A stretch of 64,000 nucleotides of DNA, taken from the IMG/VR virus record IMGVR_UViG_3300047095_000666, positions 33,886-97,885 of that record; one strand, 5' to 3'. The DNA is from a virus. Positions 1 through 64,000 of this stretch are shown here, in pieces. Position 1 is the first letter of the stretch. Every line of letters begins with the position of its first letter. The notes under the pieces were generated by a model that saw only the letters and a list, made by a program, of their open reading frames with translations, did no database searches and was not told the origin of the DNA. Made by a program: the position numbers and the translations under genes.

Positions 1-769
1 CATCCTTGTCGATGCCGCTGATCGTGATGGGCTTGACGATCTGCTTCTTCGGGTCTACGAACTCCTTGATGAACTCCTCGGTGCCGTGCTCGAACTTCCA
101 GCGGTGGAGCTCGGACGATGCCGCCAGCGACTCCTTGTAGGTGATCTCCAGACCGTTGTTGAGGTAGGCGGTCTCGCGGAGGAGCTTGATCACCTCGTCG
201 TTGGCGACGTAGGACTCGAACAGCGTCTCATCCAGAGCGAAGTTCACGCTGGTCCCGGACTTGTAACCCTTGACCGGCTTGGCGTTGTTGTCCACCTTGA
301 CAGTCTTCTTCAGGCCCTCGTTGAACTCGATGCGGCCCTCGGACTTATCACGTCGGGAGGTGACGATGAACTTGCTGGAGACGGCATTCACGCAGGACGC
401 ACCAACGCCATTCAGGCCGGTGGTGTACTCGGTCTTGTTCGCGTCGAAGTTGCGACCAGAGTGTAGCTCACCGAAGATCACCTCAAGAGCGTTCTTGCCA
501 GATTCGTGGCGCTGAAAGGGAACACCGCGACCGTTGTCGGCGACGATGAACTCGTTTTCAGACACCCGAACTACGTTGATCATAGTGCAGTAACCGCGAA
601 GGAACTCGTCCACAGAATTGTTGACGATCTCGCGGAGGCAGGTCAGGGAGCCGTACTCATCCAGATTCGACAAGTAAATTTGAGGCCGTTTCCGGACGCA
701 CTCTGGAAACGGTAATTGTTTAATCGAGTCTGCATCATACGTCTCGTTCTTTTTGACTTTCGCGTTCAT
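1..769 (-). CDS. GyrB-like type II topoisomerase ATPase subunit (5' part; runs off the window)
   Basis: About the first 256 residues of a GHKL ATPase subunit of a type II DNA topoisomerase, which would manage supercoiling or decatenation during phage DNA replication. The Bergerat-fold motifs are in order: an N box with NSVDEF, the G1 box DNGRGVPF, and the G2 box TGLNGVGASCVNAV. This is the GyrB/ParE/T4 gp39 family; the remainder lies beyond base 1, so GyrB and T4-type subunits cannot be told apart here. The start at 769 follows a GAAAGGAAG ribosome site and overlaps the TGA of the upstream homing endonuclease gene as ATGA. Family assignment is firm; substrate preference is unknown. Confidence 0.88.
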   Translation of the reverse strand, partial: MNAKVKKNETYDADSIKQLPFPECVRKRPQIYLSNLDEYGSLTCLREIVNNSVDEFLRGYCTMINVVRVSENEFIVADNGRGVPFQRHESGKNALEVIFGELHSGRNFDANKTEYTTGLNGVGASCVNAVSSKFIVTSRRDKSEGRIEFNEGLKKTVKVDNNAKPVKGYKSGTSVNFALDETLFESYVANDEVIKLLRETAYLNNGLEITYKESLAASSELHRWKFEHGTEEFIKEFVDPKKQIVKPITISGIDKD

Positions 770-1719
770 TTTCTTCCTTTCACAAATTGGTCGATTACTT
801 CTCGGATCCTTGTCATGTGATCCTCAGTGTAGTCTATCCGGATTAACGTTATGCCGTTTTCTTGGCAAAACGCGTTCTTGATGGAATCTCTTTTAAGCTG
901 GTCTTGCTGAGACTCTCTCCAGACAGAATTATTGGAAGCAAATTTCATTGGATCATGTTGACTCCCGTCATACTCAACTAAAATGAATTCATTGCCACCG
1001 GTATGTATTCCGAAATCGAATGCTAATGGTTTTTTATTTCTACATTCATCAAATTTCACTTCTTCTTCAAAGTGTATTCCTTCCTTCAATAGAAAGTCTT
1101 TAATTTGAAGATGAGCTTTGGAGTGTTTTCGCAAAGAATTGCATTTAGGACAACGATCACCACATATGAATCGCATTGGTTTTACGTTGTACTCATGACT
1201 TTTACAGGTCTCACTGTTATGACGGATCAGTATTGGAGTAGCGTTGTTGACGTACTCACCAAGTACTTCGTACTCTCCGCCAGTCATGTTGCTGACTTCT
1301 TTAGCAAACACAAAGGTTGTTTTCTTTTGCCTCTTTGAGCAGATGGGACAAGTTCTTCCTGCGAGTATCTTTACCGGAGCAACTAGGTATGTGTGGCTGG
1401 AACCGTTTTCGTCCGTGTGTTCGACTTCAACTTTTTCTTTGTTATTCACATACCTTCCTATTACCCTGTAAGACTCTCCATGTAGATCTGAAACTTGCTG
1501 TACGAAATCCGAGTGTGTCTTCTTTGGAGTGCCAAAGCATTTAGGACAACGGTCTCCTCTCAGAAATCGTTTAAACGATGTACTAAAGACGTTTCCGCAC
1601 ACCGGATGAAACACTGAAAGTGTATCCACCGCACGGATATACTCTGAGCTTTTCAACTCATAGCCTTCCTGTGCTATGTAAATTCGCACTTCATCTAAAG
1701 TGTGCGGTTTCTTCCCCAT
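766..1719 (-). CDS. Zinc-finger homing endonuclease with Vsr/PD-(D/E)xK-like nuclease domain
   Basis: 317 residues. The N-terminal two thirds contain about three repeated ~60-residue units, each ending in a CxxC knuckle (CPKC 58-61, CPIC 124-127, CPKC 190-193), probably for DNA recognition. The C-terminal part has FDFG (D235), then VEYDGSQHD (E249, D251, H255) and a later IRIDY strand, as in Vsr-fold EDxHD homing endonucleases such as the I-Bth0305I group. The gene is visibly richer in A+T than its neighbours and lies between the topoisomerase gene and an unrelated small gene. Both its own start and that of the topoisomerase gene follow the same 13-bp sequence. I infer a free-standing homing endonuclease gene acquired by transfer; its cleavage site is unknown. 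Confidence 0.75.
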   Translation of the reverse strand: MGKKPHTLDEVRIYIAQEGYELKSSEYIRAVDTLSVFHPVCGNVFSTSFKRFLRGDRCPKCFGTPKKTHSDFVQQVSDLHGESYRVIGRYVNNKEKVEVEHTDENGSSHTYLVAPVKILAGRTCPICSKRQKKTTFVFAKEVSNMTGGEYEVLGEYVNNATPILIRHNSETCKSHEYNVKPMRFICGDRCPKCNSLRKHSKAHLQIKDFLLKEGIHFEEEVKFDECRNKKPLAFDFGIHTGGNEFILVEYDGSQHDPMKFASNNSVWRESQQDQLKRDSIKNAFCQENGITLIRIDYTEDHMTRIREVIDQFVKGRK

Positions 1720-1728
1720 TTCTTCCTT

Positions 1729-2055
1729 TCACTTGCAAAGCAATTTCTTGCGGTGGTCGTCGATGTCTCGGGAGAACCACTTGACGATCGACAGCATTTC
1801 CTTGAACGTGTTCTCCGACACCTCCTTGAAGGAGCTGCACTGCACCGATGGACTAGACCCATCACAGTAGAACACGTCATCCTCTTGGACGGTCCTGTGA
1901 CCGTACCACTTAGATAATATATCGTCGATCACCGTTTGGAGGAATTCCTCCGCCTCCTCCGTCTCGCAGGAGATCCGGACGATGATCGTGACGTTGCTGC
2001 TCGACTCGCCGTGACCTTCGATGAGGGAGACGGCGTAGTGCTTGCGGATCTTCAT
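1729..2055 (-). CDS. Small protein, tandem paralog of the next upstream gene
   Basis: 108 residues, acidic, no recognised domain. It aligns with the product of 2052-2378: both begin MK, a short basic stretch and YAV or FAV. Both also share an EAE(E/Q)FL segment followed by a helix and a (K/D)WYG motif. The start overlaps the stop of the paralog as ATGA, so the two are translationally coupled. Function unknown; the duplication suggests two members of one small phage family, perhaps subunits of one complex. Confidence 0.7.
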   Translation of the reverse strand: MKIRKHYAVSLIEGHGESSSNVTIIVRISCETEEAEEFLQTVIDDILSKWYGHRTVQEDDVFYCDGSSPSVQCSSFKEVSENTFKEMLSIVKWFSRDIDDHRKKLLCK

Positions 2056-2378
2056 TCCATTAGCCTCGCTTTCCTCACCTCGTCGATGTCGTATATCTCA
2101 GTGTACATGAAACCCTTGAGGTCGTCGAACGTACTCTCCAGAATCTCCTTCTTGTTTTTCAGGTACACGAAGTAGGAGTCGTCGGACTTGCAGAACGAGT
2201 CTCCGTCCCGGTAGGTGCCGTCGCCGTACCAGTCTGACATGGTTCCATCGATCATCTCGTCGAGGAACTGTTCGGCCTCGAAGTCCTCGCAGGTCAGGTG
2301 GAAGAGCCGGAAGAGGCTCTCCTCGATGTCTCCGTGCGCCTCGGTGAACTTCACCGCGAAGTAGCGATCACGTTTCAT
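2052..2378 (-). CDS. Small protein, tandem paralog of the next downstream gene
   Basis: 108 residues from the ATG at 2378, chosen because its N-terminus (MKRDRYFAV) then matches that of the paralog; an upstream ATG at 2402 would add eight unmatched residues. It is acidic and has the EAEQFL and DWYG landmarks. It overlaps the end of the preceding gene by 11 bases and the start of the next by 4. No function recognised. Confidence 0.68.
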   Translation of the reverse strand: MKRDRYFAVKFTEAHGDIEESLFRLFHLTCEDFEAEQFLDEMIDGTMSDWYGDGTYRDGDSFCKSDDSYFVYLKNKKEILESTFDDLKGFMYTEIYDIDEVRKARLME

Positions 2379-2787
2379 TTGGGTGCTCCCAGAGAGGGAC
2401 AAAGAGCTTCTTACCTTCCAGCGGAGTTATCGCGTTCAGCATCTTGAACGTGAACTCGGCGTAGAAGAATGGGTGGAAGTGGCCAAGACGCAGCATGACA
2501 TCTGGGTCCGTACATCGCCCGACTTGGATGCTGGCGTCCAAGACGAGACGCTTGTTCTTCAGCGTGATCAGCTCGGTGCTGATCTTGTGGAGCATAGAAG
2601 CCGTCTCCATCTTGCTGGTCGTCAGCCCGTTCATCTGCTCGAATATGATCTTCCCGATCAGCTTGGCATAGATGAAGTCGATGTCCTCCTCGTGGACACG
2701 GTTTTTGTTGACGCGTATGATTTTGACGTAGTTCTCCAACACGGCTGTCAAGTCGCACAGCGGTGGACTGAAGTTAGGTCTCTCCAT
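2368..2787 (-). CDS. Hypothetical protein heading a minus-strand operon
   Basis: 139 residues from the ATG at 2787, which follows a strong GAAAGGAAA ribosome site; the open frame continues upstream to 2889 but enters the A+T-rich promoter region. Composition is mixed and soluble, with no signal peptide or membrane segment. It is the first gene of a run leading through the two small paralogs and the homing endonuclease to the topoisomerase. I do not recognise the family. Confidence 0.65.
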   Translation of the reverse strand: MERPNFSPPLCDLTAVLENYVKIIRVNKNRVHEEDIDFIYAKLIGKIIFEQMNGLTTSKMETASMLHKISTELITLKNKRLVLDASIQVGRCTDPDVMLRLGHFHPFFYAEFTFKMLNAITPLEGKKLFVPLWEHPNET

Positions 2788-2837
2788 TTCGTTTCCTTTC
2801 GTGAACTTTCTTACTGCTGTTGAGTTAGCCCCCTCGC

Positions 2838-2885
2838 GCGAATAATACTTATATTCTTTTATATTATATATAAGGGAACTTCGTT
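2838..2885 (-). promoter_or_regulatory. Candidate promoter upstream of the 2787 gene
   Basis: Read on the minus strand, this A+T block contains overlapping TATAAT-like hexamers about 75 bases ahead of the start codon, between a terminator and the first gene of the operon. It is the most A+T-rich short stretch nearby. The assignment rests only on composition and position. Confidence 0.4.
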
Positions 2886-2895
2886 TCACCCTTAC

Positions 2896-2931
2896 AAAAA
2901 AAGTGAGGGATCATGTAGAACGATCCCTCAC
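2896..2931 (-). terminator. Rho-independent terminator
   Basis: A perfect 10-bp stem (GTGAGGGATC, 2903-2912, with its complement at 2922-2931) is followed on the minus strand by seven U residues (2896-2902). It lies just past the end of the gene at 2937-3344 and closes the MoxR/VWA transcription unit. Confidence 0.88.
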
Positions 2932-2936
2932 GCGAA

Positions 2937-3344
2937 TCACAAGGACTCGCAGTACTTCGGAAGAGCGATGCCGTAAAGATCTTCAGCCATCGTGATGATG
3001 AGGTTGAGCTTCAACCAACTCACTCTGCCTCCCTGGATGAGCTTGTCATCCTTGATCACAGACTCCATGAAAGCAGTCATACCGTGAAGTTCCTCCAGAG
3101 CCTTGTACGCCTGATCCGGGTCTCGACAGGTCTTCTCCTCCATCTCTCGCTCGATCATGGAGTAGAAGTTGTCTAGGACGTCGTACTGGCTCTCAAGCTC
3201 GGAAAGAACCATGTCGAGGTTCTTTCGGTTGTTCCCAACCATCAAGTCGAGACTACCGAAGCCCATCTTGCCGACGATCCCTCTCTGGCTCTTCAGCGCA
3301 TCCACGTACTTTTGGATGTCCTGATCTAGCTTCTGGAGATGCAT
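2937..3344 (-). CDS. Hypothetical helical protein at the end of the VWA operon
   Basis: 135 residues, predicted largely helical, with a heptad-like central region around 40-75. The start at 3344 overlaps the stop of the VWA gene by one base (TGATG), and a strong terminator follows the stop. The tight coupling suggests that it works with the VWA/AAA proteins upstream. No family recognised. Confidence 0.68.
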   Translation of the reverse strand: MHLQKLDQDIQKYVDALKSQRGIVGKMGFGSLDLMVGNNRKNLDMVLSELESQYDVLDNFYSMIEREMEEKTCRDPDQAYKALEELHGMTAFMESVIKDDKLIQGGRVSWLKLNLIITMAEDLYGIALPKYCESL

Positions 3345-4600
3345 CACTTGTCCTCCGGGATGTAAACCACCACGTCTCCAAACGGGAACTTCTCCGGGTC
3401 GAGACAACCCTTCGGAGTCACCCAGATCACGTCGAAGTCCGGAGGCACTTCGGGGAATGCTCCCCATCCATCCGTGCAGTACACCATCACCTTGACGTCC
3501 GGCTTGTTCTCCTGTACCCACCGGATTGCCGGGATGAACGAGGTGCCTCCGCCTCCGGTACCCTTCGGGATGTTGTCTTGGAAGGACTCGCCAAAGGAGT
3601 AGTTGTACACGGCATCCACGTTGCAGTCGGCCTCGATCAGGGTGAGGTCGTAGCTGTCGAAAGCCTCGAAGATGTGTTGCAGTTCTCCGTAGATTTCCGG
3701 GAGGTAGCTGAGCATGGACCCGGAGGTGTCCACCGCTAGGGCGACGTCGATGTGCTCTCCTTGAACCGACGGCATGACCATGTTCAGGTGGAAGAACCGC
3801 TTGTTCGGCGGGTTCAGCTGGTACACCGACTTGTACATGTTCATGACGTAGTTGTTGAGCGTCTCGCGCCAATCGACTTTTTCCTCGGTGCTGATCAGCG
3901 ATTCGAGACACTTTACCGCGCCGGAGATGTCGCCGCGCTGCTTCGCAGAGATGATCTCTTTTTCAAGTCGGTTCTTCCACTGACCTTCAAGGTTCTTGGC
4001 TTCGGCATCTCCGACCATCGTCTTCAGCAGTTCGCCGGGGATGTGGTCATCGACGAGAGTCTTGCCTCCGGGGATCATCGGCATGGAGCCAGCGCCGCTG
4101 CCTCCGGGGATTGGAACCTGTTGCCAGTTCTTGCTCTCTTGGGCCAGCTCGGAGTATACGACCTCGACCGTCTTGCCGAAGTACTTGGCGTCGTACAGGG
4201 CCTGTTTCGGCATCCGCATGAAGCACTTCTTGCTAGCTTTCGCCGCCTCGTCGATCACCGCTTGGATCAGGTAGTTCACCACGTAGTCGCAGGCGACATT
4301 CCACAGGGTGATCCGGTTGCCCATAGAATCGACGACGATGATGTTGCGGCCACCCTGACGGTACGGGTTAGCGTGGCCGAGAGCTGCATGGAGCACCTCG
4401 TGAGCGACGATGAAGGTCAGCTCTTCCTCTGGGAGAGTCTTGACGAACTCGTCGTTGTAGTACATTTTCTTGGCGTCAGTCGCCATCGTCGGAATCGTCT
4501 TGGACTCGACTCGCTGGAGGGAGCAAGCGAGGTTGCCGAACATCCGGTAGCTGAACAGCATCCGGAAGATCGACTTCTTGATCATTTCATCTGATTTCAT
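3344..4600 (-). CDS. VWA-domain protein with N-terminal metallopeptidase-like (DUF2201-type) region
   Basis: 418 residues. The N-terminal region carries HEVLHAALGH at 67-76, an HExxHxxxxH zinc signature as in the putative metallopeptidase domain found next to VWA domains. The C-terminal third is a von Willebrand factor A domain with a complete MIDAS: DTSGS at 291-295, a GGTS threonine near 353 and TDG near 377. Such proteins commonly pair with MoxR ATPases, and a MoxR-type gene lies two genes upstream. The likely role is metal-dependent binding of a protein target remodelled by the ATPase. Whether the HExxH site is proteolytically active cannot be judged. The start overlaps the previous stop by 4 bases. 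Confidence 0.85.
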   Translation of the reverse strand: MKSDEMIKKSIFRMLFSYRMFGNLACSLQRVESKTIPTMATDAKKMYYNDEFVKTLPEEELTFIVAHEVLHAALGHANPYRQGGRNIIVVDSMGNRITLWNVACDYVVNYLIQAVIDEAAKASKKCFMRMPKQALYDAKYFGKTVEVVYSELAQESKNWQQVPIPGGSGAGSMPMIPGGKTLVDDHIPGELLKTMVGDAEAKNLEGQWKNRLEKEIISAKQRGDISGAVKCLESLISTEEKVDWRETLNNYVMNMYKSVYQLNPPNKRFFHLNMVMPSVQGEHIDVALAVDTSGSMLSYLPEIYGELQHIFEAFDSYDLTLIEADCNVDAVYNYSFGESFQDNIPKGTGGGGTSFIPAIRWVQENKPDVKVMVYCTDGWGAFPEVPPDFDVIWVTPKGCLDPEKFPFGDVVVYIPEDK

Positions 4601-5931
4601 AGCTTACTCCTCAATAGGTAGTGGTGGGTGTTGAGCAGCCTGAGAACGGCATCGCCGTGTACTGCGTCGAATTTCGTGGAGTATGACCTGATTGCGAATT
4701 GGAACCTTGCAGCAATGCACTCGTCCAGTTTCCGCACCAGTCTGTCTCTCTCGGTCCAGTCTCCGGCGAGCGCCTTTTTGACTATCTCCTCCAACTTTTC
4801 CTTCATCGAGCTGGTCGCGTTGTACGAAGGAGACTCAGTGGAGCAGACGTCTAGGACGTACTGAATCGGGTCTGAGCTGATCTCGGCGATCAGCAGCTGG
4901 AGCATCTCTCTCACCGAGGAAAGACAAGTATTGTGCGAGACCTTCGGTCCGATAGCCATGATCTGCTCCTTGGCGTATGAGTCCAGCTCCGCCTTCTTGG
5001 AGAGGTACTTTAGCGCACTCGTGAGCATCTTGGTCGTGCCAGATTCGTCTCCGCTGAAGGAGTACGGAGTCGCGCTCCCCCACCAGATCGTGTTCTGGAG
5101 GATCTTCTGGATGATTCGGGCGACTGTCGACGTCATGTGCCGAATGTGACTCGGGTCGTTTCCAAGGACGCTTATCGAGTGAGTAAGGATCTTGTTTGCC
5201 ACCTGACGGAGCGTGATGTCTCTGACATCGATGTCATTCGGGTTCTGACCGAAGTACTTGCCATCGATGTATGATAGAGTCCACTCCGCAATCCTCTCGA
5301 TAGTGCCTGCCCTCTGGATGTTGCCGAGCGCAATCCCGAAGAAGAAAGAGTACGACGGGTCATGACGCTGGAAGGTCTTGACAGCTTTCACCTTGCTGCG
5401 CTTACGCTGTTTGGTGAAGTACGAGTGGTACTCAAAGGAGCAACCGATAGAATCCTCCGTGGAGTACTCCGAGCAGAGTTTTAGAAGATGAATTCGAGTC
5501 TCGTCTTCTATGTCGAACCGGATCCTCTGGATGAAGTTCCTGTTGTCGATGTCGCTTGTCTCGTGCCACAGCACCGTACTCATGGTGCTCTCGTAGAACT
5601 CGGACAGCATCCCCGGAGCGGTGATGTACTTGACGCTGTACTTGCTCTTGTCGAGATCCCCGACGTCGACATTGCCGACGCGTAGGAGCAGGTTGCTTAC
5701 CAGCAGGTTCTCCTTGTAAAAGTTGAGATCGACCGGCTTGCTGGCTGAGTTCTTGATCGGGTTCTGGAGGAATCCGATCTTGTTGATCGAGCGCAGCACG
5801 TTGTTCACGGTCAGCCTCTCTCCGTGCATGCGCTTGAGCAGCGTATAGATCTTGTTGAAATCGTTGCTGAGAGTGAAGTCCAGATCCTGGAGCATAGAAA
5901 TTCTCGCAACGTCTTCGATGATTCCTTCCAT
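4597..5931 (-). CDS. Hypothetical protein between MoxR-type ATPase and VWA genes
   Basis: 444 residues, with no membrane segment, signal peptide or motif that I recognise; mostly helical in appearance. It starts after a GGATG ribosome site and ends in an ATGA overlap with the VWA gene, so those two are coupled. A hairpin with a U run separates it from the upstream AAA gene, which may lower its expression relative to the ATPase. In bacterial MoxR/VWA operons the gene in this position is often a dedicated partner; that role is inferred from position only. Confidence 0.72.
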   Translation of the reverse strand: MEGIIEDVARISMLQDLDFTLSNDFNKIYTLLKRMHGERLTVNNVLRSINKIGFLQNPIKNSASKPVDLNFYKENLLVSNLLLRVGNVDVGDLDKSKYSVKYITAPGMLSEFYESTMSTVLWHETSDIDNRNFIQRIRFDIEDETRIHLLKLCSEYSTEDSIGCSFEYHSYFTKQRKRSKVKAVKTFQRHDPSYSFFFGIALGNIQRAGTIERIAEWTLSYIDGKYFGQNPNDIDVRDITLRQVANKILTHSISVLGNDPSHIRHMTSTVARIIQKILQNTIWWGSATPYSFSGDESGTTKMLTSALKYLSKKAELDSYAKEQIMAIGPKVSHNTCLSSVREMLQLLIAEISSDPIQYVLDVCSTESPSYNATSSMKEKLEEIVKKALAGDWTERDRLVRKLDECIAARFQFAIRSYSTKFDAVHGDAVLRLLNTHHYLLRSKL

Positions 5932-5943
5932 TTTTCATCCTTC

Positions 5944-5977
5944 AAAAAAAGTCGAGAACGCCGCTAGGACGCTCTCG
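5944..5977 (-). terminator. Terminator or attenuator between AAA and 444-residue genes
   Basis: On the minus strand an 8-bp stem (CGAGAGCG with CGUUCUCG, one G-U pair; 5953-5977) is followed by seven U residues (5944-5950). The G-U pair forms only in minus-strand RNA, supporting that orientation. Because the flanking genes look functionally linked, it may act as an attenuator. Confidence 0.7.
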
Positions 5978-5987
5978 GTTCGTTACA

Positions 5988-7076
5988 TCAGCTTGCCAGA
6001 GGGATCAGGTGCTTGACGCGGTCGTAGAAGACCTCGAAACGCTTCTTCACCTTCTCGGACTTGCTGCCGATGATGGGCAGCTTGTTGCCGGTGAACTCCT
6101 TGAACGCGGCGACGCGCAGCTCGTCTTGCGGGATCTTCTCCAGATAGCGGTACACTGCGAGGAGCATGTCCTCGGTCGGCGGCTTCTTGAGACTCTGGAA
6201 GTGATACACCAGAGCTGTGTTGATGCCGTAGATGGCCGAAGTGTCTTCCGGCAGGTCGTAGTTCTTGTTCATGTCGAGGACGGTGGCGGTGTCCACGACA
6301 CCGTTCAGCAGCTCCATGTAAGCCCAGAAGTCCAGACCGGCACCCTCGCCTACGGTGCCGAAGATCGTCTCGCGCTTCTCTGCGTCGGGCAGGTTGAAGT
6401 CGAGGATCTTAGACACGTACTCCCAGGTCCGGGGGCTCGGGAAAGCCTTGGACTTGGAAGCGGGGTCGAACTTGTGCAGCAGGTCTTCGCGGAAGCCGAG
6501 GAAGCCGAGGATGGATTTGTCCATCTTGTTCTCGTAAGCCCACGGCTTCCACTTCTCGAAGGAGACCTCCAGTTCAAGGTGGATCATCCGGTTGGCGAGC
6601 GGAGCCGCCATCTTAAAGACAATGCCTTTGTCGTTCTCACGGTTACCAGCACCGATGATCGAAGCACCTTCCGGGAGGACGTAGTCGCCGATGCGGCGGT
6701 CGAGGATGAGCTGGTAAGCAGCAGCTTGGATCAGCGGAGGAGCAGAGGACAGCTCGTCGAGCATGATCACGCCCATCCAGTCCGGATCGGTCGGCAGCAT
6801 CGCCGGGGTCAGCCAGACCGCTTGTTGGGTCTTCGGATTCGGGTACAGGATGCCGCGCAGGTCGCTCGGCTCCAGCTGGGACAGTCGGATGTCGATGTGC
6901 TCGAACTTCTGACCTTCGTAGTCTTCGCCCAGCTCCTTCTTGATATCTTCTGTCATCTCGTCGGCGATCTGACGCACGATCGAGCTCTTGCCAGCGCCAG
7001 CCGGACCCCACACCATCACGGGAAGCTTGTTCAGGATGATCTCTTTCAGGGTCGTCTTGAGGCTATCAACAAACAT
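5988..7076 (-). CDS. MoxR-type AAA+ ATPase
   Basis: 362 residues of a single AAA+ module: Walker A GPAGAGKSS at 24-32, Walker B VIMLDE at 103-108, sensor-1 GAGNR at 142-146 and an ANR segment near 161 that may supply the arginine finger. The overall order fits the MoxR/RavA clade, whose members hydrolyse ATP to remodel protein complexes together with VWA partners. The VWA partner is encoded two genes downstream. The start has an AAAGGTG ribosome site, and the upstream 130 bases separate it from divergent plus-strand fibre genes. The target in the phage cycle is unknown. Confidence 0.88.
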   Translation of the reverse strand: MFVDSLKTTLKEIILNKLPVMVWGPAGAGKSSIVRQIADEMTEDIKKELGEDYEGQKFEHIDIRLSQLEPSDLRGILYPNPKTQQAVWLTPAMLPTDPDWMGVIMLDELSSAPPLIQAAAYQLILDRRIGDYVLPEGASIIGAGNRENDKGIVFKMAAPLANRMIHLELEVSFEKWKPWAYENKMDKSILGFLGFREDLLHKFDPASKSKAFPSPRTWEYVSKILDFNLPDAEKRETIFGTVGEGAGLDFWAYMELLNGVVDTATVLDMNKNYDLPEDTSAIYGINTALVYHFQSLKKPPTEDMLLAVYRYLEKIPQDELRVAAFKEFTGNKLPIIGSKSEKVKKRFEVFYDRVKHLIPLAS

Positions 7077-7214
7077 ATTCGTTCACCTTTCATTGTCGAG
7101 TTTACGATGACAGACGGATGTCTTCATCAATTATATCATATATTTGCGACCTTCGCTTTGGAATTTTTGGCCAGCCCAGCCCCAACAGCTAATTAATTTC
7201 TTTAGTCTTTCCGG
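7077..7214. promoter_or_regulatory. Divergent intergenic region
   Basis: 138 bases between the minus-strand AAA gene and the first plus-strand fibre gene. It contains an A+T-rich core at 7125-7144 that reads AATATATGATATAA on the minus strand, close to the GATATATNAT element seen elsewhere in this window. Divergent promoters are expected here; no operator-like palindrome stands out. Confidence 0.4.
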
Positions 7215-7679
7215 ATGACGATACAAATGGGAAAGTTTTATCACACTGTATCTCAATCGTCGACGGGTAGCACAGCAACCGGGACGAACACAGCGGACCC
7301 GATCATCGAACTCAATGGCGACGTGCTCGGCTACGGCCCAGCATCAGAGGTGTTGACATCGATTGCTCCCACTGGAGTTGTACCCGGCATCTATTCTGCC
7401 GTCGAGGTAAATGAGAAAGGACAAGTCGTAAAGGGGTACACGGCGGAGGTCAACATGGGCCTTGCCATACGGAAATTCAATTTCGTCTACCCCGCTCAGA
7501 GATGGAGAGTTGTTCACAACCTGGGAACGACAGATTTCACAGAATCCATCAAAAACAGCGAAGGGCTGAAGCTTTTCGCAAACATCAGAATAGTTGATAG
7601 CAACGAATTCTGGGTCGAACTAACGGAACCGGAAGTCGGATCGGTTGTTGTGACATTCGACTTGTCGTCTGCGGCATGA
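7215..7679 (+). CDS. Virion/tail-fibre-associated protein with shared fibre domain
   Basis: 154 residues. The C-terminal ~60 residues (WRVVHNLG onward, with an FWVELTEP strand and a hydrophobic end) match in pattern a domain also present in the two large fibre proteins that follow (VINHGLN and WTVNHGLN segments). This beta-rich domain is common in phage fibres. The N-terminal half is Ser/Thr/Gly-rich. An alternative start at 7227 (MGKFYH) has better spacing from a GGA sequence and may be the true one. First gene of the fibre cluster. Confidence 0.65.
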   Translation: MTIQMGKFYHTVSQSSTGSTATGTNTADPIIELNGDVLGYGPASEVLTSIAPTGVVPGIYSAVEVNEKGQVVKGYTAEVNMGLAIRKFNFVYPAQRWRVVHNLGTTDFTESIKNSEGLKLFANIRIVDSNEFWVELTEPEVGSVVVTFDLSSAA

Positions 7680-7722
7680 TCGCAGCTGTCAATGACGTTC
7701 CCTAACCTAAAAAGGATCCATC

Positions 7723-9531
7723 ATGGCATTTCCGAAGTTTCATGGCATTACCCTTGCCAATAACAGCTGGATCGAGAATGCTCACTTTGAGCGCCTCGCA
7801 GCTGACCCCGTGCCTGCCGCTGCTGGCCGTGTCTGGTTCAACACTACCGAGAAGAAGCTGAAGTTCTCCAGCCTCGACGCCTCCGGCGCCGTGGTTACTT
7901 ATGCCTTCACGAACACTGTTGAGCTGGCCGCTGCTCTGGCAGAAGCCAAGGCTTACTCCGACCAGATCAAGCAAGAACTGCTCGGCGGTATCCCGCCCGA
8001 GACGCTGGACACGATCACTGAGATCGCAGGTGCTCTCCAAAACAATCCCGACATCGTCAACGTCCTGAAGCAATTCTCGACGGATGCCGTTGAAGCCGCC
8101 AAGCAAGCCATCCGTGGCGAAGTTTCCGGTGCCTTCGACACTCTGGAAGAGATCGAAGTTGCGCTGAACCGCATCGATGGTGCTGACACCGTCGAAGGTT
8201 CCTTCCGCAAGGCCGTTCTGGACGAAGCGAATGCTCGCTCCTCCGGCGACCAGAACCTTCAGAACCAGATCGGCGCACCGGTCTCCCTGACCACCGACGC
8301 CAAGGGCAACCTCGTTGCCGCGATCAACGAACTCGACGCTCACGTCGATGCTGAAGTTGCTCGTGCTACCGCTGCTGAAACCGCTCTGGATGACCGTGTT
8401 ACCACGGTCGAAGGTCAAGTCAACGGCAAGATCGGCGACCTGACCACCCTGCACACCGACGAGAAGGGCACCATCGTTGGCGCTCTGAACGAAGTGCAGG
8501 ACGAGCTGGACGCTGAAGTCGCTGCCCGCACTTCCGCTGTCGCTGCCGAGAAGACTCGCGCTGAAGCTGCTGAAGCTCAGCTGACCACCGATCTGGCTGC
8601 TGAAGTTGCTCGTGCTACCGCTGCCGAGCAACAACTGACCTCCGATCTGGCCACTGAAGTCGCTGCCCGCACTTCCGCTGTCGCTGCCGAGAAGACTCGC
8701 GCTGAAGCTGCTGAAGCTCAGCTGACCACCGATCTGGCTGCTGAAGTTGCTCGTGCTACCGCTGCCGAGCAGGCCGAAGCTGCTCGTGCCCAGTCCGCTG
8801 AGCAAACCCTGACCACCAACCTCGCCGCCGAGGTTTCCCGTGCTCAGGCTGCGGAACAGACCCTCACGACCAATCTGGCCGCTGAAGTCTCCCGCGCACA
8901 AGCTGCCGAGCAGGCCGAAGCCACCCGCGCTCAGTCTGCCGAAGCTCAGCTGACCACCGATCTGGCTGCTGAAGTCTCCAACCGTATCGCCGCTGTCGCT
9001 GCCGAGAAGACCCGCGCTGAAACCGCCGAGTCCGCTCTGCAAGCTGCCATCACCGCCGAAGCCAACCGTGCTCAAGGCGTCGAAGGCTCCCTGACCGCGC
9101 TGACCACGACTGCGAAGACCTCTCTGGTCGAGGCAATCAACGAGCTGGATTCCGATCTGGCGGCTGAAGTCTCTGCTCGCACCGCTGCGGTGGCCGCTGA
9201 GAAGACTCGTGCTGAAGCTGCTGAAGCTCAGCTCACGTCCGATCTGTCTGCCGAAGCTGCTGCTCGCGCTGCTGCCGACTCCGCTCTGAAGTCCGCGATC
9301 AACGGCCAGCACTTCACCTTCACCTCGCCGACTGCTGCTCTGTCGCACGTCATCAACCACGGCCTGAACTCCGAACACCTGCTGTTCTCCGTTCTCGTGG
9401 AAGGTGCCGACGGCAAGTTCCGCAACGACATCGTGCCGGTGGAAGAGATCGACTACAACAACTTCCGTATCGATCTGGCTGAAGCTCGCCGCGTCAAGGT
9501 CTCCGTCAAGTCCATGACTGCACTGGCCTGA
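7723..9531 (+). CDS. Long coiled-coil tail fibre protein
   Basis: 602 residues. A globular N-terminus (about 1-110) is followed by a long shaft rich in Ala/Glu/Arg/Thr heptads (about 200-530), with many copies of AEVAR-, TRAEAAEAQLT- and TDLAAEV-like units typical of trimeric fibre coiled coils. The last ~80 residues form the shared VINHGLN beta domain. At DNA level a 118-bp segment is duplicated exactly with a 141-bp period. The start follows AAAGGATCC, and a terminator lies directly after the stop. Role: adhesion fibre or its shaft. Confidence 0.85.
   Translation: MAFPKFHGITLANNSWIENAHFERLAADPVPAAAGRVWFNTTEKKLKFSSLDASGAVVTYAFTNTVELAAALAEAKAYSDQIKQELLGGIPPETLDTITEIAGALQNNPDIVNVLKQFSTDAVEAAKQAIRGEVSGAFDTLEEIEVALNRIDGADTVEGSFRKAVLDEANARSSGDQNLQNQIGAPVSLTTDAKGNLVAAINELDAHVDAEVARATAAETALDDRVTTVEGQVNGKIGDLTTLHTDEKGTIVGALNEVQDELDAEVAARTSAVAAEKTRAEAAEAQLTTDLAAEVARATAAEQQLTSDLATEVAARTSAVAAEKTRAEAAEAQLTTDLAAEVARATAAEQAEAARAQSAEQTLTTNLAAEVSRAQAAEQTLTTNLAAEVSRAQAAEQAEATRAQSAEAQLTTDLAAEVSNRIAAVAAEKTRAETAESALQAAITAEANRAQGVEGSLTALTTTAKTSLVEAINELDSDLAAEVSARTAAVAAEKTRAEAAEAQLTSDLSAEAAARAAADSALKSAINGQHFTFTSPTAALSHVINHGLNSEHLLFSVLVEGADGKFRNDIVPVEEIDYNNFRIDLAEARRVKVSVKSMTALA
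8513..8771 (+). repeat. 118-bp exact direct repeat, period 141 bp, in fibre gene
   Basis: Bases 8513-8630 and 8654-8771 are identical over 118 bp, and the period of 141 bp is exactly 47 codons, so the reading frame is kept. Further diverged copies of the same coiled-coil unit continue to about 9240. The exact identity, including silent positions, points to a recent in-frame duplication. Confidence 0.92.
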
Positions 9532-9537
9532 TGAATG

Positions 9538-9575
9538 AAAGGAGGATGGATCGCAAAGATCCATCCTCCCTTTCT
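9538..9575 (+). terminator. Rho-independent terminator after the coiled-coil fibre gene
   Basis: A perfect 12-bp stem (GGAGGATGGATC, 9541-9552, paired with 9558-9569), five-base loop and a CTTTCT tail. It begins a few bases past the fibre stop codon. Confidence 0.82.
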
Positions 9576-9658
9576 GATTGAGCGCATACGCTGTTCGTGC
9601 CTAGAGCGTTATCGGTTCTCTAGAACTCTTTTATAGAGTATTTCACAGGACCGAGCAA

Positions 9659-9955
9659 ATGCAAGATAACTATCTTGTGGTCTCAAACAAAGACCCGATG
9701 ATGATCGAGTCGTTCGAGCAAGTCATTGCGGAGATCGAGGGGAGCCTCTTCAACATGAGGTTTCTTTCGTCCGAGACGAATTTCGACGACCCAGATCAGA
9801 AAAAACGCTTCAAGGACAACGTAGTTCACCTGAAAAGGTTCTACGAGCGAGCAGAAAGGTTAGCACTCAATGAGCAGACGAATACACCCGGCACAAATGG
9901 AAGCCTGGATGCGAAAGCTCCAAAAAAGAATGTCAAAGTTCTTAAGAAACGCTAA
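9659..9955 (+). CDS. Hypothetical small protein in the fibre cluster
   Basis: 98 residues, charged, probably helical, with a lysine-rich C-terminus. The ATG at 9659 follows a CACAGGACC ribosome site, about 80 bases past a terminator, so it likely has its own promoter in 9577-9650. It lies between two fibre genes, where assembly chaperones are often found, but I see no family signature. Its end overlaps the next gene by 86 bases in another frame. Confidence 0.6.
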   Translation: MQDNYLVVSNKDPMMIESFEQVIAEIEGSLFNMRFLSSETNFDDPDQKKRFKDNVVHLKRFYERAERLALNEQTNTPGTNGSLDAKAPKKNVKVLKKR

Positions 9956-10085
9956 TGCCTCCAACGAGGAAAAGCTGGAGTTCATCCGGCTTCAGTACGG
10001 CCTTCTAGATATCGTCGTCAAGGCTCTCGACGGAAAGGTGTATTTCGTTGGATGCTCTCAGCCATCGCATCACGACGACAACTGA
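9870..10085 (+). CDS. Hypothetical small basic protein overlapping its neighbour
   Basis: 71 residues with an amphipathic basic N-terminal half (HPAQMEAWMRKLQKR) and a short ordered C-terminus. The start overlaps the preceding gene by 86 bases in a different frame and has AAAGG about 11 bases upstream. It fills the otherwise empty interval before the next fibre gene, which supports it being real. Function unknown. Confidence 0.5.
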   Translation: MSRRIHPAQMEAWMRKLQKRMSKFLRNANASNEEKLEFIRLQYGLLDIVVKALDGKVYFVGCSQPSHHDDN

Positions 10086-10100
10086 CTTTAGGATCCAATC

Positions 10101-12863
10101 ATGGCAGAAATTTCCATTCTCAGTAATGCGAGAATCGTAGGTGCCTTGCAGTTCGATAAGGACTTCTCCGAGTTCCCCTCGAACCCCAAGGTGGGCACCC
10201 TTGTCATCAAGAACAAGTGTCTCTACGGTTACATCAAGATCGGCGACCTCGAAACGTGGTATCCGTTTGCGTCTCGCACCAATCACTACATCCACGCCCA
10301 AGGCGCGGCCTCCGTCACTTGGACCGTCAACCACGGTCTGAACTCAGAAGACATCTGGTATCAGGTGAAGGACGCATCCGGAATGATCGTGTCCCCCGCT
10401 GGCTTCCAAGTCATCGACGGTAACACTTTGCAGTTCACCTTCACCGAAGCGATCACCGGCACGGTTCTTGTCGTGTCTACCTCTTCGATGGACGTCCCGA
10501 GCCTGCGCACTTCCCTGCTGGAAATCGGCTCCGACGTGCGCATCGACACTGGCGGAATGACGATCTCTGGCGAGCGCGTGCTGACTCGTGCCACTATGAC
10601 GATCGGCGATGGTTCTATCGCTCGCTTCACGGTGAACGACCTCCAGCGCCTGAACCTCGTTTCCGGCGTTGGCGTTAGCCTCGACTTCAATGCTGAGGCC
10701 AAGTCGATCACCTTCAACGCGCCGGGTCTTAGCGTCACTCCTGAGTACGTCGCGAACGAGATCTCCGGCGTCAAGGGCGGCGTCAACACTAGCCTGAACA
10801 CTCTGGCGAAGATTGCTGCTGCGATCAACAACGATGCCAGCTTCGGCGCTAACGTCGAAGCCGAGATCGCGACGAAGCTGAACGCTTCCGAGGTGGTCAG
10901 CAGCGTCCTGCCCAGCAAGGTCTTGCGCCTCGACGCCACCGGCAAGTTGCCTGCCGACATCACCGGCAACGCGGCGTCTGCAACTTCCGTCAACTGGTCG
11001 GGCGTACAGAATCGTCCGACGACTCTTGGCGGTTACGGTATCACTGACGCCTTCCCCGCCGCCGGTCTGCAATCCGGAACGGTCAACGTTGGAACCATCG
11101 TTGTCAATGGTGCGATTCTCCCGAATCCCACTAGCTCCATCGACATTGGTTCCCCGACCGCTCGTTTCAAGACGATCTTCGTCGACGAAGCCAAGCTGAG
11201 CACGAACACCCTGTACATCGGTGACACTCCGATTCTGGGCACGTCTCAGGACACCATCAACATCAAGGCCGACCCCGGTCAGTCGATCAACATGCAGACT
11301 CGCGGCACCGGCTCCACGCTGGTGACCTCCGAGAAGGGCGTGACTGTTTCGACCAGCGGTATGAACGCCGACGTCGTGATCCAAGCCACCGGCAGCGGAT
11401 CCAAGGTTCGCTTCGGCGCTCCTCAGACGATCGACTTCACCGCACCCGAGGTAGTGACTTATGGCAACAGCACCGTCAGCGGAAACCATACCGTTGGCGG
11501 CACCCTGACCGTTACCGGCAACCTCGTGGTGAACGGTGCTCAGACCACCATCAACGCTACCACCGTCACGACGAAGGACAACATCATCGTCGTGAACTCT
11601 GGTGAACTCGGCACCGGCGTCACTTCCGGTAAGGCGGGTATCCAAGTTGACCGTGGCGACGAAGCTGATTACCAGATCATCTTCGACGAGACTGACGACA
11701 TGTTCAAGGTCGGCATGGTCGGCCAGCTGGAAGTCATTGCGTCTCGTCCTTGGGCGAACAGCACCTTCTCGGCTCTCGGCCACGGACACGTTGACGCCAA
11801 CGGCTCCAGCTCCGGCTTCATGAGCGCAGCCAACTTCACGAAGCTGGCTGGCATTGAGAACAACGCAAACTACTACGTTCATCCGACTGGCGACGGCAAC
11901 CTGCACGTACCGGCGACTGGCACCACCAACAACGGTAAGGTGCTGAAGTCCGGCATGACTGCTGGTTCCGCTGCTTGGGCGTTCGTAGACTGGTCCGAGA
12001 TCACCTCGAAGCCGTCCACTTTTGCGCCTTCTGCCCACCAGCATGGGGATGCAGACATCACCGACGTAGCGTGGACGAAGGTCACCGGCAAGCCCACGAC
12101 TCTGGCGGGCTACGGCATCACCGATGCTGTGAACGTGTCGGAAGTTGTCACGGCAGCTACGCCCAACAAGATCCTCAAGCTGAACTCGGTCGGCAAGCTC
12201 GGCACCGGCATCACTGGTGATGCTGACGGCAACGCCGGGACCGCAACGAAGCTACTGAACGCTCGTACCATTTCCGTCTCCGGAGATGCTACTGGCTCGG
12301 CGTCTTTCGACGGCTCTGCTAACAGCAACATCGCAATCGCTCTGGCGAACGTCGTCACGGCTGGTACTGGTACGAAGGTCACCTACAACGCCAAGGGTCT
12401 TGTCACTGGTTCGACTTCTCTCGCAGCATCCGACATCCCGTCTCTGGACTGGACGAAGATTACTACCGGCAAGCCGACCACTCTGGCAGGCTACGGCATC
12501 ACCGACGCGCTGAACACCTCCAGCAATTCCGTGCTGCCTTTGGCGAACGCAGACATTACGAGCGCGTCCCTGACGACCTCCACCACGACTGCTAACCAAG
12601 TCGTTGACAGCTTCAGCTCTACTGCCTACCGTACCGCAAAGTACCTGATTCAGGCCACTTCCGGTACTTCCTACCACGCCTGCGAGGCTCTGGTCATCCA
12701 CAACGGGACCACCGCTTCTCTGGTCGTGTACGGCGACGTCATGACTGGCTCCAGTCTGATGACCGTCGATGCCGACGTTTCTGGCGGCAACGTGCGTCTT
12801 CTCGCCACTCCGGCGAACGCGGCAACCACGATCAAGGTCGTGCGTACGTCCATCGACGCGTAA
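10101..12863 (+). CDS. Large tail fibre protein
   Basis: 920 residues. Near residues 60-130 it contains the WTVNHGLN fibre domain shared with the two previous structural genes. The middle holds a VVNGAQTTINATTV segment followed by a GIQVDRG segment, a module common in phage fibres. Two clear W-(S/T)-x-(V/I)-TGKPTTLAGYGITDA repeats (residues ~656-677 and ~782-803) and looser ones (~300, ~631) match the phage fibre repeat family. Start: AGGATCCAATC-ATG. A terminator follows the stop. Likely a host-binding fibre. Confidence 0.88.
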   Translation: MAEISILSNARIVGALQFDKDFSEFPSNPKVGTLVIKNKCLYGYIKIGDLETWYPFASRTNHYIHAQGAASVTWTVNHGLNSEDIWYQVKDASGMIVSPAGFQVIDGNTLQFTFTEAITGTVLVVSTSSMDVPSLRTSLLEIGSDVRIDTGGMTISGERVLTRATMTIGDGSIARFTVNDLQRLNLVSGVGVSLDFNAEAKSITFNAPGLSVTPEYVANEISGVKGGVNTSLNTLAKIAAAINNDASFGANVEAEIATKLNASEVVSSVLPSKVLRLDATGKLPADITGNAASATSVNWSGVQNRPTTLGGYGITDAFPAAGLQSGTVNVGTIVVNGAILPNPTSSIDIGSPTARFKTIFVDEAKLSTNTLYIGDTPILGTSQDTINIKADPGQSINMQTRGTGSTLVTSEKGVTVSTSGMNADVVIQATGSGSKVRFGAPQTIDFTAPEVVTYGNSTVSGNHTVGGTLTVTGNLVVNGAQTTINATTVTTKDNIIVVNSGELGTGVTSGKAGIQVDRGDEADYQIIFDETDDMFKVGMVGQLEVIASRPWANSTFSALGHGHVDANGSSSGFMSAANFTKLAGIENNANYYVHPTGDGNLHVPATGTTNNGKVLKSGMTAGSAAWAFVDWSEITSKPSTFAPSAHQHGDADITDVAWTKVTGKPTTLAGYGITDAVNVSEVVTAATPNKILKLNSVGKLGTGITGDADGNAGTATKLLNARTISVSGDATGSASFDGSANSNIAIALANVVTAGTGTKVTYNAKGLVTGSTSLAASDIPSLDWTKITTGKPTTLAGYGITDALNTSSNSVLPLANADITSASLTTSTTTANQVVDSFSSTAYRTAKYLIQATSGTSYHACEALVIHNGTTASLVVYGDVMTGSSLMTVDADVSGGNVRLLATPANAATTIKVVRTSIDA

Positions 12864-12867
12864 AACT

Positions 12868-12902
12868 GAGCGGGCGGAATCTTCGGGTTCCGCCCCTCTT
12901 TC
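12868..12902 (+). terminator. Rho-independent terminator
   Basis: Stem GGGCGGAA (12872-12879) with TTCCGCCC (12888-12895), an eight-base loop containing UUCG, and a CTCTTTC tail. Separates two fibre genes. Confidence 0.78.
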
Positions 12903-12933
12903 ATTTCTGTAACTGCCTAGAGGATAGTGAATC

Positions 12934-14682
12934 ATGGCGACTCAAACCCGTTTCGTGGCCAAGAACGGCCTCGACAACAACAGCAAGACGATCACGAGCG
13001 TGGCCGATCCGGTCAACGCCCAAGACGCGTCCACCAAGAATTTCTCCAGTAACGCCGACAACCTGACTGCAGGCACCGTTGCTGCCGCCCGCATGCCCGC
13101 CTTTACCGGCGATGCTACTTCTTCCGCTGGTTCCACCGCCCTGACCCTCGCCAACGTGGTCACTGCCGGTACCGGCATAAAGATCACCTTCAACGCCAAG
13201 GGTCTGGTGACTGGCTCCGCGTCTCTTGCTGCTGCGGACATCCCGTCTCTGGACTGGAGTAAGATCACCTCCGGCAAGCCGACCACACTCTCCGGCTACG
13301 GCATCACCGATGCTCAAACTCTGATCGCTGCAGGCACCACCGCTCAGTACTATCGTGGCGACAAGTCGTGGGCAACTCTCGACAAAGCTGCTGTCGGTTT
13401 GGGTAACGTCGAGAACACCGCCCTCTCCACTTGGGCTGGCTCCTCCAACCTGACCACTGCTGGTAACTTGACTGCGGCTTCGCTGTCTGTCACCGGCAAC
13501 CTGACCGTCAATGGTACGACCACGACCGTCAACAGCACGACCGTCACCCTCGACGATCCAGTCATCACCCTCGGCGGCGACACCGCTCCGACGACTGACG
13601 ACAACAAAGATCGCGGCGTTGAGTTCCGTTGGCACAACGGCAGTGCTGCAAAGGTAGGCTTCTTCGGCTTCGACGACTCCACCGGCAAGCTGACGTTCAT
13701 CCCGGACGCCACTAACACCAACGAAGTCTTCAGCGGCTCCAAGGGTACCATCGATGCGTACATCGCGTGGTCTGATGTCACCAGCAAGCCAACGACTCGT
13801 GATGGTTATGGGATCACCGACGTTCCCAAGACTGACGGCACAGGTGCTTCTGGATCGTGGAATATCAGTGTCACCGGCACGGCAAGTTCTACGCCGCAGC
13901 ACACTGTCGTTGACCGCGATCGTACTCTGGCTGCTACTTTGCCGAACTCCTTCGGCCAATCGGTTCGGTTCGACTTTGCGAATGCGTCTGCGACTGGCAC
14001 TGGAGGCAATTACTCCGGCGTGATGACTTTTGCTCCTTACACCGGAACTACCGCATCTACTGGTGACGCTTCGTATCAGATTGCGTTCGGCAGTACCGCC
14101 GTGAACGGAGGCGGCAATCCGCAGCTCCGTATCCGGAAGGGCATTGACACAACGTGGAACGGTTGGGTTGACGTACTGACGAGTGTCAATTACAATAGCT
14201 ACTCCCCGACTCTGACTGGCACTGGCGCTTCTGGCAGCTGGGGCATCAACGTCACTGGCACTGCCGGTGGTCTATCTGGCGGTGATTCCACGTTCTACGG
14301 TCTGCTGTACAATACCTCAACTGCCGATCTCAATACTTTCAATGCTCCCGGTATTGTCAGCGCCGAGTACACTGGCTCCACCAACCGTCCTGTGGCCTCC
14401 ACGGGTCACATGTTCCAGATTTCTGATGCTGGCGGCACTGACGTCAAAACTCAGTGGTACTTTGAAAGCACTGGTGTCACTCCCTACGTGCGTCTGCAAT
14501 GGGGCAATGGGACGTGGAAACCTTGGCAGGCCGTCCTTACCAGCAGCAACTTCTCCACGTATGCGACTCCGGCAGCACACGCTGGCGACGCCAACATCCA
14601 CATCACCGCAGCTCAGAACACGTTCCTTGACGCGTTTGTCACAGGCGGCGATGTGATCCTTGACGCAAACGCTACGTTCTGA
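12934..14682 (+). CDS. Tail fibre protein with knob-like C-terminus
   Basis: 582 residues. The first half repeats the fibre motifs of the preceding gene: an FNAKGLVTGSASLAA segment, LDWSKITSGKPTTLSGYGITDA, IAWSDVTSKPTTRDGYGITD and a VNGTTTTVNSTTVTLDD module. The second half resembles receptor-binding knob regions: DLNTFNAPGIVSAEY followed by GTWKPWQAV, like the pyocin-knob pattern. The DNA around 13150-13270 is very similar to 12340-12460 in the previous gene. The product ends VILDANATF, similar to the end of the virion protein at 31906-33603. Likely a receptor-binding fibre. Confidence 0.85.
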   Translation: MATQTRFVAKNGLDNNSKTITSVADPVNAQDASTKNFSSNADNLTAGTVAAARMPAFTGDATSSAGSTALTLANVVTAGTGIKITFNAKGLVTGSASLAAADIPSLDWSKITSGKPTTLSGYGITDAQTLIAAGTTAQYYRGDKSWATLDKAAVGLGNVENTALSTWAGSSNLTTAGNLTAASLSVTGNLTVNGTTTTVNSTTVTLDDPVITLGGDTAPTTDDNKDRGVEFRWHNGSAAKVGFFGFDDSTGKLTFIPDATNTNEVFSGSKGTIDAYIAWSDVTSKPTTRDGYGITDVPKTDGTGASGSWNISVTGTASSTPQHTVVDRDRTLAATLPNSFGQSVRFDFANASATGTGGNYSGVMTFAPYTGTTASTGDASYQIAFGSTAVNGGGNPQLRIRKGIDTTWNGWVDVLTSVNYNSYSPTLTGTGASGSWGINVTGTAGGLSGGDSTFYGLLYNTSTADLNTFNAPGIVSAEYTGSTNRPVASTGHMFQISDAGGTDVKTQWYFESTGVTPYVRLQWGNGTWKPWQAVLTSSNFSTYATPAAHAGDANIHITAAQNTFLDAFVTGGDVILDANATF

Positions 14683-14708
14683 TGAAGAACCACGCTAGCT
14701 TTATCGTG

Positions 14709-14725
14709 TAACAATGGTTTAGTTA
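14709..14725 (+). promoter_or_regulatory. TAAC-N9-GTTA element (candidate phage promoter)
   Basis: TAACAATGGTTTAGTTA, one of three near-identical 17-mers placed upstream of virion genes (also 31859 and 55717). This copy lies 56 bases before its start codon and sits inside a larger inverted repeat (CACGCTA with TAGCGTG, 14690-14730). Confidence 0.5.
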
Positions 14726-14781
14726 GCGTGTCTCTCAACAGTGATTGGCACGAATCCTTTTTCTCATTAAGGAAGAAACAA

Positions 14782-15930
14782 ATGGCAAGAATCATCATGA
14801 AACCCTTGCAGCTCAACGGGCTGAGCGATGCTCAATCCCGTCTGCAAGATGGTGAGATCGGCTTTGACACCCGTTTCGGTACTTTCTTCGGCAAGTACAA
14901 CGGAACTGTGGTGAGCTCGGCTGCCGGTCCCTCCAACTGGAAGCCTCTTTCTACTCCGGTACGCGTATATGGCGCAGAAGTCATCGGAGCTCCTTTTGCG
15001 GACTATAACAACGGTCGTAGCAACATCGGCCCGAACGCGGTTGATACGAACCCCGTTGTATGGAGCAACGAGTTCGGTTGTTACATCCCGGCCTCGTCCA
15101 TCAATAAGAACCCGTTCAAGGCGTACGGCGCAAAGAACGAGTTCATCTACAAAGAATACTCTCTGCACGAGACCGTAGTCGGAGCTGCCGGTTTCGCACT
15201 CGGATCCGCGTTCGCTCCGGTGAAACGTCGTCGCGACACCAAGACGTCGCTGTCGTTCCAGAACAATGCATCCGGCACTCCGGTGACCGACTACTATCGT
15301 TGCTACTACGACATTCCGATCGAGAATTTCTTCTGCAACGGGCCTAGCCGAGATCTCAATGCAAGTCATACGACTGCAAACGCAACCGCATACCTGATCA
15401 TGACCGGTTCGGTCTGCGGCGGTCCCGACCAGTATTCCCGCACTTTTGCCACGGTTGGGCATGGCGCAAACGGTAGTCACTCCGGCTACTACAACTACAA
15501 TCGAATCCTTGCTCCGGACGTCAACGGCGGTCAACCGGACTATCCTGACGGCACCAACACCACGCAGTACAACTTCACTCAACGCCGCATGTACAACGGT
15601 GCGAACACGTACTACTGCGGCGATCCTGAAGTCGGTGACGCTCAGTACACTACCGGCCTGTGCGCGATCCAGGGTCAAGACTACAGCTCCGGTGGCAATG
15701 GAATGTACAGCAGCTACCGCAATGACTTCCCTGATGGCTACCCGGCTGTCGGAACCGACCCGGTTCCGCGGCAGAATGCAGGGTTCAACTCGTACAAGGC
15801 TTCGTGGATCATCCCCATCGGATACATCGGTGGTAGCATGAACACACTGCGTCTCTACAACTGGGGCTTTGCTGACCTCATCATCGAAGGCTATGGCATC
15901 GCTTACATGTCCAAGCCCCGTCTGGCATAA
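14782..15930 (+). CDS. Receptor-binding/tail tip protein, paralog 1
   Basis: 382 residues from the ATG at 14782 (AAGGAAG ribosome site); an upstream in-frame ATG at 14728 lacks one. Most of its length aligns with the product of 16319-17419. Shared blocks include PVRVYGAEVIGAPF, SINKNPFKAYGA, DYYRCYYDI and NWGFADLIIEGYGI. It is Tyr/Gly/Asn-rich with aromatic-rich surface-like segments, as expected of a fibre tip. The fibre-assembly-type gene follows 14 bases downstream. A host-recognition role is inferred from the cluster and duplication; no enzymatic motif is seen. Confidence 0.75.
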   Translation: MARIIMKPLQLNGLSDAQSRLQDGEIGFDTRFGTFFGKYNGTVVSSAAGPSNWKPLSTPVRVYGAEVIGAPFADYNNGRSNIGPNAVDTNPVVWSNEFGCYIPASSINKNPFKAYGAKNEFIYKEYSLHETVVGAAGFALGSAFAPVKRRRDTKTSLSFQNNASGTPVTDYYRCYYDIPIENFFCNGPSRDLNASHTTANATAYLIMTGSVCGGPDQYSRTFATVGHGANGSHSGYYNYNRILAPDVNGGQPDYPDGTNTTQYNFTQRRMYNGANTYYCGDPEVGDAQYTTGLCAIQGQDYSSGGNGMYSSYRNDFPDGYPAVGTDPVPRQNAGFNSYKASWIIPIGYIGGSMNTLRLYNWGFADLIIEGYGIAYMSKPRLA

Positions 15931-15944
15931 GAAGGAGTAAACAA

Positions 15945-16247
15945 ATGTACGTCACTCGTAATGATACCGGCGAAGAAATCTTCCGTGGCAGTCTGACCGA
16001 CGCCAAGCGCATCTTCGGCACCGGCTCTACTCTGATGGACCACGTTTCCGACCCGGAAACCGGCGAAGTTCTGCAAGCTGGCAAGGTAGTCGAAATGTCG
16101 GTAGTGTATGAGCTTACCGCCGAAGAACAGCGTGCATACCTCGCCGATACCGACTGGTATATCACCCGTCAGCAAGAAACTGGTCGCGAAGTCCCGCAAG
16201 CCGTTCTCGACAAGCGAGCCGCTGCCCGAGCTTTCCTGAATCAGTGA
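15945..16247 (+). CDS. Tail fibre assembly-type chaperone
   Basis: 100 residues. The C-terminus has the pattern DTDWYITRQQETGREVP followed by an Arg/Ala-rich helix, which recurs at the end of many phage tail fibre assembly (Tfa-like) proteins. It sits directly after a receptor-binding paralog, with AAGGAG before the start, and ahead of the second paralog. It probably helps fold or attach one or both tip proteins. The short C-terminal match is the main evidence. Confidence 0.62.
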   Translation: MYVTRNDTGEEIFRGSLTDAKRIFGTGSTLMDHVSDPETGEVLQAGKVVEMSVVYELTAEEQRAYLADTDWYITRQQETGREVPQAVLDKRAAARAFLNQ

Positions 16248-16261
16248 TAACTCGGTGAGAT

Positions 16262-16292
16262 CAGGGTAAGACGGATGCCCGTCTTACCCTTC
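16262..16292 (+). terminator. Hairpin terminator after the fibre chaperone gene
   Basis: Perfect 11-bp stem GGGTAAGACGG/CCGTCTTACCC (16264-16289), four-base loop, then TTCTCGT. The U tract is short, so termination may be partial. Confidence 0.68.
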
Positions 16293-16318
16293 TCGTAGCC
16301 GCACCCAAAGGAAATCAA

Positions 16319-17419
16319 ATGTCAAGAATCGCTTTCAAACCTCTTAGAATCGAAGGATCGACGTCTTTTGCAGACGGCGAGTTCGGCTTCGAAAGCCGTT
16401 TTGGTAATTACGGCATCAAAAAGAACGGTGTCATCTCTGTTAAGGGTCGTGGCCCGTCTACTTGGAAGAACTTGGATGCGCCGGTTCGCATCTACGGCGC
16501 TGAGGTCATTGGCGCTCCCTTTCATGATGACGGTTCCACTGCCAGTTCCACTGCCGGTCTTGCTGCCAACCCGGTTGCGTATGATCGCACCTTCGGGATG
16601 TATATTCCGGCACCTTCCATCAATAAGAATCCGTTCAAGGCATACGGTGCCAATGACGAATTCATCTACAACAACTACTCGTCTCATGAGACTGTCGCTG
16701 GCGCTGCAGGCACCGGCGTAGGCTCGGCATACGCTCCTGTGAAACGTAATCGAGCCTCCAAGGCGGTGCTTACTTTCCAGAACACCGATGCCCAGGGTGC
16801 CGCGTTCACGGATTACTACCGCTGCTACTATGACATCGGTATCGAGAACTTCTTCACGGATTCTCCATACCGTGACATGGACGCATCGTACGCCACCGCG
16901 TATTCTACGGCGTACCTCATTCTCACTGGTTCTGTCGTCGGCGGTCCTGCCGGTCAGCGGACTTTTGTGAATGTGGGTCGCAACTCCAACGGCGCGTACT
17001 GGGGTCTCCACAACTACTCTCGCGTCGATACGAACAACGACGGTATCGCCGACACCACGGCTGTGAACTTCGCTCAACGTTATCTCGCAGGCGTTGGTTA
17101 TGCCGGATTCCCGGAATCCGGCAGTGCTCAATACACATCCGGTCTGGTCGCAGCAGAGGGCGTTGGATATTCTGGATCTTCATCGAATCTGCAATACCAG
17201 ATGTACAAGAACATGTACCTTGACGACGCTAGCCTCGGGAGTGGAGTCGCTCCGATTCCGAGACGCGAAGCTTTTGTCAACCAGTACAAGGCGTCTTGGC
17301 TGGTTCCGGTTTCAAGCGTTGGCGGGAACAACAACACATTCCGCATCTACAACTGGGGCTTTGCTGACCTCATCATTGAAGGCTTTGGCATCGTCTACAT
17401 GAACAAGCCGAATCTGTAA
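16319..17419 (+). CDS. Receptor-binding/tail tip protein, paralog 2
   Basis: 366 residues, paralogous to 14782-15930 over nearly its full length. The most conserved part is the C-terminal NWGFADLIIEGFGI block. The N-terminal (residues 1-40) and middle loops (about 75-85, 200-260) differ most, the pattern expected when tips diversify for different receptors. Start: AAAGGAAATCAA-ATG. Both could be on the virion together or be alternatives; the sequence does not show a switching element. Confidence 0.75.
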   Translation: MSRIAFKPLRIEGSTSFADGEFGFESRFGNYGIKKNGVISVKGRGPSTWKNLDAPVRIYGAEVIGAPFHDDGSTASSTAGLAANPVAYDRTFGMYIPAPSINKNPFKAYGANDEFIYNNYSSHETVAGAAGTGVGSAYAPVKRNRASKAVLTFQNTDAQGAAFTDYYRCYYDIGIENFFTDSPYRDMDASYATAYSTAYLILTGSVVGGPAGQRTFVNVGRNSNGAYWGLHNYSRVDTNNDGIADTTAVNFAQRYLAGVGYAGFPESGSAQYTSGLVAAEGVGYSGSSSNLQYQMYKNMYLDDASLGSGVAPIPRREAFVNQYKASWLVPVSSVGGNNNTFRIYNWGFADLIIEGFGIVYMNKPNL

Positions 17420-17423
17420 CAAA

Positions 17424-17459
17424 ATTGAATGGTCTATGGTCCGCCATAGACCATTCAAT
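17424..17459. terminator. 16-bp perfect inverted repeat
   Basis: ATTGAATGGTCTATGG and its exact complement flank a four-base loop just after a receptor-binding gene. No U run follows on the plus strand; four A residues before it give a short U run on the minus strand. It may be a weak terminator or an RNA 3'-end stabiliser. Confidence 0.5.
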
Positions 17460-17534
17460 ACAGCCTATTCGCTTCATATGGGAAACTGCTAGAACAAGCA
17501 ATTAGTAGTCTCCTATCATCCTGGAAGGATTGAA

Positions 17535-19343
17535 ATGTCAACCTCTGTTTTCAATGTTAACGGGAAGCTCTACAAGGAAGTAATCCAAAATGGAAAACTG
17601 ACCTTGGTTGAGACTTCCCAGACCGAAGTAGACGCCATTCGGAAGGTTCCACTTTCTACGATGGGTCAACTCGTTGAAGAAAAAATCTCCGGTTTCGAGA
17701 GCCGCGTAGACTCCATCACCGAAGAAGTGACCGCGTCAGTCGCCCCGAAACTTGCAAACCTTTCAGCTCAGAGCGAAACCGTCGAGCTTCACGACGCAAG
17801 CGTGTTCGAGTACGAAGCTGAGAAGTGGCGCTGGATGGGGCAGTCCGGCCTGATCGGCACCCGTCAGTACACTTACGGCGGCACCAAGGCATACCATCGT
17901 CCATTCGACATTGCGTATGCTCCGATGAACATCCATACCCACGCAGACTTTATGGGTCTGCAGGGCATGGCCGAGATCGTCTTGTCGATGAACGGGTACT
18001 ACATCCGCACCCGTCATAACGATTACCGCGATTACCGCCCTCACAGTACGTCTAGTGCGTATCAGGCGACTGAGCGCCTGCCGCGCCCGAGCCTGCCGCC
18101 TTTGTCCGGCGACGCTGCAGCGCAACGGACTACGATGCAGGATTTCTACACCCGTCTGTACAATACCCTCCAAGAGAACGCCGGTACCAAACTGACTACC
18201 GCCGAGAAGCAGCTTGTTCGTTGGGACATGGCCTATGCGGAGTGCTGGTGGGAAGAAATCTCCAACGGCGCAGTGGACGATCCGGGTAACAATACTCGCC
18301 ACAAGAATGCGTCGGACGACGTTCGCACCATGATTCGTGACGCACAGTATTACAACTACGGCGGCCACAAGGACAATCTGGAGAACACCAGCTACTGGGT
18401 GGCAGCAGTCAAAGAGGTCAACAACGACGGCACTCCCTCGTTCGCGATGCTGAAGTTCCGCATCTTGATGATGCCTGTCGCTACCCTCGCGGACTACACT
18501 CCAAGTCAGCTCTTCGACGGTGTGAAAGACTACAGAAGTCTGATGCGCTTCGGGTACTCTGACTTCACCGCCCTCCAGAACTCCCTCCACGGTCGCTTCC
18601 GTGTCAAGGAAACGAGAGACAACTACGGTCTACTCGACACTCTGGTAAACAAGATCCCCGGTCTAGACGGCGGTGCTGCGAGCATTACCGAGGCATACAC
18701 TCAGTATGGCTCGACTGAGACTATCTTCAACATGACCAACAGCGCAGTCAACAACGCTGCACGTTACTTCCGTTACGCATACATCAATACTGATGCTTCC
18801 GGTCGTAATTCCGAACGTCGCGGGTTCAATGACCCGTATTTGTTCGTGGCCATGAACACTCAAGAGAAGTGTAAGAAGTATGACATTAATGGTCGTTCGT
18901 ATCGCTTCTCTTACATGATTCCGCTTGAGATGGTGCTTCGTCATCCTCTCGAATCGTGGAACCCCTACAGCATCCCGGAAGTCACCAGCGTGACCGGCAG
19001 CGGTACCGCCGCCGATCCTTTCTCCGGTAACACCGAGAACCTCCATTGGTATCGCACTCCTGCGTCGTTCTTCGATGCTCGGCAGATCTCTGACGCTGCG
19101 GATACCGTGAAGACTGGTCGCTTCTACAAGGGTGGGGATGGAAACGCCTACGCTACCGCTGCGTCTGGCACGTACATCTTCCTTCCGGCCATCAAGAACT
19201 CTGCTGGCACCGTCCTTGTTCCCGAAGGCGGGATCCGGATGCGTTGGCCGATTTACCCGTGTTTCCACGAGGGATCTTATGCCTTCGGCGAAGTCCAGGC
19301 TCTGCGCGACTACATCGCTGCAGGGAAGACCGTGACCGCTTGA
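17535..19343 (+). CDS. Large virion protein in the fibre cluster
   Basis: 602 residues. A short N-terminal region with heptads at about 40-85 precedes a long aromatic-rich globular part. I recognise no domain. It follows AAGGATTGAA-ATG, comes after the two tip paralogs and precedes small membrane genes, so it is probably another tail-tip or fibre component. Its size and composition (Tyr, Asn, Gly, few Cys) agree with a virion protein. Confidence 0.62.
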   Translation: MSTSVFNVNGKLYKEVIQNGKLTLVETSQTEVDAIRKVPLSTMGQLVEEKISGFESRVDSITEEVTASVAPKLANLSAQSETVELHDASVFEYEAEKWRWMGQSGLIGTRQYTYGGTKAYHRPFDIAYAPMNIHTHADFMGLQGMAEIVLSMNGYYIRTRHNDYRDYRPHSTSSAYQATERLPRPSLPPLSGDAAAQRTTMQDFYTRLYNTLQENAGTKLTTAEKQLVRWDMAYAECWWEEISNGAVDDPGNNTRHKNASDDVRTMIRDAQYYNYGGHKDNLENTSYWVAAVKEVNNDGTPSFAMLKFRILMMPVATLADYTPSQLFDGVKDYRSLMRFGYSDFTALQNSLHGRFRVKETRDNYGLLDTLVNKIPGLDGGAASITEAYTQYGSTETIFNMTNSAVNNAARYFRYAYINTDASGRNSERRGFNDPYLFVAMNTQEKCKKYDINGRSYRFSYMIPLEMVLRHPLESWNPYSIPEVTSVTGSGTAADPFSGNTENLHWYRTPASFFDARQISDAADTVKTGRFYKGGDGNAYATAASGTYIFLPAIKNSAGTVLVPEGGIRMRWPIYPCFHEGSYAFGEVQALRDYIAAGKTVTA

Positions 19344-19356
19344 TAGGAGTGTTTCC

Positions 19357-19653
19357 ATGAAGTTCATCAATGTGGTGAAGTTCGTGGAGAAAGTGATCCC
19401 CTACGATAAGGCACTGCACTTCATCGTAGGGGACCTTACTTTCGTCCCGATCATTTTTCTGATGAAGCTGTTCCACATGAACACCTTCCAGATTACCATC
19501 TACGGGCTGGCGATCATCACCGGCCTTGCGGTGGCGAAAGAGGTCTACGACAAGGAGTCCCACAAAGGAACTCCTGACGCCAACGACATCGTGTACACGC
19601 TTCTCGGCGCTATTTCTACGCTCATAGCGTATCTGATAGGAGCCGTAATGTGA
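19357..19653 (+). CDS. Small membrane protein with DKALHF motif
   Basis: 98 residues with about three hydrophobic segments (near 25-38, 45-60 and 80-97). DKALHFIVGD near residue 17, KEVYDK near 60 and GTPDANDIVYTLLG near 70 form a pattern seen in small phage and bacterial integral membrane proteins related to VanZ or DUF2279-like families. Ribosome site TAGGAG. It overlaps the next gene as GTGA. It could be a holin or another envelope protein; the sequence alone does not decide. Confidence 0.6.
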   Translation: MKFINVVKFVEKVIPYDKALHFIVGDLTFVPIIFLMKLFHMNTFQITIYGLAIITGLAVAKEVYDKESHKGTPDANDIVYTLLGAISTLIAYLIGAVM

Positions 19654-19982
19654 GCAGATACGAACTCAGCGTCCTACAGCTCCAAGTCAACATGTGGAAG
19701 ATCGAGACTTGGATGCAAGAAAGAATCTCCCACTGTCAGATGAGTTTCTTCATCATCGGATGCGTACTCTCCTTCACCTGCCTTTTCATCCTGAAGATGA
19801 TTGGACTAGGCACGGTGGAGTGTGCTCTTGCTACCCTAGCTGTGGTTGTCGTCATGACGATCCTGGCAGGGGTGATGCGTCAGAAGAAATCCGTCATCAT
19901 CTACATACACGGCGAGTCGATCGTGAGCTTCATCGGAGCGATCCTCTGCGTACTCGCCTTCCTCATGGGAGCGATCAAGTGA
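19650..19982 (+). CDS. Small membrane protein, GTG start
   Basis: 110 residues beginning with GTG at 19650, which overlaps the previous stop by four bases (GTGA). Three or four hydrophobic segments (about 32-50, 58-74, 88-108) follow a 30-residue cytoplasmic-like N-terminus. There is an AGGAG 10 bases upstream. Function unknown. The placement between another membrane protein and an HExxH protein suggests an envelope-acting module. Confidence 0.6.
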   Translation: MSRYELSVLQLQVNMWKIETWMQERISHCQMSFFIIGCVLSFTCLFILKMIGLGTVECALATLAVVVVMTILAGVMRQKKSVIIYIHGESIVSFIGAILCVLAFLMGAIK

Positions 19983-20395
19983 AGAACGTAGAATTCCGGA
20001 AGATTTTCGGATTTATCCCAGTCCCAATATTCTGGACTGAAAAGACGCTTAAAGACTGGCAGGGTGGCTACTCTGTGGGCTTTTTCTGCGTCATCAGACC
20101 GAAATACCGGGATCGCGGCGACGAGGGGATCGTGCAGCACGAGCTGACCCACTGCAAGCAGTTCTACAAGCGGTTCCCGCTTCATGGTCTGCTGTACCGC
20201 TTCAACGACACGTACCGGCTGAATGCCGAGTGCGAGGCGTACGCGGTGCAACTGAAGAGCTACCCCGACCGGGCGGCTAACTTCGGCTGGATGGTGGATG
20301 CTATGGCTACGAAGTACAACCTCAAGTTCAGCAGAGACTTCATTGAGATCGAGTTCCGTCGGCATTGCTCCGACGTCGGCATCGATGTGGTCTAA
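19979..20395 (+). CDS. Small HExxH metallopeptidase-like protein, GTG start
   Basis: 138 residues from a GTG at 19979 that overlaps the previous stop (GTGA). It contains HELTH at 54-58 followed by NAECEAYA near 82-89, the arrangement of a zinc metallopeptidase with a third glutamate ligand. A hydrophobic stretch at about 10-20 could associate with membrane. Proteins of this size with HELTHCKQ-type motifs occur in phages without known substrate. It is the last gene of the plus-strand cluster and ends at a bidirectional terminator. Confidence 0.62.
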   Translation: MKNVEFRKIFGFIPVPIFWTEKTLKDWQGGYSVGFFCVIRPKYRDRGDEGIVQHELTHCKQFYKRFPLHGLLYRFNDTYRLNAECEAYAVQLKSYPDRAANFGWMVDAMATKYNLKFSRDFIEIEFRRHCSDVGIDVV

Positions 20396-20436
20396 AAAAA
20401 AATCACCCTATGGCGCTTTGCCATAGGGTGATTTCT
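20396..20436. terminator. Bidirectional terminator
   Basis: A 15-bp stem (20400-20414 with 20420-20434) lies between two converging genes. A run of A before it gives a U tract on the minus strand, and CTATTT follows on the plus strand. Confidence 0.82.
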
Positions 20437-20572
20437 ATTTCTTCTCAATCAGGTCTCGAAGGAGCTTTATCTGCTCTTCGTTTTTCTTTGTATTTTTCTT
20501 GGCGAAGTAGACATGCATCGCTCCCAAGAAGACGAAGAACCCGATGTGGATCCAGAGCGAATACTCCGTCAT
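20435..20572 (-). CDS. 45-residue single-pass membrane peptide
   Basis: Starts at 20572 after a strong AAAGGAGTCTGAC ribosome site and ends at 20435. Residues 5-23 form one hydrophobic segment (WIHIGFFVFLGAM core), followed by a charged, Lys/Glu-rich cytoplasmic tail ending LIEKK. It lies one base after the stop of the upstream gene, so it is probably translated from the same transcript. A small holin-like or regulatory membrane peptide is possible; function unknown. Confidence 0.7.
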   Translation of the reverse strand: MTEYSLWIHIGFFVFLGAMHVYFAKKNTKKNEEQIKLLRDLIEKK

Positions 20573-20573
20573 G

Positions 20574-21161
20574 TCAGACTCCTTTCAGTCTTGCCTTGAG
20601 CTGAGACTCTAGCTTTCCGGTGACTTCCTGCAGTTTGGCAATTCCGGGCGTATGGTCGAATCGAACCTCGATGCCGTATCTTGCGGTTTTCGTCTCCCCC
20701 GAATCCAGAGTGGCAACCACGTCGAAGTACTTCTTGACGTTGCCGGGGACTGGCGGGTGGTACTCAAACAACCCCTTCACTGACGGCAGCTCAGTTTCAA
20801 TCGTCTCCCACGACTTGTACTCTTTGATGGTTCCATCCCACATGTTGACCTTCATCGTGAGCTTGCCGTCAAAGAATCCGAAGAGATTGGGAGCCGAGAC
20901 AATTGCGCTGGCAGGTGACCCTTGGAAGATCACCTGCTGCGGGAACTCGTCCGAAAAGACGAATGAGTATCCTATGACAGTCGGGAGAGTGGCCCCTCCG
21001 GCTGCGGCGTCCGGAGAGTCCGGCGTGGATCCGCCTACAGATCCACCGTCGCTCTCGTCCGGAGTGTAGATTATTGATGTCGCGGAAAGAGGTTGGTTCT
21101 CAAACTGAGCGACTATGATCCCCTCCGGCAGTGACGCCGGATCGGGGCTCCATGTTCCCAT
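20574..21161 (-). CDS. Hypothetical, probably virion-associated protein
   Basis: 195 residues. A flexible Gly/Ser/Asp/Pro-rich linker at about 36-58 separates a short N-terminal part from a beta-rich domain. The C-terminus is a short helix with alternating Lys and Leu. Start after AAGGAAAACCGC. The composition resembles structural or baseplate accessory proteins, but no family is recognised. It lies downstream of the helicase in the same minus-strand run. Confidence 0.6.
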   Translation of the reverse strand: MGTWSPDPASLPEGIIVAQFENQPLSATSIIYTPDESDGGSVGGSTPDSPDAAAGGATLPTVIGYSFVFSDEFPQQVIFQGSPASAIVSAPNLFGFFDGKLTMKVNMWDGTIKEYKSWETIETELPSVKGLFEYHPPVPGNVKKYFDVVATLDSGETKTARYGIEVRFDHTPGIAKLQEVTGKLESQLKARLKGV

Positions 21162-21174
21162 GCGGTTTTCCTTT

Positions 21175-22356
21175 TCAGTACCAGCCGTCCGGATCTCGGA
21201 CGACGATCAATTTCTCCTCAGCGCGAGTGACAGCGGTGTACAGCCAGCGGCGATGGAAGATCTTGTCTCCAAAGCACTCCTCGATGACGATCGGCTTACG
21301 GTATGACGAACCTTGGCTCTTGTGGCAAGTGATGGAGTAGGCAAAATCCATCTTGACGAAGCCACCCTTCTTGAGGAAGAACCTCTCCTCGTTGACGGTC
21401 TCGAAGTTCTTGGCCCCGTCGAAGTAGGGCTTGACGATCGTCGGGTACTTGTGACCGGGTTGGGTGTCGATCTCTCGGAGGAATCGATGCGACACGCCAA
21501 GGCAATCGGAGAGGCTCTTGTCGTTGTTGTCCTCGTCGCTGGTGATCACCAGTCCGTTGAACAACCCGAGTTCCTTGTAGTTCTCAAGGATGATCATCGG
21601 CTCGCCGGGTGCCGGGAAGTTGCCCGGAGCATACCCCTTGAGCTTCCGAAGCTTGCGGTTGTAAGCCTTCCGAGTATTGTTCTTCCCGACGATTAGCTGG
21701 TCAGATTGAAGCAGAAGCTTGTCCGTCAGCTCGTCGTCCTCGATCACCCAGACGCCGTCGCCGTACTTCCCGAATCCGAACTTTCGTCCCATCCGTATGT
21801 CCATCGACAGTCGGATGATCGGAGAGTCTTTCGCCTGACGGTGGACCTCGGTCAGAGCAGACTCCGCCTCGGCCATGAACTTACCGCTCTTGTCTACTGG
21901 ATCGTTCCCGATCGGGGGAAGCTGGGCCTCGTCTCCGACGAACAGGATCGGGATGCCGAAGCTCAGCAGGTCTTCTCTCATGGCCTTTGAGACCATACTT
22001 GCTTCGTCAACGATCAAGAAGGAGTACAGAGACTTCATCTCCTCCTTGGACCGGCGAGTGAAGATCAGGTCGCCGTTCGGCATCTCTTCGACCTTGTAGG
22101 CGAGACTGTGGATCGTCTTGGCGTCGGGGATGCCCTTCTTGCGGAGCACAGAAGCTGCCTTGTGGGTGAATGCAATCACCCCGATCTGCTTGTTGGTCCG
22201 GAAGTCGTCGCACTGAAGGATGAACTTCATCAAAGACGTCTTGCCAGTGCCAGCGTAGCCCTTCAGTCGCCAGAAGGGCTGCATCTTGTCGACGAACCAC
22301 GTTCGAATCTCGAAGAGGGCTCTCGTCTGCTCATCGGTTAGGATGATTTCGCTCAT
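21175..22356 (-). CDS. Dda/RecD2-like SF1B DNA helicase
   Basis: 393 residues. Walker A GYAGTGKTS at 33-41, motif Ia region AFTHKAA, motif II VDEAS, motif III GDEAQLPP, and a C-terminal YSITCHKSQGS motif V/Va followed by YTAVTRA motif VI. This is the order of SF1B 5'-to-3' helicases such as T4 Dda and RecD2. It would unwind DNA at origins, forks or recombination intermediates. The length is close to Dda. The start overlaps the preceding stop as ATGA, in an operon of three coupled genes. Confidence 0.93.
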   Translation of the reverse strand: MSEIILTDEQTRALFEIRTWFVDKMQPFWRLKGYAGTGKTSLMKFILQCDDFRTNKQIGVIAFTHKAASVLRKKGIPDAKTIHSLAYKVEEMPNGDLIFTRRSKEEMKSLYSFLIVDEASMVSKAMREDLLSFGIPILFVGDEAQLPPIGNDPVDKSGKFMAEAESALTEVHRQAKDSPIIRLSMDIRMGRKFGFGKYGDGVWVIEDDELTDKLLLQSDQLIVGKNNTRKAYNRKLRKLKGYAPGNFPAPGEPMIILENYKELGLFNGLVITSDEDNNDKSLSDCLGVSHRFLREIDTQPGHKYPTIVKPYFDGAKNFETVNEERFFLKKGGFVKMDFAYSITCHKSQGSSYRKPIVIEECFGDKIFHRRWLYTAVTRAEEKLIVVRDPDGWY

Positions 22357-22643
22357 TGTTTCTCCTGTGAAGAAGGCGGAAGGCCGTCAAAGGACACCTC
22401 CAGCCGCATTGGGTTTTCCTGAGATGGACTAATGTCGTACAGTCCAAATCTCCATAGGTTTTCAAGACAGAATTCGACTACAAAAGAGAACTGCTCGTCA
22501 CACTCGATGACCACGATGTCTCTCTCGTTGTCGTAGAACACCGATATCTGAGTAGTGTTCCTTCCCGGATGTTTAGGACACTCGGCAACCAAGAAAGAAT
22601 TCAGCCAGAGGATCCATTCGATGGCCTCTTCGAATCGGCTCAT
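22353..22643 (-). CDS. Hypothetical small protein coupled to the helicase
   Basis: 96 residues from the ATG at 22643, which overlaps the upstream stop as ATGA; an in-frame ATG further upstream lies inside the preceding gene. Acidic and soluble, with no recognised domain. It also overlaps the helicase start by four bases, so stoichiometric co-translation is likely. It could be a helicase partner. Confidence 0.66.
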   Translation of the reverse strand: MSRFEEAIEWILWLNSFLVAECPKHPGRNTTQISVFYDNERDIVVIECDEQFSFVVEFCLENLWRFGLYDISPSQENPMRLEVSFDGLPPSSQEKQ

Positions 22644-23002
22644 AAGAACTTCACTAGGAACCCGGACACTCCTTGGAAGCAAGGTTCCGGGTCATCTGTA
22701 ATCTCGTCAATTCCGAGGTGCCAGAGATTGAGTTCGAATTCTTCCTTCAAGAAGTCCACGACTGCTTTGGAGTTGACATCGTTTCCGTAGCTGCGGATAT
22801 CTGGGAAGATCCTCACCAGCAAGTCGTTGGATATCTTCTTCCTCTTGATCTTGACGTACTTCTCCAGATTCCACCGGCTGAGCGTCCAGTTGTCTTTGAA
22901 ACCTTTTGACTTGATCAGTTCTGTAATCTTTTCGTAGATGTAATCTTCTACTTGCTTCTTCTTGAGGAGCGTCTCGTGCTTCCGCAGAGATCCCTTGGAC
23001 AT
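22640..23002 (-). CDS. Hypothetical basic protein, first gene of the helicase operon
   Basis: 120 residues. The N-terminal half is Lys/Arg-rich and helical; a segment SRWNLEKYVKIKRKKIS could contact nucleic acid. Start after GAAAGGAGAAATCCG. No family recognised. It is the first gene after an A+T-rich promoter-like region and is coupled to the next gene by ATGA. Confidence 0.66.
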   Translation of the reverse strand: MSKGSLRKHETLLKKKQVEDYIYEKITELIKSKGFKDNWTLSRWNLEKYVKIKRKKISNDLLVRIFPDIRSYGNDVNSKAVVDFLKEEFELNLWHLGIDEITDDPEPCFQGVSGFLVKFL

Positions 23003-23107
23003 CGGATTTCTCCTTTCATTATATACTCATTTTTATTATATATCACCGTTTGCCCGTTCTGTATTCGGGGAACTAGAGGATAGCTGAATCAACTTTAGGA
23101 CACGAAA
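23003..23107. promoter_or_regulatory. Divergent promoter region between helicase operon and spike gene
   Basis: The minus-strand side carries GATATATAAT (23035-23044) and TATATAATG closer to the gene. The plus-strand side carries CTAGAGGATAG-C-TGAATC (23073-23090), almost identical to a sequence just before the fibre gene at 12934. Both are candidate promoter elements. Confidence 0.45.
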
Positions 23108-23926
23108 ATGAGTTCGTCTTTGAAGTCTGTCAATGAGATATCGAGAGAGGGGCTGATGCGAGGAGTCGTCGTCAGCAACGAAGACCCTAGCATGGAGGGA
23201 CGAGTGGCTTTGAACGTGCCGAAGCTCGTCACCAAGCATGACCCGAAGAAGGTGATGCCGATCAAGTCGAAGGAGAGCATCGACACCTCCAACTGCAGGA
23301 ACGAGGAGATCAAGGACGCAATCAGCGCCAGCGTCGAGACCTGCAACTACATCTGGTTCCGTCCGGTGTTCAACAACTGTTTCCTCGTTCCCTATGTCGG
23401 ACAAGTCGTCTACTGCTTCCTTGAAGACGGGGACATCCGCAAGGCTTACTACCTGCCGCAGTCGGCCACCCTGAACGGGGAAGTGACGCCGATGGACCGT
23501 CTCAAGGCTACCGCCGACAAGTTCGACGCGGCCACGAAGCCGAAGATCCACGTCATCCAAGAATACCACGACGGGACAATCATCTACCACAACGAGAACG
23601 CGCCGAACAAGCGGCTTGCGATCACGTTCAAGAATAACCACTCGATTTCCATCAACGAGAACCCGGAAGAGAACAGCATCGAGCTGATCACCGAGAGTAA
23701 GCACAAGATCGTTCTCGACCAGCGAAACAAGCAGATTCTCATCAAGACTAGCGGTGGCCATACCATCCTCATGGACGACTTGGCACCGAAGATCCTGCTG
23801 AACACCACTGCGGGTCACAAGATCCTGATGGACGACCAACCGGGTCACATTACGGTCCAAGCTTCATCCGGTGGGGTGATCAAGATGGGCGGCGGATCTG
23901 GCGGCGGCACAGTAAATATCAACTGA
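23108..23926 (+). CDS. gp5-like baseplate spike protein
   Basis: 272 residues. The N-terminal ~110 residues look like an OB-fold spike base (RGVVVSNEDPSMEGRVALNV, then PYVGQVVYCF), as in T4 gp5 and VgrG. From about 160 to the end there is a run of short beta repeats with alternating small and hydrophobic residues (TSGGHTILMDD, TTAGHKILMDD), expected for a triple-stranded beta-helix needle. No lysozyme domain is present, unlike T4 gp5. It would cap the tail tube; the PAAR protein encoded at 35101 is the probable tip. It ends at a bidirectional terminator. Confidence 0.82.
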   Translation: MSSSLKSVNEISREGLMRGVVVSNEDPSMEGRVALNVPKLVTKHDPKKVMPIKSKESIDTSNCRNEEIKDAISASVETCNYIWFRPVFNNCFLVPYVGQVVYCFLEDGDIRKAYYLPQSATLNGEVTPMDRLKATADKFDAATKPKIHVIQEYHDGTIIYHNENAPNKRLAITFKNNHSISINENPEENSIELITESKHKIVLDQRNKQILIKTSGGHTILMDDLAPKILLNTTAGHKILMDDQPGHITVQASSGGVIKMGGGSGGGTVNIN

Positions 23927-23927
23927 A

Positions 23928-23968
23928 AAAAAAGAAGACCATAGACGCGAACGTCTATGGTCTCTTAC
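23928..23968. terminator. Bidirectional terminator
   Basis: 12-bp stem AGACCATAGACG (23936-23947) with its complement (23952-23963), a CGAA loop, and an A run on the left (23926-23933) giving U residues on the minus strand. It lies between the converging spike gene and the 23975 gene. Confidence 0.83.
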
Positions 23969-23974
23969 TTGCGA

Positions 23975-24736
23975 TTAGGCCGCGAATTTTTCCTTCAGAG
24001 CAATCAGCTTGTCAGCCTGCACGGTCGGCTTGCCGAAGTATTCTTCCGGGAAGTTGACGTACTCAACCTTCTTGAAGGTCGAGAGGATGCCGCGCAGCAG
24101 GTCGCTTTCGAGGTTGCTGCAGAATTGCAGAACAACGTTCTTCGCTTGCAGACCCTCCAGCTCCTTCAGGAACACCCAGTACTTGAACATCGAGAGAGCC
24201 TTGCGGCGCTCGACGTGGGGGATGTCCGCTTTCGGGTCGGTGGCATGGATCACGAACTGCGGCAGGCGGATCTTCTCCTTTTCCGAGAAGACAGAGATCG
24301 AGACTGCGTTCTCGACTTCCATCGTCGCATGCTTGGCGAAGACATGGATGGTGCCTTGGGCGAGATTGCTCTCGGAGTCCTCCAGCAGCGGCCAACGGGC
24401 TGCATCGAAGTTGTGGTGAACGACATTCATCTCTGGCAGGATCTTGCGGATCTGACCCAGCAGGTAGCTGCCGATCATGCCGCCGTTCTCGATGACGAAG
24501 TTCTTGGCGTCGGTGGCTGCAAGCAGGGACTCGATGCGGATCACAGACTCGTACCATTTGAGGGCACGCTGGATCTGGATCGCAGTGAGTTTGTTTTCAC
24601 CTTCCTTGGGCGGAAGGGTAGAAGCAACGAATGCCGGGAGTACGACATTTTCCTTCTTCTTCGGCGCACTGATTACCGCTTGTGCAGCTTCGATGTTTGC
24701 GTTGGCGGCGGCTTTGAAGGTGGCAACAATCTTCAT
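23975..24736 (-). CDS. Hypothetical protein
   Basis: 253 residues, soluble, with an Ala-rich N-terminus (about 1-25) and a mix of helices and strands after residue 45. No catalytic motif or known family is visible. It is a single-gene transcription unit: a promoter-like A+T-rich region precedes it and a bidirectional terminator follows. Ribosome site AAAGGAAG. Good codon use and clean borders support it as real. Confidence 0.68.
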   Translation of the reverse strand: MKIVATFKAAANANIEAAQAVISAPKKKENVVLPAFVASTLPPKEGENKLTAIQIQRALKWYESVIRIESLLAATDAKNFVIENGGMIGSYLLGQIRKILPEMNVVHHNFDAARWPLLEDSESNLAQGTIHVFAKHATMEVENAVSISVFSEKEKIRLPQFVIHATDPKADIPHVERRKALSMFKYWVFLKELEGLQAKNVVLQFCSNLESDLLRGILSTFKKVEYVNFPEEYFGKPTVQADKLIALKEKFAA

Positions 24737-24904
24737 GATGTTCTTCCTTTTCTTAAGGCTAGGTTTCTGAGGTTACGACCCCTCTAGCTAATTCTAGCAG
24801 GGATCAATTAAAGAATATATCAGCAAATATCTCGTTGCAACGGTACCTGCCATGGAGGATACCTCCATAACTGGTATATAGCTGATCAATTATTTGTTAC
24901 TGTC
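24737..24904. promoter_or_regulatory. Intergenic region with repeats and dyad symmetry
   Basis: 168 bases between divergent genes. It holds a 9-bp direct repeat GATCAATTA (24802-24810 and 24884-24892), an inverted repeat ATGGAGG-N3-CCTCCAT (24852-24868) and A+T-rich AATATATCAGC. The arrangement could be a divergent promoter with an operator. No gene is seen. Confidence 0.4.
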
Positions 24905-25639
24905 ATGGCAAAGAAAAGCAAAACCAAACCAGAGACGATCGACATGGAGACGAGCGAAGCCGCTCCTCCTTGGGAGGACGGTTCCGAACAACCTCCAAGC
25001 TCCGTCGAGCTCGAAGTAGAGAATATCGAAGCGCCCGATGACAATCTAGAGATCATCGGCAAGAACCAAGAGTACTCTCTCACGATGTACCTGGACCCGA
25101 ACACGGATCCCAAGGTATTCATCCGATTCATCAAGAAAGTAGAGCGACTGGTCAGGGGAAATCCGGACTACAAAGACTACATCGAGAATCTGAGAGACGA
25201 GGAAGGGCTAGACACATGTGCGTACTTTGGGAAGGTGGACGTCAACAAGGCTGAGATTCACCTGCACCATTGCATCAGCAACCTCTACACGATCTGCATC
25301 ACCGTGTGCAGCCGCCTGATGGCGGAGGGGAAGCGGGTGTCGTCCTTCATTCTGGCCGACGAGGTCGTCAAGCTCCATCTGAGCAACAAAATCGGTCTGG
25401 TGCCGCTCACGGCTACCATGCACGAGCTTGCTCACGCCGGAAAGATCAAGATCCCGAGATCCGTCGTCTTCGGAGACTACGAGGCTTACTACGAGCAGCA
25501 CAAGGAGTACATGGACGAGTACGAGCTAAAGCTCTACGAGGATCTGAAGACCTTCGAGCACATCCAGCGCAACGACTTACCGCTACTCACCAACCAGACT
25601 GCGACTCCCAAGAAGGAGATCGAGGAGGAAGAGGAATGA
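24905..25639 (+). CDS. Duplicated family protein with HNH-like histidines, copy 1
   Basis: 244 residues, with an acidic disordered N-terminus (1-50) and an acidic Glu-rich tail. The core aligns with the product of 25929-26624: EIHLHHCISNLY near residue 118 and GLVPLTATMHELAHAG near 168-183. The H-H pair followed by a PLTxTxHxxxH segment recalls the spacing of His-Me finger (HNH) folds. HELAH also reads as HExxH, but the glutamate is not conserved in the paralog. Function is unknown; a nuclease-derived fold is an inference. Confidence 0.68.
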   Translation: MAKKSKTKPETIDMETSEAAPPWEDGSEQPPSSVELEVENIEAPDDNLEIIGKNQEYSLTMYLDPNTDPKVFIRFIKKVERLVRGNPDYKDYIENLRDEEGLDTCAYFGKVDVNKAEIHLHHCISNLYTICITVCSRLMAEGKRVSSFILADEVVKLHLSNKIGLVPLTATMHELAHAGKIKIPRSVVFGDYEAYYEQHKEYMDEYELKLYEDLKTFEHIQRNDLPLLTNQTATPKKEIEEEEE

Positions 25640-25932
25640 AATCCGTACAAGATTACATGCTGCACTTTCTCGACGAGAAGGCATCCGAGTTCAAGACCCT
25701 CAAGAAGTACCAAAAGCCCCTCACCGACGAGGAGCACAAGAAGGTCATGGACGCCGAGGCCGTGTGGCACAATGGCATAGGCGGGAAGACCGTCCCTGCG
25801 GTGTGGAAGTCGGTTCACCCGGAATCCGGGAAGGCGACCTACGTCTGTAACACCCACCGTGCCTACAACACCGCTCCGACGGTCGAGGGTGCGATCGGTC
25901 GTTTCCACAAGTTCATCAAGGGGACGGCATGA
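25636..25932 (+). CDS. Hypothetical small protein between the duplicated genes
   Basis: 98 residues from the ATG at 25636, overlapping the previous stop by ATGA and the next start by ATGA. The C-terminal half (about 55-97) has the look of a small compact domain: KATYVCNTHRAYNTAPTVEG followed by a basic helix. Similar short proteins exist in many phages without assigned function. It is coupled translationally to both copies of the HNH-like family. Confidence 0.66.
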   Translation: MKSVQDYMLHFLDEKASEFKTLKKYQKPLTDEEHKKVMDAEAVWHNGIGGKTVPAVWKSVHPESGKATYVCNTHRAYNTAPTVEGAIGRFHKFIKGTA

Positions 25933-26624
25933 GATCGTTAGGAAGCAAGCAGAAAGAAGAGAAGCTGCCGAAGAGCAGAGAGACCAATGCGTACTCGCTC
26001 TACGGCAAACCGGCCTTCTACGCAATCTTCAACCTCGAAGAGAACGAGAAGAACAAGACGAAGTTCATCCAGACGGTCGAGGGGATGGTCAGGACGTCTC
26101 ACGAGTACAGGAACTTCCTCAACTACCTGAAGCAGGAGGCGCAGCTGACCTACTGTTCCATCCTGAACGGGCTGAAGGACGAGGATCTGAAGGACATCTC
26201 GCTGGAGATCCATCACTACCCGTACACTCTGTACGACATCACGGAAGCGGTCATCAACCGCCACCTGATGAACCAGTTAGACTTCACCCGGCTGAGCATC
26301 GCCAATGAGGTCATGAATCTTCACTACATGCTCCAAGTTGGACTCGTGCCGCTGACGCTGACGATGCACCAAATGGCCCACACCGGGAACATCCTCATCG
26401 ACATGGAGCACGTCTTCGGAGACTACAAGCAGTTCTCCAAGGACTACGATCTGTATCTGTCCGAGGACGCCAAAGGCCGGTACATGCACTACTTCACGAG
26501 GAACAAGAACAAGGAACTCATCAAACAATACAACATGGACAAGCTGACGATCAACCCGAAGCTGTTCCAGCTCGAAGACAGGACAGAAGAGGAGCCGAAC
26601 GATGAGCTTGAAGAAGATTTTTGA
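25929..26624 (+). CDS. Duplicated family protein with HNH-like histidines, copy 2
   Basis: 231 residues. Aligns with the 24905 product through FIQTVEGMVRTSHEYRNFL, EIHHYPYTLYDI, EVMNLHYMLQVGLVPLT, TMHQMAHTG and VFGDYKQF. The histidine pair EIHH and the TMHQMAH pair are the most conserved, consistent with a metal-binding HNH-like core; the HExxH glutamate of copy 1 is Gln here. Acidic C-terminal tail. Overlaps the following gene by 23 bases. Function unknown. Confidence 0.68.
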   Translation: MRSLGSKQKEEKLPKSRETNAYSLYGKPAFYAIFNLEENEKNKTKFIQTVEGMVRTSHEYRNFLNYLKQEAQLTYCSILNGLKDEDLKDISLEIHHYPYTLYDITEAVINRHLMNQLDFTRLSIANEVMNLHYMLQVGLVPLTLTMHQMAHTGNILIDMEHVFGDYKQFSKDYDLYLSEDAKGRYMHYFTRNKNKELIKQYNMDKLTINPKLFQLEDRTEEEPNDELEEDF

Positions 26625-26967
26625 CGCCATTTTCTCTGTGTTCCGGAGAAAGCCAGCACCCCCGCCGTCGCTGATTGCAGTGAACTTCGAAAAGGACATG
26701 GAATGTCTGTTTTCGATCATTTCCACCTACATCGAGAACGAGCGGTTTAAGATCACCATCTCGCAGAAAAAGGTGCTGTCCGACAGCGACCTTCTGGAGG
26801 TGTGCAACTCGGTGACTGCCAAGACCGTGACCGTGATCTCCGACGACTACAAGCGAGTCCTCGCCAAGTACTTCCGTGAGGAAGAAATGATCGAGTTCAT
26901 ATCGGAGATCGTTGTCCGCAACGTCGTCCAGCTCGGCCTTGAGATCAACAGGAAGACTCTTTCCTAA
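26602..26967 (+). CDS. Hypothetical small protein
   Basis: 121 residues with a hydrophobic-basic N-terminus (LKKIFDAIFSVFRRKPAPPP) that might bind membrane, then a soluble mixed domain. It overlaps the preceding gene by 23 bases and ends at a strong terminator. No family recognised. Confidence 0.62.
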   Translation: MSLKKIFDAIFSVFRRKPAPPPSLIAVNFEKDMECLFSIISTYIENERFKITISQKKVLSDSDLLEVCNSVTAKTVTVISDDYKRVLAKYFREEEMIEFISEIVVRNVVQLGLEINRKTLS

Positions 26968-27004
26968 AAAAAAGAACCCATACCCGCAAAGGTATGGGTT
27001 CTTT
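26968..27004. terminator. Bidirectional terminator
   Basis: 13-bp stem AAGAACCCATACC (26972-26984) with its complement (26991-27003); A run on the left and CTTTC on the right. It separates converging genes. Confidence 0.83.
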
Positions 27005-27008
27005 CATG

Positions 27009-27503
27009 TCACTTGATGAGCTCTATGCTAATCAGTTCTTCGGTGACAGGGTCAAAGGTGAATTTGACGTTCGGCTTACCGGCTCCCCCGAAATTGATGG
27101 AGTGACCGTTCTTGTAGTTGACCTCAGAAAGCTGAATGCATCTGTTCAACACAATGTCCGGTGTCTTCGGAGGTTTGAAGTAGTTAACCATCCGACCACC
27201 GGCAGTGTCGGTGAGCACCTTCAGGTCGCCACGCCAGAAACGCATGGACTTCTCTTTCTGGAGGAGTTCGTGGAGCTCGTTCGGGATCCGAACTCCGATC
27301 GGTTTGTCACGCAGAGGGCGACTGTACTCGTCCGGAACCTCGCCTTTCGGCTGACGATCCCAATACTCCTTGACATACTTCGTGCATTCCTCTTCAGAGA
27401 CGTGGATCGAGGTGCCGTCAGGTCGAGATCCCCAGCCTCTTTCCGACTCTTCCCAATCCAAGAGGTACGCGATGTGAACTTTGTCGTCAAAAGTGATGCT
27501 CAT
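27009..27503 (-). CDS. Hypothetical protein
   Basis: 164 residues, acidic, soluble, with aromatic residues in the N-terminal third. No known motif. Ribosome site AAAGGAGAAATC. It follows the 27517 gene by 13 bases, so the two share a transcript that ends at the bidirectional hairpin. Confidence 0.66.
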   Translation of the reverse strand: MSITFDDKVHIAYLLDWEESERGWGSRPDGTSIHVSEEECTKYVKEYWDRQPKGEVPDEYSRPLRDKPIGVRIPNELHELLQKEKSMRFWRGDLKVLTDTAGGRMVNYFKPPKTPDIVLNRCIQLSEVNYKNGHSINFGGAGKPNVKFTFDPVTEELISIELIK

Positions 27504-27516
27504 GATTTCTCCTTTA

Positions 27517-28287
27517 TCAAAGCATGATCTTCATCATCGGCATGATGATGTGTTGGTAGTTGCTCTCGATGTGCAGCTCGTCGATCATGTCGTCGTTTAC
27601 CACATCGAGATAAACATGGTGGCCCATCATTTCCTTCTGAAGCTTATAGGAATTGACAGCGTTGAGCTCTCGGTAGTACGTGTGAGACAGCTCCCTAGTC
27701 ACGTACGCTTGTCTCAGATCCCGGAGGTACTCGAAGATGAAGCGTTTCGGCTTGTACTCGCCGAACTCCATCAACTTTCTTATCTCCTCGATCAGGGTGT
27801 CCCGAATGTCGATCTCCGAGTCGAGACCCTTGAACCAGAATCTTCCGGTCTTCGAGTTCAGGAAGAATTCCTTCTTCTCAAGGAGCATGTACGACGTGGC
27901 CTCTTCTCGCAGAGTGAACTCGACGTGTTCGCCGAACCTCGTCTGCTCGATCGGGCTGTTGTAGAGGGTGATCGAGTCCTTCTTCACGCTCAGAACCTTG
28001 TCGTCCTCGACTAGATTCTCTTCCCGGAACATCGTCACGTACTTCCGGAAACCCTCGAAGAGCTCCTTGGTGAACTCTTTGTGCTCTCCTGCGTACTTGC
28101 CGATCTCGATGTGTCGGCGCTTCTTGTCCAGGGTCTTTAGATATCTTAAGAATTTCGTCGGCAGCAGGCCCTCGTTACGAGAGATCGAGTACCCGCCTTC
28201 AACGATATCGTACTCGCAGATCCTTTTGTTCCGCAGGTACAAAACGTCCTCGTTGAGGTACGTCAGATCGCCTAGTTTCTTTGCCAT
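27517..28287 (-). CDS. Hypothetical protein
   Basis: 256 residues, charged and probably helical. There is no signal peptide, membrane segment or catalytic pattern that I recognise. It is divergent from the RNA polymerase beta-prime gene across a 163-bp promoter region and heads a two-gene unit. Start MAKKLGDL; upstream sequence CGAAAGCGACG is a weak ribosome site. Confidence 0.65.
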   Translation of the reverse strand: MAKKLGDLTYLNEDVLYLRNKRICEYDIVEGGYSISRNEGLLPTKFLRYLKTLDKKRRHIEIGKYAGEHKEFTKELFEGFRKYVTMFREENLVEDDKVLSVKKDSITLYNSPIEQTRFGEHVEFTLREEATSYMLLEKKEFFLNSKTGRFWFKGLDSEIDIRDTLIEEIRKLMEFGEYKPKRFIFEYLRDLRQAYVTRELSHTYYRELNAVNSYKLQKEMMGHHVYLDVVNDDMIDELHIESNYQHIIMPMMKIML

Positions 28288-28450
28288 CGTCGCTTTCGCC
28301 GATATATGATTTTCGTGTTATAATACGCTGTATCGCGTACTATCATCAGGTTCATGATATATGCTTCATCGAACCGTCGAAACGCCGATACAGAGAATGG
28401 GGTAACAGCATGTTATACGCGGCTCTTTTGAACGACAAGAAAGGAAAGAA
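28288..28450. promoter_or_regulatory. Promoter region of the beta-prime N gene and the divergent 27517 gene
   Basis: On the plus strand GATATATGAT (28301-28310) is followed by GTTATAATACG, a good TATAAT hexamer (28319-28324). A second GATATATG copy lies at 28356-28363. AAAGGAAAG precedes the ATG at 28451. The paired GATATATG sequences match elements in several other intergenic regions. Confidence 0.5.
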
Positions 28451-29809
28451 ATGCTGAAAGTCAGACCACGCGACATCCAGAGTGACTTCAACGAGAAGGC
28501 GCTCGTGACCAGTCACGAAGCCATCGACAACGACTCTCGCTTCACGCAGAACGGCGTGTTCTCCGAGAAGATCTTCGGTTCCCTCTCCAACGGGATCGAC
28601 TACGCCTGCGACTGCGGGAAGTACCAAGGCGCGTTCAACCTCGGCTACAAGTGCGAGTGCTGCGGCTCGAAGGTGGTGTTCAAGGGTCTGCAGCTGGCCA
28701 AGGAGGGCTGGATCGACCTCCGCCACACCATCATCCATCCTGTGTTTTACCGCTATCTGAAGAAGATCATCGGCGGCACGACGCTTCAGGAGATCCTCAA
28801 CTACCGGGTCAAGATCCACGTCAACGGCACCCCGATCGAGCCTCCGATGGAAGCTCCGTTCAAGGGAATCGGCATGGTCCGGTTCATCGAGAACATGGAC
28901 GACGTCGTGGACTTCTTCATCAATCGCAAGAAGGACACGGCAAAGTCGAAGAAGAAGGACTGGCAGTTCTTCCTCGCCAACGCCGACATTGCTTTCATCG
29001 ACAAGTTCCCGATCATCAACAGCCGTCTGCGCCCCGGCAGCGTGATCAACGGCGAGTTCCAGTTCGACGAGATCAACAACCTGTACAACGCGCTGATCCG
29101 CAACTCGAACACTCTGGAGAGCATGACGGAGATCGAGGCCACGGACGCCAACAACCTGCCTCTGATCTACAAGAACCAGATGCTGGCAAACGAGGTCTTC
29201 GACACCATCCTCGAAACACTATCCAACAAGGAAGGCTTCATCCGGAACAGCCTGATCGGCTCCCGCCTGAACCTCTCTGCGCGGAACGTGATCACGCCGC
29301 TCTCCGGCAAGTACAGCATGGACGACTGCGTCATGCCCTACAAGACGGCGATCGAGCTGATGAAACCGCTGATCATCCGCAAGCTCTGCAAGATCAAGCG
29401 GATCACGGTCCATCAGGCGCTCAAGGTCTGGTTCGACGCCACGCTGAAGTACAACAAGCTCGTCCACACGATCATGCGGGACATCGCCAAGAACGAGAAC
29501 GTCAAGGTGCTCCTGAACCGCAACCCGACGATCAACGTCGGATCGATCCTCCTCCTGAACATCGCCGATGTGAAGGAAGACGTCACGGACGTAACGTTCT
29601 CCATCTCCAACTTGGTGCTGCCTTGCCTCGCAGCTGACTACGACGGCGACGTTCTCAACATCGTCCTTATCGTCTCGAAGCGGTTCGTGGACATGTTCGA
29701 GCCCTTCCAGCCCAGCAATCTCGTCATCGATTGCGACAGCGGGGAGTTCAACTCTTCCTTCACGCCGTTCAAGGACATCCAAGTCGGCATTCAGTCTCTG
29801 CTGAACTGA
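28451..29809 (+). CDS. RNA polymerase beta-prime subunit, N-terminal part
   Basis: 452 residues matching the N-terminal half of bacterial beta-prime. The opening contains NGVFSEKIFG followed by zinc-ribbon cysteines CDC (53, 55) and CECC (68-71), then GWIDLRHTIIHPVF, matching the zinc-binding and clamp region. Near 394-400 it has AADYDGD, the catalytic DxDGD loop that holds the active-site magnesium; the usual NADFDGD asparagine is Ala. The gene stops soon after, and the C-terminal part is encoded separately at 57128-58462. Splitting of beta-prime is known in phiKZ-related phages. A terminator follows. Confidence 0.93.
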   Translation: MLKVRPRDIQSDFNEKALVTSHEAIDNDSRFTQNGVFSEKIFGSLSNGIDYACDCGKYQGAFNLGYKCECCGSKVVFKGLQLAKEGWIDLRHTIIHPVFYRYLKKIIGGTTLQEILNYRVKIHVNGTPIEPPMEAPFKGIGMVRFIENMDDVVDFFINRKKDTAKSKKKDWQFFLANADIAFIDKFPIINSRLRPGSVINGEFQFDEINNLYNALIRNSNTLESMTEIEATDANNLPLIYKNQMLANEVFDTILETLSNKEGFIRNSLIGSRLNLSARNVITPLSGKYSMDDCVMPYKTAIELMKPLIIRKLCKIKRITVHQALKVWFDATLKYNKLVHTIMRDIAKNENVKVLLNRNPTINVGSILLLNIADVKEDVTDVTFSISNLVLPCLAADYDGDVLNIVLIVSKRFVDMFEPFQPSNLVIDCDSGEFNSSFTPFKDIQVGIQSLLN

Positions 29810-29819
29810 GACGCAAAGA

Positions 29820-29857
29820 CCGCTATGGGAATTGATCCCATAGCGGCTTTTTTTTTC
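29820..29857 (+). terminator. Rho-independent terminator
   Basis: Perfect 11-bp stem CCGCTATGGGA (29820-29830) with 29836-29846 and a long U tract. It ends the beta-prime N transcript and abuts the converging 29856 gene. Confidence 0.9.
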
Positions 29858-30464
29858 ACTTCCCGATGAAGTTTCTGAGCGATCCACGGAACTCGTACTT
29901 CAAGAATCGGTTGCGCTTGTAGTCGTCGGGAGAGGGGATGAACCCTCTCTTGAAGAGATTTACGTTTGCGAAACTGAAGATCTCGGAGACGAACGTACTG
30001 CAGATGTACTCTTTTTCAGAGTCCTCGTCGTTCGAGAAGACTTTCGTGTTGAAGAGACGGTTCATCGTCACTCGCAAGAGCGTGAGCTTCGAGTAAACGA
30101 AAGAGCTCTTGTGCTCGAAGATGTACCTGATCCGAGCAAGGATACGGTCCTTGGCCTCTTTGGTTACTGCGATCGAGTACATGATGAACTTCGCCGCCTT
30201 GTCGAAAAGCTCCGGGGTCTCCTTGACGATCGTGTTGCTCTTCATGTCGAAGGAGAACATCTCCTTCAGGTCCCGGTCGAATCCGATCGAGACGTGGTTG
30301 TAGTTCTGTCCTGTGATCACCGACGCCACGCTGGAAAACGCCGTCTTAGTGTCCGTGATGATGACGTAGATCTTCTCGGTGGCCTCGGCGACGAGAGCCT
30401 CCTCCAGATAGATCGCTTCTTCCGTCAAGTACGTCAACAGCTCGTTTGTTGCTGTAACTGGCAT
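29856..30464 (-). CDS. Permuted papain-fold (NlpC/P60-like) hydrolase
   Basis: 202 residues. The pattern KIYVIITDTKTAFSSVAS, then NYNHVSIGFD (His57), then a far-downstream YICSTFVSE (Cys155) and a final P-DDY segment matches circularly permuted NlpC/P60-type proteins, in which His precedes Cys. Such proteins act as amidases, peptidases or acyltransferases. The substrate here could be peptidoglycan, but there is no signal peptide. It is a single-gene unit converging on the beta-prime gene. Family level is fairly clear; role is open. Confidence 0.66.
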   Translation of the reverse strand: MPVTATNELLTYLTEEAIYLEEALVAEATEKIYVIITDTKTAFSSVASVITGQNYNHVSIGFDRDLKEMFSFDMKSNTIVKETPELFDKAAKFIMYSIAVTKEAKDRILARIRYIFEHKSSFVYSKLTLLRVTMNRLFNTKVFSNDEDSEKEYICSTFVSEIFSFANVNLFKRGFIPSPDDYKRNRFLKYEFRGSLRNFIGK

Positions 30465-30541
30465 GATTACCTCTGATTCTTATCCTATTAAAAAGTTACC
30501 CGAACAACAACGAAATAACCATATCTCAAAGGGAAATTCCG

Positions 30542-31849
30542 ATGGCAAAGCTGAGAGCGACCGTGTACCCCACGGTCGGATCCGGGATACTCCTTGGCAG
30601 CATCACCGGCATCATGAAAAACCACATCCTTTCGAAGCTCCCGAAGGGATACATTAAGTACACGTACATCAAGAACTCCATCTCCTCCGTCACAGAGCAG
30701 GCGAACAACGAGGAAGACAATCTGGTGAAAGAGAAGCCCGCGCTGTCTCTCGGTCTCAACTACTCCTACAACGATGCAGTGTCCTACGGCGACACCTTCC
30801 GTTGGGGGATGAGCAAGATCCCGGTGAACGCATACCAGCACGACCGAATCTACACCAAGATCATGATGTGCGAGCAAGACAACATCTACCTGTCGACGAT
30901 CGACGAACGGGTCAAGCTGATCTACGACGTCGGGGTACGCCTCGACTCCGAAAGCCAAGCGTACAACCTGATGCAGTACATGAGAAGCTACATCGGCGTC
31001 GGACGCCCGTACTACGTGTCTGACGCAGACATCGAGGTTCCTCTCCCTTTCGAGTGTCTCGACCTCATCGCAGCCGCAAAGGGGTTCGACCGGAGCACGA
31101 AGCAGGGAATGCAGGAGTTCCATGCGTACTTGCACAAGTGGTCTGGAGGTAGGATCACCTACAAGCGAAACCTCTCCAGCGGAAACTTCAACTATTTCAT
31201 GAAGTACCGCTGTAACGTGATGTGCAAGATCCCTGATCCGCCTTCGATCGAGAAGACGACCGAAGGCAAGTCCGTCATCGACGCGATCGTCCGTTACACG
31301 GTCGAAGCGGAGTTCCCCACCTTCACCAACTTCATCACGGAGTACGAAGAATTGGACTTGACACTTCCTTCCGTGCCTCAAGGACTCCAGCCTGGAGACC
31401 GTGGAGACTCTGCAATCTACAACTTCACCTCGAAGATGTACTTCACCAGAATGAACGAGGATAAGACGCTAGCGGTGACCTTCGAGTTCATCAGCGACGT
31501 CAACACTCCTGTCGACGAGACTCCTTTCACGGACGCTCTATCCGATTCAATGTCGTTCTTCATCGAACACCAGAAGCAGTTCCTGAAAGATGACCCGGAA
31601 GCGGTTAGCAGGCATGTGAAGATCATCATCGCCAAGGACAACGACCTTCTCGCCGAGGGAACTGACTACGAAGTGGACTGGGAGACATACTGCGTGAAGC
31701 TGGAGCACCCTTGGTACAACTATACGTATAAGCTCGGCATCTACGTCGATCTCGTGAAGTACAACGAGGTCATAGAACTCCACAACTCTCTCACCTTGAA
31801 CCAGAATGCTGCGGTAAAACGCATTGCCGAGATCAAGGAAGACGTTTAA
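30542..31849 (+). CDS. Virion structural protein
   Basis: 435 residues, beta-rich, with no signal peptide or enzyme motif. Start after AAAGGGAAATTCCG. It is first in a run of large plus-strand genes that continues to the PAAR region, so it is probably a tail or baseplate component. Family not recognised. Confidence 0.6.
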   Translation: MAKLRATVYPTVGSGILLGSITGIMKNHILSKLPKGYIKYTYIKNSISSVTEQANNEEDNLVKEKPALSLGLNYSYNDAVSYGDTFRWGMSKIPVNAYQHDRIYTKIMMCEQDNIYLSTIDERVKLIYDVGVRLDSESQAYNLMQYMRSYIGVGRPYYVSDADIEVPLPFECLDLIAAAKGFDRSTKQGMQEFHAYLHKWSGGRITYKRNLSSGNFNYFMKYRCNVMCKIPDPPSIEKTTEGKSVIDAIVRYTVEAEFPTFTNFITEYEELDLTLPSVPQGLQPGDRGDSAIYNFTSKMYFTRMNEDKTLAVTFEFISDVNTPVDETPFTDALSDSMSFFIEHQKQFLKDDPEAVSRHVKIIIAKDNDLLAEGTDYEVDWETYCVKLEHPWYNYTYKLGIYVDLVKYNEVIELHNSLTLNQNAAVKRIAEIKEDV

Positions 31850-31858
31850 CAGCAAAGC

Positions 31859-31875
31859 TAACAATGTTTTAGTTA
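31859..31875 (+). promoter_or_regulatory. TAAC-N9-GTTA element (candidate phage promoter)
   Basis: TAACAATGTTTTAGTTA, 30 bases before the start codon of the next virion gene. It differs from the copy at 14709 by one base and shares the same spacing to the start as the copy at 55717. Confidence 0.55.
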
Positions 31876-31905
31876 GTTTTTCCTATCTTTCTCTAAGGAA
31901 ATGCC

Positions 31906-33603
31906 ATGCCTCTTGCAACCAATTTCCGCCGCGACTTGGCGGGCAAGGTCTACTCACTGAGCCAGTACGCTGCCCTTCAGCCCGTGGCCGACAAGAATTA
32001 CGATGTCGCAAAGATGAACGAACGGTTCATCAAGCTGAACAACGCCGTCCGTGTCTGCTTCGACGCGATCGCCGACATCGCATCTCGCGACAGCTCTTTC
32101 CTGCCGTCGTTCTTCCAAGGCTTCGTGAACCCGGTGTACGTCAAGTCCCAAGCGTACACCGACAAGTCCATGTACAAGCTGATCAACGGCTTCAACACGA
32201 ACGGCACTCCTGTCACATTCCCGGAAGAACGGATCGTCTACTCCTATCCGGACGTTGGCGATATCACCACCGAGGACTACGAGTATCTGCTGTTCAAGAA
32301 CGGCGAACTAATGGACTCTACCCTGTACGCTGTCGACAACAGCGCATTCGGTATGAAAGCCTACGTCAAGTCGTCTGCCGTGGCAAACAACGACGTTATT
32401 ACTCTGGCAGTTCATCGTGTCTTCAACCGAAGCTACCAGATGTGGAAGTACGTGTTCTCCGCTGCAGCAAACGGTCTGGACACGATCATCGACGTCAGCG
32501 CCAACTTCCCTAGCTTCTACGATGTTCGTTACCTGAAGCTGGCAGTTCGCAAGTCTACTGATGCAGATTACGATCTGATCGACCCGTCCAAGTACAGCAT
32601 CGTCTATGACTCCGCCAACCAAAAAGCAAGAGTCGTAGTGAACAGCGCCGTCGCCTTTGCCAAGTTCGACACGCTCATCATCTATGATTGTACTTCTTTC
32701 TGGAAGACAACGATCACCGGGACGAATTCTTCCGGCGGGGACGCCCCGATTCCGAAGGTTCCTCTCACTCAGACAATTGCCAGCACTGGCGAGAACGTTC
32801 CCGTCGGAGTGCTGCTTTACCGAGACCTCGATATCTGGCTCAACGGTCGTCATTTGATTCCCGGTAAGCATTTCGTGATCTCGCCGGGATACCAAGAGAA
32901 CAGTAACCGCTGGTCGATTGACTTCTTGATCTCGGTCCCGAATGGAACGACATACCGCCTCGACATCATCAAGAACGTACCTTTCTCTGACACCGAGACC
33001 GTCTACGTTGTGAAAGATGCTCTTGACTCTAAAGGTATTGAATACGTCTCGGACAGCAAGTATCCTGTCTTGCCCGGACTTGGCGAGATGTATATCAACG
33101 GTCGGTTCATCGACCCGATGAACATTACCGCCGCGCACAAGCAAGTTCTAGTCGTGAATAACGTCAAGGAGACGAAGGACTTCTTCTTCAAGATGTCTCC
33201 TCCTGTCACAGTAATCACCAGCGGGATGCTCTCTGAGCACATGAACCGTGTCACTGAATTCGACCAAACGGTCGAGGCTCTTGGTGGCGTGGGCGAACTC
33301 ATTGCCAGACTGAAGATCGGGCGCAGTGACCTCTCGGTTACTGACAAACCGAACGTCCTATCGACCGTTGGTGGTACTGCGATTGATCCGATGTCGGTAG
33401 CAGTTGAGGATGTTGTCAAGTACGTTCAGAAGGTGATCGCAGATGCGTTTACTGCAGGTACGGCGATCTATAATTTGGACGCCTACAATACTGCGATGAT
33501 CGACACGAATGCAATGTGGGATATCTCCATCCTGACCTCCGATCCGCTGCTTGATGCTAACGTCTACATCCCAAGCCAAGTTGTTCTTGACGCAAACACC
33601 TGA
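31906..33603 (+). CDS. Virion structural protein
   Basis: 565 residues. The N-terminal ~60 residues are helical; the rest is beta-rich, with repeats of a Y-S-Y-P-D-V-G type pattern. The last residues (SQVVLDANT) resemble the end of the fibre protein at 12934-14682 (VILDANATF), suggesting a shared terminal peptide. Start after CTAAGGAAATGCC. Probably a tail fibre or baseplate-attached protein. Confidence 0.62.
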   Translation: MPLATNFRRDLAGKVYSLSQYAALQPVADKNYDVAKMNERFIKLNNAVRVCFDAIADIASRDSSFLPSFFQGFVNPVYVKSQAYTDKSMYKLINGFNTNGTPVTFPEERIVYSYPDVGDITTEDYEYLLFKNGELMDSTLYAVDNSAFGMKAYVKSSAVANNDVITLAVHRVFNRSYQMWKYVFSAAANGLDTIIDVSANFPSFYDVRYLKLAVRKSTDADYDLIDPSKYSIVYDSANQKARVVVNSAVAFAKFDTLIIYDCTSFWKTTITGTNSSGGDAPIPKVPLTQTIASTGENVPVGVLLYRDLDIWLNGRHLIPGKHFVISPGYQENSNRWSIDFLISVPNGTTYRLDIIKNVPFSDTETVYVVKDALDSKGIEYVSDSKYPVLPGLGEMYINGRFIDPMNITAAHKQVLVVNNVKETKDFFFKMSPPVTVITSGMLSEHMNRVTEFDQTVEALGGVGELIARLKIGRSDLSVTDKPNVLSTVGGTAIDPMSVAVEDVVKYVQKVIADAFTAGTAIYNLDAYNTAMIDTNAMWDISILTSDPLLDANVYIPSQVVLDANT

Positions 33604-33615
33604 TAGGCGAGATCA

Positions 33616-34569
33616 ATGAAGAAATCGATTAGAGACACCTACGTCTACAAGGTATTGGACCTTGAGACGACCATCAAGAACTGTGGTGTGGTGAACTCCG
33701 ATCTCCAGAAGTACGCCCTGAAACCCGACGTCGTGGAGGCGATCCTGAACGAATTCAAGTTCAAGATCAGCTTCCCGGCCAAGGTCCGGGTGATCGAGGA
33801 GATCAAAGCAGGGCGCATCACCTTCGTCGATACCGAGCTGGTGAGCGCCCTTCCGACTTGGATGGTGAGCACGGACGGCATGTCGGTCAAGACTGCGGTC
33901 GTCAACCTCTTCGGCAAGATGAAGATCAAGGAAGACGGCACAGCGCAGTTCAACTCCAGAGAGATCTTCGCTCTGGCCGTGATCGCGCTGACCGTTCGAG
34001 ACTTCTACCAGAACGAGAAGAAGGTCACGTACAACCTAAACGTGACCAAGCTCGCGGTCAAGATCTACGAACGGATGATGTATCGGGTGCTCGACACCCT
34101 GTACTCTCTGGACGTCGGTCCCGAGTGGCTCCGGGCTTCGGTGCGGATGAACCTTCGCATGTTCTGCGCTGCGTACGTGATGGAGAAGCACTTCAACTCC
34201 GGCACGGACTACGACAACGTGTACAACTACATCCTTCAGGACATCCCGAGGTCCAAGGAGATCTTGACGAGAGCCAGCAACGACTCCGGCATGTCTATGG
34301 AGTGCTTCCAGAGTCTGCCAGCGTTCATCGAGTTCCTGACCAAGATGCACCCGATCCTGAAGGACCTCGACATCACCACGTTCCTCCGCAAGTACATCAT
34401 GATGTACGGCGAGCGGGCGCTGCTGATGATCGAGAACTACCACTACTTCTTGGCGTACATCTTCTCGGTGACCCTCAGCGGGAACATCATCAAGGACTTC
34501 GCGCTAGAGACTTCGGTGGGCAAGGAAGGCATTCAGCTGTACAACACTTACTTCGACCTGATGAAGTAA
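33616..34569 (+). CDS. Hypothetical protein in the virion gene run
   Basis: 317 residues, predicted mostly helical, moderately basic in the first third. No known motif. It follows the previous stop by 12 bases with GGCGAGATCA before the ATG and ends at a strong terminator. The neighbours suggest a morphogenesis or baseplate role, without direct evidence. Confidence 0.65.
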   Translation: MKKSIRDTYVYKVLDLETTIKNCGVVNSDLQKYALKPDVVEAILNEFKFKISFPAKVRVIEEIKAGRITFVDTELVSALPTWMVSTDGMSVKTAVVNLFGKMKIKEDGTAQFNSREIFALAVIALTVRDFYQNEKKVTYNLNVTKLAVKIYERMMYRVLDTLYSLDVGPEWLRASVRMNLRMFCAAYVMEKHFNSGTDYDNVYNYILQDIPRSKEILTRASNDSGMSMECFQSLPAFIEFLTKMHPILKDLDITTFLRKYIMMYGERALLMIENYHYFLAYIFSVTLSGNIIKDFALETSVGKEGIQLYNTYFDLMK

Positions 34570-34575
34570 GCGAGA

Positions 34576-34612
34576 GATACCGATAGGGGACGATCCCCTA
34601 TCGGTCTTCTTT
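34576..34612 (+). terminator. Rho-independent terminator
   Basis: 12-bp stem ACCGATAGGGGA (34579-34590) with 34594-34605 and a CTTCTTTTTT tail. Confidence 0.87.
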
Positions 34613-34678
34613 TTTCTTCCATGACGCATCCCGGTTCGGCATCCAACAGCGCCTTAGAATTACTATTGGAGTTTCCCT

Positions 34679-35113
34679 ATGTTCCAGCGAATTGGCGAGG
34701 CGATCGACGCCTTCCGCTTCAAACGCAAGATTAAGGCCGGGGGATCCCTGACCCCTCTGGAGGCCCTTAAAGTCGCCAGTAGCCCACGCCTTGCATCCGA
34801 AATCGAGTCGCTAGGGGTACCAGTCGTGGTCCACTTCCCGCCCAACGTGCTAGTCAGGGGGCTGGAGAACTTGGCGTTCGAGGGCTCGGTCCGAATCCAC
34901 TCGACAAGAAACATGATGATCTCGTCTGCATCGAGGCTCCACATCAACCCGAAGCGCGTGAAGCGCCTCCAGTCGATGTCGGCCAGAGAAATCGATGCCT
35001 ACGACACAGCCGTTCTCGAAGAGCAGAGAGCTAGAGAGACCGTGGTCCTCGGCAGCGACTCCGGCATCGGCGCGGTTCCCTGCAAGCAAGGAGACTGCGG
35101 ATGCCCGCAGTAG
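34679..35113 (+). CDS. Hypothetical protein upstream of and overlapping the PAAR gene
   Basis: 144 residues. A leucine-rich beta stretch in the centre (VPVVVHFPPNVLVRGLENL) is followed by a charged helix and a C-terminal tail with cysteines (PCKQGDCGCPQ). It overlaps the PAAR gene by 13 bases. The coupling suggests a PAAR loading factor or spike accessory protein, as an inference from position. Confidence 0.62.
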   Translation: MFQRIGEAIDAFRFKRKIKAGGSLTPLEALKVASSPRLASEIESLGVPVVVHFPPNVLVRGLENLAFEGSVRIHSTRNMMISSASRLHINPKRVKRLQSMSAREIDAYDTAVLEEQRARETVVLGSDSGIGAVPCKQGDCGCPQ

Positions 35114-35385
35114 TTAGGCTCGGAGACACCTGTACGGGGCACGGGTGCTTCGGTTCGAGAGCCAACGACCAAGGTTCCGGTGACACTTTCGTCAACGGAA
35201 TCCCAGCCCACAGACAAGACGACCACTGGATTACCCACTGCTGTGGGCCTCCGTGCCACGACTCGACACTGGCTTCCGGCTCCCCTGACACCTACGTCAA
35301 CGGGAAGCAGCTCGGAAGAGTAGGAGACCCGATCGCCTGCGGCAGCGCATGCGCCGTTGGCTCGGGCGACACATTCTGTAACTGA
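35101..35385 (+). CDS. PAAR-repeat spike tip protein
   Basis: 94 residues with the classic PAAR layout: VVRLGDTCTGHG at the start, repeated D-T-(F/Y)-VNG units, a central HQD/HWITHCCGPPCH segment and a terminal GSGDTFCN. His and Cys residues match the conserved metal-binding positions that sharpen PAAR cones. It would cap the beta-helical spike encoded at 23108. It has no effector extension. Preceded by AAGGAG within the overlapping gene. Confidence 0.93.
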   Translation: MPAVVRLGDTCTGHGCFGSRANDQGSGDTFVNGIPAHRQDDHWITHCCGPPCHDSTLASGSPDTYVNGKQLGRVGDPIACGSACAVGSGDTFCN

Positions 35386-35397
35386 AAGAGAAAAACC

Positions 35398-36018
35398 ATG
35401 ATGCAAGAAAACAAAGAACACATCGCACGGATCGCCAAGGTCTGCCACGAAGTCAACCGCGCCTTCTGTCTCGCTTACGGTGACACCTCCCAGCCAGCTT
35501 GGGCGGATGCCCCGGACTGGCAGAAGGAAAGCGCCATGAGCGGCGTCAAGTTCCACATCGCCAACCCGGAGGCAACCCCGGAGAACAGTCACGAGTGCTG
35601 GATGGAGCAGAAGCTGCGCGAAGGCTGGGCGTACGGCGAAGTCAAGGACCCGGAGAACAAGCGCCATCCGTGTCTTGTTCCCTACGAGAATCTGCCTCCC
35701 GAGCAGAAGGCCAAGGATTATCTCTTCCGTGCGGTGATCCACGCCATGCACACCACGACCGTCCTGATGGGGTCCGAGAACCACACCGGCTGGAAGCTGG
35801 AGGAAATCCTCGACCAGCTCGCGCAGGAAGTCGCCGCCAAGACCCTGAAGCTCAAGAACGACCAGAGCAACCTTGCTCGGTTCGTTGCAGGCAACAACGC
35901 CGTCATCGTCACGCACCTTGAGAACGCCGCAGCACTGCAACGTTCGTCTTACCAAGCACTCGATGCCCACAAGCCGAATCAGGGTCCTGCCGGGGAGCCG
36001 CGCATCGGAGGTGTCTGA
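35398..36018 (+). CDS. RyR-domain protein
   Basis: 206 residues. The segment from about 8 to 118 matches the RyR domain found in phages and prophages: IAKVCHEVNRAFCLAYGD, then QPAWADAPDWQKESA, then GVKFH, SHECWM and DYLFRAVIHA. In bacteria and phages its role is not settled; ligand binding is suspected from its relation to ryanodine receptor domains. The remaining C-terminus is helical and polar. It comes directly after the PAAR gene and overlaps the next small gene by one base. Confidence 0.88.
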   Translation: MMQENKEHIARIAKVCHEVNRAFCLAYGDTSQPAWADAPDWQKESAMSGVKFHIANPEATPENSHECWMEQKLREGWAYGEVKDPENKRHPCLVPYENLPPEQKAKDYLFRAVIHAMHTTTVLMGSENHTGWKLEEILDQLAQEVAAKTLKLKNDQSNLARFVAGNNAVIVTHLENAAALQRSSYQALDAHKPNQGPAGEPRIGGV

Positions 36019-36170
36019 TGACCGCGCTGCGAGCTTTTCTTGCTTGCTTCGGTCTCGACCTGCCTCTGCTGATTGCAGCCGTGAAGGATTTCATCTCGAA
36101 ACCTCCTCCTTGGACTCAGTTTCAACTTGAGCTCTCCTTCCTGTCGCAGCACCGCCGCAAGAGGAAGTAA
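36018..36170 (+). CDS. 50-residue peptide coupled to the RyR-domain gene
   Basis: The ATG overlaps the RyR-domain gene's stop (TGATG), so translation would be coupled. A short hydrophobic N-terminal stretch (LRAFLACFGLDLPLLIAAV) could be a membrane segment or signal-like helix, followed by a polar tail ending in HRRKRK. The stop is followed directly by a terminator. Function unknown; a small membrane peptide is likely. Confidence 0.55.
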   Translation: MTALRAFLACFGLDLPLLIAAVKDFISKPPPWTQFQLELSFLSQHRRKRK

Positions 36171-36212
36171 AAAAAAAACCCCCTACGGCCTTTCGGTCGT
36201 AGGGGGTTCTTT
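36168..36212. terminator. Bidirectional terminator
   Basis: 14-bp stem (36177-36190 with 36195-36208, one wobble pair) with a UUUC loop. An A run on the left gives U residues for the converging beta-subunit gene; CTTTAT follows on the right. Confidence 0.85.
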
Positions 36213-36213
36213 A

Positions 36214-38235
36214 TCAGACGATGATGTCCTCGATCTGGTCCAGCTGGTCCGACTCAAGCGTGATGCCCATGCCAGCGAAGAAGGAGCGGATCACCTGTGC
36301 TGCGTTGGTGATCATCTTCTCGCTCTTGCCGTCGCCCGCAACGCTGTCAATCCGGTCAGGATCGACGCGAAGCAGCTTCTGGAGCAGATTGCGCCGCTCG
36401 ATGTTGTGCGAGGAGTAGTGACGGAGGAAGTTGATCACACCACTCGCGCCGCCTTCTTGGTTCGCCAGCAGCAGCATGTTGAACAGCTCCTGCTCGCCGA
36501 AGCGGATGGGGCTGTTGTTGTGCGGAGCGGTTCCCTTCTTGTACATCTCGTTCGACTTGAACGGGACGTTGAGCAGGCTCACCTGACCGGCGGACCGGGC
36601 GGAGAACTTACCGATCGCCTCGTGGCGGAGCTTGATGAAGTAGAGCGACCCGAACACGAGCGGCTGCTCGATCCCGTCGAACTTCAGCTTCTCCACGCCG
36701 AAGTGGTTGTACAGCTCGATCATCTTCTCGGGGTTTGCGTTCTCGAAGAATGGAGGCTGATGGATCAGCAGACCATTCTCCCGGACGTCGGCGACGTATG
36801 CTGCGATGGCCTTGGCGTCGGTGCCGAGTCTCTCTTTCAGGAACTCGCCTTGGCCGGTGCCGATGATCTGGTAGAATTCCAGAATGTCGGACCAGAGACT
36901 GGCGACTCCCTTCTTGTCGTCCGGGTACTTCTTAACGATCTCGTCGGCGATGAAGTTCAGCTCGTGCTCGTACAGCTGCGAGATGTTGCAGCGACCGACG
37001 ACGCCGAGACTGTTCAGCACCACGTCAGGGATTTCCCCGGTGTCGGAAACGCGGGGCATCTCCTCATCGGGAAGGATCTTGGAGATGACGCCTTTGTTGC
37101 CTACCCGCCCGGTGATCTTGGAGCCGACCTTGAGGGGGACGGTTTCGCGGATCTTGAAGCGGATGATCGTGCCTTCGAACTCCGACTTGTCGTAGCTGAA
37201 TTTCTTGCCAGACAGGTAGTCGGTCGCCTTCTGGTACAGGAACCCGCAGTCGTCGCGGAGAGCGTACCCTTCAGCCTTGAAGCTCTCGATCGTCTCCTTG
37301 ATATCTTTGTACAGGTCCCGGCGAGAATCCAGCAGCGTCTTGATCGGCGCGTTGTACTCTTGCTTCAGCTCGTCTTCCGACAGGTTGGAGAAGATCTCGA
37401 TCGACTCGACCACGCCGTCAAAGTAGAACAGCGTGTCGTTGTTGACGTCCATCTGGCGGTCGTTCTCCTTGAAGTCCGTGAGGACCGTGGAGTAGTTGAT
37501 CCGGCGACGGGAACAGAGCACGCCGTTCTCGATCTCTTCGCCGACGTTCGGGAATGGCTTGTAGTTCGTCTTGTCGCCGTACAGGTTGACCAGAACGTCG
37601 TTGTTGTTTAGGGACACGATGGCCTCGTGGACCGCAGTGTGCCCGAGCTTCTTGGAACCCGTCTCGCTGATGATGATGCCGTCCTCGAAGGTCAGACCAT
37701 CCTTTGCTAGGAAGATCGTCTTCAGGTTGACGCCGTACTTCAGGTTCAGGTGCTCGTCGTACATGTTGTTGTGCGAGATGAGCGTCCCGGCCTCGACTTC
37801 GTCGCCCGGCTCGGTCTCCGGCATGACGAAGTTGTTGGCATAACCGTACGACTCGGTAAGACGAGTGGACGACGTGTGGCACACCACGTCCACAGTCTGA
37901 TCGTCGTACGCGAAGAACAGGTAGCGTTCGTTCTCGCCGAGCGCAATCTCGGCGATAAATGTGGCTTTCTCCTTGAGGGATACGTAACCCATCCCCTGAG
38001 AGTATTTGCCGATCTGGTTCTCGAAGCGAGTGAAGACTCGCGGCACTTCCCCACGGTCCAGCGTCAGAAACTGAGCGAGGTGGGAGATGAACATGTTGAG
38101 TCGACCGCCGTCGCACTTGTTGACGTTGGGCGTCAGCAGGTCTTCCCCGAGGAAGTAGTGCTTCGCCCTGCCGTCTTCGCGGACGTACTGGTCAGACTGA
38201 GTATCCGACTTTTTGACTGCTTTTTTCTTCGCCAT
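36214..38235 (-). CDS. RNA polymerase beta subunit, C-terminal part
   Basis: 673 residues matching the second half of bacterial beta. Landmarks: FEDGIIISE at 183-191 (beta FEDAIVISE), GRVGNKGVIS at 376-385 (beta GRHGNKGVIS), VVLNSLGVVGRCNISQL near 405-421, and a late LYFIKL followed by FSARSAG and RFGEQE, matching the KMHARSTG and GQRFGEME regions. The N-terminal half of beta (lobe and Rif region) is absent and must be encoded elsewhere. Split beta is a phiKZ-group feature. Start after AGGAGATATGG. The gene overlaps the upstream small gene by 44 bases. Confidence 0.93.
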   Translation of the reverse strand: MAKKKAVKKSDTQSDQYVREDGRAKHYFLGEDLLTPNVNKCDGGRLNMFISHLAQFLTLDRGEVPRVFTRFENQIGKYSQGMGYVSLKEKATFIAEIALGENERYLFFAYDDQTVDVVCHTSSTRLTESYGYANNFVMPETEPGDEVEAGTLISHNNMYDEHLNLKYGVNLKTIFLAKDGLTFEDGIIISETGSKKLGHTAVHEAIVSLNNNDVLVNLYGDKTNYKPFPNVGEEIENGVLCSRRRINYSTVLTDFKENDRQMDVNNDTLFYFDGVVESIEIFSNLSEDELKQEYNAPIKTLLDSRRDLYKDIKETIESFKAEGYALRDDCGFLYQKATDYLSGKKFSYDKSEFEGTIIRFKIRETVPLKVGSKITGRVGNKGVISKILPDEEMPRVSDTGEIPDVVLNSLGVVGRCNISQLYEHELNFIADEIVKKYPDDKKGVASLWSDILEFYQIIGTGQGEFLKERLGTDAKAIAAYVADVRENGLLIHQPPFFENANPEKMIELYNHFGVEKLKFDGIEQPLVFGSLYFIKLRHEAIGKFSARSAGQVSLLNVPFKSNEMYKKGTAPHNNSPIRFGEQELFNMLLLANQEGGASGVINFLRHYSSHNIERRNLLQKLLRVDPDRIDSVAGDGKSEKMITNAAQVIRSFFAGMGITLESDQLDQIEDIIV

Positions 38236-38542
38236 CCATATCTCCTATGCGGACGTGGTGTTTCTTGACAGGTGGTGCCGACTTGTTGACACGAATGATC
38301 GTGAAGGTCGGAGTGAATTCGCAAGGGATGTCGCCAGCTCTCAGGCCGTTCCCTTTTCTCCATGTTACCCGCTTCTTCTTGTGGTCGGCAGGAGTGCAGC
38401 CGACGACGTTGTGGACGAAACAGGGATTGGTGATGTACGACGTCTCAGTCTCCCGCAAAACCGGGATGACGTAGATCTCTAGGTTATCTGATGCCCGCCC
38501 GTCAGGGAACATTTCCCTGACTTCTAAGTACTTCTTGTTCAT
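38192..38542 (-). CDS. Hypothetical protein overlapping the RNA polymerase beta gene
   Basis: 116 residues with a beta-rich centre (IYVIPVLRE, then YITNPCFVHNVVG) and a basic patch near 55-68. Its last 44 bases overlap the start of the beta gene. The upstream ribosome site is weak (AAGAAA). No family recognised. It may be co-translated with the beta subunit. Confidence 0.58.
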   Translation of the reverse strand: MNKKYLEVREMFPDGRASDNLEIYVIPVLRETETSYITNPCFVHNVVGCTPADHKKKRVTWRKGNGLRAGDIPCEFTPTFTIIRVNKSAPPVKKHHVRIGDMDGEEKSSQKVGYSV

Positions 38543-38570
38543 TTTCTTATCGGACGCCTATGCGAGAGGA

Positions 38571-38604
38571 TCATGGACCCGTAGGCCCATGATCATCATA
38601 TATC
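38571..38604 (-). promoter_or_regulatory. Hairpin and GATATATGAT element between uvsX and the next gene
   Basis: Read on the minus strand, the uvsX stop is followed by GATATATGAT (38604-38595) and then a hairpin with GATCATGG/CCATGATC arms. There is no U tract. The element recurs in other intergenic regions and could be a promoter for the downstream genes. Confidence 0.4.
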
Positions 38605-39825
38605 TCAGTCTTCGAACTCTTCGTCCATGTCTTCCTTGGAGGACACGGCTTCCGACGAATCTGCGACCTTGGCATCGATGAAGTGGCCGAACTTCTCGGT
38701 CACGAGCTCATCGAAGCTTTCACGGAAGGTCTCGTTACCTGCGTAGGTCTTGGCGAACTCGCGCTGCGTGAAGCGGACGGTCTCCAGATTCGGCAGATTG
38801 AAGCCCTTCGAGCCGCCGCCCTTCAGGATGCTCTCTTCCTTGAAGTAATAGACGCTGGTGAAGGCGTCGTCGAAGCCGCGCTTGGAGTGGTACACCAGCG
38901 GCAGCGTCAGGGCGTTGTAGCCGGAGCGGGACTTCAGGATGCGGCAGTTCACGACGCGGCCTTGGAAGTAGAAGTCCTTGTCGTCCTTGAACTCCTTGCC
39001 AGCGGTCAGCTTGAACAGGTAGGACGACATGAAGATGAACTTGTTGCCGCCGCTGATGGACTCGTCGTCGCCCAGACCCGGCAGCTGGACCTTGCGCGGG
39101 GCATAGGGATTGATCGAGATCTTGGTGCCGATGTGGCCAACGGCGAGGATCGTGATGTTGTAGGCTTCGAGGAAGTGCTCGATGGAGGTCAGGAACGCGC
39201 CGTTCGACTTGGCGATCTGAGCGGCCACCATGTTGTTGTCGAGTTCCTTGTTCTCCAGCAGTTCCTTGGAGCGCATCGCCGACACGGAGTCGATGATGAT
39301 GACGGTGGGCGGGAAGATCTTGACTTCTTTGCCTTCGAGGTCGAACCAGTCCACGAGGTCGTCCTTGGACAGCTCGCGCTTGGAGTCGACGATGTCGAAG
39401 ATGAACTTCTTCAGGAACTCCGCAGTCATGTCTTCTTGGTTGAAGATCGTGAAGCGGTCTTCGTACTCCTCGTCCGTGATGCCGCAGATGTTCTTGATGC
39501 GGCTGCGCGGGTCGGTCGAGGAACGCTCGAAGTCGGCGAGGATGACGTCGCCGTTCAGGTCCTTGGTCATCGCGTTGGCGATCTGGAGCATGAGGGTGGT
39601 CTTACCCGATTGGGAGTGGCCGACCGCCATGTGGATCTTGCCCATCGGGACGCCGATGTTGTAGTAGGTGTCGCCTTCGGCCACGTTGGTGGCGAGGGTG
39701 CCGCACTGGTAGTCCAGCAGGTTGATCCCTGTGGGGACGAACATGGTCTCGGCGACGGAGCCGGGAGTCTGCTTCTTCAGGACTGCCTTTTTGGTGTCTT
39801 TGATCTTCTTGCTGAGAATGCCCAT
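38605..39825 (-). CDS. uvsX: UvsX/RecA-like recombinase
   Basis: 406 residues. A RecA-fold core with Walker A GHSQSGKTT at 69-77, a Walker B-like VIIIDSVSAM strand near 174-183, and a VGHIGTKIS segment followed by SGGNKFIFMSS, as in T4 UvsX and other phage RecA homologs. It would form filaments on single-stranded DNA for strand exchange in recombination-dependent replication. The C-terminal tail is acidic (DMDEEFED), like RecA. Start after AAGGAAACAAA. It neighbours DHH phosphoesterase, RNase H and primase genes. Confidence 0.92.
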   Translation of the reverse strand: MGILSKKIKDTKKAVLKKQTPGSVAETMFVPTGINLLDYQCGTLATNVAEGDTYYNIGVPMGKIHMAVGHSQSGKTTLMLQIANAMTKDLNGDVILADFERSSTDPRSRIKNICGITDEEYEDRFTIFNQEDMTAEFLKKFIFDIVDSKRELSKDDLVDWFDLEGKEVKIFPPTVIIIDSVSAMRSKELLENKELDNNMVAAQIAKSNGAFLTSIEHFLEAYNITILAVGHIGTKISINPYAPRKVQLPGLGDDESISGGNKFIFMSSYLFKLTAGKEFKDDKDFYFQGRVVNCRILKSRSGYNALTLPLVYHSKRGFDDAFTSVYYFKEESILKGGGSKGFNLPNLETVRFTQREFAKTYAGNETFRESFDELVTEKFGHFIDAKVADSSEAVSSKEDMDEEFED

Positions 39826-39865
39826 TTTGTTTCCTTGAGAAGATGGCGGGTCTCCCCGCCATGAG

Positions 39866-40366
39866 TTAGCCCTTGATTTCGTCTAGCAGCTTGGAGACGT
39901 CGAGCTGCATCGGGTGCAGGTTGATCTTCATCAGAACGTTGCTCCAGTTCGGGTCGTCGTTGGTGCTGAAGATCTCCAGCGCCATGAGGAAGTCGCCGAA
40001 GCCGAGAGCTTTGCCGTTGCTGGTCACCGTCTTGTTGAAGACGTGTTCGAGGAAGCGATCGCCCTCGCCGGGTTGGTCGAGGCTGAAGGTGTCCTCGAAG
40101 ACCGAGGATGAACGTTCAAACTTCAGATCCGAGTTTTCGCTCTCCGAGTAGAACCCGAAGAAACGACGAGATACGCAGATCAGAGCCTTGTCTTTGAAGA
40201 GGGACTCGATCTGTTGCAGAGTTACTGCTTCCGGGACGACGACAGTGAACTGCAGTCCCATCTGGAAGAAGTGCTCGCGAACGCTCGGCGACAGCAACGG
40301 GGTGATCCGCTCGGCGATCATGCGCTTGAAGTCAATGACGCCGTCAGATTGATTTGAACCGGACAT
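39866..40366 (-). CDS. Hypothetical protein in the replication cluster
   Basis: 166 residues from the ATG at 40366 after GAAGGTGGAAAAA; a longer frame extends inside the upstream gene but lacks a ribosome site. Mixed alpha/beta. A phenylalanine-rich central part (SRRFFGFYSE) is notable. It overlaps the DHH gene end by 23 bases and precedes uvsX by 40 bases. No family recognised; a recombination accessory role is possible from position. Confidence 0.62.
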   Translation of the reverse strand: MSGSNQSDGVIDFKRMIAERITPLLSPSVREHFFQMGLQFTVVVPEAVTLQQIESLFKDKALICVSRRFFGFYSESENSDLKFERSSSVFEDTFSLDQPGEGDRFLEHVFNKTVTSNGKALGFGDFLMALEIFSTNDDPNWSNVLMKINLHPMQLDVSKLLDEIKG

Positions 40367-41393
40367 TTTTTCCACCTTCGATAATGTTTTGGATGTGAGA
40401 CAGGGAAGTTCTTCCGCCGGACGCAGCGTAGTGACCGCCTCCGTTGAAGTGTGCTTTCGCGATTTTAGAGACATCGCAATCTCCGTCGGGCTTGCTGCGA
40501 AGCCCGACTACTACATCGTTATTCCGATTGGAGAAACCCCAAATCAGGGCGAAATCGACTTTCTCCACAAGGGCATTTCCCAGCTCAGAGGTGAACATGG
40601 GACTCGCGTTGATCACGAGACCTTTGTATCCATCGATCTCGACCATCTTCAGGAAGTCGCCCTTCAGCTGGTCGATGTACTGGTCGTAGAGGCGGCACAT
40701 CGCCCATCCCTCATTGACGAACTTGGTGTAGCAGACCTCGCTCGTCCTGAATGAGTCGTAGAGCGAGTCGTACACGTCCATCTTGGTCGGGAGCGACATC
40801 AGGTTCATCATGAACGGACGCGTCTCCTTGTACTCCCAGCGCCACAGGTCGCGGTCTTGCACGAAGCGCACGACGTCGGGCATGATTTCCTTGTCGCCGA
40901 CGAAGTAGTTCCATGCCATCCCGGCACCGGAGTGGTCGTTGTCGAGTTCGATGTAGAACTTCTTCTCGACGAGCTGGGTGAATTCGATGGATTCGATCAA
41001 CTTCATGTAGAACTTCTTCTGGCAAACCTCCATGAACTGATCGTACTTGATCTTGCCGTCGAGGTAGTCGCGGATAAACCCGATCTCCTCGAAGGCAGTC
41101 TTGTGGTGATCCAGCAGCACCGTGTTCTTGGCGGTCTGGATGATCTTCCGCAGGCCCTTGATGGGGGAGAGCGAGAAGTCGACGATGTAGACAGTCTTTC
41201 CTTCGAGGTCCTCGACTCGGACGGGATTTTCGGCGTCCTCGATCAAGTCCTTCACAGAGTAGTCCACGTTGTAGCGCATGGGGATGCACTTGGTCTTCTC
41301 GTGGCCGAGGAACTTGGACGCCACCCACGCTGCGGTGAAGCCATCGTGGCACGGGCTGTGGTAGAGGACCACGTTTTCTTGTTCGATCATCAT
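40344..41393 (-). CDS. DHH-family phosphoesterase (NrnB-like)
   Basis: 349 residues. Motif I YHSPCHDGFTAAW near 11-23 (Asp17), motif II VDFSLS near 71, motif III LLDHHKTA at 93-100, and a C-terminal DHHA1-type NGGGHYAASGG. These are the metal-binding motifs of DHH nucleases such as NrnB and RecJ-related enzymes. A role in degrading short oligoribonucleotides or cyclic dinucleotides would fit. The size fits NrnB-like proteins rather than full RecJ. Start after TAGGAGCA. It shares an operon with the recombination genes. Confidence 0.87.
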   Translation of the reverse strand: MMIEQENVVLYHSPCHDGFTAAWVASKFLGHEKTKCIPMRYNVDYSVKDLIEDAENPVRVEDLEGKTVYIVDFSLSPIKGLRKIIQTAKNTVLLDHHKTAFEEIGFIRDYLDGKIKYDQFMEVCQKKFYMKLIESIEFTQLVEKKFYIELDNDHSGAGMAWNYFVGDKEIMPDVVRFVQDRDLWRWEYKETRPFMMNLMSLPTKMDVYDSLYDSFRTSEVCYTKFVNEGWAMCRLYDQYIDQLKGDFLKMVEIDGYKGLVINASPMFTSELGNALVEKVDFALIWGFSNRNNDVVVGLRSKPDGDCDVSKIAKAHFNGGGHYAASGGRTSLSHIQNIIEGGKNVRFKSI

Positions 41394-41402
41394 TGCTCCT
41401 AA

Positions 41403-41440
41403 AAGAAAGTGACCTTCGCTTCCGGGCGAAGGTCACTTAT
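41403..41440 (-). terminator. Rho-independent terminator after the RNase H gene
   Basis: Perfect 12-bp stem (41408-41419 with 41426-41437) followed on the minus strand by UUCUUUU. The DHH gene then begins at 41393. Confidence 0.82.
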
Positions 41441-41943
41441 CACGCAGCCACCAGTTCTTTGTTGAACGCGGCGCAATGCACCATCTTATCGATGCGGTTG
41501 TTGTACTCGGAGTCGCCGTGAGCCTTGACGTGGATGTAGCGAACCTTGTGCAGCTTCTCCTCGTTGGAGATGATCTCCTTGAAGAGTTCTTGGTTGGCGA
41601 CCGGGGATCCGTTAGTGGCGTACCAGATGCCCTTGACGGCCCGCTTTTTCCACTTCTCGACGTAGACGTTCAGGGACTCGACCAGCATCTTGCTGTCCGA
41701 GTAGACGTCCACTGTGACCTGAGACAGCTTGTCAGTCTCGGCGATGTCAACGATCGCCTTCAGACCGGCGTTCAGAGCCTTCATCTCCATCACGGAGATC
41801 GTGGTCTTCTCTTCGGTCTCCACGGTCTCGGACACCACGATGTCCTCCTCGCCGTGCTTCACGATGAGGATGAAACCGTACGCGCCTTTGCCGGTTTTCG
41901 CGTCGATGGAGCCATCCGTGTACAACTTGAAACGAGCTTTCAT
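41440..41943 (-). CDS. rnhA: Ribonuclease H (type 1)
   Basis: 167 residues. Catalytic acids in order: Asp10 in LYTDGS, Glu53 in VMEMKALN, Asp83 in VYSDSK, and a final Asp in NNRIDKMVH near 152. The conserved His near 139 (VKAHGDSEYN) is also present. The layout matches bacterial RNase H1, which removes RNA from RNA/DNA hybrids such as primers. Length is typical. Start after AAGGAGAAATCC, downstream of the primase genes. Confidence 0.93.
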   Translation of the reverse strand: MKARFKLYTDGSIDAKTGKGAYGFILIVKHGEEDIVVSETVETEEKTTISVMEMKALNAGLKAIVDIAETDKLSQVTVDVYSDSKMLVESLNVYVEKWKKRAVKGIWYATNGSPVANQELFKEIISNEEKLHKVRYIHVKAHGDSEYNNRIDKMVHCAAFNKELVAA

Positions 41944-41957
41944 TTTTGGATTTCTCC

Positions 41958-42374
41958 TTACATGCCGAGCATGGATTTGAACTCTGCCTCCATCCGAGCA
42001 AGCTTCGTCCGGGCTTCTTGGATCATAGCGTACTTGCGGAAGAGGGTGTTTTGCATGGCGATGATTGGATCGCGCAGTTGTGCGGGAACGGTCATTTCGT
42101 AGGGTGTATCGTCTTCCGCCCAGCGTCCGACGATTTTGTCGGACTGGACAGGCTCAGCCCGCCACGGGGAAGAGAGGATAGCGCCCAGAGAGTTGAGAGG
42201 GTTCGAACCGGCGTTCCCGTCCACGCCGAACACTCGCTTGTAAGGATCCTCTTGCTGTTCGAGGATCGACTGCGGGGCCTTCGGGATCGAGACCGGGGAA
42301 GGCGGAATCGCCTTCACGCCGGTCGCATGGTCCACGCTCGGTTCGTCTTGGTCGACGTCGTAGCTGATGCCCAT
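41958..42374 (-). CDS. Hypothetical protein
   Basis: 138 residues from the ATG at 42374, one base after the upstream stop, with AGGAC as ribosome site. The N-terminal half is Pro/Ser-rich and probably disordered; residues 95-138 look like a helical coil. No motif recognised. It lies between RNase H and primase in a replication operon. Confidence 0.64.
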   Translation of the reverse strand: MGISYDVDQDEPSVDHATGVKAIPPSPVSIPKAPQSILEQQEDPYKRVFGVDGNAGSNPLNSLGAILSSPWRAEPVQSDKIVGRWAEDDTPYEMTVPAQLRDPIIAMQNTLFRKYAMIQEARTKLARMEAEFKSMLGM

Positions 42375-42375
42375 A

Positions 42376-42747
42376 TCAGTCCTGCAGACCTTGTACGCCG
42401 AAGATATTGATGCCGTTCGGGACGGCAACCGGCAGGTTCATGATCTGATTGTCCCACTGCTGGGTCAGGGTGACCTTCGCGCCTTCGTACCAGTCGTTCA
42501 AGTCGAGGTGCTGGATCGGGTCATAGCCCTTGGCGATCAGAGTGCTGGGGTGAACGAACTGCTCCAGCAGGGAGCCCTTCTTCCAGTCTTGGGAGCCGTC
42601 TTCGCCGTCAGTGACGGTCTCGCGGTCGATCAGCTGGTTCAGCTCCTCGCGGGTGTCGGCACGGACCACCGGCAGGACGGATTCTTCGTTGATTTTCAGG
42701 GGGAGCGCCAGAACGTGCTGTTCGGTTTTGCGGTTGTTGCTATCCAC
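42376..42747 (-). CDS. Hypothetical protein
   Basis: 123 residues, acidic, no recognised motif. The start follows AGTAGAAAGGGCATCAA and lies 14 bases past the primase stop. It could be a primase or replisome accessory factor from its position only. Confidence 0.62.
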   Translation of the reverse strand: MDSNNRKTEQHVLALPLKINEESVLPVVRADTREELNQLIDRETVTDGEDGSQDWKKGSLLEQFVHPSTLIAKGYDPIQHLDLNDWYEGAKVTLTQQWDNQIMNLPVAVPNGINIFGVQGLQD

Positions 42748-42760
42748 TTTGATGCCCTTT

Positions 42761-43783
42761 CTACTTCAGTTTGAACATTTTTGGTTTGATGAGGTCCTTT
42801 CGAACCCCGAAGTCCTTCTGCCCTTCCATCTGGTTGTAGCAGATCCGGATCTTGTTATACCGCCATTCCGGGAGGATGAACTGGTAGTCGTCCAGCGACA
42901 CGTCGTTGTCACTGTATATCGTCAGGTTCATATTTAGGAACCCCATCCGCATTAGCATCGTGGGGAAGAGGTTGAAGCCTTTCCCGTTGATCGCACAGAA
43001 GACGTGGTTCTTATTCTGCTTCCCGGCGAAGAAGTTGTTGTAGACTGAGAGGAGGTCGAAGACTCCCTCGGTCATCACGACGTTTACTTCAGGAGCCATC
43101 AGCTCCAAGTCGCTCCGGATGGTGTAGATTTTGCTGCCCTCCCCGAACGGGTCGAGACATATGGTCTTGAACCTTCTCTTGAAGTCGCCGTCGATGTACC
43201 TGAACGTCGCATGGGAGCAGTCCCGAGACAGCCAACCAAGGCCGAACTTGTCGACGAGGTAACAGTCCTTGGACATCCGATCATCGTCAAGAAGCTTCTC
43301 CATGCCGTTAAGCACGAGGAAGTCCTCCAGAGAGCCGATGATTCGGTACTTCAGCAGGTCGTCCCTGCCGAAGGGCACGCCGAGTCGGTCCTCCATGTAC
43401 TTCAGCTTCTTCTTGAACGAGCCGGTCAGCTGGTACTTGGGGAACTTAGGCTTCTTGAACTTCAGGTACGAGAGGCTGCTGCCGTTGACGGTAGTATTGC
43501 TCTTGTATCTCTTTACTTCCTTGTGGATGCCGAGCGCGATCTCGTCGTCGAAGACGCCGATGTCGTTCAGCACGTCATCATTGAGGATGCCAGACGTCTC
43601 GCAACGCTGGCAGAAGAAAGAGTACGGCGCACTGACAGATACGTACAGGTGCGCGTGAGTTTTGTCGCGTATCGAATCCCCGCAATAAGGGCAGCGTAGA
43701 TTCAACTCCGTCTTGTTGGCGTTGAAGTACGCTACCCTTTTTGCTTCACGGAGGGCGCGATACAGGTCATCTATAAGCGCCAT
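42761..43783 (-). CDS. DNA primase with zinc finger and TOPRIM domain
   Basis: 340 residues. The N-terminus has CPYCGDS (31-37) and FFCQRCE (Cys58, Cys61), a CHC2-like zinc finger for template recognition. A TOPRIM-type strand VVMTEGVFDLLSV lies near residue 235, and YSDND near 296 is a candidate for the second TOPRIM motif. The protein is shorter than bacterial DnaG and has no helicase-binding domain, as in several phage primases. Start after AGGAGGGCGC. It would make RNA primers for lagging-strand synthesis. Confidence 0.87.
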   Translation of the reverse strand: MALIDDLYRALREAKRVAYFNANKTELNLRCPYCGDSIRDKTHAHLYVSVSAPYSFFCQRCETSGILNDDVLNDIGVFDDEIALGIHKEVKRYKSNTTVNGSSLSYLKFKKPKFPKYQLTGSFKKKLKYMEDRLGVPFGRDDLLKYRIIGSLEDFLVLNGMEKLLDDDRMSKDCYLVDKFGLGWLSRDCSHATFRYIDGDFKRRFKTICLDPFGEGSKIYTIRSDLELMAPEVNVVMTEGVFDLLSVYNNFFAGKQNKNHVFCAINGKGFNLFPTMLMRMGFLNMNLTIYSDNDVSLDDYQFILPEWRYNKIRICYNQMEGQKDFGVRKDLIKPKMFKLK

Positions 43784-43799
43784 GCGCCCTCCTTTCCGG

Positions 43800-45257
43800 T
43801 CAGTAACGCTCCAGGAAGGAAAGGATTTCCTGGATGATGCCGCGCTGGTTGCCTTCGGTGTCGATGAACTTCTGGAGGTCTTCTTCCTCGTCTCGGAACC
43901 CCTTGACGCAGGTGAACTCCGTATTCATAATATCTCCGATAAAGGAGATTAGCATCTTGTTTTCTGCGAGCTTTTCCTTGACGAGCGGGAACCGGTTCAG
44001 CAGGGCGCGGTACGAACGGGATTGCAGGACTTCTCCGATCAGCTTGCCCCGATTGAAGCTCTTCTTGTTCTCCTTCGGCTCGGTGGAGGAGCCGATCATG
44101 GCGGCGAGGCTCTTGTAGTTCTTCTCGATGAGGAACTGACGGGTGATCATCAGCAACCAGATGTACTCCTCCCGGTTGCAGAGCGTCACGTTGATGCGGT
44201 CCTTGCCGTTGACGTAGTAGTCGATGAGGCGCATCTGTACCTGATTCGGAGCGATGTTCTCGGCGAAGTACTCGTGTTCTTCCTCGGAGAAGCGAATCTT
44301 GTGCTTGTCAATGAAGTTCCGAATCGCTTCCTTCTCGATGACGTAGGACATCTCGTTTGCGTTGACCAGACGCATTTCCATCCGGGTGAACGGGTTGATC
44401 CCTGTATCGTTGCCCTCGGTCTTGATCTGAGAGATCGGCTTGAAGGTGATCTTGATGTTCTGAGTGAAGGTGTACATCACCTGCTGCTTGATCACGACGT
44501 GCAGGAACGACACGACGGAGCGGTTGATATCCAGCTTCGGGATCGTGTCGCGGATGATCTTGCGGTTCAGGTCAATGATCAGCAGCTGGTCGTTGACAGC
44601 GATGTTCTTCAGGTAGTCCCACATCACGCGGTCAGAGTACAGCGTGTTCTGCACCGAGGAAGTGATGAAGCGGTTGATCTTGGACGGGAGGTCCACGGTC
44701 TCGCCTTCCTCGTCCACGCGGAAGACCTTGAAGATCTCCCCGAAGATCCGCACGGTCAGGTCCTGCTCCTTCTTGATGTCAAACTTCTCCATGAAGGCGC
44801 AGATCAGCGGCACCGTGAGACGGCACATGAACGACACGCAGATCAGCAGTTTGGCGTAGGAGTCCTTGAACTGCAGTTCTTCTTCGCCGTTGCGGGTCTC
44901 GATGGTGATCGTGTACTCCTCACTCACCTTGTCCCTGATGACGTGTTGCAGGGTGTCGTCGGAGATGACGTGCTCCTTGATGATATCGATCAGCTGGAGC
45001 TCGATCTCGTCGCGCTCGCCTTCTTCGATCTGGTCGATCATGATGCGAGCGGTGAGGTACTTCTCGGAGAAGTCCGGGTGGATCCGGAAGACGTACTTCA
45101 TGTCGTCGATCACGCGGTCCATGATCGAGAGGTAAACGCGCTTGCGGTGCAACGGGTAGTAGTTGTAGGTTGTGTCGTCCTCCAGATCGAAGATCTCGTT
45201 GAAGTCGATGTTGAACCCTTTACCTTCGACGGAAAACAACTTCTCTATGTGCGGCAT
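43800..45257 (-). CDS. Hypothetical protein upstream of the primase gene
   Basis: 485 residues, charged, mixed helix and strand, with no signal, membrane segment or recognised motif. It is 16 bases upstream of the primase start and shares its transcript. A replication role is possible. It does not resemble a helicase, as no Walker motifs are present. Start MPHIEKLF after AAAGGATTAGGGGC. Confidence 0.65.
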   Translation of the reverse strand: MPHIEKLFSVEGKGFNIDFNEIFDLEDDTTYNYYPLHRKRVYLSIMDRVIDDMKYVFRIHPDFSEKYLTARIMIDQIEEGERDEIELQLIDIIKEHVISDDTLQHVIRDKVSEEYTITIETRNGEEELQFKDSYAKLLICVSFMCRLTVPLICAFMEKFDIKKEQDLTVRIFGEIFKVFRVDEEGETVDLPSKINRFITSSVQNTLYSDRVMWDYLKNIAVNDQLLIIDLNRKIIRDTIPKLDINRSVVSFLHVVIKQQVMYTFTQNIKITFKPISQIKTEGNDTGINPFTRMEMRLVNANEMSYVIEKEAIRNFIDKHKIRFSEEEHEYFAENIAPNQVQMRLIDYYVNGKDRINVTLCNREEYIWLLMITRQFLIEKNYKSLAAMIGSSTEPKENKKSFNRGKLIGEVLQSRSYRALLNRFPLVKEKLAENKMLISFIGDIMNTEFTCVKGFRDEEEDLQKFIDTEGNQRGIIQEILSFLERY

Positions 45258-45287
45258 GCCCCTAATCCTTTCTGACGCTTTTTTTGG

Positions 45288-46028
45288 TTACTTCTTGACT
45301 CTCGTTTTGGTCTTTCTGATGGGAGACCTTCCCCTTTTCACTCGCTTCTTCTCCAGCTCCGTCACGGTGACCGTCTTCTGGCGGCTCCGCTTCTCGGCCT
45401 TCTTCTTCTCTGACTGCAGGTGCTTCTTGTTCGCGTAGTCCCGCTCGACGTCCTCGAAGCTCCGGATCGCGTTCTTGATCGAGATCTTGTTGGAGACGGT
45501 GAGGAACTTCGAGTAGTTCTCCCGCATGAAGAGTCGATTCTCTTGGATGAAGAGGATGGCGTAGACCACGCTCTTCTCGTAGTTGATCGTCTCGTCAGGA
45601 TTCCTCGTCTTCGGTGGCTGCGTCAGAGCTTCCTTCGGCAGCAGCGGGCGCAGGTATTCGACCAGCAGCTCCCTCTGGTTGAACACGTACGCGTATGTGA
45701 AGACGAACGCGAAGTTGTTGCTGAAGATCTTGATCTTCTTCGGCAACAGTGAGGTTTCAAGGCTCCCGACTCCCATGAATTCGATGCAGACGTCGTATGT
45801 CACGCCTTCCACGGATTCCGAGGGAACCTTCACCGACAGTATGATCGAGTCGGAGACCTTGTATGCGTTGAAATTGAATCTACCGCCAGACTCCTTCAAG
45901 AGGTGGCGGTAGCGCCCAAAGAGAGCGTCCACGATTGCTTGACGCTGAGAACCGCTCGCTGCACCGGCACCGATCGGATTCTTCATATACGACTGCAGCG
46001 TGTACTCGTACTTTTTATTGTCCTCCAT
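45288..46028 (-). CDS. Hypothetical protein with basic C-terminal tail
   Basis: 246 residues. The first ~180 form a mixed domain; the last ~50 are extremely basic (repeated KKR, RSR and KTK groups), suggesting nucleic-acid binding or virion DNA packaging. Start after CTCCTATGG in reverse, i.e. a TAGGAG-like site in the upstream leader. No family recognised. First gene of the primase operon, just after the chaperonin terminator. Confidence 0.64.
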   Translation of the reverse strand: MEDNKKYEYTLQSYMKNPIGAGAASGSQRQAIVDALFGRYRHLLKESGGRFNFNAYKVSDSIILSVKVPSESVEGVTYDVCIEFMGVGSLETSLLPKKIKIFSNNFAFVFTYAYVFNQRELLVEYLRPLLPKEALTQPPKTRNPDETINYEKSVVYAILFIQENRLFMRENYSKFLTVSNKISIKNAIRSFEDVERDYANKKHLQSEKKKAEKRSRQKTVTVTELEKKRVKRGRSPIRKTKTRVKK

Positions 46029-46104
46029 AGGAGGTTACCCCGCTTCTTCTTATGCCCTCCCCGCGAGGGGCAGGCATTATAACTCAAAATGGGTGAACGA
46101 GGGG

Positions 46105-46143
46105 AAAATTTGCAGATGACCGAAGGTTCCGGTCATCTGCAAA
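46105..46143 (-). terminator. Rho-independent terminator after the chaperonin gene
   Basis: Perfect 13-bp stem (46109-46121 with 46131-46143), nine-base loop, followed on the minus strand by UUUU. It comes 12 bases after the chaperonin stop. Confidence 0.8.
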
Positions 46144-46154
46144 CTAATGATATA

Positions 46155-47846
46155 TCAGCACGATACGAATTGATTGATGCTCAAGAGCATCCCGACGATC
46201 GAAACAGATGCCTTCAGGATCTGGATGTCGGTGTCGATCGGTGCCAATACAGTGGTGTCCTCGATGGATTCGAGGTTCCCCGTCATGACGTTGAAAATCT
46301 TGTCGTCCACCCCTTGCAGGATGGTCCGGAAGCCTTCATGGTCTGCTTTTGCCTGCGGAGATTTGCTGGCGATGCAGAAGTAGGTATCGAAGTACACCAT
46401 GACCAGACGCTGGAAGATCAGGCGGATGTACTCTTCGTCGAACTGCTGGAAGACGTAGTCGTTCTTGTAGATCGAGTCGAAGCGAGAGTTCAGCTGCTTC
46501 ATGGCAAAGTACAGGTTGACGTTGCCGCCGAAGCCGTATCCCTTGTTGATGGCAGACTTGCATGCAAGGACAGCGTCCTCCACGAGGTAACGGCGGGCCT
46601 TCTTCTCCTCTTCGGTGATGCCACCGACCAGCACCTTGACCGTGACTCCGCTCAGCTTGGACAGACGGACCCGGACCGCACCGCGCTGTGCGGGCAGGTT
46701 GTTCGGGATATCGTCGTACTCTTTGTTGAGCTGCTCGACACGTTCGAGGTAGAACGGAGTGCTCTTGACGAGCCCGTCGCCGCCGATGAACATCGTCTTC
46801 GTGCCGAACAACTCGACGCTCTTACAAGCGCCAAGCTGCTCCAGCTTGAAGTTCTTCGGGTCGCGTACGCAATCCGAGTCGAGATAGATGGCGAGGTCGA
46901 GGAACTCGTTGTGAGCGTTCTCCATCGACAAGTCGTTCGCACGGATCAGAACGACCTTGTTCTTGCCCTTCAGGAAGTCCGACAGACAGTCGTTGACGGT
47001 TTCCTCGTGGGTCACTTCCACGATCGCCACGATCGGACGGTCGGGATGAGCCTTCTGGATTTCCTTGAGGTTGTCGTAGTGGTCGGGGAAGAACTCGTAG
47101 CTCATGTAGATGAGCGGTTCCTTCACGACCAGAGCAGACTTACCAACCTGATTGAAGTACAGATTGTGAATCGGACCGCGATCGAAGGTAAAGCCATAGC
47201 GAGTCGAGTGCGACAGCGGCACGTTCGAGTCGCGAGGGTCTTCCTCGATGCGGATGTCCGAGAGGTAGCTCAGCTTGTTGAACAGACCGGCAATGTAATC
47301 CCCGATCTTGACGTCGTTGTTGTTCGAGATACTGGCAATCGACGTCAGCACGGAGTGGCGGTTGCCGTCGTCGATCTTACGGCAGTTCACGGTCATGTCC
47401 TCTTCGAGGTACGTGACGATGCGTTCCAGCACGTCGATCAGCTGCTTCCGCGTGTACTTCGGAGTCTCCCGGAGACCTGACAGGTACTCATACATGAACG
47501 AGGCCGAAAGCACCGCGCTGGTGGAGCCGTCGCCGACAGTCTTGACGAGGTTGTAGGAGACGCGCTTGATCAAATCGTGCAGCGCCTTGTCCTGCGAGTT
47601 GCTGAAGCGCAGGTTTTCGAGGATGGTGTAGCCATCCTTGGTGACAGTCGGGGTAGAACCGAGCTTTTCGATCAGGGTGTTCGAACCCAGAGGACCGTAG
47701 CTCTTGACGAGGATCCCGCACAGATTAGCGAGAAAGCCCACGGTGCCTTGGTGGAACTCGTCGTCGTCTCGGACTACTCCGTCGATGCGGCGACTGTCTT
47801 CCTTGACCTCCGCCGTACTTTCTTTCTTTTTGAAAAATCCAAACAT
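46155..47846 (-). CDS. GroEL-like chaperonin
   Basis: 563 residues, with the group I chaperonin signatures in order: SYGPLGSNTLIE (50-60), PTVTKDGYTILE (66-77), GDGSTSAVL (105-113), a central FDRGPI, VKVLVGG with a nearby VEDAVLA that carries the likely catalytic Asp, and a late GYGFGG. The ATP-binding residues are retained, so it should be active. It lacks the GGM-rich tail of bacterial GroEL, and no GroES gene is seen in the window. Phage chaperonins are known from a few jumbo phages such as OBP and EL, where they help fold virion proteins. Start after AAGGACTAGCAG. Confidence 0.92.
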   Translation of the reverse strand: MFGFFKKKESTAEVKEDSRRIDGVVRDDDEFHQGTVGFLANLCGILVKSYGPLGSNTLIEKLGSTPTVTKDGYTILENLRFSNSQDKALHDLIKRVSYNLVKTVGDGSTSAVLSASFMYEYLSGLRETPKYTRKQLIDVLERIVTYLEEDMTVNCRKIDDGNRHSVLTSIASISNNNDVKIGDYIAGLFNKLSYLSDIRIEEDPRDSNVPLSHSTRYGFTFDRGPIHNLYFNQVGKSALVVKEPLIYMSYEFFPDHYDNLKEIQKAHPDRPIVAIVEVTHEETVNDCLSDFLKGKNKVVLIRANDLSMENAHNEFLDLAIYLDSDCVRDPKNFKLEQLGACKSVELFGTKTMFIGGDGLVKSTPFYLERVEQLNKEYDDIPNNLPAQRGAVRVRLSKLSGVTVKVLVGGITEEEKKARRYLVEDAVLACKSAINKGYGFGGNVNLYFAMKQLNSRFDSIYKNDYVFQQFDEEYIRLIFQRLVMVYFDTYFCIASKSPQAKADHEGFRTILQGVDDKIFNVMTGNLESIEDTTVLAPIDTDIQILKASVSIVGMLLSINQFVSC

Positions 47847-47856
47847 CTGCTAGTCC

Positions 47857-48039
47857 TTATTTTTGCTTTGACTGAGAACGGATCTTCTCCATCTCTTTTT
47901 CTTCGATCTTCCTCTTATCTTCGAGGAATTTCGACCGCCCGTTGTACAGATCGGTTAGCAAGGGAAGCTCGACATTCAGGACATCATCGAGAGTCAGTTG
48001 ACCCTTGAAGATGTCGAGAGTCGCGGCAACTTGATACAT
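47857..48039 (-). CDS. Small protein following the zinc-ribbon baseplate gene
   Basis: 60 residues from the ATG at 48039, ending with a charged coiled-coil-like tail (EEKEMEKIRSQ). The reading frame stays open upstream to the previous stop, so a non-ATG start that adds up to 20 residues is possible; the ribosome site for the ATG is poor. It lies between a gp26-like gene and the chaperonin. T4 has small hub-assembly proteins in comparable positions, but no direct similarity is evident. Confidence 0.55.
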   Translation of the reverse strand: MYQVAATLDIFKGQLTLDDVLNVELPLLTDLYNGRSKFLEDKRKIEEKEMEKIRSQSKQK

Positions 48040-48095
48040 GATGTTGTCCAGCGATCTCTCGACAGCGGCCTGAGGGCGTATGTCAAGGAGCTTTC

Positions 48096-49256
48096 TTAAG
48101 CCCTTACCATACTTAGAAAAAGGATTTCAGTCATGTCCACGACGATGTTCTTGATCTCGTGGCCGCAGTTACGGCAGGTGCAGTCGGGCAGCTTGTACTC
48201 GACCTTATACTTCTCCAGCTTGTCCTTGACGGCCTTGTCCAGAGCCTTGCGATCTTCCGGAGGCATGTCGACGATGACGCGCAGCTTGTCCTCGACGGTC
48301 TCGACCTCGATGTACTCGACTTGGCCCTGAGACATCGCGTGGATGTGCGGGATGAACATGTCACCGACGTACTTCAGGTAGGTGAAGATCTCCGGCTCGT
48401 AGTTCTTGAAGGACTCGACGCGCTGCAGGGACTTCAGGTAGTCATGCAGGGTCGGAGTGACGATGTCCATCACCACCTTGGTGCGCGGCAGGACGATGCG
48501 ATCCTTCATGTTGACCACGGAGTGCTGAACCAGCTCGCTCGGATTGTAGTTCTTGCCGAGAACGTCTTGGATGTACGCTGCAGTTTCCTGCTCGTTCTTG
48601 GCCTGGATCAGCAGCTCCTTGGAGATGCGAGCCTTGTTCTCCGAGCTGCACTTCGGGCAGGTGACGTCGTAGTCGGTCTCGTTCGGGAACGTGGCGCAGT
48701 AGATGCCATAGATGAAGGTCTCGAAGTCGTTTTCCGAGGTGATCTTCAGCCAGTCCTCGAAGCGGATCTTGCCGACCGAGCTGTTGACCATGTGGTTGAA
48801 GACGAAGTTGAAGAGCTTCATGTTCTGCTCTTTCTCCGTGCCGGTGAACTTGCGCACCTTGATCATGTCGTCGTTGTTCATCGACTTGAAGGCGGCACGG
48901 TAGCCGGACTGCAGGGCGATGACGTCATACGACGGCTTCAGGAACAGAGCGTCGAGTTCTTGAAAGACGCCGAGGGGGTTGTTCACCTTGACGATCTTGA
49001 TCTTGTTCAGATCGATCTGGACGTTGCCGAGAATCTGGTCGCGAGCCGTGTCCTTGGAGACCGGCTGAGCTGCCTGTTGTTCTTCTTTTTGCTCGACGAC
49101 GAGCTCGTCCGAGTATGCAGCGACTTGCGGTGCGGCTTGCTCGGCGACGGGTTGCTCCGTGGTCTGAGCGACCGGCTGGTCCGTTCCCGGAACCTGTGCC
49201 GATTGGCTGTTCACCAGAGCCGTCAGCTCTTCCATCGAATTGATTTCCATTGCCAT
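48096..49256 (-). CDS. Baseplate hub-like protein with zinc-binding cysteines
   Basis: 386 residues. A Gln/Val/Ala-rich disordered N-terminus (about 12-75) precedes a helical domain. Two CxxC pairs follow: TCPKCSSENK near 198 and CTCRNCG near 360, which could form one or two zinc knuckles. T4 gp26-type baseplate hub proteins also carry a CxxC ribbon before a long helical tail. The gp25-like gene just upstream supports a baseplate role. Start after GAAAGGGCAATCGC. Confidence 0.6.
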   Translation of the reverse strand: MAMEINSMEELTALVNSQSAQVPGTDQPVAQTTEQPVAEQAAPQVAAYSDELVVEQKEEQQAAQPVSKDTARDQILGNVQIDLNKIKIVKVNNPLGVFQELDALFLKPSYDVIALQSGYRAAFKSMNNDDMIKVRKFTGTEKEQNMKLFNFVFNHMVNSSVGKIRFEDWLKITSENDFETFIYGIYCATFPNETDYDVTCPKCSSENKARISKELLIQAKNEQETAAYIQDVLGKNYNPSELVQHSVVNMKDRIVLPRTKVVMDIVTPTLHDYLKSLQRVESFKNYEPEIFTYLKYVGDMFIPHIHAMSQGQVEYIEVETVEDKLRVIVDMPPEDRKALDKAVKDKLEKYKVEYKLPDCTCRNCGHEIKNIVVDMTEILFLSMVRA

Positions 49257-49372
49257 TGCGATTGCCCTTTCAGCGAAAATTTTTCATGTGGGTAATGGGA
49301 AAAACTAAGTGACTGTTTCAGTTCCTCGCGATATGCCCGTCTGCTCGCATACGAATTTTGTTCAGAGACACG

Positions 49373-49410
49373 AATTGTCCCTAAGCCACCAAGAGCTTAG
49401 GGACAATTTT
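49373..49410. terminator. Inverted repeat between baseplate genes
   Basis: 14-bp arms AATTGTCCCTAAGC (49373-49386) and complement (49395-49408). The plus-strand side ends in TTTT; the minus-strand side lacks a U tract, so its effect on the minus-strand genes is uncertain. Confidence 0.5.
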
Positions 49411-49832
49411 CAGAAGTAGAAGTCGGACTTCACTCCGCCTCCGGGGGTGTTCTTCCCGAAGGTGATAGCAAATGAGTCTTTCCCATCGACGACAGACCCT
49501 AGTTTGAAGAAGACAGCAAGAAACTTCTTACCGTCCTCCTTCGAGTCCAGTATCTTGATCTCAAAGTCGGAGACCTCCTTGTTCGGGAGGTACTTGGTGA
49601 CTTGGAAATTGATGCTGTCCTTCAGGTTCGACAGGGTGATGTCGTCTGCGAGTTCCCCGAGGTAAGTCCCAATGCCCACACCGGCATCGATCAGATTCGG
49701 GATGGTCCCCGGCTCCATGATGATGAGAGTCTGGAGACGCCTCGCTAGGGCGAAGAGCCCCGTGATGTTGTGAGACGAGCGGTAGGCGTCTGGGATGAAC
49801 GTCACCTCGTCTTTGCGAGCGTCCACTACCAT
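49410..49832 (-). CDS. gp25-like baseplate wedge protein
   Basis: 140 residues. The central part (LQTLIIMEPGTIPNLID, then GVGIGTYLGE) matches the pattern of the gp25/W lysozyme-like baseplate family, where a conserved P-G-(T/E)-x-P segment precedes a G-x-G-I motif. In T4-like tails gp25 is a sheath-initiating wedge component. The final segment is Gly-rich (NTPGGGVKSDFYF). The start at 49832 follows a ribosome site at the end of the upstream gene. Confidence 0.7.
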   Translation of the reverse strand: MVVDARKDEVTFIPDAYRSSHNITGLFALARRLQTLIIMEPGTIPNLIDAGVGIGTYLGELADDITLSNLKDSINFQVTKYLPNKEVSDFEIKILDSKEDGKKFLAVFFKLGSVVDGKDSFAITFGKNTPGGGVKSDFYF

Positions 49833-49834
49833 GA

Positions 49835-50284
49835 TCAGGACTTATCGCTAATGTTGAAGGTCTCTCGCTCGCCCTTTTGCTCCGGATTCTTCTTGTTCTC
49901 CAGATGGGAAACGATATTGAAAGCCTGAGCCTTAGAGAGCAACACGTTGAGGATCTCGACGTGCTCTTCCATGTACTTGAGGTCGTTCTGAGCGACTTCG
50001 TCGTCCTTGTGCTCGTGAGCGTATTCTTTGCGCTTCTCAAGCTTCTCCTTGGCAGCTTTCAGCGCGTCCCGGATCCGCTCGATGACGTCGGTCTTCTCTT
50101 CGTGAGTGTCGATGTTGACGACGCGTTTGGCCAGATGGTCGATCTCCTTGACGGAGTACCCCTTGAGTTTGCGCGTCGCCCAGGAAATGAAGCTCTCGTA
50201 GGAGAACTCTTCGGAGAGCATGATTTCTTTAGCCTGGGATTCAAGCACTTTGGCTTCGTCCAGAATGATTGTCTTTTCGAACAT
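49835..50284 (-). CDS. Hypothetical coiled-coil protein in the baseplate run
   Basis: 149 residues with long charged helices (about 58-130 with repeated Lys/Glu heptads). No known domain. It ends two bases before the gp25-like start and follows the 50294 gene by nine bases. A tail-assembly chaperone or baseplate factor is plausible from its place. Confidence 0.64.
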   Translation of the reverse strand: MFEKTIILDEAKVLESQAKEIMLSEEFSYESFISWATRKLKGYSVKEIDHLAKRVVNIDTHEEKTDVIERIRDALKAAKEKLEKRKEYAHEHKDDEVAQNDLKYMEEHVEILNVLLSKAQAFNIVSHLENKKNPEQKGERETFNISDKS

Positions 50285-50293
50285 GTCGGTTCC

Positions 50294-50791
50294 TTAAGGA
50301 ATAGTGACCACCCGTAGCGTAGCAACTAGATGATCATTCGGAATCAGGTTGGCGTTCTTGTCGACGTTGGTGATGTCCACCGAGGAAAGCTGTCTTCGAT
50401 TGATGTCGATCAGACCTCCGTTCACTAGGCGGAACCCCTTCTCGTAGAGTTCATCGGGAATATCGAGGAACGCCATGATGTTTGGGTCGGAGCTTCGAAC
50501 CCTTTCAAGAGTAGGAATGCTGAAGATCTCCCCTCTGGTGACGACGTACTTGCCAAACATCGTCTTCCACACACTGACCGAGAAGTTGGTGTGGATCATG
50601 AGGTCTCGCTTGGCATGCACGTCGTTCTTCCACTCCAAGAAGTTACCTTGGAACATGCGATCTTTCATTTGCTGGTCGAGATCGATCACGCCCTTTGTGT
50701 CCATCCCCTCGAAGATTTTCTCGTCGAGATCGAACGTCAGGATTTCTTTTTGGAATAGGTCGAAAATCTCCGGGTAGCTCAGAAATCTCAT
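50294..50791 (-). CDS. Hypothetical protein in the baseplate run
   Basis: 165 residues, mixed alpha/beta, with no motif recognised. It may be a gp53- or hub-type baseplate protein by position, but I see no similarity that supports a name. Start after AAAAGGACAAAGCAAG. Confidence 0.62.
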   Translation of the reverse strand: MRFLSYPEIFDLFQKEILTFDLDEKIFEGMDTKGVIDLDQQMKDRMFQGNFLEWKNDVHAKRDLMIHTNFSVSVWKTMFGKYVVTRGEIFSIPTLERVRSSDPNIMAFLDIPDELYEKGFRLVNGGLIDINRRQLSSVDITNVDKNANLIPNDHLVATLRVVTIP

Positions 50792-50809
50792 CTTGCTTTG
50801 TCCTTTTAG

Positions 50810-51523
50810 TTATGCGGAGAGCACCTTGTCTTTGAAGTAGACGTTGAAAGGAGAGTACAGCTTGTCGTTCACCTGAACGAAGTCGAAGCCCTCGGCGACA
50901 GCGGCGTCTGCCTTCAGCTTTTCTTTGTACTCGTCTCTCTTTTGGTAATGCTCGTTGCCGCCTTTAATCTCTATGATGAGGTTGAGCGAGGGGATGTAGA
51001 AGTCAGGCAGGTAGAACCTCGTCTTCTCTCCATCCTTGTAGTAGATGGTGGGGGGCTGAGTCAGGTATTCGGACTTGAATCCGTACACCGTCTCGATGAA
51101 GTGCAGGAAGTGCTGCTCGTAGAGCCCCGTGATCTCGGTCGTCGAGCCATCCAGCCAAGTGTAGACTTGACCTATGCTCCTCCCGGCCAGCATCTTCTGC
51201 TGGTGCTCCGGGTCGTCGGTCAGGGCGGTCTTGCCGTACTTCTGCATCATCCGGGCCTTGAACTCCTCCCGGTACTGCTTCCGCTCCGCCTCATCAGCGA
51301 ACCGCTCGTACCTCTCGGTGACGGGGTTCCACGCAGTGGGCTTCCCAGAGATAACGCTCTTGCCCTGTGTCTTGCCGTACTTGACGAAGAACCAGAAGCG
51401 GGCAGGATCGTCCCAGCCCAGGTTCTTTATCTCAGTACTCTTGTTTTGTTCGATGTACGAGTAGAGCGCCTGCTTGTTAGGGAAGCTCTTACCCTCGTAC
51501 CTGATTGATTTTCCAATAGCCAT
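50810..51523 (-). CDS. PD-(D/E)xK-fold nuclease (head-completion type candidate)
   Basis: 237 residues. The core is near 136-190: a helix with E136, then RFYLPDFYI (Asp173) and NLIIEIKGG (Glu185, Lys187), the D-x(n)-E-x-K pattern of the PD-(D/E)xK fold. A Gln-rich helix follows. In T4-like phages an endonuclease-fold protein acts in head completion; restriction or repair roles are also possible. Start MAIGKSIR after AGAGAAGACA. First gene of the baseplate operon. Confidence 0.72.
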   Translation of the reverse strand: MAIGKSIRYEGKSFPNKQALYSYIEQNKSTEIKNLGWDDPARFWFFVKYGKTQGKSVISGKPTAWNPVTERYERFADEAERKQYREEFKARMMQKYGKTALTDDPEHQQKMLAGRSIGQVYTWLDGSTTEITGLYEQHFLHFIETVYGFKSEYLTQPPTIYYKDGEKTRFYLPDFYIPSLNLIIEIKGGNEHYQKRDEYKEKLKADAAVAEGFDFVQVNDKLYSPFNVYFKDKVLSA

Positions 51524-51669
51524 TGTCTTCTCTCAAGAAAACTGTCCTATGAAACCTTGGACGAATTTCGTTACTACTACTTTGTTATGATAAATAATAA
51601 AAAAACATAAGAATAACACAAGGATTTTCATGCAATCCTTATCCATTTGATATTTTGAGGAAGAGAATT
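51524..51669. promoter_or_regulatory. Divergent promoter region of the baseplate and spanin units
   Basis: 146 bases, with a very A+T-rich centre (GTTATGATAAATAATAAAAAAACATAAG pattern at 51584-51613). TTATGATAAATAAT could hold -10 elements for either strand. GAGGAAGAG is the ribosome site of the spanin gene at 51670. No small gene is evident. Confidence 0.4.
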
Positions 51670-52110
51670 ATGATTACGATGCTGATGAAAAACTGGCGCA
51701 TGCTGATTGGTGTGGTCCTGATTCTCCTGATCGGCTTTCTGCTGTACATGTGGAAGAGCACCGAGAGCGAGATGAGAGTCAAGGTCGCCGACATGAACGC
51801 CACCATCACGACCATGCAGTCCACGATTGATCACAACAGAGACGAGCTCCGGAAGTTGGAGCAAATCAATACTGATCTCAAGAAATCGCTAGACGCCAAG
51901 GTCGCCAACCAGACGATAAATCAGACCGCTGTGAAGGCGGTGAGTAAGAAAACTAGCAAGACGAAGCAAGCTGCGACCAAGATCGATACGTTCATAGATC
52001 ACAACGTTCCGGCTGACCGCACTGTGTCCGAAGAGAGCGCAAAGGCACTCTGGATGCTCGTCACTGAAATCGAACCAATGATCGACTCCAACGAAGGAGA
52101 AGCAAAATGA
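51670..52110 (+). CDS. Inner-membrane spanin (i-spanin, Rz-like)
   Basis: 146 residues from the ATG at 51670, chosen because GAGGAAGAG lies at ideal distance; an in-frame ATG at 51655 lacks one. One N-terminal membrane helix (about 11-27, GVVLILLIGFLLYMW core) is followed by a periplasmic coiled coil (about 35-85) and a basic stretch. This matches Rz-type i-spanins. It overlaps the lipoprotein gene by ATGA. Together they would disrupt the outer membrane at the last step of lysis. Confidence 0.78.
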   Translation: MITMLMKNWRMLIGVVLILLIGFLLYMWKSTESEMRVKVADMNATITTMQSTIDHNRDELRKLEQINTDLKKSLDAKVANQTINQTAVKAVSKKTSKTKQAATKIDTFIDHNVPADRTVSEESAKALWMLVTEIEPMIDSNEGEAK

Positions 52111-52454
52111 ATTTTACGAAGGTTATCCTCTGTGGTCTGATGGCATCTTCACTAGTTGGTTGCGCCTACAACCAACCGAAGGACTCCGGGAAGATTGACG
52201 TAAACGTGACGGCGACCAAGGTGGAGCTGTCAGAGATTAGCTCGGAACTGCTGAACAAGTGTGAGAAGCCCCAGAAGATCAGCGAGACCGTTCCCGGAAT
52301 CAAATCCGGGAAGGTACTTGAGAAGGACGTGATCGCGGCCCTCGTGCGCTCGTACACCAACGAGGTGAACTGCTACCTCGTAAAGGAAGAGGCTCTTCGC
52401 GTACAGTCGAAGATGCGAGACGAAGTCAACAAGGCAAACGGAAATGTCAACTAA
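52107..52454 (+). CDS. Outer-membrane lipoprotein spanin (o-spanin, Rz1-like)
   Basis: 115 residues with a signal peptide (1-18) and the lipobox LVGC (Cys19). The mature part has two Cys residues (CEKPQK near 52 and EVNCYL near 92), a pattern also common in o-spanin-like phage lipoproteins. The overlap with the i-spanin gene (ATGA) and the following virion gene (11 bases) supports a coupled lysis cassette. It is longer than lambda Rz1 and not nested inside Rz. Confidence 0.78.
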   Translation: MNFTKVILCGLMASSLVGCAYNQPKDSGKIDVNVTATKVELSEISSELLNKCEKPQKISETVPGIKSGKVLEKDVIAALVRSYTNEVNCYLVKEEALRVQSKMRDEVNKANGNVN

Positions 52455-55400
52455 CTCCAGCATCGAGGCTCTGACTCGGCGCGAGGTGAACGACTTGATG
52501 GAGCACTGTCGAAAGATCGTGGTCAAGGACCAAGATACCGCAGACGCTCTTGAGACGTCCGAGAGCATGATCGAGGCGACGAGGTACCTTGAAGTCTACT
52601 ACAAGGTGGACAAGTACCCGTACCACGATATCGTGCGCTCTGCAATCACCAGCATCCTCACGGATGCCACTGCCACCGGAACCGAGGTGTCGGCGGAGCA
52701 AGTCAGAAGCATCATCTCAAACGACCAGAACTTGGATACTGCATCCAAGAGCGAGTCCATCCAGATCACGTACTCCCTGCAGTTCCCGTCTGGAAGCATC
52801 ACTATCGACGTCGTAGACAAGAACGTTGAGAACATCCGTCAGTATTACCTCGATAACTACGTCGATCGGAACTCGTACTACCGCAGCCTGCAGCAGCTTG
52901 GCATCCCGGCTTGGAAGAGCCGTCTTGCCGAGGACTTCGAGATCATCCAAGAGCCTAGCGTCATTGGCAACGCGTTACTGAGGTCTTTCGGTCCAGCCTA
53001 CTCCAAATCGAGAAAGTACTTCACAACGGTCATGTACACTAAGGCGTTCGCCAAGGACATGGTCGGTACCGTCAACTACGAAACGGTGAACTACTACAAG
53101 GCTTACTGCAAGATTACGATCTGTCTGATGACGATCGTCGATCTGCTGAACAACCGGCTCCAGTTCCCGCTAGACATCAGCTACATCGACGAGTACTCGA
53201 TGAACCAGCTGCTGTACTCCTTCGGCTTCACGGAATTCACCAAGTTCCCTCTGTACTACCGCAAGGCTATCGCGCTGAAAATCAACACTCTGATTCGCCA
53301 CAAGGGCACCGATCAGGTGTTCATCGACATCTTGGACATCTTCGACTTCCAAGGCGTCAATATCATCAAGTACTACCTAACCAAGCACGAGACGTCAAAC
53401 GAGAAGAAGACGTTAGACGCGATCGAGGTAGCGCCGAAGTTCGTCGGGCACAGCGTTCGTATCAACTCTCTGCAGGAAGCCATCAAACGCGAATCGACGC
53501 GTGAGTACGGCTTCGACAATATGGTTCAAAACGATCCGTATTGGGAGGCTTCGAAAGAAGAAGTCACTGCGCAGCATTTCGATTTCCTTCCGACGAAGTA
53601 CTTTTCCATCGAGGGCGACTTCCAGATGTGGAAGGAGGTGATGAACATCTCCTACTTCGTCAGCATGATTCGGAAGCTTAAACGAGATCACTCGCTCCGG
53701 GCACATCTCTCGCTGCACGCTTCGGAGATCTCCAAGGGCGAGGTGTTCATCGACGAGCTGATCCTGGCTGCGCAGATTCTCGTTTGCGATTTCTACAAGA
53801 TCGAAGATATCATCCATTTCGATCAAGAGTCGGTCTACAAGATCTACTCCTTCAACGACAAAGATGATAGCCCGTTGAACACCAGCCTCTTCGGGCAGGA
53901 CGTTCTGACGAAGAACTCGTATGCTAACACCTCATACGTCCTCGAAACGGTGTCCGACTACCCGACGATCGAGCGAGACGAACTCTTCACGATCTACAAT
54001 CACGACATCCAAGTCTACAATAACTTCCTAGCGTTCCAGAAGATCCGAGACGCTAGCGGCGCTATTGTCATGACGTACCAGAACTTCAAGAAGTACAAGG
54101 CTCTCTACGAGTCGAAGTTTCTGGCAAACTACAACCTGAGCGAGTACAGAGGGTTCTCCAAGTACAGCGAATACCTCCAGTTCAAATGCAACGCAGACCT
54201 CTACAGCTACGTCGATGAGGCGATGTTGACGGACGATCAGGACATTAAGCGGCAAAAGATTACCTACATCCTCTCCGCTCTGAAGGAATATGCTTACACG
54301 CTGAACATTCCTTTCGACAGGATGATGTCCGACCTGATCATCGAGTACATCATGAAGACGGTCAATGTCTTTAAGGCATACACCGTCACCATGAAGGACT
54401 TCCGGATCATCTACCGCTGGGACGAGGGGAACTTCCTGCACCTCTTCGACAGCGAGACGAAGCATGCGAAGTTCGTCTGGGATAGTCACGTTCGCAATAA
54501 AAACCCTCAGAAAATCATCCTCAGCATGGGGACGGTGACGAACAGCACCTACCAAGAACCGCTTCCTAACGACATGCTTTTCAGTGACAGCGTCAATCGC
54601 TTTCAGAAGAAAGACGTGTATGCTGACAGATATCGGTACAAGGAGAGGTACACTTTCCACGGGTTCTTCAACTGGAGAGACAGACTCCTCTACAGAGACA
54701 AATCGACGTTCAAGGGGAGATTCTCTTGGAGCGATCTGCTGAACTTTGGAGACAATCTCTTCGAACGAGCAAAGTACTCCCTCAGCGACAAGCAGAAGTT
54801 CAAGGACCGGATCAACTACGACACGGCTCCCGGAGTGGACTACTGGTACCGTGACAGATGCAAGCTAGTTGATGTCAGCGTGCAGAAGTCAAAATTCGCC
54901 AACAAAGACACGGCCAACTTTGGGGACAACTCCATGTGGAATGTGCGCTATAAGGTGAATGAGGCCACAAAGCTTCATGACTTCTCGATGTTTGCGTCCA
55001 GAATCAAGAAGTCCGACAAGGGCAACCTCCACGACGGGTACTACATGTGGTTCCCTCTGATGGTGATGCCGGTCAGCGACTCGATGATAGCTAATGACAC
55101 CGTGCGGTCGATGGCGGCTCGCAGGTCTATCGTTCAGCAAAGACACCACTTCGCCGACAGGCTTTCTCCGGGTGTCTCCTCCCAGACGAGAGTCGATCAC
55201 ACTTTCTCGTTCAAAGCCGACTCCACCGTCTTGAAGACGCTGCTCCCTTCAGCAGATACTTTGAGCTTCGGAGACTCGCAGCTACAGCGGCAGAAATCCT
55301 CCGCCAAAGATCGTATGCGGGCTTTCGATCGTCTTGATCTTGAGCTAGTGCCTGGATCTACTGCAGCCTGCGGAATCCTGAAGGATACGATGTCCTTCAA

Positions 55401-55719
55401 GAACGACAAAGCTGTCAGAACGAGTAAGATGAACCCGGTGGAAACTGTTCTCTTCGGCGACAACCAGTCCTTCGGTACCAGAAGAAATGCGGCTGATAAA
55501 TTTCATGCTCTAGACAGAATCTTTATCAGCTTCTCAGAAGCAAAACACCTGACCATGTCATCCCAGCCTCAAAAGCTGACCGACGCGACCAAGTCAAGAG
55601 GCAATAAAACGCTGGAGGAAACGGTATCCTTTAGCGAAAACTTGACAGGAAAGTCGTCCGTGGCCAACCATGATCGGAGAGCCATTTTCGATCGTTTCGT
55701 CATAACTGTGCACCAATAA
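52444..55719 (+). CDS. Large virion protein (probable baseplate/tail component) with C-terminal FGD repeats
   Basis: 1091 residues. The first ~560 form a globular helical region; a segment around 230-300 (LIRHKGTDQVFIDILDIFD) is typical of large baseplate or wedge-like proteins. From about 720 to the end there are about five degenerate repeats of 30-45 residues built on D-x-(L/A/M)-x-FGD-(N/S) followed by charged residues and K-x-(R/H)-D. No enzyme motif. It overlaps the lipoprotein gene by 11 bases. Role in the tail is inferred from size and neighbours. Confidence 0.68.
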   Translation: MSTNSSIEALTRREVNDLMEHCRKIVVKDQDTADALETSESMIEATRYLEVYYKVDKYPYHDIVRSAITSILTDATATGTEVSAEQVRSIISNDQNLDTASKSESIQITYSLQFPSGSITIDVVDKNVENIRQYYLDNYVDRNSYYRSLQQLGIPAWKSRLAEDFEIIQEPSVIGNALLRSFGPAYSKSRKYFTTVMYTKAFAKDMVGTVNYETVNYYKAYCKITICLMTIVDLLNNRLQFPLDISYIDEYSMNQLLYSFGFTEFTKFPLYYRKAIALKINTLIRHKGTDQVFIDILDIFDFQGVNIIKYYLTKHETSNEKKTLDAIEVAPKFVGHSVRINSLQEAIKRESTREYGFDNMVQNDPYWEASKEEVTAQHFDFLPTKYFSIEGDFQMWKEVMNISYFVSMIRKLKRDHSLRAHLSLHASEISKGEVFIDELILAAQILVCDFYKIEDIIHFDQESVYKIYSFNDKDDSPLNTSLFGQDVLTKNSYANTSYVLETVSDYPTIERDELFTIYNHDIQVYNNFLAFQKIRDASGAIVMTYQNFKKYKALYESKFLANYNLSEYRGFSKYSEYLQFKCNADLYSYVDEAMLTDDQDIKRQKITYILSALKEYAYTLNIPFDRMMSDLIIEYIMKTVNVFKAYTVTMKDFRIIYRWDEGNFLHLFDSETKHAKFVWDSHVRNKNPQKIILSMGTVTNSTYQEPLPNDMLFSDSVNRFQKKDVYADRYRYKERYTFHGFFNWRDRLLYRDKSTFKGRFSWSDLLNFGDNLFERAKYSLSDKQKFKDRINYDTAPGVDYWYRDRCKLVDVSVQKSKFANKDTANFGDNSMWNVRYKVNEATKLHDFSMFASRIKKSDKGNLHDGYYMWFPLMVMPVSDSMIANDTVRSMAARRSIVQQRHHFADRLSPGVSSQTRVDHTFSFKADSTVLKTLLPSADTLSFGDSQLQRQKSSAKDRMRAFDRLDLELVPGSTAACGILKDTMSFKNDKAVRTSKMNPVETVLFGDNQSFGTRRNAADKFHALDRIFISFSEAKHLTMSSQPQKLTDATKSRGNKTLEETVSFSENLTGKSSVANHDRRAIFDRFVITVHQ

Positions 55720-55733
55720 CAGGTGTTTAGTTA
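55717..55733 (+). promoter_or_regulatory. TAAC-N9-GTTA element (candidate phage promoter)
   Basis: TAACAGGTGTTTAGTTA, overlapping the stop codon of the upstream gene, 31 bases before the next start codon. The spacing equals that of the copy at 31859. Confidence 0.55.
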
Positions 55734-55764
55734 CCTTCCAATTCTGTCTCAGGAAAAAGAAATC

Positions 55765-56481
55765 ATGAGCGATATCAAGTATCTCAACTTCGAAGAGCAG
55801 CTGCTTTTCAAAGACAACAAGGTCGATGGCCGTTCCGAACCCCGCCTCGGCGGCTTCGTCGTGGTCAAGGACGCCGAGTCCGGCAAGATCCTGATGGCCA
55901 AGAAGAACCTCGTCGTCCGTCGCGGTCGCGAGATGACCCTGCGCCAGATCTTCCGCATCCCCGGCTCCGTCACCGGCGAAACCGAAGCAACCCTGAAGGA
56001 CAAGAGCATCCTCCTGTTCGGCATTGGCTCTGGCGGCGCACCGAACAACGATCCGTTCAACCCGTTCGCTCCGACCCCGGCTGACACCGACCTCAGCGCG
56101 GCCTTCCCCTTCCGCGTGAGCTCCGCTGCCAGCCCCATCCCGACCGCAGAAGCTGGTCTGTTCACCGACAGCCGCGCTGGCACTGGCGGCACGACCGAGT
56201 GGTACAAGAAGACCTTCACCAACGGCCACGGCGAGATCACTGTCAACCCGGCGACCGACGAGACCTTCGTGAAGCTGGCCCTCCAGATCACCAAGGATGA
56301 CTCTCGCGACCGCTTCGTGAACGAGTTGGCCCTGTACTGGGCGAAGTACAACGCCTCCGGTGCCGACCAGAACGCCAAGTACTCCGAGTACACGATGTTC
56401 TCCCGCATCACCTTCCTTACCGAGCCGCTGCCTTCGAACACGAACAAAGCCTTGGACATAGACTATTACGTTTACCTGTAA
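55765..56481 (+). CDS. Virion structural protein
   Basis: 238 residues from the ATG at 55765 after AGGAAAAAGAAATC. The N-terminal 60 residues (MAKKNLVVRRGRE near 45-57) are followed by a Pro/Ser/Ala-rich middle and a beta-rich end. No family recognised. A terminator follows the stop. Preceded by the same 17-bp element found before other virion genes, which supports late, abundant expression. Confidence 0.66.
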   Translation: MSDIKYLNFEEQLLFKDNKVDGRSEPRLGGFVVVKDAESGKILMAKKNLVVRRGREMTLRQIFRIPGSVTGETEATLKDKSILLFGIGSGGAPNNDPFNPFAPTPADTDLSAAFPFRVSSAASPIPTAEAGLFTDSRAGTGGTTEWYKKTFTNGHGEITVNPATDETFVKLALQITKDDSRDRFVNELALYWAKYNASGADQNAKYSEYTMFSRITFLTEPLPSNTNKALDIDYYVYL

Positions 56482-56497
56482 GACGTGCGGGCGTAAG

Positions 56498-56530
56498 AAT
56501 TCCTCCTACCGTTTGGTAGGAGGAATTTTT
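56498..56530 (+). terminator. Rho-independent terminator
   Basis: Perfect 13-bp stem AATTCCTCCTACC (56498-56510) with 56515-56527 and a UUU tail. Confidence 0.85.
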
Positions 56531-56543
56531 CATGGAGAACCAA

Positions 56544-56726
56544 ATGGCAGTCAGAGAGTTGGTGGAATTCTTCTTGAACGAAGAGCCGAACGATCCAAAG
56601 AGAAAAGAACTCGAACCCGGTCTCACGAGAGATGAGGCAATCAAGAAATTCCCTTGGAGGCCGTCTATGGGCGACTGCCGGGGGTTTAGCTATGACGAGA
56701 AGACCGGCATAGCCACATGGATGTAA
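56544..56726 (+). CDS. Small hypothetical protein
   Basis: 60 residues from the ATG at 56544, with GGAG eight bases upstream; an earlier ATG at 56532 would place the start directly at the terminator. Acidic, with a C-terminal DCRGFSYDEKTGIATW segment. It lies between two hairpins. No family recognised. Confidence 0.52.
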   Translation: MAVRELVEFFLNEEPNDPKRKELEPGLTRDEAIKKFPWRPSMGDCRGFSYDEKTGIATWM

Positions 56727-56728
56727 GA

Positions 56729-56760
56729 AATCCCCTATCCTTCCGGATAGGGGCTTCTTC
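56729..56760. terminator. Hairpin between converging genes
   Basis: 9-bp stem CCCCTATCC (56732-56740) with 56745-56753. CTTCTTCTT follows on the plus strand and AUUUCUU on the minus strand, so it can serve both. Confidence 0.75.
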
Positions 56761-56937
56761 TTACCACCACTTCCAGCGGCGGTAGATTGCTCTGAGCCTG
56801 ATGAAGTAGACGGACGACGCGATGAGGATGACTCCGTAGACTTTGTCCAAGTGAGGAATGTCGAAGAAAATTCCGACACACCCCAAGATGAAGTAGACAA
56901 CTGGAATCAGCTCGTATACTGGTCTTGGCAGAAACAT
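56761..56937 (-). CDS. 58-residue membrane protein, tandem paralog B
   Basis: Starts after GAAAGGATCCGTC. Two hydrophobic segments (about 10-27 and 34-47) are separated by a short loop, with a basic C-terminus (RLRAIYRRWKWW). It shares length, topology and the opening LPxxxYELxPxxY with the next gene upstream. Small two-helix membrane proteins of phages often act in lysis timing or exclusion of other phages; no direct evidence here. Confidence 0.66.
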   Translation of the reverse strand: MFLPRPVYELIPVVYFILGCVGIFFDIPHLDKVYGVILIASSVYFIRLRAIYRRWKWW

Positions 56938-56951
56938 GACGGATCCTTTCG

Positions 56952-57128
56952 TCAGATCTCATTCTTCCTGCGACGATACTCACGTCGCATTTGAATGATG
57001 TGGATTGCAGACAACATGAGGAGCCCGCCGCAGATCTTGGCGACCGCCCCGCTAGTTGATATCCCGGCAAAGCTCATGACTAGGTAAATGTACGGCAAGA
57101 GCTCGTACAACCACTTTGGGAGATGCAT
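56952..57128 (-). CDS. 58-residue membrane protein, tandem paralog A
   Basis: The ATG overlaps the stop of the RNA polymerase gene by one base (TGATG). It opens MHLPKWLYELLPYIY, parallel to its paralog, has two hydrophobic segments (about 10-22 and 30-46) and a basic tail (RREYRRRKNEI). Same length as the paralog. It is translationally coupled to the polymerase gene. Function unknown. Confidence 0.66.
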   Translation of the reverse strand: MHLPKWLYELLPYIYLVMSFAGISTSGAVAKICGGLLMLSAIHIIQMRREYRRRKNEI

Positions 57129-58462
57129 CAGATTGCCTCCATGAAGTCTTCAAGGTCGAACTTCTCGGTCTTCACGGACAGCGAGTGGAAAGCCTTGAGG
57201 GAAGCGTTCAGCAGCGCGGAGCCGATGTTCGCCGACGTCAGGCCGATGTTCTTAATTCCGAGCTTGCCTAGCATCTCACCGGCGCACTTGTTGCAAATCT
57301 TCGGATTTTGACAGAAGAACGGGGTACGCATCTTCACCGTCTTGCCGAGGTACTTCGACTTGTTGTCTCGGTCCAGAAGGACCAGCTTGTCTCCCTCCGC
57401 CACGTAGCGGAAGAGATAGTCTCCGTAGTTCTTGTCGTCCAAATCGACCTTGATCGTATAAGGAGTCTTACAGTCAGTGCCCGGAGCATCGGCGACGACG
57501 GACTGGAAACCGGCGTAGAACTGCTTGACCTTGTAGCCACCCTGACGGGTGTCGATGGCACGACCAAGGGAACCCTGGACTGCGATGTCGCCTGCGATTC
57601 CGACTTCGTCCTTCGATACGCCTTCAACCAGAGAGGAGGTCGCGATGGAGTACTGGGTGGGATCGTCTGACTTCGCCACCACCCCACGGGCGACTGCGGT
57701 GATCTTGTAGTTGCCAGAGAAGGAGCCGTTCACACCGGAGTCGAAGATGATCTTCCCGGAGGAGCCCTTCTCGTCGAGGATCTTCGACGCCTGAGACAAG
57801 ATCTTCGGCTCAATCACGTTGTTGTAAGCAACAACGTCGTTTCGGTCGATGATGTCCTTGTGCTCCTTGAACACGTCAGCGCGGATCTTCTTAATCTCCT
57901 TGGTGGGAGACATAGACAGGATGTCCATAGAGGGGTTGACGTACGGCACCATCGTGAACCCGAGCCAGTTCAGGTTATCGATGAACTGGTTCATGGCTTG
58001 GTACGTGATCTTCTCGTCGATAAACAGCTGGGACATCTCGGAGTAGATCTTGTCCATGTCCTTGGCTGTCAGCGTGAAGTTCTTGTACGTGATCAGCCCC
58101 TTGATATCGACATCGTACCGGAACTGCTGGTGGCTGCCTTGGGAACCGATCACATCTTTGGCCAAATCTCGGATCTTTTGCTCTCTGTCGGTAACGACAG
58201 CCTGCATGTCCTTAACGTTGTAAAGGGCCAGATTTACGATGAAGCGACCGAAGGTGGTCTCCTTACCGTAGAGCTCCCCGGCGTTCTTGAACTTGCAGAA
58301 CTCCGAGTCGGCCTCCTTGAGCATCTTCTCGTCCAGCACCAGCTTGGTGTTCGGAGGGATGTAAGACGAAGACTCTTCGTTGAACACGACGTGCAATAGC
58401 TGCCGAGTGATATTTGCACCTTTGATCTCGAAGATCTTCTTCATAAACTCTTCTTGAGCCAT
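57128..58462 (-). CDS. RNA polymerase beta-prime subunit, C-terminal part
   Basis: 444 residues from the ATG at 58462 (AAAGGAATCAAG); an in-frame ATG at 58564 would run through a terminator. Near 383-393 it has CQNPKICNKCAGE, matching the second zinc-binding site of beta-prime (Cys pattern before G-x-C-x-x-C-Y-G). This is followed by LGIKNIGLTSANIGSALLNASLKAFHSLS, matching the G-x-x-A-A-x-S-I-G-E-P...TFH trigger-side region. Together with 28451-29809 it completes a split beta-prime. The usual E-P of that region is not conserved. Part of a phiKZ-type polymerase. Confidence 0.85.
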   Translation of the reverse strand: MAQEEFMKKIFEIKGANITRQLLHVVFNEESSSYIPPNTKLVLDEKMLKEADSEFCKFKNAGELYGKETTFGRFIVNLALYNVKDMQAVVTDREQKIRDLAKDVIGSQGSHQQFRYDVDIKGLITYKNFTLTAKDMDKIYSEMSQLFIDEKITYQAMNQFIDNLNWLGFTMVPYVNPSMDILSMSPTKEIKKIRADVFKEHKDIIDRNDVVAYNNVIEPKILSQASKILDEKGSSGKIIFDSGVNGSFSGNYKITAVARGVVAKSDDPTQYSIATSSLVEGVSKDEVGIAGDIAVQGSLGRAIDTRQGGYKVKQFYAGFQSVVADAPGTDCKTPYTIKVDLDDKNYGDYLFRYVAEGDKLVLLDRDNKSKYLGKTVKMRTPFFCQNPKICNKCAGEMLGKLGIKNIGLTSANIGSALLNASLKAFHSLSVKTEKFDLEDFMEAI

Positions 58463-58504
58463 CTTGATTCCTTTGGAAATATCTATGCAGCTGTTCAAAG
58501 AAAG

Positions 58505-58540
58505 AAAAAAAAAGGATTCCGTCATGATGACGGAATCCTT
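58505..58540 (-). terminator. Rho-independent terminator
   Basis: An 11-bp stem AAGGATTCCGT/ACGGAATCCTT (58512-58540) followed on the minus strand by nine U residues (58505-58513). It lies just before the beta-prime C gene. Confidence 0.88.
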
Positions 58541-58760
58541 CTGGTTAGGATTTGTTTTTGCCATTAAAACGCATCACAACTCGGCTGGTAGAGCAGGGAA
58601 AGACCCCTGCCCTTCCGTTCGGCTTGTGTTTCGCAGGCTGGTTGATCTTGAGTGTATTACCGGAATTGGTGCGAGATCTCTGAAAGTTCTCGTGAGATGA
58701 GCTTTCGATAGCTTGCGTGATCCCAGTAATCATATCGCCGAGATTCATAGAATGCTCATT
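58505..58760 (-). ncRNA. Candidate small transcription unit (ncRNA or 67-residue peptide)
   Basis: A 349-base gap between genes. On the minus strand CTATAATG (58757-58750) looks like a strong -10 element and a terminator closes the unit at 58505. An open frame of 67 codons (58545-58748) starts within a few bases of the expected transcript start, with no ribosome site. An untranslated RNA of about 240 nucleotides is therefore as likely as a leaderless peptide. Confidence 0.4.
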
Positions 58761-58811
58761 ATAGTAGTTGGAAGATCACTATAATGATATATCCATGTCG
58801 CTTCCTCAGAT

Positions 58812-59645
58812 TCAGTTTCCGCCCTTGATCTCTTCGATCTTGTTGTTCAGACCCTGACGCATAGTGAGACCCCCGGTGATCAAGTTCGACTTCAGACCGG
58901 CTCCGACGAGGAAGACGTCCAGAGTGTTGAGCGCCTGACCTTGGTGTATCACGCTCGGCTTGTACCCTTCGGAAGAGAGAGTGACGGTACCGAGAGCGGA
59001 GATCTCCGCCTGCGCTTGGAACTTATGGTTCTTGTTGTCAGCGCGAGCTCCAAGGATTTCTTTGAGGATGTAGTTGTCGTTGTCCTCGCCGAGGTACCTG
59101 TTGATGTTGCTCAGGGCAGACGAGAAGTCGTCCTTGGCGTTGTTCGTCGCAGCGAGCAGTGCGAGAGTGTCGGCGTCGGTGAGACGGCCAGTCTTCTCAC
59201 GCTCGTTCAAAGAGCCGGTCAGCTTCGAGCGCGAACCGGCCTTCATGATGTCGATGTTGGAGCGGTTCTTCTTCGACAGGATCTGCTGCATGCGCTTAAG
59301 ATGAACGTACATGACGGGCACCCGGAACTTGGAGCGAATCGGCTTACCGTCCGGGCTCAGGTGGCGAACGTAGACGTACTCCTCCAGAGGAACCTTCAGG
59401 TACTTCGCCGCGTCTTGGATGGAGTCCATCGACACCTTCTTCTCGGCGTAGAGGTCAACCTCCACGTAGAAGTTGTTGTTGTCGTCGGAGGCCATCTTCT
59501 TGAAGTATGTCTCGAACTGCGCGTCGCTCATGGACGCGAATAGTTGCTTGTATTTTTCTGCGTTCCTGCCAGTCGGTTCGAGGAGCTTCATCGTCGTGAT
59601 GACCTTCTCCTCAACCGCCTTGCGTTTGGCTCTGCTGATTGCCAT
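58812..59645 (-). CDS. Protein with resemblance to the RNA polymerase beta C-terminal end (tentative)
   Basis: 277 residues. A segment near 108-170 (VPVMYVHLKRMQQILSKKN, then GRLTDADTLALLAA) follows the same pattern as the end of beta (YMYMLKLNH...HARSTG, then GQRFGEMEVWAL). The flanking residues do not match otherwise, so the relation may be remote or accidental. It starts after AAGGAGTCAAC and lies in a run with the beta-prime C gene. It could be a fragment of a second polymerase or an unrelated virion protein. Confidence 0.5.
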   Translation of the reverse strand: MAISRAKRKAVEEKVITTMKLLEPTGRNAEKYKQLFASMSDAQFETYFKKMASDDNNNFYVEVDLYAEKKVSMDSIQDAAKYLKVPLEEYVYVRHLSPDGKPIRSKFRVPVMYVHLKRMQQILSKKNRSNIDIMKAGSRSKLTGSLNEREKTGRLTDADTLALLAATNNAKDDFSSALSNINRYLGEDNDNYILKEILGARADNKNHKFQAQAEISALGTVTLSSEGYKPSVIHQGQALNTLDVFLVGAGLKSNLITGGLTMRQGLNNKIEEIKGGN

Positions 59646-59654
59646 GTTGACTCC

Positions 59655-59783
59655 TTACTTGTCGCCGTCCTTCTGCTGTCTGCACGGAGGTTTCGGCTTG
59701 TCTTCCCGGCGAGGCACGTTGACCTCTCGATTGGAGACGAAGCCGCAGCACTCCTCATCCATCTTCTTAGCTTCGTCTTTCAT
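59655..59783 (-). CDS. 42-residue cysteine-containing peptide
   Basis: Starts at 59783 after GAGGAAAGC, which overlaps the stop of the upstream gene, and ends ten bases before the next start. Sequence features: DEECCGFVSN near 9-18 and a basic Pro/Lys tail with one more Cys (KPPCRQQ). Strong ribosome site and perfect fit between neighbours indicate a real gene. Function unknown; it may bind metal. Confidence 0.64.
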   Translation of the reverse strand: MKDEAKKMDEECCGFVSNREVNVPRREDKPKPPCRQQKDGDK

Positions 59784-59790
59784 GCTTTCC

Positions 59791-61290
59791 TCAGATGTTG
59801 AGCAGTCGCGCAACGTGGGCGCGGACGCTGTTGTCTCGGTTGGCCGTATCGATGACGTCGATCTTGTCGTCGCTACCGAACTGCACCACCTTGCTGATGA
59901 GATCTTTGATCGGATCCACGAAGCTCATGTCCACGAGGCGACCGCTCTCGACTGCCAGCTTGATCTCTCCCTCGACAGCTTCGATCCCTTTGAGCTGGGA
60001 GGCAAGAGTCTTCTTGACCTTCGGGTCGTCGGTGGAGTTCATCTCGTCCTGAATCCGGACTCGCATGTTGCGGACTCGCGTCACGATCTGCGGGTGGACA
60101 TCTCTCGTCGTGCCGTAGAAGTGCCCGATGGAGATGGCTCCGGTGACGGCGGCGTCTGCGTAGCGAGCAGTAGATTCTTTGAAGAACGCGCTGGAGCTCC
60201 CGACCGTGGTGATCTTCAGGACCATCTCGGACATCTCCGCGCCGTAACCGTGTACCGCAGCAAAGTCGTCTGCGAACTTCTCATTGGCGTACATGTCGCC
60301 GAACTCGATGAACTCGTCGGCTGCAGTCAGGAACGGGAAGAACACGGCGAACACGCCGTCGTAGACCTTGTGGCGCACCAGATTGAGGATGTACCTCACG
60401 TCGTGGTAGAGCTTGTACAGCGCGTAGAACTTGCCCACGAACTGAGCCCCGTCCGAGTTCATCAAGTCGGTGACGGCGACCACGCAGGACTGGTATCCCT
60501 TGTAGAGCTTCGACAGCACCCCCTTCGCCTCCGGGTCGGTCATCATGCCGAACACCTTCGCAGAGTACTCGTTGTCCATCAGCCTGTCGCTGATGATCAT
60601 CATGTACTTCCCGAACTCGCGTCCCATGAGGGTCTGCTTGCCCCACTGGTTGATGAATCCGTTCAGAGCAATCTGGAACCTCTGGGCCGTGGTCATCACC
60701 TCTTTCGGAGCCGTCTTCACGTACTCGATGACCTCGAAGAACACTTGCAGCTGCTTGAAGAATTTTGCGGTGCGGTACGCATTGACGAACAGGTTCGACG
60801 CGTAGAAGTGGTGGCCCACCTCGTGCAGGATGACGCCGAGAGCCTGAGCTCCGTTGTCTGCCATGCGGAGCCAAGGGAGCGGGAAGCGCACGTAGGCATT
60901 GTTCAGCTTGTGGCGGAACCTGTAGCCCTCCGGGCCGACGTCCACGGCGTTCAGCTGGTCCAGCACCGTCTGGCTACCGATGGCCGCACCTGCGACCCCC
61001 GTGACGAACGGGTTGAATCCTTGCAGGAACTTGTCGGTGATGCCGTCCGTCATGGACAGCGTGAAGGTGTTGAAGTTGAACAGATCGCACAAGATCCCCT
61101 CGATCTCGGTCTTCCGACCGTAGATCTCCGGATGACCGGCGCTGACCTTCTTCTTGATGGCGACGTCGCGCATCTCGTCCAGTAGCTTCTCGCATCTCAG
61201 CAGCTTCTTGCTTCTGGCGAAGGCTTTCTCTTGGAGCAGCTGCTCCGTCAGGACTCCGCTCTCGGAGTCCCCCTCGGTAACGAATAGCAT
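59791..61290 (-). CDS. HExxH metallopeptidase-like protein
   Basis: 499 residues. HEVGHHFYAS at 156-165 is the zinc-binding HExxH motif, and EKFADDFAAVHG near 337-348 supplies the usual acidic third ligand (E-x-x-A-D) of M48/M56-like enzymes. Hydrophobic stretches flank the centre, but no clear membrane helix. Phage metallopeptidases of this kind may act in maturation or host takeover; the substrate is unknown. Start after GAGAGGAAGATAGACG. It lies between the beta-like gene and a large unknown gene. Confidence 0.72.
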   Translation of the reverse strand: MLFVTEGDSESGVLTEQLLQEKAFARSKKLLRCEKLLDEMRDVAIKKKVSAGHPEIYGRKTEIEGILCDLFNFNTFTLSMTDGITDKFLQGFNPFVTGVAGAAIGSQTVLDQLNAVDVGPEGYRFRHKLNNAYVRFPLPWLRMADNGAQALGVILHEVGHHFYASNLFVNAYRTAKFFKQLQVFFEVIEYVKTAPKEVMTTAQRFQIALNGFINQWGKQTLMGREFGKYMMIISDRLMDNEYSAKVFGMMTDPEAKGVLSKLYKGYQSCVVAVTDLMNSDGAQFVGKFYALYKLYHDVRYILNLVRHKVYDGVFAVFFPFLTAADEFIEFGDMYANEKFADDFAAVHGYGAEMSEMVLKITTVGSSSAFFKESTARYADAAVTGAISIGHFYGTTRDVHPQIVTRVRNMRVRIQDEMNSTDDPKVKKTLASQLKGIEAVEGEIKLAVESGRLVDMSFVDPIKDLISKVVQFGSDDKIDVIDTANRDNSVRAHVARLLNI

Positions 61291-61306
61291 CGTCTATCTT
61301 CCTCTC

Positions 61307-62464
61307 TCACCTACATTTGTGTAAAACGATCATGTACACCAAGTAGGAAAACAGGACGTTCCGGTACTGCATCTTGGTGGCGGTGCGGTTGGTCTGCACG
61401 TACTTGGTGCAGTGCTTCATCAGCATGTCGTCGAGGATCTTCTTCAGCTTCAGCAGGTCCTCGTTGGTGGTGTTGCTCACACTAATCTGGCGCAGAGCCG
61501 TAACCGCGAAGTCCTTGGAGCACACCCTCTCGAAGATGGTGGGATCCCCCTCCCCGACGACGTTGAACAGCAGCTTCATCATCCCGATCACGGTGTCCGG
61601 GGACTCCTTGGTGCGGATCTCGTTGAGCGTCTGGTAGACGGTGGTGAAGGGCAGCTGGTTTCGCTCGCTGACGATCCGGACGAGACCCATGTTGACCTTC
61701 TGGCTGACGAAGTCGTGGGTGACTCCGTCTGCGAGAGAGTGGATCGTGTCGGAGAGATTCCCCTTGTCCACCACGTCTCCCTCGTCGTCGAATGACTTCT
61801 CGGTGTTAAGATAGTTCTTCTCGTCTCGGTTCCGGTAGAACTCTTCAGCAATGGCGTTCATGATCTTGCCAATTCTGTTTTCCATTTGCGGCACATAGAT
61901 GAGATAGACTTCGTCTTCTCCCTTACCGAGCTGCTGCTTGTAGGTGTCGTGGGAGGTCAGAACAGTGTCTTTCACCACGTTGTAGTTGTTCTGGAGCTTC
62001 TTGTACTTGAACTTGTCGCTCAAGTTGTTTATCGTATATGCCATGATGTTCGGGTTCGGCTCGAAGGGGAAGGACCTCCGCTGCCTTGAACTGTAGAACT
62101 TCATCGCCAGATACATGATCACGAGCTCCTTCTCGGTGTCTTTCTTCTGGAGCATGAGCTCCCTGATGCAGAGGACTGAGAGGATAACGAACGGGGTGTT
62201 CAGCAGCTTCCACGACTTCTCGATGATGGACACCTTGGCCAACTCCAGCTCCACCTCCTCCGGCTGGATGTCGGTGAACTGGAAGATGACCTCTTGGTCT
62301 TGGTTGCCGAAGATGAGGCGCTTGCCGGGGTTCGAGTCGAAGATGGCGTCGTGATTCTTGTCGAAGTACCTGTGCATGCCAGCGACTGCCGCCTTGAGGC
62401 GGGCCGGGTTCGACACGGCGTCCTTGATTCTCTTTCCGAACGCGTTGAGTAGGATGGTTGACAT
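61307..62464 (-). CDS. Hypothetical protein
   Basis: 385 residues from the ATG at 62464 (GGGAATCCAGAG); an upstream in-frame ATG at 62506 has no ribosome site. Mostly helical, with no signal or known motif. It ends 16 bases before the metallopeptidase-like gene and shares its transcript. Function unknown. Confidence 0.64.
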   Translation of the reverse strand: MSTILLNAFGKRIKDAVSNPARLKAAVAGMHRYFDKNHDAIFDSNPGKRLIFGNQDQEVIFQFTDIQPEEVELELAKVSIIEKSWKLLNTPFVILSVLCIRELMLQKKDTEKELVIMYLAMKFYSSRQRRSFPFEPNPNIMAYTINNLSDKFKYKKLQNNYNVVKDTVLTSHDTYKQQLGKGEDEVYLIYVPQMENRIGKIMNAIAEEFYRNRDEKNYLNTEKSFDDEGDVVDKGNLSDTIHSLADGVTHDFVSQKVNMGLVRIVSERNQLPFTTVYQTLNEIRTKESPDTVIGMMKLLFNVVGEGDPTIFERVCSKDFAVTALRQISVSNTTNEDLLKLKKILDDMLMKHCTKYVQTNRTATKMQYRNVLFSYLVYMIVLHKCR

Positions 62465-62521
62465 CTCTGGATTCCCAATGGTTAGATGACTAAATAGCTG
62501 TTGCATCCATGCGGAACGAAG

Positions 62522-62560
62522 AAAAAACGAAAGACCATACCCGTCTTGGGTATGGTCTCT
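62522..62560 (-). terminator. Rho-independent terminator
   Basis: 11-bp stem AGACCATACCC (62532-62542) with 62548-62558, then on the minus strand UUUCGUUUUUUC. Ends the unit of the 62596 gene. Confidence 0.82.
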
Positions 62561-62595
62561 TTATGCTGGACTCGCGATGCGGGTCTATCTATGGG

Positions 62596-63474
62596 TCAAG
62601 CTGCGTACAGCTCTTCCTCTAGGGATTTGAGCTTCACGGCTACAAATCCCCTCTTCTTCAGGAGCGGGGCGAGGTCGAGGGTCTCTCCGTCCTTCAGCTT
62701 GTCGATGCGGCTGGAGACGTCGATCAGGAACTTCTTGTCGACCAGACAGTACCCATCGAGGTTCCTGGTGGAGAAGTGGTCTCCGACCAGATCCTCAAGT
62801 TCTTCGATGCACGTCGGAGCCCTCTCGACGTGCATGCGAGAGAGCTGGCGGATGGAGTCGACGTGCGCGGTGAGACCGCCGGAGTAGACCGGGACGACGT
62901 ACTGCTTGTCGCGCTGCGCTGCGAACATGCCCAGACCCTTCAGCGTGTCGATCGGCTCGACGCTCTGGAACGGGACGGTGGTGACGGTCCCGTCGGGGTT
63001 GACGATCGACACCATCAGCAGGTAGCTGGCGAACATTCCCCATCCCATCTTCACGTTGCGGATCAGGTACTTGTTCTTCTCAAGCCCGACCCTGGTCTCG
63101 TGGTTGGTCCTTGAAATGGAGACGCGGACGGGGATGCCGACGTCGCCCTTGTTGTCACCCTCGATGACCTCGACGAAGCCGGTGCGGTAGAGCTGCTTCT
63201 CCACGGTCAGGGCGTCCTCCCAGCAGCGTTCCTTGACGCTATTCGGCGTCGGAGTTGACTTGTTGCTGAGCTTCTGGTCGAAGCCGATCGTCGAGATGCT
63301 GCGCTCGTTGAACTCCTGAACGAAGTCCATAACCAGCTTGACAGACTTGGACGACATCGCGTAGCCCTTGATGATGTCAGCTAGCTCGTCGGAACTGACG
63401 TTCTGGCGAAAGTTACCGGCGTTGACGGAGTTGTAGACCGTCAGAGAGTTGGATTGAATACGATGGATACGCAT
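62596..63474 (-). CDS. Hypothetical protein
   Basis: 292 residues from the ATG at 63474 (AAGGAAGATTGTC). Beta-rich in the middle (IPVRVSISR, YLLMVSIVNPDG) with a helical C-terminus. No family recognised. It forms its own unit, with TATATTATT ahead as a possible -10 region and a terminator after. May be a structural or polymerase-associated protein; undetermined. Confidence 0.64.
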   Translation of the reverse strand: MRIHRIQSNSLTVYNSVNAGNFRQNVSSDELADIIKGYAMSSKSVKLVMDFVQEFNERSISTIGFDQKLSNKSTPTPNSVKERCWEDALTVEKQLYRTGFVEVIEGDNKGDVGIPVRVSISRTNHETRVGLEKNKYLIRNVKMGWGMFASYLLMVSIVNPDGTVTTVPFQSVEPIDTLKGLGMFAAQRDKQYVVPVYSGGLTAHVDSIRQLSRMHVERAPTCIEELEDLVGDHFSTRNLDGYCLVDKKFLIDVSSRIDKLKDGETLDLAPLLKKRGFVAVKLKSLEEELYAA

Positions 63475-63541
63475 GACAATCTTCCTTATGTAAATGGGCG
63501 ACATTGCCCTATTGAATAATATACTCCCGAAAGAGCTTTTT

Positions 63542-63579
63542 AAGTAGAGACGAACCTGAGCTCATCTCTACTTTTTTAG
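63542..63579. terminator. Inverted repeat between minus-strand genes
   Basis: 12-bp arms AAGTAGAGACGA and TCATCTCTACTT (63542-63573) with one G-U pair only in minus-strand RNA. A U tract follows on the plus strand only, so orientation is uncertain. Confidence 0.5.
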
Positions 63580-63599
63580 TTACTGCGGTGTATCTCGTG

Positions 63600-63815
63600 T
63601 CACTGGAACCGGAGCTGCCATTCCTTCAGACCCTGCAAGCCGTAGGAACCGGGGATGTTCCCCACGACCTCGTAGACGTAGTTGCCATCGGAGTCGGTGC
63701 CGAAGGCCACTCTGTCGGTGGGGCTGGACTCGATCAAAGAAGCCGCCTCGGCGACGAGCTCCTTGAACTGAGGTGTGAAGATGTTCTTGATGTTGATGCC
63801 GGATGCGATTGTCAT
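63600..63815 (-). CDS. Small hypothetical protein
   Basis: 71 residues, starting after AGGAGAAAGAA. Acidic, with a compact beta-like centre (VAFGTDSDGNYVYEVVG). No family recognised. It is flanked by hairpins, so it is a single-gene unit. Confidence 0.6.
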   Translation of the reverse strand: MTIASGINIKNIFTPQFKELVAEAASLIESSPTDRVAFGTDSDGNYVYEVVGNIPGSYGLQGLKEWQLRFQ

Positions 63816-63871
63816 TTCTTTCTCCTGATGGAAGATAAGACCGCGACGCGGTCGCTATCTATGAGTTCGAG

Positions 63872-63919
63872 AAGAAAAAAGAACGAGGGAGGAGCCGGTC
63901 TCCCGGCCCCGTCCTCGTC
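63872..63919 (-). terminator. Terminator of the gene entering from the right edge
   Basis: A two-part stem (CGAGG/CCTCG outer, GCCGG/CCGGC inner; 63884-63919) followed on the minus strand by a U-rich UUCUUUUUUC tract. Confidence 0.75.
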
Positions 63920-63930
63920 TCTGTATCGGC

Positions 63931-64000
63931 TTACTTCTTGGAGCGGTTCAGGAACCAACCCAGAGTAGCGCCAGAGTCCTTCTTGGCGGATGCCTTGGCT
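63931..64000 (-). CDS. C-terminal end of an unidentified gene (partial)
   Basis: The last 22 codons of a minus-strand gene that begins beyond base 64000. The visible end is ASAKKDSGATLGWFLNRSKK, basic and Ser/Gly-rich, followed by a terminator. No family can be assigned from this fragment. Confidence 0.55.
   Translation of the reverse strand, partial: AKASAKKDSGATLGWFLNRSKK

What the first reader, a model, noticed from the sequence alone, without database searches (positions are those of the whole stretch)
2937..7076. Phage-borne MoxR ATPase / 444-residue protein / VWA-metallopeptidase-like operon
A MoxR-type AAA+ protein, a large unknown protein, a VWA protein that also carries HExxHxxxxH, and a helical protein lie in one minus-strand run with 1-4 base overlaps. 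MoxR/VWA pairs in bacteria act as chaperones for assembling or activating complexes. In a phage such a set could remodel a host complex, a virion assembly intermediate or a defence target. The intact MIDAS and Walker motifs argue that both are active.
Basis: partly seen in the sequence, partly recalled or inferred. Interest (0 to 1): 0.78.

Follow-up and report, generated by a model that had tools for sequence, protein, structure and literature searches.

The report
Phage ATPase–metalloprotease chaperone operon, extra gene
A large-phage fragment carries a widespread but poorly understood two-protein machine (an ATP-driven remodeller plus a metal-dependent protease with a peptide-gripping domain), and this lineage has inserted a fast-evolving third gene between them whose job is unknown.

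Summary
The genes are real. MoxR-type AAA+ (5988-7076), a 444-aa protein (4597-5931), a zincin+VWA protein (3344-4600) and a 135-aa protein (2937-3344) lie in one minus-strand run. The overlap claim holds only for the last three: MoxR is separated by 56 nt holding a terminator-like hairpin, at a position conserved in two relatives. The MoxR/zincin-VWA pair is a known kind (N4 gp24/gp25, AR9 gp028/029, phiR1-37 g304/g305; described by Iyer et al. 2021). In 43 of 44 non-redundant virus loci MoxR lies upstream on the same strand. Zn-site residues H67/E68/H71/H76 and key MIDAS residues are invariant in 42 diverse proteins, so both sites are probably functional. The window is a fragment of a jumbo-type phage, nearest phiR1-37, with the same tail-fibre / MoxR-VWA / topoisomerase II layout. 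New is the 444-aa gene: found only here and in one sister phage, overlapping the VWA gene, and the fastest-diverging large protein between them (30-33% versus 64-77% for its partners). I read it as a lineage-specific adaptor or substrate. An early AR9 promoter and DNA/nucleotide-metabolism neighbours argue mildly against a purely late virion-assembly role; virion proteomics of two phages argues the other way.

The parts
7131..7142 (-). Promoter-like AT-rich element TATATGATATAA, 54 nt before the MoxR start codon
   Evidence: Also upstream of MoxR in sister L004 (GATATATGATATAATTGGTGATG); resembles phiR1-37 and AR9 AT-rich promoters. 6 matches at up to 1 mismatch in the window versus 0.07 expected. 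The element is nearly palindromic, so these are 4 distinct sites. Not tested experimentally.
5988..7076 (-). MoxR-type AAA+ ATPase, 362 aa (P0002)
   Evidence: phrog_1297 E=2e-91; 28-sequence profile hits midasin AAA domains 3e-47 and the solved chain 2r44 1e-8; K30, E108, N145, R163, R216 invariant; 77% identical to L004
5953..5977 (-). Terminator-like hairpin (10 bp, then a T run) between MoxR and the 444-aa gene
   Evidence: hairpins in the same intergenic position in L004 (-24.0 kcal/mol) and phiR1-37 g304/g305 (-24.3 kcal/mol, annotated terminator)
4597..5931 (-). 444-aa protein of unknown family (P0003), predicted all-alpha, pI 8.6, no evident membrane segment
   Evidence: No Pfam, PHROG, NCBIfam or phage tblastn match; only sub-significant PADLOC matches. 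33% identical, 445-aa orthologue in the same position in L004. AF2 mean pLDDT 50, all helices. pI and hydropathy.
3344..4600 (-). DUF2201-type protein, 418 aa (P0001): N-terminal zincin metallopeptidase plus C-terminal VWA domain
   Evidence: PF13203 and PF09967; phrog_1314 5e-67; AF2 pLDDT 80; Foldseek VWA, midasin MIDAS and NorD, phage homologues and ATV ORF892
4373..4402 (-). Zincin motif HEVLHAALGH (residues 67-76)
   Evidence: H67, E68, H71 and H76 invariant in 42 diverse homologues; motif in 92/92 full-length virus loci
3362..3754 (-). VWA domain (residues 283-413) with complete MIDAS D291-x-S293-x-S295, T353, D377
2937..3344 (-). 135-aa protein (P0004 without its first residue), start codon overlaps the VWA stop codon by 1 nt
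   Evidence: 28% identical 152-aa protein in the same place in L004; no significant family match
2903..2931 (-). Terminator-like hairpin (12 bp, T7) after the operon
2859..2870 (-). Second copy of the promoter-like element (TATATAATATAA), before the next gene

Best explanation
The core is an ATP-driven remodelling protease. A MoxR-type AAA+ ring (inferred) drives a partner that carries a MIDAS VWA domain and a zinc metallopeptidase domain. By analogy with NorQ/NorD and midasin, the VWA partner docks on the ring and grips a target through its MIDAS metal; ATP hydrolysis strains the target or the linker, and the zincin site can cut an exposed segment (inferred). Shown: the domains, conserved active sites and conserved gene pairing, plus an annotated early promoter in the relative AR9. 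The 444-aa protein is most likely a lineage-specific adaptor that brings a particular target to the VWA-zincin subunit, or is itself a substrate (inferred from position, gene overlap and fast divergence). The terminator between MoxR and the overlapping 444-VWA genes would let the ATPase be made in excess over its partners, as a ring needs (inferred). The target is more likely a phage or host complex acted on during takeover and DNA metabolism than a late virion intermediate, but this last step is weakly held.
For: Pairing: 92/93 loci, 43/44 non-redundant. Both active sites invariant. Folds: AF2 and Foldseek match VWA, midasin MIDAS and NorD; ATPase profile matches midasin. Synteny with topoisomerase II in phiR1-37, AR9 and G002. 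AR9 has an annotated early promoter directly before MoxR, and 33 of 34 predicted early promoters were confirmed by dRNA-seq (PMC5312081). phiR1-37 g304 is among the most abundant phage transcripts (PMC4848604). Recurrent neighbours are thymidylate synthase (19/46 loci), DHFR (17/46) and a cluster with a 5'-3' exonuclease N-domain (9/46). 444: 30-33% identity versus 64-77% for MoxR/VWA and a median of 65% over 62 reciprocal best ORF pairs (a mechanical list that includes some antisense ORFs). Six gammaproteobacterial MAG loci carry a different conserved ~371-aa gene after the VWA gene, unrelated to 444.
Against: No complex, ATPase or protease activity was tested. MoxR was found in virion preparations of Staphylococcus phage DC4 (1 peptide; PMC10638138), and an ATPase, gp265c, in phAPEC6 (6 peptides; PMC7247149; its identity with the MoxR gene is my inference), which fits virion assembly; both lists also hold non-structural proteins (UvsX and GroEL; thymidylate synthase). 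In phiR1-37 most structural genes are also 'constitutive', so that timing is uninformative. For 444 only two sequences exist, the model is poor (pLDDT 50), and position alone does not prove function.
Confidence: 0.55

Rival explanations
1. Virion assembly and maturation chaperone-protease, as proposed by Iyer et al. 2021 by analogy with Acidianus two-tailed virus p618/p892: the pair assembles and trims tail or head proteins, and the 444-aa protein is a virion or assembly factor.
For: Iyer et al. (PMC7824862); ATV p618/p892 chaperone role in tail development (PMC4124505) and a Foldseek match to ATV ORF892; an AAA ATPase in virion preparations of DC4 and phAPEC6; tail-fibre genes next door in the window and in phiR1-37.
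Against: Tail-fibre genes are on the opposite strand in the window and phiR1-37, so a separate unit; early promoter in AR9; neighbours in other phages are DNA/nucleotide-metabolism genes; phiR1-37 g304/g305 lack the 'phage structural protein' note that g298 and g300 carry; the pair occurs in phages of unlike virion type (N4 podovirus, jumbo myoviruses).
Confidence: 0.27
2. Metal-centre chaperone: like NorQ/NorD or CoxD/E, the pair inserts or activates a metal or cofactor site in a phage or host enzyme, and the HExxH domain is a metal-binding rather than a proteolytic module.
For: Well-studied MoxR/VWA pairs do this (NorQD, PMC13036017); 0305phi8-36 orf66/orf63 was called a MoxR-type metalloprotein chaperonin (PMC2147016).
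Against: The catalytic Glu (E68) of HExxH is invariant together with the His ligands, unexpected for a pure metal carrier; no single metalloenzyme gene recurs beside the pair.
Confidence: 0.13
3. The 444-aa gene is an unrelated insertion (moron) that happens to sit inside the operon, with no part in the machine. (This rival concerns only the third gene and can be true together with any of the others.)
For: Found in only two sister phages; other loci have unrelated genes between MoxR and VWA.
Against: 4-nt start-stop overlap with the VWA gene in both sisters; kept with the same neighbours although only 33% identical.
Confidence: 0.3

Closest known systems
Phage N4 gp24/gp25 (phrog_1297 / phrog_1314)
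   Same: MoxR-type ATPase followed by an HExxH + VWA protein on the same strand; both active sites kept
   Different: No 444-aa or 135-aa gene; roughly 24-29% identity
Yersinia phage phiR1-37 g304/g305 and Bacillus phage AR9 gp028/gp029
   Same: Same pair near topoisomerase II; phiR1-37 also has tail-fibre genes on the other side and a terminator after MoxR
   Different: VWA proteins longer (611 and 474 aa); MoxR and VWA adjacent, no 444-aa gene
Jumbo-phage MoxR-vWA/metallopeptidase pair of Iyer et al. 2021 (PMC7824862)
   Same: Same chaperone-cochaperone pair with an N-terminal metallopeptidase on the vWA protein
   Different: Described for group 2.2 jumbo phages; role proposed as virion assembly; no third gene described in the passage read
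Acidianus two-tailed virus p618/p892
   Same: Viral MoxR ATPase with VWA partner; p892 stimulates p618 ATPase (PMC4124505)
   Different: No peptidase domain reported; archaeal spindle virus
NorQ/NorD (PMC13036017)
   Same: MoxR ring plus VWA partner; model for force transmission
   Different: NorD is not reported to carry a zincin domain; acts on nitric oxide reductase
MoxR-vWA ternary conflict systems (VMAP, iSTAND, FtsH, beta-propeller; PMC7159879)
   Same: MoxR + vWA + a third variable protein
   Different: 444 matches no Pfam model at E<1; those vWA proteins are not described with a DUF2201 zincin in the passages read

Membership tests
MoxR-type AAA+ ATPase | Walker A/B, sensor 1, Arg finger, sensor 2 | tested here: met
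MoxR-type AAA+ ATPase | Closest relatives in the MoxR/midasin branch of AAA+ | tested here: met
   28-sequence profile: midasin 3e-47, 2r44 1e-8. The single sequence matches Pfam AAA_5 only below cut-off (19.8 of 22 bits).
MoxR-type AAA+ ATPase | Hexamer with ATPase activity stimulated by the VWA partner | not testable with these tools
   needs purified proteins
DUF2201 metallopeptidase/VWA protein | PF13203 and PF09967 above curated cut-off | tested here: met
   73.4 bits (cut-off 23.2) and 57.9 bits (cut-off 26.4)
DUF2201 metallopeptidase/VWA protein | HExxHxxxxH and MIDAS residues intact | tested here: met
   H67/E68/H71/H76 and D291/S293/S295/D377 invariant, T353 nearly so, in 42 sequences
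DUF2201 metallopeptidase/VWA protein | Zn-dependent peptidase activity | not testable with these tools
   no assay
Phage MoxR-vWA/metallopeptidase pair (N4 gp24/gp25 type) | MoxR upstream of the VWA protein, same strand | tested here: met
   here and in 43/44 non-redundant virus loci
MoxR-vWA ternary conflict system | Third component of VMAP, iSTAND, FtsH or beta-propeller type | tested here: not met
   444 has no Pfam match at E<1; no PADLOC match below E 0.01 for 444
Virion structural or assembly protein set | Presence in purified virions or late-only expression | tested here: inconclusive
   literature on relatives only: AR9 early promoter versus an ATPase in DC4/phAPEC6 virion preparations

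The most novel reading that the evidence does not exclude
The 444-aa protein is a dedicated, rapidly evolving targeting subunit that points a conserved phage AAA+/VWA-zincin machine at a variable host target (for example a defence or transcription complex). Phages and bacteria would then use one core remodelling protease with exchangeable third subunits: 444 here, an unrelated ~371-aa gene in gammaproteobacteria.
Probability: 0.2. Interest if true: 0.72.

Novelty: new variant of a known kind. Interest (0 to 1): 0.42.

Why it matters
The MoxR/zincin-VWA pair is found in several hundred phage records (647 tblastn-positive for the VWA protein, 836 for MoxR), including model phage N4, and I found no experimental test of its function. 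Invariant zinc and MIDAS residues across distant phages suggest an important shared step. A lineage that adds a fast-evolving third gene, and bacteria that add a different one, gives a concrete handle on how targets are chosen, testable in N4 or AR9 with point mutants and pull-downs.

Tried and rejected
(1) '444 is a family member missed by simple searches': single-protein and two-sequence-profile searches against IMG/VR, GTDB contigs, GenBank phage genomes and related jumbo records found nothing beyond the sister. (2) AF2 of 444 with two sequences was too poor (pLDDT 50), so no fold search was run on it. (3) Large ORFs between MoxR and VWA in other loci: L062 and L073 carry a second VWA-zincin copy, not 444 relatives. 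(4) The bacterial ~371-aa third gene was tested as a 444 relative and rejected (hhalign probability 0.1%). (5) 'HNH endonuclease' (phrog_1314/RefSeq label): no HNH match in Pfam. (6) Defence-system membership: PADLOC gave only E above 0.002. (7) No N4 knock-down data found in the paper read.

Full report
What was checked. The window is bases 33,886-97,885 of a 97,885-base virus record. The ATPase has complete Walker A, Walker B, sensor 1, Arg-finger and sensor 2 residues, and the VWA protein has HEVLHAALGH and a complete MIDAS. Pfam places the VWA protein in DUF2201_N (PF13203, 3e-20) plus DUF2201 (PF09967, 1e-15). The description '1-4 base overlaps' is right for 444/VWA (4 nt) and VWA/135 aa (1 nt) but wrong for MoxR/444: 56 nt lie between them, including a 10-bp hairpin followed by a T run. 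Hairpins occupy the same intergenic position in sister contig L004 and in phiR1-37. An AT-rich promoter-like element lies 54 nt before the MoxR start and is kept before MoxR in L004; its pattern gives six matches (four distinct sites) in the window against 0.07 expected.

Which phage. Neighbouring genes include split multisubunit RNA polymerase genes, GroEL, a UvsX-like recombinase and a DHH phosphoesterase, topoisomerase II genes (assigned by matches to, and synteny with, annotated phiR1-37 and AR9 genes) and TerC/TerD. The RNA polymerase gene at 36214-38235 is 43% identical to phiR1-37 g261 and 37% to AR9/PBS1. The record is therefore probably a fragment of a jumbo-type phage related to phiR1-37. 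One sister contig (IMGVR_UViG_3300037010_001275) is largely colinear.

The pair is known and widespread. tblastn finds the VWA protein in 647 phage records and the ATPase in 836, including N4 gp24/gp25, S-TIM5, Munch, Phosso, Slicko and Bacillus phage G. Among 93 loci with the VWA protein, 92 have MoxR upstream on the same strand; the exception is L082. After removing near-duplicates the count is 43 of 44, though only 15 pairs lie within 200 nt, so small genes are often interposed. In a 42-sequence alignment H67, E68, H71, H76, D291, S293, G294, S295, G351, G352 and D377 are invariant. In 28 ATPases K30, E108, N145, R163 and R216 are invariant. A 36-sequence AF2 model of the VWA protein has pLDDT 80; Foldseek matches VWA domains including midasin MIDAS and NorD and, among viruses, S-TIM5, PBS1 and ATV ORF892. 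Iyer et al. 2021 (PMC7824862) described this pair in group 2.2 jumbo phages and proposed virion assembly by analogy with ATV; a 2007 paper had already called 0305phi8-36 orf66/orf63 a MoxR-type chaperonin (PMC2147016). The core is not new.

Same locus in relatives. phiR1-37 has tail-fibre genes, MoxR g304, VWA g305, then split topoisomerase II. AR9 has topoisomerase II, then an early promoter, MoxR gp028 and VWA gp029. G002 has MoxR, VWA, two small genes, then split topoisomerase II. None has a 444-aa gene. In AR9, 33 of 34 predicted early promoters were confirmed by dRNA-seq, the unconfirmed one being before g057 (PMC5312081). That the annotated promoter before gp028 is among the confirmed ones is my inference. 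phiR1-37 g304 is among the highest-read genes (PMC4848604), but most structural genes there are 'constitutive' too, so this says little on timing.

The 444-aa gene. It has no family match apart from sub-significant PADLOC hits, and no relative in GenBank phages, IMG/VR beyond the sister or GTDB contigs. Its sister orthologue has the same position, length (445 aa) and 4-nt overlap with the VWA gene but only 33% identity over the alignment (30% by blastp), against 77% for MoxR and 65% for VWA. Over 62 reciprocal best ORF pairs the median is 65%; this list was made mechanically and includes some antisense ORFs, so it is a rough yardstick, but among full-length pairs of 300 aa or more 444 is the lowest. 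The most conserved stretch is N-terminal, LLQDLDFxLSNDFNKxYTxLKR with a few changes. The AF2 model is all-helical but unreliable (pLDDT 50). The 135-aa protein also diverges fast (28%).

A parallel in bacteria. Thirteen bacterial loci hold relatives of the VWA protein; most have an adjacent MoxR. In six gammaproteobacterial MAG loci the VWA gene is followed by a conserved gene of ~371 aa; the three copies scanned have no Pfam match, and the family is unrelated to 444. So a stable core with a lineage-specific third gene may be a recurring layout; this is suggestive only.

How it most likely works. From NorQD (PMC13036017) and midasin, the MoxR ring would drive a VWA partner that grips a target; here the partner also carries a zinc peptidase site, so remodelling could end in a cut. 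A terminator after MoxR would let the ring subunit be made in excess. 444 would bring a lineage-specific target, or be the target. The domains and conservation are shown; the ring, the cut, the adaptor role and the target are inferred. Against a purely late virion role stand the AR9 early promoter, the topoisomerase, thymidylate synthase, DHFR and exonuclease neighbours, and the spread over unlike virion types. For it stand an AAA ATPase in DC4 (one peptide) and phAPEC6 (six peptides) virion preparations, where non-structural proteins were also found.

Verdict. The core pair is ordinary in the sense of already described, although its function is untested as far as I found. The 444-aa insertion makes this a new variant, of moderate interest.

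Noticed in passing
window 3344-4600 (P0001); N4 gp25 and many RefSeq phage records: phrog_1314 and RefSeq label this family 'HNH endonuclease'; Pfam finds a zincin plus VWA domain and no HNH, so the label looks like a propagated misannotation.
   Followed up: partly
L062:4578-5843 and 5893-7197; L073:5902-7137 and 7476-8789: Two VWA-zincin genes in tandem after one MoxR, all with intact HExxHxxxxH and DxSGS.
   Followed up: partly
L136:5681-6805, L137:1132-2247, L139:3946-5055, L140:6165-7289, L142:6399-7514, L143:1460-2575: A conserved ~371-aa gene, without a Pfam match where scanned, directly after the VWA gene in gammaproteobacterial MAGs.
   Followed up: partly
window 1729-2055 and 2052-2402; L004:12343-13407: Small tandem paralogues (108 and 116 aa) after the operon; three similar genes in the sister.
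   Followed up: partly
L016 4707-5303, 6993-7691 (record ~23.7-26.7 kb): TerD and TerC genes (tellurite-resistance type), and an HD-domain gene at L016:3205-3774.
   Followed up: no
L128:4508-5581, 5622-6365, 6605-7966; phiR1-37 g311/g313/g314; window 766-1719: Topoisomerase II B is split in two relatives by an inserted gene (an annotated HNH endonuclease in phiR1-37); the window has a DUF2726/treble-clef gene beside an unsplit copy.
   Followed up: partly
window 46155-47846: Phage-encoded GroEL homologue (phrog_5725).
   Followed up: no
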